Below, piece by piece: positions 1-23,481 of a stretch of DNA of 23,481 nt (within the stretch, counting starts at the first letter, position 1; each line of letters starts with the position of its first letter). This DNA comes from a virus: positions 1-23,481 of the IMG/VR virus record IMGVR_UViG_3300029953_000159. One strand, 5' to 3'. The translations under genes and the position numbers were made by a program. Below the pieces are notes generated by a model. The model did no database searches and was not told the origin of the DNA. It was given only the letters and a program-made list of their open reading frames with translations.

Positions 1-1
1 C

Positions 2-472
2 GACTTTTCGGCCAAATGGAAACCCGTGCCGGGCGCTACGCTAGCAGAATGGCAGATTGCGGCGTACCCGTTCGCCAACATGGTTGTCGCCGCAAACGCC
101 GTGATTCAGATGCCGCTAAAAGTTAGCATGATGTTGATATTGCCGTCGCAGAATGATCCCGAAAACAATTATTCAACCAAGCTGAATTTGTTCACATCGA
201 TTCAAACCCAGATCCAGAAGCACATCTCACTCGGCGGTTATTTTACGGTGAATACGCCCGCGTTTATTTACACTGGAATGCTGTTGCGCACGATCCGCGA
301 CGTAACGCCGGCCGGCAGCACACAGCCGCAAATTATTTGGCAATGGGATTTTGAACAACCGTTGATCAGTTTGCAAAATTCTGCGCAAAGTCTCGGCAAT
401 GTCATGGGTCATGTGGAAAACGGCACGCCCACGCAAACGTCGTGGAACGCGCCGGGGACGACTAATTTATGA
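2..472 (+). CDS. Tail tube-end / baseplate protein (5' partial)
   Basis: The reading frame is open to the first base of the window, so the true start lies upstream; the GTG at 26 is only an internal in-frame codon. The visible 156 residues are rich in beta-type sequence and have no transmembrane segment, as in phage tail-tip structural proteins. Its place directly before the baseplate plug, hub and spike genes suggests a tail tube initiator or Dit-like protein joining tube to baseplate. The stop overlaps the next start as ATGA, so the two are probably translated together. The role is inferred mainly from gene order; I do not recognise a specific family motif. Confidence 0.6.
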   Translation, partial: DFSAKWKPVPGATLAEWQIAAYPFANMVVAANAVIQMPLKVSMMLILPSQNDPENNYSTKLNLFTSIQTQIQKHISLGGYFTVNTPAFIYTGMLLRTIRDVTPAGSTQPQIIWQWDFEQPLISLQNSAQSLGNVMGHVENGTPTQTSWNAPGTTNL

Positions 473-741
473 CCACGCTGACACAATTTAACCCGTCGCA
501 AAGCACTCCATTTCAGTTCAATCTCGTATTGGATGGAACAAACTACGTGGCGTCATCCCCGTGGAATTTGTACGGCCAGCGGTATTACATCCAAATATAT
601 GACACGTCGCGCAATTTGGTCATGTGTCGCCCGCTGATCGGATCGCCGCCGGAGTACGACATCAATCTGGCGCTGGGTTATTTCACCACGTCAAAACTGG
701 TCTATCGTGTCAGCACAAATAATTTTGAGGTGACACCGTAA
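469..741 (+). CDS. Baseplate plug protein (Pam3 gp18-like)
   Basis: A 90-residue all-beta protein. The pattern of an F-x-L-x-L-D-G-x-x-Y strand (residues about 16-27), a W-N-L-Y-G-x-R-Y-Y core (32-40) and a later R-P-L-I turn matches the small plug family that sits in the hub of simple contractile baseplates, such as cyanophage Pam3. The ATG overlaps the upstream stop (ATGA), and its stop shares one base with the next start (TAATG). Its position between the tube-end protein and the hub is the usual place for this gene. Family assignment is from memory of the sequence pattern; the overlap geometry is seen directly. Confidence 0.65.
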   Translation: MTTLTQFNPSQSTPFQFNLVLDGTNYVASSPWNLYGQRYYIQIYDTSRNLVMCRPLIGSPPEYDINLALGYFTTSKLVYRVSTNNFEVTP

Positions 742-1712
742 TGCGCTATTACAAAATTACGCTGTCCACATCAACGACAACAAAAACGGCATTTAATACG
801 ATCACCTATTCGTCGCTGAATTCGGACGGCAGCAACAACCCGATGGCGCTGCAGATCGATCTGGATTTATTTCAAGGATTATTTCATCAGCCGTCGCAGA
901 ATGGCATGATTACAATCTATGGCGTACCGTTCGCCGATCTGAGTCAAGCATCAAATTTTACCAATGCGGACATCACAATTGAAGTCGGCATGTCGGCAGG
1001 ATTACCGCTAGCAAACCCAAAACAGGCCGGCATTGTCATTCAAGGCACGGTTTTTCAATCTTACGGAAATTATCAAGGTACTGACGTTCGATTGAATTTG
1101 ATCATCATTCCATATTCGATCAGTCCGACAGCCGAGGCAAATTTATCATTCAATTGGATTGAGGGTCAGACGTTGACGCAGGCCGTATCTTCGACATTGG
1201 GCGTTGCGTTCAATCTGCCAATAACCGGCAAATTTAGCGACAGCATTGTGGCCACAGAAACCCAGCCGGGCATCTATTTTACAATGAAATCGCTCGCGCA
1301 ATATGTCAACGACACGAGCCTGCATGCAGCGCAACCAGTCGGCTATCAGGGTGCAGTCATGTCGGTCAATAGCAATGGCATCACGCTATCCGATGGCACC
1401 GCGCCGGTAAAAGATATCACCGCCATACAATTTACTGACATCATCGGAAATTTAACCTGGATTGATGCGGTCACTATTCAGGCAAAATTGGTAATGCGGC
1501 ATGATCTGAACGTGAATGGTTACGTGACATTTCCACCAGGCGCGCCGACGATCAATAACGCAACGCAGTACAACCAGATTCGCAATACAATTTCATTCGA
1601 CGGCACATTCCAAATCACGACAGTGCGACATGTTGGAAGTAGTCGCCAGCCGACCGCCGATAGCTGGGTGACGGTCATTGATGCAATAATTAGCAACCCT
1701 ACATTAAAATGA
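741..1712 (+). CDS. Baseplate hub protein (gp27/gpD-like)
   Basis: A 323-residue protein, mostly beta. It has a long ordered N-terminal part (MRYYKITLS and on), an I-T-I-Y-G-V-P strand near 57-63, and a middle segment E-G-Q-T-L-T-Q-A-V (about 141-149) resembling the helix-bearing domain of gp27/gpD-type hubs. Length and position between plug and spike fit the trimeric hub that carries the spike and contacts the tail tube. The start overlaps the plug stop, and the stop overlaps the spike start (ATGA). Hub proteins diverge strongly, so the call leans on synteny. Confidence 0.6.
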   Translation: MRYYKITLSTSTTTKTAFNTITYSSLNSDGSNNPMALQIDLDLFQGLFHQPSQNGMITIYGVPFADLSQASNFTNADITIEVGMSAGLPLANPKQAGIVIQGTVFQSYGNYQGTDVRLNLIIIPYSISPTAEANLSFNWIEGQTLTQAVSSTLGVAFNLPITGKFSDSIVATETQPGIYFTMKSLAQYVNDTSLHAAQPVGYQGAVMSVNSNGITLSDGTAPVKDITAIQFTDIIGNLTWIDAVTIQAKLVMRHDLNVNGYVTFPPGAPTINNATQYNQIRNTISFDGTFQITTVRHVGSSRQPTADSWVTVIDAIISNPTLK

Positions 1713-2278
1713 GCAATAGCCAAAAAACCCCATTCTCGGTATCGATAAATAGCGTCATTGCGCAACGGATATCCGACGCCTTGCAAGGTCTGGGCAATGT
1801 GCTGCCGTGCCATGTGGTCGCTGTGGATGGCGCAATCGTCACGGTCAATTTTGACGTGCAGGTAAATAATAATTTTACGCTGCCGCCCGTCACCTGTTCG
1901 ACTATTGGGAGCAGGTATATCAGAATCCCATTGCAGATTGGAGACAAAGGCATCTGCATTTCTGCCGACGTAAAACTGGGTGGCATAACCGGTCTGGGCA
2001 AGGGTGCTGCACCGATCACGTCGGCGAGTAATCTGGGGGCATTAATTTTCATCCCGGTCGGCAATGTGGATTGGGATGACATCAGTTCGACTGCATCGTT
2101 TATGCGCGACGCTAACAATTCGGTATCTGTCACATTAGATGCCGGATCAGCAAATGTGGATGGCAATATGTCAGTATCTGGTAATTTATCGGCTGGAAAT
2201 GGGATAACATGTATGTTCACGACATTGACCGGACAGACTGTTACTGTGCAAAATGGAATTGTGACCAATTTAATTTAG
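1709..2278 (+). CDS. Baseplate spike / central puncturing protein (Gp138/gpV-like)
   Basis: A 189-residue protein with an OB-fold-like N-terminal half (about 32-120, including V-D-G-A-I-V-T-V-N and I-G-D-K-G) and a repetitive beta-helical C-terminus. The tail G-N-M-S-V-S-G-N-L-S-A-G-N-G followed by T-G-Q-T-V-T-V-Q-N-G-I-V is typical of P2 gpV and Gp138-type spikes that pierce the outer membrane. I see no clear HxH iron-binding tip. The start overlaps the hub stop as ATGA. It probably forms the trimeric needle seated in the hub encoded just upstream. A long reverse-strand reading frame over the same bases is a shadow. Confidence 0.75.
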   Translation: MSNSQKTPFSVSINSVIAQRISDALQGLGNVLPCHVVAVDGAIVTVNFDVQVNNNFTLPPVTCSTIGSRYIRIPLQIGDKGICISADVKLGGITGLGKGAAPITSASNLGALIFIPVGNVDWDDISSTASFMRDANNSVSVTLDAGSANVDGNMSVSGNLSAGNGITCMFTTLTGQTVTVQNGIVTNLI

Positions 2279-2285
2279 GACGATT

Positions 2286-2705
2286 ATGGCCGCGTGTTTT
2301 CAATTACTTAACGTTGATTATTTTAATAATTTAATTTCAGAAATTAATAGCGCGATGACGCCTGAACAATTGCAGGAAATTGTCAATTCCGCATTCAATG
2401 ATATTTCAACTTTAGAAAGCACAATGACCGGACAACTCGCTTTGTTGGCGCCGATAAATGCGCTTCTTACTATTCCGGCGACCAACCCAGCGGCAATAGT
2501 GACGTGGATAACGTCGTTGATCACTGATGTTCTGACGCCAATGTATCAGCCCTATATAACAATGACCGCTCAGATCGCGGCATTAATTGTGCAAATTGCA
2601 GAATTGACTGCGGCAATTGAGTCTGCGCAACTTTCACTATCTACAAATTTCCCCGATATTTCCATTGATATACCGGCAATTAATCCAAATTTTTGCACAT
2701 TATGA
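2286..2705 (+). CDS. Unknown helical protein of the baseplate cluster
   Basis: A 139-residue protein I do not recognise. It is largely helical with long runs of A, I, L and T and few charged residues. An acidic, Q-rich N-terminal region (E-I-N-S-A-M-T-P-E-Q-L-Q-E-I) leads into stretches that look amphipathic rather than clearly membrane-spanning. An AGGA Shine-Dalgarno lies about six bases before the ATG. Its position between spike and gp25-like wedge suggests a baseplate or assembly role. The stop overlaps the next start as ATGA. Confidence 0.6.
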   Translation: MAACFQLLNVDYFNNLISEINSAMTPEQLQEIVNSAFNDISTLESTMTGQLALLAPINALLTIPATNPAAIVTWITSLITDVLTPMYQPYITMTAQIAALIVQIAELTAAIESAQLSLSTNFPDISIDIPAINPNFCTL

Positions 2706-3019
2706 GAACCTACGGAAAAGACAGTTCAGGCAAATGGCAACTTGTCACAGATACGCCCTATGTCTGGTTGACCACACTGATCCAAACATTGCGCCTGATC
2801 ACCGGGGAAAGTCCGTTTTATACGACAACCGGCATACCGGCATATCAATCAATCCGCACGCAAATTGCGCCAGATATTGCGGTCAATAACATTCAGACTC
2901 AATTTTCACCCTATTTTTCCAGTCTAATTATCAGTAAAGTGCCAACGGCATCGACTCCGACATATAATGTATCGGCAGTATTGCCAAACGGCACCCCATA
3001 TCAGACGGTGGTTAGTTAA
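2702..3019 (+). CDS. Baseplate wedge protein, gp25-like
   Basis: A 105-residue protein. I chose ATG 2702 because it overlaps the upstream TGA as ATGA; the in-frame TTG nine bases earlier is less likely. An N-terminal basic segment is followed by T-L-I-Q-T-L-R-L-I-T-G-E-S-P-F-Y and then I-A-P-D-I-A-V-N-N-I, the helical layout of small gp25/gpW-like wedge proteins that clamp the sheath to the baseplate. It sits directly before the J-like wedge gene, as in many simple contractile phages. The stop TAA abuts the next ATG. Confidence 0.6.
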   Translation: MRTYGKDSSGKWQLVTDTPYVWLTTLIQTLRLITGESPFYTTTGIPAYQSIRTQIAPDIAVNNIQTQFSPYFSSLIISKVPTASTPTYNVSAVLPNGTPYQTVVS

Positions 3020-4645
3020 ATGACGACAATAACGAACGCGGGCGCGATCCCGGATTCACCGACAACTCTGCTCAATGAAGTCATTGCGGCGGCAACACTG
3101 CTGTCACCCGGACTTACCGCCGATCTGCCGGCCTCATTAATTGAGGATCTGGCCAGCACAGCGACCGGCGCCGTCGTCGTCCAGGATCAAGGCGTTGCCG
3201 ATCTGATCAATTCAATTTCCGCATTTACCGCAAATCCCCCAGTACTGTACGCGCTCGGTGCGCAAAACGGAATCACGCAGGGCGTCGGTTCTAACACGTC
3301 GGTTTATGTGGTATTCATTAGCGCAAATTTGGGCTTTGTCATCAATGCCGGGTTTGTCGTGTCGGATGGCACAAATCAGTATGTAGTGCAAGACGGCGGC
3401 ATTATCCCCACATCGGGCCAGACTGTGCCGCTGTATTGCCTCGCTATCAATGCTGGATCGTTCGCGGTCCCGATAGGTACAGTCAATCAGATAATCACTT
3501 CGCTGCCATCGGGCATTGCCATCACTTGCACCAATTTAGTGTCAGGCATCCCCGGCGCATCTGCGCAAACTCTCGCAAGTTATCAGGCGCAGGTGATACA
3601 GGCCGGACAGTCAGCGGCACAGGGCATGCCCGATTTTGTTAAAACTCAATTGCAGAAAGTGCCGGGCGTTCAGGCCAATCTGGTGTCGGTTCGTCCGGTT
3701 GGCACAAATTGGGAAATTATTTGCGGCGGCGGCGATCCGTATGCTGTGGCAGGTGCGATCTACGAATCATTTTTTGATTTTTCCAATCTGGTCGGATCGA
3801 CTATTTTGGCCGCGTCAATCACAAACGCATATCCGGCCATTGTGACCACAAATTTAAATCACGGCTATTCGACCGGGCAAGTCGTGCAATTTCTGAGCGC
3901 GACCGGTATGACCGGCATTAATTCAATTCCATTCACTGCAATTGTTTTGAGTGAAACAACGTTCAGCTTGAATGTGGCAATTGCGAGCATTGTCTGGGCA
4001 TCAGGAACCGTCACCATCACGACCGCCGAGCCGCACGGCATTCCATCCGGAACGATTGCCGGCACGATCTATGGATGTGTGCCGACGGGCTACAATGGCG
4101 CATACACATTCACGCGAACCGGCACGACCACATTCACATATCCGCTGGCAACGAACCCCGGTGCCAGCACTGCGCTTGGCTATACCGGTTTCGACAGTAC
4201 GACAAACGGCACCTATAACGCAAACACCGCAGTTGTCACGCCAAATCTGCGCAATATCTCAGTGTCAATAAATAGCTACCCGGATACGTATGTTATTCCT
4301 TTCGTCGATCCACCAGTGCAGACTGTCACCGTCGCGCTGACATGGAACACCACGTCGTCAAATTATGTCTCGAGTGTGGCGGTCGCTGCGGCGGCGCAGC
4401 CGGCCATCGCAGCATACATCAACGGGATTTTTGTCGGACAGCCGATCAATATTTTTGACATGCAGAATGCATTTACGGCATCCGTGGCAAATTTATTGCA
4501 AACCAATTTAATATCAAAAATGGTCTTTGTTGTGACAATTAATGGCATAGTCACATCGCCGTCGGCTGGAACCGGCGTAATTTATGGCGATACTGAATCA
4601 TTTTTTGAAACTACAGCGTCGTCAATTTCAGTGACACAGGGCTGA
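3020..4645 (+). CDS. Baseplate J-like wedge protein with inserted FCCH-like repeats
   Basis: A 541-residue protein. The N-terminal part (1-250) and the C-terminal part (about 405-541, with Q-T-V-T-V-A-L-T-W and a terminal T-E-S-F-F-E) match the overall pattern of baseplate J-like proteins, the central wedge component that opens during contraction. Between them, about residues 265-388, are two small beta modules. The first has P-A-I-V-T-T..H-G-Y-S-T-G-Q-V-V; the second has T-V-T-I-T-T-A-E-P-H-G-I-P-S-G with a following Y-N-G-A-Y-T-F and T-T-F-T-Y. These resemble the FCCH-type domains common in phage structural proteins. No frameshift is seen. It lies within a tight baseplate operon. Confidence 0.8.
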   Translation: MTTITNAGAIPDSPTTLLNEVIAAATLLSPGLTADLPASLIEDLASTATGAVVVQDQGVADLINSISAFTANPPVLYALGAQNGITQGVGSNTSVYVVFISANLGFVINAGFVVSDGTNQYVVQDGGIIPTSGQTVPLYCLAINAGSFAVPIGTVNQIITSLPSGIAITCTNLVSGIPGASAQTLASYQAQVIQAGQSAAQGMPDFVKTQLQKVPGVQANLVSVRPVGTNWEIICGGGDPYAVAGAIYESFFDFSNLVGSTILAASITNAYPAIVTTNLNHGYSTGQVVQFLSATGMTGINSIPFTAIVLSETTFSLNVAIASIVWASGTVTITTAEPHGIPSGTIAGTIYGCVPTGYNGAYTFTRTGTTTFTYPLATNPGASTALGYTGFDSTTNGTYNANTAVVTPNLRNISVSINSYPDTYVIPFVDPPVQTVTVALTWNTTSSNYVSSVAVAAAAQPAIAAYINGIFVGQPINIFDMQNAFTASVANLLQTNLISKMVFVVTINGIVTSPSAGTGVIYGDTESFFETTASSISVTQG

Positions 4646-4646
4646 T

Positions 4647-5363
4647 ATGGGATTCGGATATGTAGACGACGGATACTGGGATGACGGATATGCGACTGAA
4701 TACCAGGTTGCGGCATTGCCGTTAATCGCCACACCGCCGACGCAAGTGACATTGCAGGCATATGAGTATTTGCAATATAACGACGATCCCGACATTGCCG
4801 CATTTTTTGACACGTACAACACAATCGCCGCCGGATATTTAGCGCAAATCAATACGTTAAATTTGCCCATTTATAGTCAGCAATTTGGCGCGATGCTCGA
4901 CTGGGTGGCGTTTAATCTGTACGGTTATACAAGACCGGTTTTATCAGTTGGCACTGTGTCGCTATCCGGTGGGCTGTATAATTCGGATAGCTATGATGTG
5001 GAACCCTACAACACGGCAGCAATTAGCGGATCGTCGGCATTGATCTACGTCACGGATGATATTTATCAGAGGTGCCTATTGTGGAATTTGTACACCGGGG
5101 ACGGTAAACAATTTACAACGCGATGGCTTAAAAACCGAGTGATGCGGTTCTTGACGATGATTAATGGTGTGATCACACCGATGGATAACACCTATCTTGT
5201 CAGCGTCGTATTCAGTGCAGGCAATAACGTATTAATTACTGTCGACTCGGCATTCGTGGCAGCGTCACCGGTCAATCAAGCGACGGCGCAGGCATTACAG
5301 GCGGCAGTCAGCGCGCAATATTTACAATTGCCATTTCAATACAATTTTTCAGTAGTTTATTAA
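4647..5363 (+). CDS. Baseplate wedge / tail protein I-like
   Basis: A 238-residue protein with an aromatic, glycine- and aspartate-rich start (G-Y-V-D-D-G-Y-W-D-D-G-Y). A middle segment, L-W-N-L-Y-T-G-D-G-K-Q-F-T-T-R-W-L-K-N-R-V-M-R-F, resembles wedge proteins that follow J in other phages. Gene order (J, this gene, then fibre) fits a tail protein I or gp23-type component linking wedge to fibre. The ATG lies one base past the upstream TGA. No membrane segment or signal peptide is present. Its function is inferred from position and size. Confidence 0.6.
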   Translation: MGFGYVDDGYWDDGYATEYQVAALPLIATPPTQVTLQAYEYLQYNDDPDIAAFFDTYNTIAAGYLAQINTLNLPIYSQQFGAMLDWVAFNLYGYTRPVLSVGTVSLSGGLYNSDSYDVEPYNTAAISGSSALIYVTDDIYQRCLLWNLYTGDGKQFTTRWLKNRVMRFLTMINGVITPMDNTYLVSVVFSAGNNVLITVDSAFVAASPVNQATAQALQAAVSAQYLQLPFQYNFSVVY

Positions 5364-5373
5364 TGGGCCGATC

Positions 5374-6603
5374 ATGTCAATATTAATTTTTGCCAATAAC
5401 GCCAAGACCACGCTGGCGAACGCATTGACCAGCACATCGACGGTCATCAATCTGTCGGCTGGCACTGGATCTGAATTTCCACAGCCGGTCGGCGCTGAAT
5501 ATTTTGTGCTGACATTGACTGACGCCGCGACCGGTTTAATTAATGAGATTGTCTGGTGTACCAGTAGATCAGCCGACGCGCTGACGGTGACACGCGGGCA
5601 AGAGAGTACGACCGCAAAAGCCTGGTTAATTAATGACTTCGCAAGCTGCCGACCAACTGCCGGGACACAATCCGAATTTGTCCAGCCCGACCAATTGCAA
5701 GAGGGGCTTTACGGGTACACCGTGGCCGGCGGCACCGCCAACGTATTGACCGGTGCAATTGCCAGTAATCTGACTGCATTGCCCGACGGATTGCCAGTTG
5801 TCATCAAGGCCGGGTTTGCAAACACATCAACCGTCACTTTCCAATTGACATTGGGCGCCACATTGCTGTCGGCATATCCGATTGTAAAAGGCAATAATGG
5901 CGCGTTAGTCGCTGGCGATATCCCTGCGGTCGGCTATCAGATACAGGCCAATTGGTCTGCGGCATTCAATAGCTTCATTATGCAAAATCCGGCAACCGGC
6001 GTAAGCACGATACCGACCGGATCAATTTATCAATTCCCCTGCGCGGCAGCGTCATTGCCTACCGGATTTTTAATTACAAATGGCGCATTGGTATCGCGCA
6101 CCACATACGCCGCGCTCTACGCCTTCGCTGTGGCGAGTGGCAATATTGTATCTGATGCAACATGGCTCGGCGGTCAATATGGGGCGTTCAGTTCTGGTGA
6201 CGGATCGACGACATTCAGATTGCCACAATATGGCGGCTATTTCCTGCGAACATTGGACAATGGCAACGGCATCGATCCGAGCCGAGTCATCGGGACTGTG
6301 CAAGGCGGGCAAAATGTATCGCATAGTCACGCTGCGGCATCCACGTCCACATCCTCGTCAGGCGCCACCGTAACTGACCCTGGGCATCATCATCAATCGA
6401 ATGGTATTGCCGGAACTGGGCAAGGTGCATCCGGCGCCAACACCGTGCAGCAATCAGCGGGTAGTCAATCGACAACAACTGTCGGCACTGGCGTCAGCGT
6501 CACCGTAGCGACAACTACAGGCACTTCGACCACCATAACCGCTGACGGCGGCACCGAAGCTCGCCCGATTAACGTTTCTGTATTAACATGCATAAAATAT
6601 TGA
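5374..6603 (+). CDS. Tail fibre protein with tail-collar domain
   Basis: A 409-residue fibre. The N-terminal domain (1-110) has the T-L-T-x-T-x-T-x-I-N-L and T-R-G-Q-E-S-T-T-A-K-A-W pattern of phage fibre attachment domains. A tail-collar domain follows at about 213-285, with G-D-G-S-T-T-F-R-L-P near its end. The C-terminal region carries His clusters (H-S-H at 317-319 and H-H-H at 338-340) that could bind metal. It ends in the conserved G-T-E-A-R-P-I-N-V-S-V-L-x-C-I-K-Y motif. It probably binds the host surface. The start is ATG 5374, ten bases after the upstream stop. Confidence 0.88.
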   Translation: MSILIFANNAKTTLANALTSTSTVINLSAGTGSEFPQPVGAEYFVLTLTDAATGLINEIVWCTSRSADALTVTRGQESTTAKAWLINDFASCRPTAGTQSEFVQPDQLQEGLYGYTVAGGTANVLTGAIASNLTALPDGLPVVIKAGFANTSTVTFQLTLGATLLSAYPIVKGNNGALVAGDIPAVGYQIQANWSAAFNSFIMQNPATGVSTIPTGSIYQFPCAAASLPTGFLITNGALVSRTTYAALYAFAVASGNIVSDATWLGGQYGAFSSGDGSTTFRLPQYGGYFLRTLDNGNGIDPSRVIGTVQGGQNVSHSHAAASTSTSSSGATVTDPGHHHQSNGIAGTGQGASGANTVQQSAGSQSTTTVGTGVSVTVATTTGTSTTITADGGTEARPINVSVLTCIKY

Positions 6604-6615
6604 TAGAGGTTTATT

Positions 6616-6864
6616 ATGTCGTTAAATTTAACATTGCGATCCGGGCAGACACATCCGCTATCATGGGCGCAGGTTGATACCAATTGGATAGCGCTGCAAA
6701 ATTTTTGCAATGCGCTTGGGCAAAGTGGCACGACCACGCAGCGGGCGGCGTATACTCCACAATTTATCGGACAGCCGTGGTTCGATACGACATTAGGTTT
6801 TCAGGTAAATTGTTTAACATTGTCGCCTGCAACATGGGTTGACGCAGCCGGAGTGGTGGTATGA
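6616..6864 (+). CDS. Small tail fibre-associated protein
   Basis: An 82-residue protein with an AGAGG ribosome binding site. The start S-L-N-L-T-L-R-S-G-Q-T-H-P-L-S-W-A-Q-V-D-T-N-W matches a short module seen at the start of many phage fibre-related proteins (a ...L-T/S-x-x-E/Q-x-D-x-N-W/F pattern). The second half, P-Q-F-I-G-Q-P-W-F-D-T-T, is a common fibre beta motif. It lies between two fibre genes and its stop overlaps the next start (ATGA). It may be a small structural part or assembly helper of the fibre; the sequence does not decide which. Confidence 0.65.
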   Translation: MSLNLTLRSGQTHPLSWAQVDTNWIALQNFCNALGQSGTTTQRAAYTPQFIGQPWFDTTLGFQVNCLTLSPATWVDAAGVVV

Positions 6865-7805
6865 AAAAAATTATTATTTCGCTATTAGCGCTATTTACCA
6901 TTGCGGTTCAGGCGCAGACGTTCCCGGTCAATAATTTAACGGCTGCGGGGTACATCACTGCTGTCGGAAATATCACCACATCGGGTGGTCAATTTATCGG
7001 CGCTGGAACTGGGTTGACTGGAACAGCAGCTGGATTGACCGCAGGTTCGGCCACGACAGCATCGAGCGCGATAACCGCGACGACGGCATCCAATCTCGCA
7101 GCCGGCGGTGCCGGGCAATTAGTATGCCAGACCGCAACCGGGACAACTGGATATGTTGCGCTCGGCACGAACGGTTATTTTTTGCAGGCGCAAACATCTG
7201 GCTGCCCAATATGGGTTGCTGGGTCGGCGTATACACCTGGCTCTGTGGCAATCACTGGCGGCTCGATCACCGGGACAACAATTAGTGGCTCGACCGGCGC
7301 GTTCACCACATTGTCGGCATCGTCTACGGTATCAGGTGCGGGATTTTCGACATATCTGGCGTCACCGCCAGGCATAGGTACGACGACCCCGGCAGCAGGC
7401 GTATTTCTTGGTGCAACCAATGGTGCAAACCCATGCACTGGATGCGTCGGTCAATATGTCGCAACAAATTTTGTAATAATAACTATTCCAACAAATACTG
7501 CAACAAATGTCGGCTCAATTTCATTGCCCGCAGGTGAATATCTTGTGTGGGGTGTTGTCGGAATAGGGAATACCGGCGTCACAGCAGTGCAGGCCGGTAT
7601 CAGCACAACGTCCGCCACTTTCGGGGCGTTTGGCACATATGTGTCATTCAGTACGCCGAGCACGACAGGTACGCAAGCAATAGCAACTCCGTCGGTACGA
7701 GTAACCATATCAACCACGACAACGGTCTATTTAGTAGGGCAAAACACATGCGTGTCGTCGGGATCAGGTAGTCAAGGTACTATTTATTATATTCGCACTA
7801 ATTAA
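6861..7805 (+). CDS. Fibre-like repetitive protein with a Sec signal peptide
   Basis: A 314-residue protein. Residues 1-19 form a classical signal peptide: a K-K start, a hydrophobic core I-I-I-S-L-L-A-L-F-T-I-A-V, and an A-Q-A-like cleavage site. The body is rich in G, T, S and A with repeats such as G-S-I-T-G-T-T-I-S-G-S-T-G-A-F-T-T-L, typical of trimeric phage fibres. The last ~120 residues form a compact beta domain with S-L-P-A-G-E-Y-L-V-W-G-V-V, resembling C-terminal receptor-binding domains of fibres. Several cysteines, including C-T-G-C, could form disulphides after export. It overlaps the upstream gene as ATGA. A signal peptide on a fibre-type protein is unusual. Confidence 0.7.
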   Translation: MKKIIISLLALFTIAVQAQTFPVNNLTAAGYITAVGNITTSGGQFIGAGTGLTGTAAGLTAGSATTASSAITATTASNLAAGGAGQLVCQTATGTTGYVALGTNGYFLQAQTSGCPIWVAGSAYTPGSVAITGGSITGTTISGSTGAFTTLSASSTVSGAGFSTYLASPPGIGTTTPAAGVFLGATNGANPCTGCVGQYVATNFVIITIPTNTATNVGSISLPAGEYLVWGVVGIGNTGVTAVQAGISTTSATFGAFGTYVSFSTPSTTGTQAIATPSVRVTISTTTTVYLVGQNTCVSSGSGSQGTIYYIRTN

Positions 7806-7823
7806 CCAACTGGAGTATTAAAA

Positions 7824-7946
7824 ATGGACAACGATCAAACTTTACCAAAGCCAGAGACTGACATCGGCGGCGATCTTCCAGAACAACCGCACGTAGAACC
7901 AAAGCCCGATGCCGCCATTGGTGGCGATCTTCCTGAGAAGCCATAA
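7824..7946 (+). CDS. Short acidic repeat peptide (40 aa)
   Basis: A 40-residue reading frame with a GGAG ribosome binding site ten bases upstream. It contains an internal duplication: two copies of I-G-G-D-L-P-E followed by Q-P or K-P, at about residues 14-22 and 32-40. It is acidic, proline-rich and has no hydrophobic segment, so it is probably disordered. It sits between the exported fibre-like protein and the first lysis-region membrane protein. The function is unknown; the repeat and good ribosome binding site argue that it is a real gene. Confidence 0.55.
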   Translation: MDNDQTLPKPETDIGGDLPEQPHVEPKPDAAIGGDLPEKP

Positions 7947-7949
7947 ACC

Positions 7950-8366
7950 ATGCGCGGTTTTAAATCTCGATTGATTGCGCTGGCCGTGCTCATATGGGCG
8001 GATGCGCTATCATCTTTGGTTCTACAAACCATTCACACAAATGGCGCGTATCTGTTCGTTTGCGTGAATTTCAGCCTATTGGCGTTGCTGATCATCCTAA
8101 AAAATAAACCGACCGCGATCATGGTCGACATTTCATTGCTGATGTTTGGTCAAATGATCGTTCACGCGCTCGCCTGGTATATTTGGACATATTTTACATT
8201 CCCTTACTTTTATCATGGGGCAATAAAATTAATCGTTATAATCACCTATCTCAGACTAATTTGGATAGGAAAAAATGATGGAAACGTTCTACGACTTCCT
8301 AATTGGTTGCTATTTTGTCGTGATTATAATTTGGTCAGCCTATTTAGTGCGAAGGTTCAAAGATGA
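7950..8366 (+). CDS. Multi-pass membrane protein of the lysis region
   Basis: A 138-residue protein with about four hydrophobic segments, at roughly 8-25, 33-51, 56-75 and 89-105, after a basic start (M-R-G-F-K-S-R). It begins four bases after the preceding stop, and its stop overlaps the next start as ATGA. A holin, antiholin or lysis-accessory role is plausible from position only. The last ~30 residues are overlapped in another frame by a smaller reading frame with a good ribosome binding site, so the true end of this gene is less certain than its start. Confidence 0.55.
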   Translation: MRGFKSRLIALAVLIWADALSSLVLQTIHTNGAYLFVCVNFSLLALLIILKNKPTAIMVDISLLMFGQMIVHALAWYIWTYFTFPYFYHGAIKLIVIITYLRLIWIGKNDGNVLRLPNWLLFCRDYNLVSLFSAKVQR

Positions 8367-8454
8367 GCATAATTTCACAGATAAGGGAAGCTCTCGACAA
8401 TCCAGTCGCGACGAGCGTCACAGCCGGATCGACAGCACTGATGGGCTATCTTGA
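8275..8454 (+). CDS. Embedded small membrane protein candidate (59 aa)
   Basis: A 59-codon frame starting ATG-ATG, with an AGGA Shine-Dalgarno about five bases upstream, better than those of its neighbours. It encodes a single hydrophobic segment (F-Y-D-F-L-I-G-C-Y-F-V-V-I-I-I-W-S-A-Y-L), then R-R-F-K-D-E-H and a charged, serine-rich tail with R-Q-S-S-R-D-E-R. It overlaps the end of the multi-pass membrane protein and the start of the holin-like gene in a third frame. One-TM plus charged-tail layout fits small phage lysis proteins. It could also be chance, given how hydrophobic the region is. Confidence 0.35.
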   Translation: MMETFYDFLIGCYFVVIIIWSAYLVRRFKDEHNFTDKGSSRQSSRDERHSRIDSTDGLS

Positions 8455-8614
8455 ACTAGCGTACCATGTAAGTCAGGATTTTCTAGGGTGGGCGTCACTG
8501 GCGCTCGGTGTGATAATCGGCATAATTGTGGTGCGTATAAAATTGGTCGAGTTAAAAATGAAGATCATGGATTTACGCATAAAACAACTTAGGAATAAAC
8601 ATGGCACCGAATGA
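8363..8614 (+). CDS. Putative holin
   Basis: An 83-residue protein with one clear transmembrane segment (about 42-57, W-A-S-L-A-L-G-V-I-I-G-I-I-V-V), a weaker hydrophobic stretch at 17-33, and a basic, charged C-terminal helix (K-L-V-E-L-K-M-K-I-M-D-L-R-I-K). It lies just upstream of, and overlaps, the endolysin gene, the standard place for a holin that opens the inner membrane to the lysin. It starts as ATGA over the upstream stop. The assignment rests on position, size and topology, as holins share little sequence. Confidence 0.6.
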   Translation: MSIISQIREALDNPVATSVTAGSTALMGYLELAYHVSQDFLGWASLALGVIIGIIVVRIKLVELKMKIMDLRIKQLRNKHGTE

Positions 8615-9065
8615 TTTTATTGCAAAGATTGCACCAGCCGCGCAGGCATCATTTGCGTCGACCGGCGTATTTCCATCCGTGACTATCGCGCAAGCGATAT
8701 TTGAATCTGGCTGGGGTTCATCCGAATTGACTGTCAAGGCCAATAACCTATTCGGTATCAAGGCGGATTCATCCTGGACACGCGCCACACTTTCGCTGCC
8801 AACAAAAGAATTTGTCAACGGTGTCGAGGTGACAGTGCCGGCCAACTGGCGCGCATATCTGGACTGGGAAGCGTCAATTGTTGACCATGGCAATTTTTTG
8901 CATGACAATGATCGGTATTCGGGATTGTGGGCAATGACCACACCGCAGGAATTTTGCCAAGGTTTGCAAGATGCGGGTTACTCTACCAATCCAAATTATG
9001 CGCAAATGCTGATCAATGAAATGGCGGCGCGCAATTTAACACAATATGACACGGTGACGTCATGA
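8601..9065 (+). CDS. Endolysin, glucosaminidase (FlgJ/LytG-type)
   Basis: A 154-residue peptidoglycan hydrolase of the glucosaminidase family (PF01832-type). The motif Q-A-I-F-E-S-G-W-G-S-S holds the expected catalytic Glu at position 35. N-N-L-F-G-I-K (48-54) and W-R-A-Y-x-x-W-x-x-S-I-x-D-H-x-x-F-L (83-100) are the other conserved blocks. There is no signal peptide, so export through the upstream holin is expected. It should cut the glycan strand to free progeny. It overlaps the holin gene by 14 bases and the next gene as ATGA. Confidence 0.88.
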   Translation: MAPNDFIAKIAPAAQASFASTGVFPSVTIAQAIFESGWGSSELTVKANNLFGIKADSSWTRATLSLPTKEFVNGVEVTVPANWRAYLDWEASIVDHGNFLHDNDRYSGLWAMTTPQEFCQGLQDAGYSTNPNYAQMLINEMAARNLTQYDTVTS

Positions 9066-9307
9066 GTCCAATTCTGATCTTAATCGCAAAATTACTTGTC
9101 GGCCTGGTGCTGTTTTGCGCATGGGTGTATCTGACATTGCATCCGCAGCCGAACCAAGACGCAATTGTGAGTTTTATTCAAATGACGCTGGGTGGCATGG
9201 TGGTTCATTTAACGTCAGGTCAGGCGACAGCAAATTTACCAACGCCACAGGTGCAAGTTATCGCGCACGTGGCACCCAGTAGCACCCAACCGGAGGAACA
9301 GAAATGA
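9062..9307 (+). CDS. Small membrane protein of the lysis cassette
   Basis: An 81-residue protein with a strong N-terminal transmembrane segment (about 3-24, I-L-I-L-I-A-K-L-L-V-G-L-V-L-F) and a second moderately hydrophobic region (35-50, A-I-V-S-F-I-Q-M-T-L-G-G-M-V-V). A polar, proline-rich tail ends in P-E-E-Q-K. It overlaps the endolysin stop and the lipoprotein start as ATGA. It could be a second holin or an inner-membrane spanin-like partner of the following lipoprotein. The periplasmic coiled coil expected of a typical i-spanin is not evident. Confidence 0.55.
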   Translation: MSPILILIAKLLVGLVLFCAWVYLTLHPQPNQDAIVSFIQMTLGGMVVHLTSGQATANLPTPQVQVIAHVAPSSTQPEEQK

Positions 9308-9609
9308 AAAAATTAATTTGTTTTTTGGCGATATTGGCATTGACCGCCTGCGCAACTACGCAGAACGCGCGGCAAAGTTATGTACAAGCATGCGCGGCGT
9401 ATGGCGCCGGATTTTCAACAGCACTGCAATTGCGCGAACAAGGGAAATTGAACCCGGCGCAAATATCGGCAATCTCGGGGCTGGATGCTCAGATAACGCC
9501 GATTTGCTCAGGCCCATTGCCTGCGAACCCGGACGCTGCGACGGTGCAGATAACCTCAGCCGTGACCACACTGGCTGCGACATTGGCAATTCAACAGGAG
9601 AAAAAATAA
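9304..9609 (+). CDS. Phage lipoprotein
   Basis: A 101-residue protein with a lipoprotein signal: K-K-L start, hydrophobic core and lipobox L-T-A-C, with the lipidated Cys at position 16. The mature part contains three further cysteines and is mostly helical, ending in Q-Q-E-K-K. A GGAGGAACAG ribosome binding site precedes the ATG. As a lipoprotein just after the lysin, it could be an outer-membrane spanin (Rz1-like). It is longer and less proline-rich than typical Rz1, so another envelope role is possible. Its stop overlaps the next start by one base (TAATG). Confidence 0.65.
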   Translation: MKKLICFLAILALTACATTQNARQSYVQACAAYGAGFSTALQLREQGKLNPAQISAISGLDAQITPICSGPLPANPDAATVQITSAVTTLAATLAIQQEKK

Positions 9610-9866
9610 TGGACGCTTCATTAATCGAACACACAGCTATATCGACACTTGAAACAGTTGCGCCATTGTTGGCAGCATCAAATCCGGCAGTTGCGTCTGC
9701 CGCAGCGCTGGCGCCATTGGCTCTGCAATTTCTTCAAGCCGCCCAACAAATTCAGGCTGCCGGATTAATGAGCGAGGAACAACTGGCATCAACATTTGCC
9801 AGCATTGGCCAGGGTGTGCAATCTACGCATGCCGCATGGGTCGCCTTAAATGCGCCACACGCATGA
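9609..9866 (+). CDS. Unknown small helical protein
   Basis: An 85-residue alanine- and leucine-rich protein. I chose ATG 9609 because it overlaps the lipoprotein stop (TAATG) and follows a GGAGAAAAA leader; the in-frame extension upstream is only an alternative frame of the lipoprotein gene. The middle (about 13-50) is helical and amphipathic, with P-L-A-L-Q-F-L-Q-A-A-Q-Q-I-Q, followed by M-S-E-E-Q-L-A. No clear transmembrane segment is seen. The function is not recognised. Its stop overlaps the hydrolase start as ATGA. Confidence 0.6.
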   Translation: MDASLIEHTAISTLETVAPLLAASNPAVASAAALAPLALQFLQAAQQIQAAGLMSEEQLASTFASIGQGVQSTHAAWVALNAPHA

Positions 9867-10453
9867 CACCGAAAGAATGGGCCGTGCTTGCGCAGGCGGC
9901 ATATTCAGCAACACCTGACATCGGACAGGAAAATTCAGCCGCCAGGATCGTGTTTAACCACACGCCTGACGGTTTTATTTTAGCTATTCCCGGAACAAAT
10001 AACGAATCGTGCGCGCTGGCAGATGTTGACGCAATCCCGCACGATGCCGGTCCGTGCGGATGGGTTCATAAGGGTATTTGGTGCGCGTTCGATTCAATAT
10101 GGGGCGATGTCGCAAAGCTGGCGCCGGATGCACTGGTGGGACATTCCGAAGGTGCGGCGGGTGCAATTTACCTTGCCGCCAGATTGTGCCTGATCGGAAA
10201 AGCGCCAAAAATTGTGTACGCATGGGAATCACCCCGCACAAGTATCGACGCAAACCTAGCTGATATTTTCACCAAATATGGCGTTGAATTGCATTTGATG
10301 TGGCATGGTGAGGATATCGTGCCGACAGTGCCGCTCGCATTACCATTCATGGGATGGCGGCACCCGGTCGCATTAGAACGTTTTGGACGACCATTTCTGC
10401 CATTTCCAAACATTACCGACCACATGATGGTCAATATTATCGCTGATCTTTAA
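9863..10453 (+). CDS. Class 3 lipase-like alpha/beta hydrolase
   Basis: A 196-residue hydrolase. I chose ATG 9863 because it overlaps the upstream TGA; nine more in-frame codons lie before it. It shows the full class 3 lipase set: an oxyanion-type I-P-G-T (42-45), V-H-K-G-I (68-72), the nucleophile elbow G-H-S-E-G-A (Ser95), E-D-I-V-P-x-V-P with the likely catalytic Asp151, and a C-terminal His187. There is no signal peptide. It ends the late transcription unit, converging with the minus-strand operon. A role in lysis, by cleaving membrane lipid or another ester, is inferred from position; the substrate is unknown. Confidence 0.78.
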   Translation: MTPKEWAVLAQAAYSATPDIGQENSAARIVFNHTPDGFILAIPGTNNESCALADVDAIPHDAGPCGWVHKGIWCAFDSIWGDVAKLAPDALVGHSEGAAGAIYLAARLCLIGKAPKIVYAWESPRTSIDANLADIFTKYGVELHLMWHGEDIVPTVPLALPFMGWRHPVALERFGRPFLPFPNITDHMMVNIIADL

Positions 10454-10572
10454 CACCACACCACGTCATCAAATCGCACTGTGGTGATCGTCTCATGCAC
10501 GATCCCAAATACATAAATTTTTTGGATTTTCAAATATCCATACCGCAACATGATGATGTAATTCGAAATCAT
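10450..10572 (-). CDS. Small unknown protein downstream of DNA polymerase (40 aa)
   Basis: A 40-codon frame whose ATG overlaps the DNA polymerase stop as ATGA, the junction style used throughout this operon. It encodes a basic, aromatic-rich peptide (I-I-M-L-R-Y-G-Y-L-K-I-Q-K-I-Y) ending in F-D-D-V-V-W-C. It converges with the lipase-like gene, their stops overlapping by four bases. No known motif is seen. The overlap geometry is the main evidence. Confidence 0.45.
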   Translation of the reverse strand: MISNYIIMLRYGYLKIQKIYVFGIVHETITTVRFDDVVWC

Positions 10573-12563
10573 GGCAATACTCCCAAATCCTGCAAGATAG
10601 ATTCACAGTTTGCTGCATACCAATCATAGTCGATATCGTTCGGAAATTCATCAGGTAAAACCATGCAGGGTTGCGCGCCGTCGGATCTGCCCACAGTGTT
10701 ACCATTTTTTGCGTACACGATTGTGCCGGGGCTATTTACACCATAATACCAGCGGATGACTTTGCCCAGATACTCACGCACCTGTGGATTAAAACAGGTT
10801 TGATAGGCTTCCTGCGCAGTCATTGACACGGACTCAAATGTGTCAGGTTGGTTTTTTAACCAACGTCGCCCGACTTTCAGCCACCCGTTTGCTTCCAGCA
10901 CTGGGACCATATCTTTAACTAGGGCGTTTTTATCCGGACCTTCCCCCCACAATTTCACCGCGCCGCCGGCCACTTTTTGAATCGTGACAAATTTGCGGAT
11001 ATCGCGGCACGCTGCAATTGTCGTCCGGACTGGTGTGCCGTGGACTAGATATTTTTCAACCGCATCCGAGCAAATTTCAACATCGGGGTTTTTCTTCGCA
11101 GCTAGGCCAGATTTTGCATATTCGCCCTTGCGTTTCACATCGTCGGGCGTTTTGATCGCGTAATAATTATTCACATCGCGCGCGTACAGCGCCACATAGT
11201 CGGAAGTCTCCATTTCCAACCCGGTGCGTTTCTCCCATTCTTTGATCAGAATTTCACTTGTCGTCAGCAGATGATTTGGACATTCGATCACAATGCCGTC
11301 GGTGTTGGCCGAGCGCACAGGGATGCCGTAATACTCATGCCATTCGATCAGCATCAAAATGGATAATTGCCCGGTCAGCGTCGTCTGAATCAACATTTCA
11401 GGGGCGAAAAGTATCGAATACGGCGACCCGGTTTTGCCGAACGGTCCGGTAATTTGAATCTTGCCGCCTTCAGATCCAACTTTCGCGTCATCGTATTCGA
11501 CGCATTCGGTTTGGTGGGCAGCCTTTAATCGCGCCAGTGTGGCTTTATGCACCAGGCGTTCGTCGCGGATTGCCGTATATTCTTTGGTAAATGCCGGGCC
11601 GAGCGCGGCTGGAAATTTCCCCGAATTAATCATCAATGCCGGGTAATAACTGGCCACATCGGGCATGCGTACCGTCTTGTTCGCATCACTGACGAGTATT
11701 AATTTTTGCTCTTGACTATGCAAGCCGCCGATACCCATTTTGTACGTAGTGTCTCCGAGTGTGATCGTCAGACCTTCCAGTGCGGCGGGCATACCCACGG
11801 TGGCGTTCGGATTAAGCGTAAAAACGGACAATTTGACCGCATTAAAGGCTGCGATCAGTGCGGGGTGCGTGAATGTAATAAAATCAGGCGCCGCATATTT
11901 GAACCGCAAATTTATATTTACGTCCTGCCGATACAACTTGCGCCCGAGTACATTTTCACATCGCAATTTTAAAACAGTCTCGCCAATCTGAGCGTCAGAT
12001 TTGCTGCGTAGATCGAGGCCATATCGCAGACTCAACGCCCTGCGAAATTTCAATTCAGACTTCAGCCCGTCGAAAACATCCTGCAGCAACTGCAGATCGT
12101 TACCACAATAGTCGAACACGTTTTTTATTTCAGCATCACTCAGGCGCGTATCGGGTTCGTAGGGCAGATCCTGCAATCGCTTACTGTGGACACGACCGCC
12201 ATATTGTTTGAGCGATCCGGCACCGGGGCATGTCTCGATGACGTCGATGTGGTCCAACGGTTCCCATTTATTTGGCAGTGCGATATCCCACGGCTTGATG
12301 CCCTGGACAATAATCTGATCATTCAGGAATTTCAATTGCTGTGGTGTGTATCCACACAGTGCGGCGTTGATCATGACAACATCGTAATGTTTGCCGTTGA
12401 AGCTGACCGCAGTAATAACATCGAACAGCCAACGAATTCTAAAACCCTGCTCAGGTGTAAAACGTTGCCCCTCGCGCAACTCAAATGAGTATCCGTTTTT
12501 AAATCGAAGTAGCCAGTAATTCGGATAGCATTCCGTGTCGTACATTATTTCGGGTTTGTTCAT
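10569..12563 (-). CDS. Family B DNA polymerase with 3'-5' exonuclease
   Basis: A 664-residue replicative polymerase. Exonuclease motifs are Exo I Y-D-T-E (Asp9, Glu11), Exo II N-G-K-H-Y-D (56-61) and Exo III Y-C-G-N-D (152-156). Polymerase motif A is D-V-A-S-Y-Y-P (302-308). Motif B is the divergent K-I-Q-I-T-G-P-F-G-K (368-377), where related phage enzymes usually have N-G. Motif C is A-N-T-D-G (419-423), keeping the catalytic second Asp (422). It synthesises phage DNA together with the primase-helicase and putative SSB in this window. It starts as ATGA over the upstream stop and is the main product of the downstream half of the minus operon. Confidence 0.9.
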   Translation of the reverse strand: MNKPEIMYDTECYPNYWLLRFKNGYSFELREGQRFTPEQGFRIRWLFDVITAVSFNGKHYDVVMINAALCGYTPQQLKFLNDQIIVQGIKPWDIALPNKWEPLDHIDVIETCPGAGSLKQYGGRVHSKRLQDLPYEPDTRLSDAEIKNVFDYCGNDLQLLQDVFDGLKSELKFRRALSLRYGLDLRSKSDAQIGETVLKLRCENVLGRKLYRQDVNINLRFKYAAPDFITFTHPALIAAFNAVKLSVFTLNPNATVGMPAALEGLTITLGDTTYKMGIGGLHSQEQKLILVSDANKTVRMPDVASYYPALMINSGKFPAALGPAFTKEYTAIRDERLVHKATLARLKAAHQTECVEYDDAKVGSEGGKIQITGPFGKTGSPYSILFAPEMLIQTTLTGQLSILMLIEWHEYYGIPVRSANTDGIVIECPNHLLTTSEILIKEWEKRTGLEMETSDYVALYARDVNNYYAIKTPDDVKRKGEYAKSGLAAKKNPDVEICSDAVEKYLVHGTPVRTTIAACRDIRKFVTIQKVAGGAVKLWGEGPDKNALVKDMVPVLEANGWLKVGRRWLKNQPDTFESVSMTAQEAYQTCFNPQVREYLGKVIRWYYGVNSPGTIVYAKNGNTVGRSDGAQPCMVLPDEFPNDIDYDWYAANCESILQDLGVLP

Positions 12564-12757
12564 GATTTCGGCAACCAGCCGCGCAGATTAAAATAGGTTT
12601 CTTCGCCACGGATAACGCACCCGTTTTTCGTCAATTCAACATGGCAATTCGCAAGCGTAAAATCAGTGCGCACGCCGTGAAACTGATAGCCGGGCCAATT
12701 GGGCAGCACGGCCAGCGGGCGAACTGATTTAGCGTCGATAATTTTACGAATCTGCAT
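12560..12757 (-). CDS. Unknown small protein before DNA polymerase (65 aa)
   Basis: A 65-residue protein. I chose the ATG at 12757 because it follows a GGAAA ribosome binding site and overlaps the upstream gene by only 14 bases; an earlier in-frame ATG would overlap that gene by far more. It has a basic start (M-Q-I-R-K-I-I-D-A-K-S-V-R) and several aromatic residues (W-P-G-Y-Q-F-H-G-V). No motif is recognised. Its stop overlaps the polymerase start as ATGA, so it is probably co-translated with it. Confidence 0.55.
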   Translation of the reverse strand: MQIRKIIDAKSVRPLAVLPNWPGYQFHGVRTDFTLANCHVELTKNGCVIRGEETYFNLRGWLPKS

Positions 12758-13058
12758 ATTTTTCCAATGCTCGGATTGCTTCGGCAATTTCATCGTTGAG
12801 TTTTTCAAGATTGTCAACATGCGCCTGCAACACTTTATTAAATTCTGTCGCTAACGGTTTGGACAATTTGCACAGAAAATTATCAAAGTGAATGAAAATT
12901 TCATCCGTGTCGAGTATCGCGTCTTGCAATATTCCGACCGCTTTGCACGCAGATGGATCGAATTGTTCTTCAAGCTGCAAATCAATAAAATTGACAATGT
13001 CGGCCCCGAATTGCGAACCTGCGTACATCTGCGCTTTTTGATGTTCAGATAATTTCAT
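12744..13058 (-). CDS. Unknown acidic helical protein
   Basis: A 104-residue protein starting at ATG 13058, which shares one base with the upstream stop (TGATG) and has an AAGGA ribosome binding site seven bases upstream; a GTG one codon earlier is possible. It is acidic and mainly helical. The C-terminal half (about 70-104, N-K-V-L-Q-A-H-V-D-N-L-E-K-L-N-D-E-I) has heptad-like spacing compatible with a coiled coil. It is co-transcribed with DNA polymerase. The function is not recognised. Confidence 0.6.
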   Translation of the reverse strand: MKLSEHQKAQMYAGSQFGADIVNFIDLQLEEQFDPSACKAVGILQDAILDTDEIFIHFDNFLCKLSKPLATEFNKVLQAHVDNLEKLNDEIAEAIRALEKYADS

Positions 13059-13231
13059 CACAATATCCTTTTAATCTGACTTACGTAAGTTACAACGCGA
13101 TCCCAAAATACCACGATAACCGGATATTCACCAATGACCGCAGGTATGTGGACATCATCGGAATTGCGTTGCGTCACACTGCCCACAATTGCCGCAGTGT
13201 CGAATTCTTTACCATCGATACATCTGATCAT
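13058..13231 (-). CDS. Unknown small protein (57 aa)
   Basis: A 57-codon frame with a GAGG ribosome binding site and a stop sharing one base with the next ATG (TGATG). The sequence, M-I-R-C-I-D-G-K-E-F-D-T-A then P-V-I-V-V-F-W-D-R-V-V-T-Y-V, looks like a compact beta-rich fold. It is the first gene after the intrinsic terminator at 13245-13281. No motif is recognised. Overlap geometry and ribosome binding site support it as real. Confidence 0.55.
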   Translation of the reverse strand: MIRCIDGKEFDTAAIVGSVTQRNSDDVHIPAVIGEYPVIVVFWDRVVTYVSQIKRIL

Positions 13232-13244
13232 TTGCGCCTCACTT

Positions 13245-13281
13245 AAAAAATCGCCCGGTCACGCATCACAGCAACCGGGCG
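13245..13281 (-). terminator. Intrinsic terminator inside the minus operon
   Basis: On the minus strand, CGCCCGGT and ACCGGGCG form an 8-bp perfect GC-rich stem with a 14-base loop, followed by GA and six T residues. It lies just after the stop of the putative SSB gene. It should end or reduce transcription before the polymerase half of the operon, giving more SSB than polymerase. No strong new promoter is visible directly downstream, so partial read-through is likely. Confidence 0.8.
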
Positions 13282-13286
13282 CAAAA

Positions 13287-14312
13287 TTACGCTATCGTCA
13301 TCAGACTATTTTGAATCAACAATTCATCCGTGTATCCGGCATTGATATACTGTTCATACGTACCCTGCGCGGTCGATGTCATGCGTTTGACTGGCTGGGC
13401 AATAATTGCAGCAGGCAGTGCCGGGACGCCACCGAGCGGCACGATTGCCGGACCACCGGTATGCAAGAATGCCGGATTTGGCACGACTGGCAATTGTGGA
13501 ATACCTGACGGAGCAAGTGCTGGCGCTGCCTGTTGCAACGGTTGATAACTTGCCACGGTGGCAGGCAATGCACCAAGTCCAGGAAGTGCGGCGAGTCCAG
13601 GAAGTGCGGCGAGTCCAGGTAATCCAGGAAGTCCGGCAACCGGACTGGCCGCAGCAAAGCCGCCAATTGGGACCGATGACGCACCGGCAGGCATCGCCAC
13701 GCCGCCGAAACCTGCCTCGGACACATCTGGCCCCGACACAATTTCTTCGCCGTATGCGACCCATGCAATCATGCGCGGATTGACATAAATGCCTGCGGAT
13801 TCAGCCGGTGCATTGTCTGTCAGTTCAAGATTGACCTGGACGTAATGACCACACTTGACGAAATCATCCTCGCCGACAATTTGCACCCATTGCTGCGACT
13901 GATCTTGACGAAACAGGCGGGGCGCTTGCATGCTGGTTGAAATTGATATGATCCAATGCCCAACATTGTGCGGCGTGGAGTTTGGCGCGCGGCCTTTTTT
14001 ATTCGGCATGGCGCTATCGCCATCGGTCACTTTCCACGCAAAGTCAGGGCGCTGAAATGCTCCATTTGGAAAACCGCGCTGGGCGACTGCGAGGAAGTGC
14101 TGCCCCCATGACTCTTGCGTAAAATGCGCGCAACCGGGTGTTTTGGCAATGGCTAAACCGAACGCCCATTTTTTGGTAGGCTTGCCTTTATTGGGGCCGG
14201 ATTTGACGATCAACGGATTGCCATCTTTGTCCGTCGTTTGTGGAGTGTAGACACTGCCCCAGACAATGCGACCGACTGGCGTGGTGAAAATTGCTGAATT
14301 CTTTGTGCTCAT
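13287..14312 (-). CDS. Putative ssDNA-binding protein (DUF2815-like) with LPGL repeats
   Basis: A 341-residue protein. The N-terminal ~200 residues, beginning F-T-T-P-V-G-R-I-V-W-G-S-V and containing K-K-W-A-F-G-L-A-I and N-P-R-M-I-A-W-V-A-Y-G, resemble the DUF2815/gp2.5-like OB-fold proteins that bind single-stranded DNA in phage replication operons. A linker with repeated L-P-G-L-A-A units (about 230-255) is followed by a proline- and alanine-rich stretch. The C-terminus Y-E-Q-Y-I-N-A-G-Y-T-D-E-L-L-I resembles a tail module seen in related phage proteins. It is followed by a strong terminator, suggesting high relative output. The SSB role is inferred from family resemblance and context. Confidence 0.65.
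   Translation of the reverse strand: MSTKNSAIFTTPVGRIVWGSVYTPQTTDKDGNPLIVKSGPNKGKPTKKWAFGLAIAKTPGCAHFTQESWGQHFLAVAQRGFPNGAFQRPDFAWKVTDGDSAMPNKKGRAPNSTPHNVGHWIISISTSMQAPRLFRQDQSQQWVQIVGEDDFVKCGHYVQVNLELTDNAPAESAGIYVNPRMIAWVAYGEEIVSGPDVSEAGFGGVAMPAGASSVPIGGFAAASPVAGLPGLPGLAALPGLAALPGLGALPATVASYQPLQQAAPALAPSGIPQLPVVPNPAFLHTGGPAIVPLGGVPALPAAIIAQPVKRMTSTAQGTYEQYINAGYTDELLIQNSLMTIA
13576..13619 (-). repeat. 18-bp in-frame tandem repeat in the SSB-like gene
   Basis: On the plus strand the 18-bp unit AGTCCAGGAAGTGCGGCG occurs twice in tandem (13576-13593, 13594-13611) with a partial third copy, then degenerate copies to about 13637. Being a multiple of three it encodes repeated L-P-G-L-A-A in the linker of the putative SSB. 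It is likely a slippage-prone flexible linker. Confidence 0.8.
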
Positions 14313-14315
14313 GAT

Positions 14316-14492
14316 TTATCCTTGGACATATTGCGGGTTAAGACGACGAAATTCTTTACGTGAAAGTACTGGCGTAAGGAAGTGAAACCGACCGGGTTTG
14401 CGGACAACACCGGCGATTGTTACAGATTGATATGTGTGCGGAGGCGAATACTTCCCCATGACTGCCAGCACACCTTCGATATTGACGTTCAT
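14316..14492 (-). CDS. Unknown small basic protein (58 aa)
   Basis: A 58-codon frame whose ATG overlaps the nuclease stop as ATGA; its end carries the AAGGA ribosome binding site of the following SSB gene. The protein contains a basic segment (V-V-R-K-P-G-R-F-H-F-L-T-P-V-L-S-R-K-E-F-R-R) that could bind nucleic acid. No known motif is recognised. Position between nuclease and SSB suggests a recombination accessory. Confidence 0.55.
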   Translation of the reverse strand: MNVNIEGVLAVMGKYSPPHTYQSVTIAGVVRKPGRFHFLTPVLSRKEFRRLNPQYVQG

Positions 14493-15610
14493 GATTGAAA
14501 TGCCTTTTTGACTAAGAGATTATCGATAGGAACAAGTTTAATTTCACCGTTAGATTGACCGCTATACGAATCAATTAAATCAGGGTCCAGTTTTTTTAAT
14601 GCTTTCGCCTGGGTCGGTGTGACGACTTCGGGCGGTTTTAATAAATCAACACCGAACATAGTGCCGAATGCTGCAATTTCAGGTACAGATTTAATCCAGA
14701 TGCGACGTGATTTTGTCGCTTCTAACTGATAGAACGGTACGACTGCACCATTGCGCAACAGTGATTTGGCCTGCTCAATCAAACCACGCTCACGCATTTC
14801 CAATTTACCGATCGCCCGTTGAACTGAACGCAACTCATGACCGACCTGAATTTCGCTCAATTCAAACGGGATCGATTCATCGCTGGTATCAACACCACGC
14901 ATCGCGTCAGATTGCAGAGCTTTGCACACATGTGACGCCGTACAGTATTCGCAATGATCACCTGTGGTCACCGGCGCATCAGGGCGCACCGCCAATTCAG
15001 CACTGGCGCGCAGTTGATTGAAATGCCCACGCAAGTGCGACATGGTAATTGTCCAGCGACGCACTTGCCCGTCAGGGTGATAACTACGCGGCTGAACAAT
15101 GATAAATTCGACTTGCGTGAACTGATCAGCATGACCATCGATTTTTAATTCATCGATAATGCCGCAGGCGTAATCCATCAACTGCCAGTTTTCAAACACT
15201 TCGACAAACGCGTGCCCATATTTGAAATCCACAATGGTCAGTAATCCTGGTCGATATGCCCAAAAATCCGGCGTCCCCCAGTTTTGCTCATGTACGTATG
15301 GAATGGCAACGGGCGCCTCGCATACTGCGCGAATTACTGTGGGATCTTGCAAAATATCTGCAATAACACCGTGACATAAATTAACACCATTTTCCATTTC
15401 AGAATCAAGCGTCACGCCATTTTCAGCAACCTGCCCGAGCGCAACCGGGCGACCATAGACCAGTTCTTTCAAAAACCAATGCGCGCCAGTCCCTTCGGTC
15501 GCCGTCGGGCTGTCGGCAGGCTCAGGATACAAGTGCTGCATCTTTGCCGAACCGGCGCAATTTACCCACACGGATGCGGACGACGGCGCTAAAAATGCGT
15601 GCTGGCTCAT
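14489..15610 (-). CDS. DUF2800-type PD-(D/E)XK nuclease with candidate Fe-S cysteines
   Basis: A 373-residue protein; start ATG 15610 overlaps the upstream stop as ATGA. It has RecB/Cas4-type nuclease motifs: E-G-T-G-A-H (39-44), G-T-P-D (112-115), I-V-D-F-K (126-130, the D-x-K core) and N-W-Q-L-M-D-Y-A (141-148). Four cysteines, Cys18 and the C-x2-C-x5-C at 220, 223 and 229, match the arrangement that binds a 4Fe-4S cluster in Cas4 and AddB. It probably processes DNA ends during phage recombination with the SSB-like protein. The Fe-S cluster is inferred, not shown. Confidence 0.78.
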   Translation of the reverse strand: MSQHAFLAPSSASVWVNCAGSAKMQHLYPEPADSPTATEGTGAHWFLKELVYGRPVALGQVAENGVTLDSEMENGVNLCHGVIADILQDPTVIRAVCEAPVAIPYVHEQNWGTPDFWAYRPGLLTIVDFKYGHAFVEVFENWQLMDYACGIIDELKIDGHADQFTQVEFIIVQPRSYHPDGQVRRWTITMSHLRGHFNQLRASAELAVRPDAPVTTGDHCEYCTASHVCKALQSDAMRGVDTSDESIPFELSEIQVGHELRSVQRAIGKLEMRERGLIEQAKSLLRNGAVVPFYQLEATKSRRIWIKSVPEIAAFGTMFGVDLLKPPEVVTPTQAKALKKLDPDLIDSYSGQSNGEIKLVPIDNLLVKKAFQS

Positions 15611-16377
15611 GATGCGAGTGACGCCAGTTGCTGACAACGGAACAGCACATTTTTAAACAGATCAGGACGTGCAGCTAACATACTGAATTGCGGCACACCG
15701 GACTCGGCACAAATTTTAGTAATCTGATCGTTCGTGATGCGCTGTGTAGATAACATCCCGGTCAATTCTTGGATCATGACGGGCCATGTCAGAACATCAG
15801 AATTGAACGCTGGCGCAGGTATGGAAGCTGGCGTCGGTGCGGCCAGCGCACCACGCAATTGTGCTTCGACGGTTTGGATCACTGACTTGTCCGCGCCGCG
15901 CTTATAACGCCATGAGCCATCCTGATTTTTTTCCTTCGATGACGAATGGATGTCGGGATGCCACGGGAAGCCATTTTTATCCGTGTCGCCGTGGACAGGG
16001 TTTGAAAGAATCGCAACCGGTGGATTTGCAAACGCCGGTATGTTGGAAACTGCTGCAGATGGTAACGATACGCTCGGCAGTTGAGAAGTAATTGGGGCAA
16101 TCGGCGACAGAGCGGCAACGGCAATGCTGGATACAGGCGCCGTGCCGAATGCCACGTTTGGGTCGAATGACTCCGGCAGCGATTGAATCAGAGTTGACGG
16201 TTGTACATGCGCATGCTTCGCAATAATCGGATTGACATCAGCGCCAGCAGCAGGTAAATCGAGAGGGTCAATTGCGCTCAAAAGTGCGGCATTTACGCCA
16301 GACTTCAAATTTATGAGATTTAATATCTCACGTTCCAAATCCGTGAGTTTATTCACGTCATTAATTGTAATTTGCAT
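15607..16377 (-). CDS. Conserved phage protein with DIHSSSK-type motif
   Basis: A 256-residue protein with a GGAG ribosome binding site eight bases upstream. Residues 131-163 carry D-T-D-K-N-G-F-P-W-H-P-D-I-H followed by S-S-S-K-E-K-N-Q-D-G-S-W-R and K-R-G. This is a widespread phage motif whose function I do not know. It is preceded by a proline- and serine-rich low-complexity stretch (about 75-125). The C-terminal part is helical (I-T-K-I-C-A-E-S-G-V-P). It is first in the unit driven by the promoter and operator at 16412-16440, directly upstream of the nuclease gene, so a role in replication or recombination is likely. Confidence 0.6.
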   Translation of the reverse strand: MQITINDVNKLTDLEREILNLINLKSGVNAALLSAIDPLDLPAAGADVNPIIAKHAHVQPSTLIQSLPESFDPNVAFGTAPVSSIAVAALSPIAPITSQLPSVSLPSAAVSNIPAFANPPVAILSNPVHGDTDKNGFPWHPDIHSSSKEKNQDGSWRYKRGADKSVIQTVEAQLRGALAAPTPASIPAPAFNSDVLTWPVMIQELTGMLSTQRITNDQITKICAESGVPQFSMLAARPDLFKNVLFRCQQLASLAS

Positions 16378-16411
16378 TTCGAATTCTCCAGTAAGTTAGT
16401 AATGCCGTTGC

Positions 16412-16440
16412 ATTTTGACGATGCCGTCAATGTTTGTCAA
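16412..16440 (-). promoter_or_regulatory. Minus-strand promoter for the nuclease/SSB operon
   Basis: On the minus strand a perfect -35 TTGACA (16440-16435) and a -10-like CAAAAT (16417-16412) are separated by 17 bases. The region lies in the 66-base gap between the small membrane protein gene and the 256-codon gene. The palindromic operator at 16415-16430 fills the spacer and overlaps the -10. Confidence 0.6.
16415..16430. promoter_or_regulatory. Palindromic operator, copy 1
   Basis: TTGACGATGCCGTCAA on the plus strand (TTGACGGCATCGTCAA on the minus strand), with 5-bp arms TTGAC/GTCAA and a 6-base centre. It shares its arms, length and centre pattern with the sites at 16872, 19330 and 22395. 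It sits between the -35 and -10 of the minus-strand promoter, as a repressor site would. Confidence 0.75.
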
Positions 16441-16443
16441 GCG

Positions 16444-16653
16444 CTATTTGCACAATTTTAATTTAGCCGACCGCAAGTCGGAATTGTTCCACCATTTGAC
16501 CGCATCGGCGGCATTACACTCATGCCGCACAATGACAGTCTCGACCGGTACGTTTTTGACCACATTGACAATTTCAGGGGGCGCGCGATGCCCGAAGAAA
16601 TACCCGATGCATCCAGCGGCCAAAATATATGCGAAAAAATCAATGCGCCTCAT
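16444..16653 (-). CDS. Small single-pass membrane protein (69 aa)
   Basis: A 69-residue protein. ATG 16653 is fixed by its ATGA overlap with the upstream 57-codon gene. A basic start (M-R-R-I-D) precedes one transmembrane segment (about 5-20, F-F-A-Y-I-L-A-A-G-C-I-G-Y-F-F-G). A polar C-terminal part contains two W residues and a terminal K-L-C-K. No family is recognised. As an early gene product it may act at the host membrane. Confidence 0.55.
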   Translation of the reverse strand: MRRIDFFAYILAAGCIGYFFGHRAPPEIVNVVKNVPVETVIVRHECNAADAVKWWNNSDLRSAKLKLCK

Positions 16654-16823
16654 ATTTTTAAATACTTCGCTAGGTTGGTCAAAATTGCAGCCTCGCTGCC
16701 GGGAATGACCGGATGATGCGGATTGTGCGATGCGCTGTAAAATGGATGCGCCTGCCAATTGAATCCCAATTTATGCTGTGCGGCACGGATGCGGATCGAG
16801 TTACGTTCTTGAAGTGTAGGCAT
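16650..16823 (-). CDS. First gene of the minus operon, unknown (57 aa)
   Basis: A 57-codon frame with a strong CCGGAGA ribosome binding site eight bases upstream and a promoter 36-64 bases upstream. Its stop overlaps the next ATG as ATGA. It encodes a basic, histidine-rich protein: Q-E-R-N-S-I-R-I-R-A-A-Q-H-K-L-G then H-P-F-Y-S-A-S-H-N-P-H-H-P. That second stretch resembles a histidine-rich element in other small phage proteins, but I do not recognise a named family. Confidence 0.6.
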   Translation of the reverse strand: MPTLQERNSIRIRAAQHKLGFNWQAHPFYSASHNPHHPVIPGSEAAILTNLAKYLKI

Positions 16824-16844
16824 AATTATTTTCTCCGGTTTATG

Positions 16845-16873
16845 TTGACAACGACTGCAGATTAAAATATATT
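16845..16873 (+). promoter_or_regulatory. Plus-strand promoter for the helicase unit
   Basis: TTGACA (16845-16850) and TATATT (16868-16873) are separated by exactly 17 bases, close to the sigma-70 consensus. The expected transcription start is near 16880, about 20 bases before the helicase ATG, leaving a very short leader without a clear Shine-Dalgarno. The operator at 16872-16887 covers the -10 edge and start site. Confidence 0.7.
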
Positions 16874-16887
16874 GACGGCTCTGTCAA
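16859..16887 (-). promoter_or_regulatory. Divergent minus-strand promoter
   Basis: On the minus strand TTGACA (16887-16882) and TAATCT (16864-16859) are 17 bases apart. It is interleaved with the plus-strand promoter. Its -35 is formed by one arm of the operator at 16872-16887. The layout (operator arm as -35, TAATCT as -10, CCGGAGA as ribosome binding site) closely matches the promoter at 22395. Confidence 0.7.
16872..16887. promoter_or_regulatory. Palindromic operator, copy 2, between divergent promoters
   Basis: TTGACGGCTCTGTCAA, with arms TTGAC/GTCAA and a 6-base centre. It covers the -35 of the minus promoter and the -10/start region of the plus promoter, so one bound protein could shut off both early units at once. 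Confidence 0.78.
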
Positions 16888-16900
16888 CAATTATTTTTAT

Positions 16901-18598
16901 ATGACCCATCTCCGCAACTTCCAACAGGTTTTAAAAGACCATATCTTTATTGCGTGGCAAGATCCACACCTGCGCAAATTGATGCCGGTGCTACCAACTG
17001 GCGGCGGCAAAACCGTCGTCGTGAGTGACTGCGCCATCACGCTGAATGAACCAGGTGCATTCATAGCGCACCGTGCCGAGCTGACAGCACAAATGTCGCT
17101 CGCTATTGCCCGCAACGGCATCAGGCACCGCATCATCGGACCGGAGAAATTACAAAAAATTATCATGCAAATCCATCTGCGCGAACTGGATAATAATTAC
17201 ATTAATCCGCATAGCAAATGGGCAGTTGCTGGTGTGGATACATTGGCGAAAGTGTCGCCGAGTGATCCGATATTTACACAGTCTCGATTTTGGGCAATTG
17301 ATGAAGGTCATCACGTCCTACAAAAGAATAAGTGGGGTAAGGTCGCTGCCATGTTCCATAAGGATTGCTTTGCCCTGATGCCCACAGCAACCCCGATCCG
17401 GGCTGATGGTATGGGGTTGGGCGCCGACGCCGACGGTCTGGTGGATGAAATGATTATCGGACCCGGCATGCGTGATCTGATCAATCAGGGCTATTTGTGT
17501 GACTATCGGCTGATCTGCCCGCGCAATGACCTGGACATGAGCAAGGTGCACCACTCGGCAGACGGTGATTTTAACCAGATCGAAATGCGCGACGCGGTGA
17601 AAAACTCGCAGGTCATCGGCAATGTTGTGCGCGATTATCTGAAATTTGCCAAGGATATGTTGGGCGTGACATTTGCCGCCGACATCGAACAGGCTGGCGA
17701 TATTAGTCGACGTTTTAATGCAGCGGGCATCCGCGCCGAAGTGGTCACAGGTAACACGCCGGCAGACGTGCGCGCCAGCATCCTGCGCAGATTTGCACAG
17801 CGCGAAATTATGATGTTGGTCAACGTGGATCTGTTCGGCGAAGGGTTCGATTTACCAGCGGTTGAAGTTGTCATTATGGCGCGGCCAACTGAGTCATACA
17901 GTCTCTACGCGCAGCAGTTTGGCCGCGCATTACGCATCATGGTTGAATCGCGCTTAAATTCTACATGGCATACATTTACCGACTTTGAACGCCTGGCCCA
18001 CATTGCCGGATCGCGCAAAAGGTCTGCGCTAATTATCGATCATGTGGGCAACTGGAAGCGCCACAATCTACCTGACAAACCCCGGATTTATACACTCAAT
18101 CGACGTGAGAAACGGGCGCCCACAATTGACGAGGATATTTTACCGTTACGTAATTGTGCCGAATGCAGTCGACCATATGAAAAATCATACAAGGCTTGTC
18201 CGCATTGCGGATACGAGCACATCCCGGCGTCACGCGACAGTCCGGCAGAGGTTGACGGTGATATGAATGAGGTATCGCCACAAATGCTGGCGCAGCTACG
18301 TGGCGACATTGCGAAGCTGGATAATCCGATGGTTGTGCCGCGTGGATTTAACGATATCATTGTCCGATCTCTGCAAAATAAGCATTACGCCAAACAGCAA
18401 GCCCAATTTGATTTACGTCAAGCGATGATGTTATGGGGCGGTCATCAGACGGCACTCGGCAGACAGGTCGATGAAGCACAGCGCCGGTTTTATCATCTGT
18501 TCAACATCGATGTGTTGTCGGCGCAGGCTTTGAATGCAAAAGATGCCGAAGAACTCAAGGCTCGAATTTTATTAAAATTAAAGGAGTGTGGGCTATGA
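16901..18598 (+). CDS. SF2 DNA helicase with C-terminal zinc ribbon
   Basis: A 565-residue helicase. It has Walker A P-T-G-G-G-K-T (32-38), motif II D-E-G-H (134-137), motif III P-T-A-T-P (161-165), motif V-like G-E-G-F-D-L-P (313-319) and motif VI Q-Q-F-G-R-A-L-R (338-345). A zinc ribbon follows: C-A-E-C (419-422) and C-P-H-C (433-436). It probably unwinds or remodels DNA at phage forks or breaks. No Shine-Dalgarno precedes ATG 16901; the next in-frame ATG (residue 28) would leave almost nothing before Walker A. The last residues R-I-L-L-K-L-K-E-C-G-L lie in the 17-bp repeat and the next gene's ribosome binding site, suggesting a replaced C-terminus. Confidence 0.87.
   Translation: MTHLRNFQQVLKDHIFIAWQDPHLRKLMPVLPTGGGKTVVVSDCAITLNEPGAFIAHRAELTAQMSLAIARNGIRHRIIGPEKLQKIIMQIHLRELDNNYINPHSKWAVAGVDTLAKVSPSDPIFTQSRFWAIDEGHHVLQKNKWGKVAAMFHKDCFALMPTATPIRADGMGLGADADGLVDEMIIGPGMRDLINQGYLCDYRLICPRNDLDMSKVHHSADGDFNQIEMRDAVKNSQVIGNVVRDYLKFAKDMLGVTFAADIEQAGDISRRFNAAGIRAEVVTGNTPADVRASILRRFAQREIMMLVNVDLFGEGFDLPAVEVVIMARPTESYSLYAQQFGRALRIMVESRLNSTWHTFTDFERLAHIAGSRKRSALIIDHVGNWKRHNLPDKPRIYTLNRREKRAPTIDEDILPLRNCAECSRPYEKSYKACPHCGYEHIPASRDSPAEVDGDMNEVSPQMLAQLRGDIAKLDNPMVVPRGFNDIIVRSLQNKHYAKQQAQFDLRQAMMLWGGHQTALGRQVDEAQRRFYHLFNIDVLSAQALNAKDAEELKARILLKLKECGL
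18564..18580 (+). repeat. 17-bp direct repeat, left copy
   Basis: GAATTTTATTAAAATTA at the end of the helicase gene, identical to 19309-19325. The two copies bracket the PP-loop gene and read in the same frame (R-I-L-L-K-L). Confidence 0.9.
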
Positions 18599-19308
18599 AG
18601 CACGTTTTAGGATTATCTGGCGGGAAAGATAGCACATGTCTTGCGTTAGCAATGCGAGAACGTCACCCCGAATTAGATATTGAATATATTTGTACGCCGA
18701 CAGGCAACGAATTGCCGGAATTGTTTGAACATTTAGACAATCTTGAAATTTTGTTAGGGAAACCGATCAAACGCCTTGGCATCGGTAAAAATTTACATGA
18801 ATTGATTGATGAAATTGGAATGTTGCCAAATTTTCGCGCACGCTGGTGCACTCGGATTTTGAAAATCGAGCCGACAATTGAATACATGAGTAAGTTGCCA
18901 GCAGGATCGGTTTTGTATGTCGGATTGCGTGCTGATGAAGAAGACCGCGAAGGCATTTATGGCGAAGATGTTAAAAGCATTTTCCCGTTTAAAGAATGGG
19001 GATGGAATGAAGCAGACGTGTGGAAATTCCTAGATGATCGAAAAATAAAAATCCCGGTGCGCACCGATTGTGGCGATTGTTATCATCAGCGAATTATTGA
19101 ATGGCGTAATTACTGGCGCGATCATCCAGATCGCTTTGCCGAATCAATTGCCATCGAAGAACGCCATGGTCACACATTCAGATCGCCAGGTCGTGACACA
19201 TGGCCTGTAAAATTGATCGATCTAGGCAAAGCGTTCGAGTCTGGCCGTAAAATTCGCGGTGAAGGCAAACAAAATGAGCGCGGGTCGTGCCGAGTGTGCT
19301 CGCTATGA
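18595..19308 (+). CDS. PAPS reductase-family PP-loop protein
   Basis: A 237-residue protein. ATG 18595 overlaps the helicase stop (ATGA) and has an AAGGAG ribosome binding site. The PP-loop L-S-G-G-K-D-S (7-13) binds the ATP/PAPS phosphates. R-W-C-T-R-I-L-K-I-E-P and the later C-G-D-C-Y-H are conserved in phage members of the family, and a final C-R-V-C lies near the end. Possible roles are sulfur activation, nucleotide modification or DNA thiolation, but it is much shorter than DndC. It is more AT-rich than the helicase and sits between 17-bp direct repeats, suggesting a recently gained cassette. Confidence 0.82.
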   Translation: MKHVLGLSGGKDSTCLALAMRERHPELDIEYICTPTGNELPELFEHLDNLEILLGKPIKRLGIGKNLHELIDEIGMLPNFRARWCTRILKIEPTIEYMSKLPAGSVLYVGLRADEEDREGIYGEDVKSIFPFKEWGWNEADVWKFLDDRKIKIPVRTDCGDCYHQRIIEWRNYWRDHPDRFAESIAIEERHGHTFRSPGRDTWPVKLIDLGKAFESGRKIRGEGKQNERGSCRVCSL

Positions 19309-19325
19309 GAATTTTATTAAAATTA
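19309..19325 (+). repeat. 17-bp direct repeat, right copy
   Basis: GAATTTTATTAAAATTA, identical to 18564-18580, directly after the PP-loop gene stop and five bases before the third operator copy. Confidence 0.9.
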
Positions 19326-19329
19326 GCAG

Positions 19330-19345
19330 TTGACGGAATTGTCAA
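19330..19345. promoter_or_regulatory. Palindromic operator, copy 3
   Basis: TTGACGGAATTGTCAA, with the same TTGAC/GTCAA arms and 6-base centre as the other copies, 20 bases before the VRR-NUC ATG. Its left arm reads TTGACG and could act as a -35, with AATAAT (19354-19359) 18 bases on as a possible -10. That would place the start at or near the ATG, so promoter placement is uncertain. Confidence 0.68.
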
Positions 19346-19365
19346 TCGTAGGCAATAATGCGCTC

Positions 19366-19728
19366 ATGAATGAGAACCCCATACAACAACGTGTCCGATT
19401 ACTTGCCGCAAATTCAGGCTGGCTATTGTGGCGAAATAATGTCGGTGTTTATATCGACAAGCGCGGCATCCCGGTGCGCTACGGACTTGCCAACGATACA
19501 TCAGCGATGAATAAGCGCATCAAGTCTGCCGATTTAATTGGTATCAGGCCAGTATTGATCACACCTGACATGGTGGGTAAAATTATCGGACAATTTGTCA
19601 GCATTGAAGTAAAACGCAGCGATTGGAAACCCGGCGCAGATCCCGAACGCGAACAGGCTCAGCAACACTGGGCCGACATCGTCAACGAACAGGGCGGTTA
19701 CGCCAAATTTAGTACAGGAGAACTATGA
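19366..19728 (+). CDS. VRR-NUC domain nuclease
   Basis: A 120-residue stand-alone VRR-NUC (PF08774-type) nuclease. The start is ATG 19366; earlier in-frame non-ATG codons fall inside the operator. Motifs are Q-x-R-V-R-L-L-A (8-15), W-R-N-N-V-G (22-27), V-R-Y-G-L (37-41), K-S-A-D-L-I-G-I (53-60) and I-E-V-K-R (79-83, the E-x-K core), then E-Q-A-Q-Q-H-W and G-G-Y-A. Such phage enzymes act on branched DNA or ends. Its stop overlaps the HTH gene start as ATGA, placing nuclease and regulator in one unit under operator copy 3. Confidence 0.85.
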   Translation: MNENPIQQRVRLLAANSGWLLWRNNVGVYIDKRGIPVRYGLANDTSAMNKRIKSADLIGIRPVLITPDMVGKIIGQFVSIEVKRSDWKPGADPEREQAQQHWADIVNEQGGYAKFSTGEL

Positions 19729-20015
19729 AAACCGACACACTCATTAAATCCGACATGGTTGACAAGGCGCTCGCGCTGGCCGTCAAGATCGGATTTGCAA
19801 ACCTCACACGCGCCAATATTAGCGAGGCGTGCGGCATCACCCCGTCGCTGGTCAATCATCGATTTGGCACCATGACCGAAATGCGACGAACCATTGCCCG
19901 AGCGGCCATCCACACCGAGACGCTGCCCGTCATCGCTGAACTGGTGGCAACAAAAAGCCCGTTAGTTAAAAAGATATCCGACTCGCTCAAAGCGCGCGCC
20001 ATCGCGCAATTATAA
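19725..20015 (+). CDS. Small TetR-type HTH DNA-binding protein
   Basis: A 96-residue protein with an AGGAG ribosome binding site and ATGA overlap with the nuclease gene. Residues 12-55 follow the TetR N-terminal helix-turn-helix pattern: A-L-x-L-A-x-x-I-G-F-A-N-L-T, then I-S-E-A-C-G-I-T-P-S-L-V-N-H-R-F-G-T-M-T-E-M. There is room for little more than a short helical C-terminus, far less than the ligand/dimer domain of full TetR proteins (~200 residues). It is the only clear HTH protein in the window and the natural candidate to bind the four palindromic operators; that link is inference. Confidence 0.75.
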   Translation: MKTDTLIKSDMVDKALALAVKIGFANLTRANISEACGITPSLVNHRFGTMTEMRRTIARAAIHTETLPVIAELVATKSPLVKKISDSLKARAIAQL

Positions 20016-20016
20016 A

Positions 20017-22398
20017 ATGCATAACTTAGTTACGGCGTTAGGCGCTTCGGGCGCACTGCGCGGCTTTGCCTACTTTAAACAGTTTATCGTCTGCCAATAT
20101 GTGCCAGATGAAAAACGACCTGGCAAAACGCATAAATTTCCTATTCATCCGACGCACGGGTATCGTACCGACGCGCACGATCCGGCGATATGGATTACTG
20201 CCGATGAAGCGATCAATATCGCCACACTGTTTGGCCCAGGTTACGGCGTAGGATTTGTATTTACCGAGCAAGATCCGTTTTGGTTTATCGACGTGGACGA
20301 ATGCATTACTGCCGAGGGATATGGCCCAATTGTCAGTGAGCTGGCTGCGTTATTTCCCGGCTGCGCTGTGGAAATTAGCCAGTCTGGTCGAGGGTTGCAT
20401 TTTTTTGGTATGGGGCGCGCGACGGATGATCGGCGTGTAAAAGATAAAACCAACAAATTGTTTGATCTGTTCACCAAATTGCGTTTTGTGGCGCTCACTG
20501 GCGTCGGCGCCGTCGGTGCGGTCGATGCCCACAATTACAGTGACAATCTTGCCGAGCTGGTCAAGCGTCATCTGATGCGCGATCCAAACGAAACCGACAG
20601 CGGGTGGACGACGGAACCCTGCGATGAATGGCATGGCCCGGACGACGACTCTGCGCTCATTCAACGGGCATTGCGGTCACAATCCGCATCGGCAGCATTT
20701 GGCAATAAGGCAAGTTTTGCCGATTTGTGGAATGCCGACATTGTGGCGCTCGGCAAATGTTTCCCGCATCCGACTGAACCCTACGGATACAGTGAGGCCG
20801 ACAGCGCGCTCGCCATGCACCTATCATTTTGGACCGGTAAAAATTGCGAGCGCATCCAGCGCATCATGATGCAGTCGCAACTCTACCGGCAGAAATGGGA
20901 ACGTGAGGATTATCTACCGCGCACCATCAGGGCAGTCGTTCGCCTGTCGCATGACGTACTGACCGACAAACATCCCGAACCGGCACAAGCGGTCGAGTCA
21001 GGCGACATTGAAAACCCCGTGCCAAAGATGGTCGAGGGAAATGTCTATCTGGGCGCACAGGAGCAGATCAACACATTCAAGGGGTGCATCTATGTCCAGG
21101 ACATGCACCGTATCATGGTCCCGTCTGGCAACCTGCTAAAGCCGGATCAATTTCGCGTTGCATATGGTGGGTTTATGTTTCAGATGGATGTGGAGAATCG
21201 CCGATCGAGCCGCGATGCGTTCGAAGCGTTCACACAGTCGCAGCTCTACCGTGCGCCGAAGGTTGACACGTCCACTTTTAGGCCAGATTTAAAATCAGGC
21301 ATGATCATCAACACGGGCGGCATGACGCGGGTCAATTCTTATGTGCCGATCAACATGCCGCGTCGGGTCGGTGATCCCGCACCATTTTTAAATCATTTGC
21401 GCAAGCTGTTGCCTGTTGAACGCGATGCCTTAATTTTACTGTCCTACATGTCTGCCGTCGTTCAATACAAGGGCGTTAAATTCCAATGGTGCCCATTCAT
21501 CCAGGGCGTTGAAGGTAACGGCAAATCACTATTTAGTCGTTGCGTAGATTACGCGGTGGGCGATAAATATTCACATTGGCCGAAAGCCGACCAGATTCAT
21601 AAAAATTTCAACATGTGGCAATTGAATAAGATCTTTATCGCTGTGGAAGATATTTGCATCAGTGAGTCAAATAAATCCGTGTGGGAATTGTTGAAACCGA
21701 TGATCACCGGGGAAAAGCAATCAATTGAGCCGAAAGGTGTGGATGCGGCAACCAGGTACGTATGCTGCAATTACATCCTGAACGGCAACAGTAAAAACGG
21801 TATCCCTAAAACACAAAATGACCGAAGGGCGGCGCCGCTATTTACCGCACAGCAGTCAAAACCGGATCTGGTGCGCGACCACATTACTGCTGACTACGTG
21901 ACGGGTTTATATAACTGGCTCAAAAATGAAGATGGTTACGCCATCGTGTCGGAATTACTGCACACGTTCCCCATACCGCCAGAATTTAATCCTGCCGGCG
22001 CATGCCAGGTGGCACCAATCACCAGCAGCACTGACGAAGCCATCAGCGAGTCGCAAGGGTTGATCGACCAGGAAATATTAGAAGCCATCGCACAAGGTCA
22101 GGAAGGTTTCTGCGGCGGGTTTATTTCATCGATTGCGCTGGATCGGCTGATCGACCGTCGCCACACCAACAACAAAATTGCACTCAACCAGCGTCGCACC
22201 ATCCTGCAGCGACTTGGTTATGACTGGCATCCCGCGTTACATCAGGGGCGTGTCAATAATATCGTGCTGCCGGATAACGGCAAACCACGACTTTACATCA
22301 CAAAATTCTCCCCGCATTACGGTCTATCCAACGCCGCCGATGTTGCGCGTGCGTACACGGATTCACAAATATCTAGCCTGTTACAATTTAATTGTTGA
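20017..22398 (+). CDS. Primase-helicase (AEP primase plus D5-type SF3 helicase)
   Basis: A 793-residue fusion. The N-terminus shows archaeo-eukaryotic primase/PrimPol motifs: F-I-D-V-D-E (90-95, metal-binding Asp pair), S-Q-S-G-R-G-L-H-F-F-G (121-131, with His128) and V-A-L-T-G (158-162). The C-terminal helicase has Walker A G-V-E-G-N-G-K-S (497-504), Walker B K-I-F-I-A-V-E-D (538-545) and a motif C-like N-Y-I-L-N-G-N-S (585-592) followed by N-D-R-R. It should prime and open the phage fork for the family B polymerase. ATG 20017 follows the HTH stop by one base. The stop codon lies inside operator copy 4. Confidence 0.85.
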   Translation: MHNLVTALGASGALRGFAYFKQFIVCQYVPDEKRPGKTHKFPIHPTHGYRTDAHDPAIWITADEAINIATLFGPGYGVGFVFTEQDPFWFIDVDECITAEGYGPIVSELAALFPGCAVEISQSGRGLHFFGMGRATDDRRVKDKTNKLFDLFTKLRFVALTGVGAVGAVDAHNYSDNLAELVKRHLMRDPNETDSGWTTEPCDEWHGPDDDSALIQRALRSQSASAAFGNKASFADLWNADIVALGKCFPHPTEPYGYSEADSALAMHLSFWTGKNCERIQRIMMQSQLYRQKWEREDYLPRTIRAVVRLSHDVLTDKHPEPAQAVESGDIENPVPKMVEGNVYLGAQEQINTFKGCIYVQDMHRIMVPSGNLLKPDQFRVAYGGFMFQMDVENRRSSRDAFEAFTQSQLYRAPKVDTSTFRPDLKSGMIINTGGMTRVNSYVPINMPRRVGDPAPFLNHLRKLLPVERDALILLSYMSAVVQYKGVKFQWCPFIQGVEGNGKSLFSRCVDYAVGDKYSHWPKADQIHKNFNMWQLNKIFIAVEDICISESNKSVWELLKPMITGEKQSIEPKGVDAATRYVCCNYILNGNSKNGIPKTQNDRRAAPLFTAQQSKPDLVRDHITADYVTGLYNWLKNEDGYAIVSELLHTFPIPPEFNPAGACQVAPITSSTDEAISESQGLIDQEILEAIAQGQEGFCGGFISSIALDRLIDRRHTNNKIALNQRRTILQRLGYDWHPALHQGRVNNIVLPDNGKPRLYITKFSPHYGLSNAADVARAYTDSQISSLLQFNC

Positions 22399-22410
22399 CG
22401 GCTCCGTCAA
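22395..22410. promoter_or_regulatory. Palindromic operator, copy 4
   Basis: TTGACGGCTCCGTCAA, the most symmetrical copy; with the flanking G and C it is an 18-base palindrome with 8-bp arms GTTGACGG/CCGTCAAC (22394-22411). It overlaps the primase stop codon and the -35 of the next promoter. Confidence 0.8.
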
Positions 22411-22423
22411 CTTTATTTAATCT
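22395..22423 (+). promoter_or_regulatory. Promoter of the distal AT-rich genes
   Basis: TTGACG (22395-22400) and TAATCT (22418-22423) are 17 bases apart. The expected start is near 22430, and CCGGAGA (22444-22450) precedes ATG 22458. Spacing and elements mirror the minus-strand promoter at 16887-16859. Confidence 0.65.
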
Positions 22424-22445
22424 ACGTGCATCAACTAAACAAACC

Positions 22446-22458
22446 GGAGATTAAATAA
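22446..22458 (+). repeat. Repeated Shine-Dalgarno leader, copy 1
   Basis: GGAGATTAAATAA before the ATG of the 114-codon gene. The identical 13 bases recur at 22807-22819 before the next gene, so both genes have the same translation start context. Confidence 0.75.
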
Positions 22459-22802
22459 TGAAAATTACAGTAACTTGCTCACGCTGCCGAGGTTCTGGAA
22501 ATTACAGTTTTAATTTACTCAAAGGAACAGTTTGTTTCGGATGTGGCGGAAGCGGTTATAAATTGGTTGATGAAGCAAAGCATGAAGCCGCAATTGTTAG
22601 AAAACAAAAGGCTGATACATTGTCTAAATTGACACGCGAACGCCGCGCAATTATTGCAGCGCAAGTGAAAGCCGAATTAGAAAAAGAATTTGGATTTTTG
22701 GCCGACACCGATCTGGCAATGTTTAATTTAGTTTCAGAATGCCAACGAGTACACAAATGTACACCCGGCGATATCGTTCAACAGCGCCTCGCAGCCAAAT
22801 AA
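22458..22802 (+). CDS. DnaJ-zinc-finger-like small protein
   Basis: A 114-residue protein. Two C-x-x-C-x-G-x-G motifs, C-S-R-C-R-G-S-G (7-14) and C-F-G-C-G-G-S-G (26-33), are the DnaJ zinc-finger repeat; two copies can hold one zinc ion. A charged, helical segment follows (about 40-80, E-A-K-H-E-A-A-I-V-R-K-Q-K and K-A-E-L-E-K-E-F). There is no J domain. The gene is AT-rich compared with the primase and follows its own operator-bearing promoter. It may act as an RNA- or protein-binding adaptor; the function is unknown. Confidence 0.65.
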   Translation: MKITVTCSRCRGSGNYSFNLLKGTVCFGCGGSGYKLVDEAKHEAAIVRKQKADTLSKLTRERRAIIAAQVKAELEKEFGFLADTDLAMFNLVSECQRVHKCTPGDIVQQRLAAK

Positions 22803-22806
22803 CCCA

Positions 22807-22819
22807 GGAGATTAAATAA
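22807..22819 (+). repeat. Repeated Shine-Dalgarno leader, copy 2
   Basis: GGAGATTAAATAA, identical to 22446-22458, two bases before the next gene start. Confidence 0.75.
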
Positions 22820-22820
22820 A

Positions 22821-23481
22821 ATGACACAATCTAAAACAAGCCTAGTCCTGTGCACATGCCGCGCTGATATGACATCTAAAAATGGTTTTAAATGGCCTGC
22901 GGTCGGCGAGGTCGCAACTGCGCCTGATTGGAAACCTACACCTGAATGCGGAAATGGCCCGCATGGTTGGCTATATGGTCAAGGTGATTACTCATGTGGT
23001 GAGTATCTGGATGAAACAGCGAAATGGCTTGTCGTCGAAGTTATTACCAAAAATATTGTGATGATCGGCGGAAAATGCAAATTTGAACGCGGAGTTGTTC
23101 GATTTATCGGTGATAAAAAATCAGCAACTGACTTCCTGATCGCTAATGAGCCGCAATCTGCGAGAGTTGCTGTAATTGGCGCAACTGTAATTGTCGGAGA
23201 TACAGAAAACGCATTGACTGGCTATAAAGGCACAGCCACAGCGGGCGCGTACGGCACAGCCACAGCGGGCTATAAAGGCACAGCCACAGCGGGCTATAAA
23301 GGCACAGCCACAGCGGGCTATAAAGGCACAGCCACAGCGGGCGATATCGGCACAGCCACAGCGGGCGCGTACGGCACAGCCACAGCGGGCGCGTACGGCA
23401 CAGCCACAGCGGGCGCGTACGGCACAGCCACAGCGGGCGCGTACGGCACAATTTGCATTCAAGATTGGGATTCAAAAAATG
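22821..23481 (+). CDS. Phage protein with 8-residue GTATAGxx tandem repeats (3' partial)
   Basis: Starts at ATG 22821 after a GGAG leader and runs open to the window end. The N-terminal ~130 residues contain L-C-T-C-R-A-D-M-T-S, G-F-K-W-P-A-V-G-E-V, E-C-G-N-G-P-H-G-W-L-Y-G-Q-G-D and W-L-V-V-E-V. This is a pattern I associate with a phage protein family that also carries such repeats. Nine full units of G-x-x-G-T-A-T-A (23220-23435) and one partial follow, then I-C-I-Q-D-W-D. The repeats may form a beta-helical or collagen-like stalk. The function is unknown; sequence past the window is needed for its end. Confidence 0.7.
   Translation, partial: MTQSKTSLVLCTCRADMTSKNGFKWPAVGEVATAPDWKPTPECGNGPHGWLYGQGDYSCGEYLDETAKWLVVEVITKNIVMIGGKCKFERGVVRFIGDKKSATDFLIANEPQSARVAVIGATVIVGDTENALTGYKGTATAGAYGTATAGYKGTATAGYKGTATAGYKGTATAGDIGTATAGAYGTATAGAYGTATAGAYGTATAGAYGTICIQDWDSKN
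23220..23450 (+). repeat. 24-bp coding tandem repeat, about 9.6 copies
   Basis: Unit GGC-xxx-xxx-GGC-ACA-GCC-ACA-GCG. The 18 fixed bases are identical in every complete copy; only the two x codons vary (TAT-AAA, GCG-TAC, GAT-ATC), giving Y-K, A-Y or D-I. The order is YK, AY, YK, YK, YK, DI, AY, AY, AY, AY. The tenth copy stops after GGC-ACA. Confidence 0.95.

Follow-up and report, generated by a model that had tools for sequence, protein, structure and literature searches.

An SspD-like gene bracketed by a 17-bp direct repeat and its probable insertion between a helicase gene and a putative promoter-operator in a phage

We analysed a stretch of viral DNA 23,481 nucleotides long (the window; positions 1 to 23,481 of IMG/VR record IMGVR_UViG_3300029953_000159), whose structure is known from one metagenome contig and for which a phage megablast gave no match. 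An SF2 helicase gene (16901-18598, + strand; Pfam Helicase_C and ResIII; phrog_16, E 1.7e-69), now ending in K-E-C-G-L, runs into an intact PP-loop gene of 237 codons (18595-19308, +), ATGA at 18595-18598 being common to the stop of the one and the start of the other; from this overlap, translation of the second gene is probably tied to that of the helicase. The 17-mer GAATTTTATTAAAATTA occurs exactly at 18564-18580 and 19309-19325 (both +), the copies lying 745 bp apart, with no third site in the window at 0 mismatches. Copy 1 lies within the coding end of the helicase, and copy 2, which is AT-rich, directly abuts the stop codon of the PP-loop gene and stands immediately 5′ of a putative promoter-operator. 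As the first-pass annotation had noted, both read R-I-L-L-K-L in the helicase frame; copy 1 has CGA where copy 2 has AGA. Between the copies are only the PP-loop gene and a 14-nt leader (18581-18594, +), which encodes the new helicase tail and carries, as also noted, a ribosome binding site of the cassette's own, AAGGAG at 18581-18586, ahead of the ATG at 18595.

The PP-loop protein was assigned to PAPS reductase-like families by Pfam and PHROGs (PF01507, E 3.5e-9; phrog_424, E 3e-36). The PADLOC model of SspD was a far better match (E 2.5e-51), and the protein is 40–41% identical to SspD encoded in plasmid SspABCD operons. On the plasmids the homologue comes after a DUF4007 gene and a large one; PADLOC called these two SspB and SspC in the one operon scanned, and in two of the three cases a cysteine desulfurase gene stands in front. 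Common to the phage protein and the three plasmid SspD proteins are five invariant cysteines; the PP-loop SGG[KR]DS, a C-T-R motif and two CxxC pairs are likewise shared with plasmid SspD. A structure model of middling confidence (pLDDT 76.8) came nearest in fold to the PAPS reductases 1sur and 6vpu. Identity as a CysH PAPS reductase was rejected, however, as the protein ends in GSCRVCSL and lacks ECGLH, the C-terminal catalytic motif of that enzyme. The PP-loop profile had a weak match in PptA (PDB 21fy), on which a literature search found no paper. By its sequence, the inserted gene thus encodes an orphan SspD-family protein (DNA phosphorothioation).

According to PMC7188994, SspD is an ATP pyrophosphatase and binds SspA, the sulfur donor. 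The SspD proteins of SspABCD phosphorothioation systems (PMC7188994, PMC8092258) have the PP-loop and cysteine motifs in common with the phage protein, which is about 40 residues shorter. Unlike in those systems, SspB and SspC were found neither in the window nor in 12 viral contigs with the PP-loop gene or Dunaliella virus SI2, records that may be fragments; a complete SspABCD system was accordingly rejected for the window and the viral records searched. The phage protein may mark or protect phage DNA together with host partners, and phage-borne SspD-like proteins, unaccompanied by the other components of the system, may be relevant to the marking of DNA or to evasion of defence.

In 2 of 200 dinucleotide shuffles, an exact direct repeat of at least 17 bp arose within 1.5 kb, so that a repeat of this length is by itself only moderately unusual; what matters about it is its position. 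Chance does not explain it, because a relative has a single 18-bp stretch to which both copies align, exactly where the gene is missing. This phage is represented by three near-identical IMG/VR contigs (L017-L019, G001-G003), which are at least 99.8% identical to one another over the main alignments and are therefore treated as one phage. It shares 80–84% nucleotide identity with the window over most of the replication region, and its helicase is 95% identical in amino acids. In the relative, the sequences that match 16898-18580 and 19308-22458 of the window adjoin, overlapping by 18 bp, at a site that holds a single copy of the 17-mer, to which copy 1 aligns, and which is contiguous with the operator as copy 2 is in the window. 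The 14-nt leader is absent from the relative, nor did its three contigs yield a PP-loop gene at any other place. A complete gene present in the window is thus missing at the corresponding position of a close relative, as in cargo-gene insertion; this close-range comparison involves one filled genome and one empty-site phage.

The two sides of the site also preserve an older helicase end. Removal by script of one 17-mer copy and the gene from the window joined the helicase to RILLKLAVDGIVNRRQ and a stop. The relative's helicase ends in RILLKLSVDGIVNNRRQ and a stop (SVDGIVNNRRQ), nearly the A-V-D-G-I-V-N-R-R-Q predicted from the window alone, and not in KECGL. In the window this tail persists as a relic at 19326-19358 (+), whose frame is still open up to its stop. 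The bracket could instead be an assembly artefact in which two molecules were joined at the 17-bp repeat of the only metagenome contig available; yet the junction yields an intact gene with ribosome binding site, ATGA overlap and stop codon, and usual assembly k-mers are longer than 17 bp, which makes an artefact extremely improbable. The locus offers a before-and-after picture of phage gene gain, in which the filled site, the empty site and the relic of a lost protein end are all readable.

To assign a direction to the change we retrieved about 80 further loci with related helicases, most at 44–50% identity. Many of these distant helicases carry a terminal [IV]DG[TI]V with N-A-A-x-Y-F after it. 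KECGL terminates none of them, and they are usually unaccompanied by the PP-loop gene, which most of the loci lack at this place. The gene is hence not a constant companion of the helicase, and the tail proposed as the original helicase end is borne out beyond the close relative. Because distant helicases often end in [IV]DG[TI]V, the relative's tail appears ancestral and the window's derived, and gain in the window lineage is the simplest reading. Were the gene ancestral, recombination between the two 17-bp repeats in the relative would have deleted it and produced exactly the relative's sequence. We consider such a loss very unlikely: the [IV]DG[TI]V tail is common to the relative and to many distant helicases, most without the gene here, the window retains the old tail as a relic, and the coding copy of the repeat would have had to remain identical to the non-coding copy over time.

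The locus had also been described as a recently gained module. The empty site and the helicase tails agree with the gain. Of codons for the same residue in the two helicases, 39% differ between window and relative; the unchanged copy 1 of the 17-mer is nevertheless weak evidence of recency, because 44 of 556 five-codon stretches of the helicase are unchanged too. That the insertion was recent is thus a weakly, at most modestly, supported suggestion. The contrast in base composition estimated by hand (32–45% GC against 58–62%) was smaller in whole-gene counts, which gave 44.5% GC for the PP-loop gene (GC3 40.3%) and 50.9% for the helicase (GC3 54.9%). The 30 genes of the window average 48.4% GC (sd 3.9) and 50.5% GC3 (sd 7.1), placing the PP-loop gene about 1.0–1.5 sd below the mean, and in codon usage it resembles the rest of them. 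Foreign composition was rejected as proof of gain, being too weak.

The DNA of the old helicase end seems to have a second function, which had not been foreseen when the tail was proposed. The codons of V-D-G-I-V-N spell the palindrome TTGACGGAATTGTCAA (19330-19345, +), whose left arm forms the −35 element of a promoter-like pair at 19330-19359 (TTGACG and AATAAT, 18-bp spacer, match 10/12). Downstream lie an endonuclease-like gene (19366-19728, +; phrog_93, E 7.6e-10; 86% identical in amino acids in the relative), a gene for a 96-residue TetR_N helix-turn-helix protein (19725-20015, +; PF00440, E 5e-6; phrog_8723) and a primase gene (20017-22398, +; phrog_1829, E 3.5e-121). Similar palindromes, with no strand assigned, are found at 16415-16430 (TTGACGATGCCGTCAA), at 16872-16887 (TTGACGGCTCTGTCAA), starting at the −10 element of a promoter-like pair that precedes the helicase (TTGACA-17-TATATT, match 11/12), and at the primase stop, 22395-22410 (TTGACGGCTCCGTCAA). 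The exact pattern TTGAC-N6-GTCAA thus occurs four times in the window and at the same four places in the relative, against 0.03–0.05 expected, and other arm spacings gave at most one site each in either phage. Among 65 dereplicated relatives we counted 49 such palindromes, compared with at most 6 for any arm of the same composition and at most 4 TTGAC/GTCAA sites at any spacing other than 6. A −10-like hexamer (at least 4/6) lies 16–18 bp from the first hexamer in 34 of the 49, compared with 11% of random places.

The best reading is that the palindrome at 19330 is the putative operator of a regulated promoter that overlaps the helicase end. Since the original end seems to double as promoter-operator, the 17-bp repeat is most likely the AT-rich stretch before the promoter. 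The TetR_N gene, which belongs to the same operon and whose place between endonuclease and primase is conserved in the phage family, is by position a candidate regulator of the palindromes. Could the palindromes be intrinsic terminators, and the repeat incidental AT-rich sequence? In a pattern scan two of the four have terminator-like scores, and three are situated at gene ends or close to them; the scan, however, gave 6 terminator-like matches where shuffles predict 8.1, the palindrome at 16872 starts at the −10 element of a promoter-like pair ahead of the helicase gene, and the −10 spacing across the family fits a −35 box. We regard terminators as unlikely and retain the operator reading.

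When viral contigs were scanned for exact matches to the operator plus the stretch before it, and to the operator of the helicase, only the three contigs of the known relative matched. The motif TTGAC-N6-GTCAA, with consensus TTGACGGAACCGTCAA, recurs across the phage family (L035-L114), often within the helicase coding end, where it matches the C-terminal peptide IDGTVNAAxYF. The comparison brings to light a putative promoter-operator motif encoded in the end of the helicase gene in many related phages. We also observed that 16832-16893 (−) and 22389-22450 (+) are similar over about 62 bp (71%), a repeated promoter-operator-leader unit that includes TAATCT and the ribosome binding site CCGGAGA.

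Taken together, these observations make it very probable that the lineage of this phage gained a one-gene cassette between the helicase gene and the promoter-operator overlapping its 3′ end, and that the old helicase end was left as a relic. In the course of events that we propose, the 14-nt leader and the 237-codon SspD-like gene would have entered at this point, after which the 17-bp AT-rich stretch would have stood on both sides of the cassette. Copy 1 would still encode the R-I-L-L-K-L of the helicase, whose reading frame would then close at a new stop sharing ATGA with the start of the inserted gene, and copy 2 would leave intact the promoter that serves the endonuclease, TetR-like and primase genes, perhaps through selection for keeping the AT-rich stretch; the old tail would remain as an untranslated relic. 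The insertion would illustrate how a gene can enter beside a promoter without breaking it. The duplication is most likely a product of short-homology joining or of strand annealing during DNA replication; among the genes of the phage are those for an exonuclease (phrog_69) and a Gp2.5-like annealing protein (phrog_7011).

A single-copy empty site and exact flanking copies would also fit a one-crossover integration, in which a circle with one copy of the repeat as its site-specific core recombined into the resident copy, in the manner of att sites or integron cassettes. This we hold to be highly improbable: no recombinase is among the window genes scanned, the 17-mer is confined to this site in the window, and the flanks of 83 other PP-loop loci contain no long repeat. 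With two copies in the window, the 17-mer was rejected both as a genome-wide repeat and as an att site. A donor molecule with the same flanks was not found in 14 + 80 viral PP-loop loci; the nearest viral PP-loop genes are 62–65% identical, and none has a flanking repeat above 9 bp.

In related phages homologous PP-loop genes sit at different positions within this replication region: ahead of the helicase in L183, between the endonuclease and TetR genes in L053 and L063, between those for endonuclease and primase in L190, and after the primase in L112. As the positions differ, the gene is a roaming cargo gene of this region. Flanking repeats at these other loci are 9 bp at most, and in L063 the PP-loop gene likewise ends just before a TTGAC-N6-GTCAA-type palindrome. 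SspD-like proteins are common in environmental phages (L003-L016, L118-L197), often near exonuclease, polymerase or primase genes. A search for the host through related helicases in bacterial genomes found scattered MAGs and no clear host.

Two further insertions distinguish the window from the relative. A gene for a 114-residue, CxxCxGxG zinc-finger-like protein (22458-22802, +), absent from the relative and with the lowest GC3 in the window (31%), is flanked by two copies of the 13-bp RBS-leader repeat GGAGATTAAATAA (22446-22458 and 22807-22819, +). Its homologues were not found in viral contigs, and the phage collection contained one weak relative only. The third insertion is a short ORF of about 55 residues at an ATGA junction (14309-14488, −), with the 8-bp repeat TCATGATT. 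Conversely, the relative (reverse complement of G002) has two short ORFs absent from the window, near 8681-8859 and 14044-14163, both at start codons with 5–7-bp repeats. A 24-bp tandem repeat occurs at 23172-23475 of the window and at 10200-10550 of L018; in the relative it encodes a periodic GTATAGYS-type stretch that varies between its contigs.

Gene-size indels in 65 pairwise comparisons within the helicase family mostly have 2–5 bp at the junction, often ATGA, and the 17 and 13 bp of the window stand out, bar one 19-bp repeat in L045 (two comparisons). It is conceivable, if rather doubtful, that new genes dock preferentially at the promoter-operator units of this phage family. Just as tentative is the corollary that in doing so they duplicate the border of such a unit (the 17 bp at 19309, the 13-bp RBS leader at 22446). 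If docking is true, resident promoter and newcomer would both stay functional, and repeated regulatory sites would steer gene gain.

Short repeated regulatory sequences at gene starts are known from the SAS/ESAS of cluster K mycobacteriophages, a likeness to the window phage, and their authors name these repeats as possible recombination targets (PMC3203893). SAS/ESAS form a genome-wide repeat family, whereas the 17-mer is a local duplication and only the palindromes recur; with just two copies in the window, the 17-mer was rejected as a repeat family of that type. The mobile regulatory cassettes of T4-type phages called PeSL are the subject of work attributed to Arbiol (2010) and Comeau (2014), both cited in PMC4503421. 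These cassettes reportedly contain promoters and lie at borders of gene shuffling, a likeness to the window phage; no stem-loop early promoter was shown in the latter. In the moron or cargo insertion of tailed phages, whose mosaic genomes are tied to illegitimate recombination, one complete gene likewise lies between conserved neighbours and is absent from a close relative. A strict moron is not claimed, because the gene overlaps the helicase stop (ATGA) and has only its own ribosome binding site; a scan of the 14-nt leader gave no promoter-like match. Unlike the gene-size indels usual in this helicase family, the insertion in the window is bounded by an exact 17-bp repeat.
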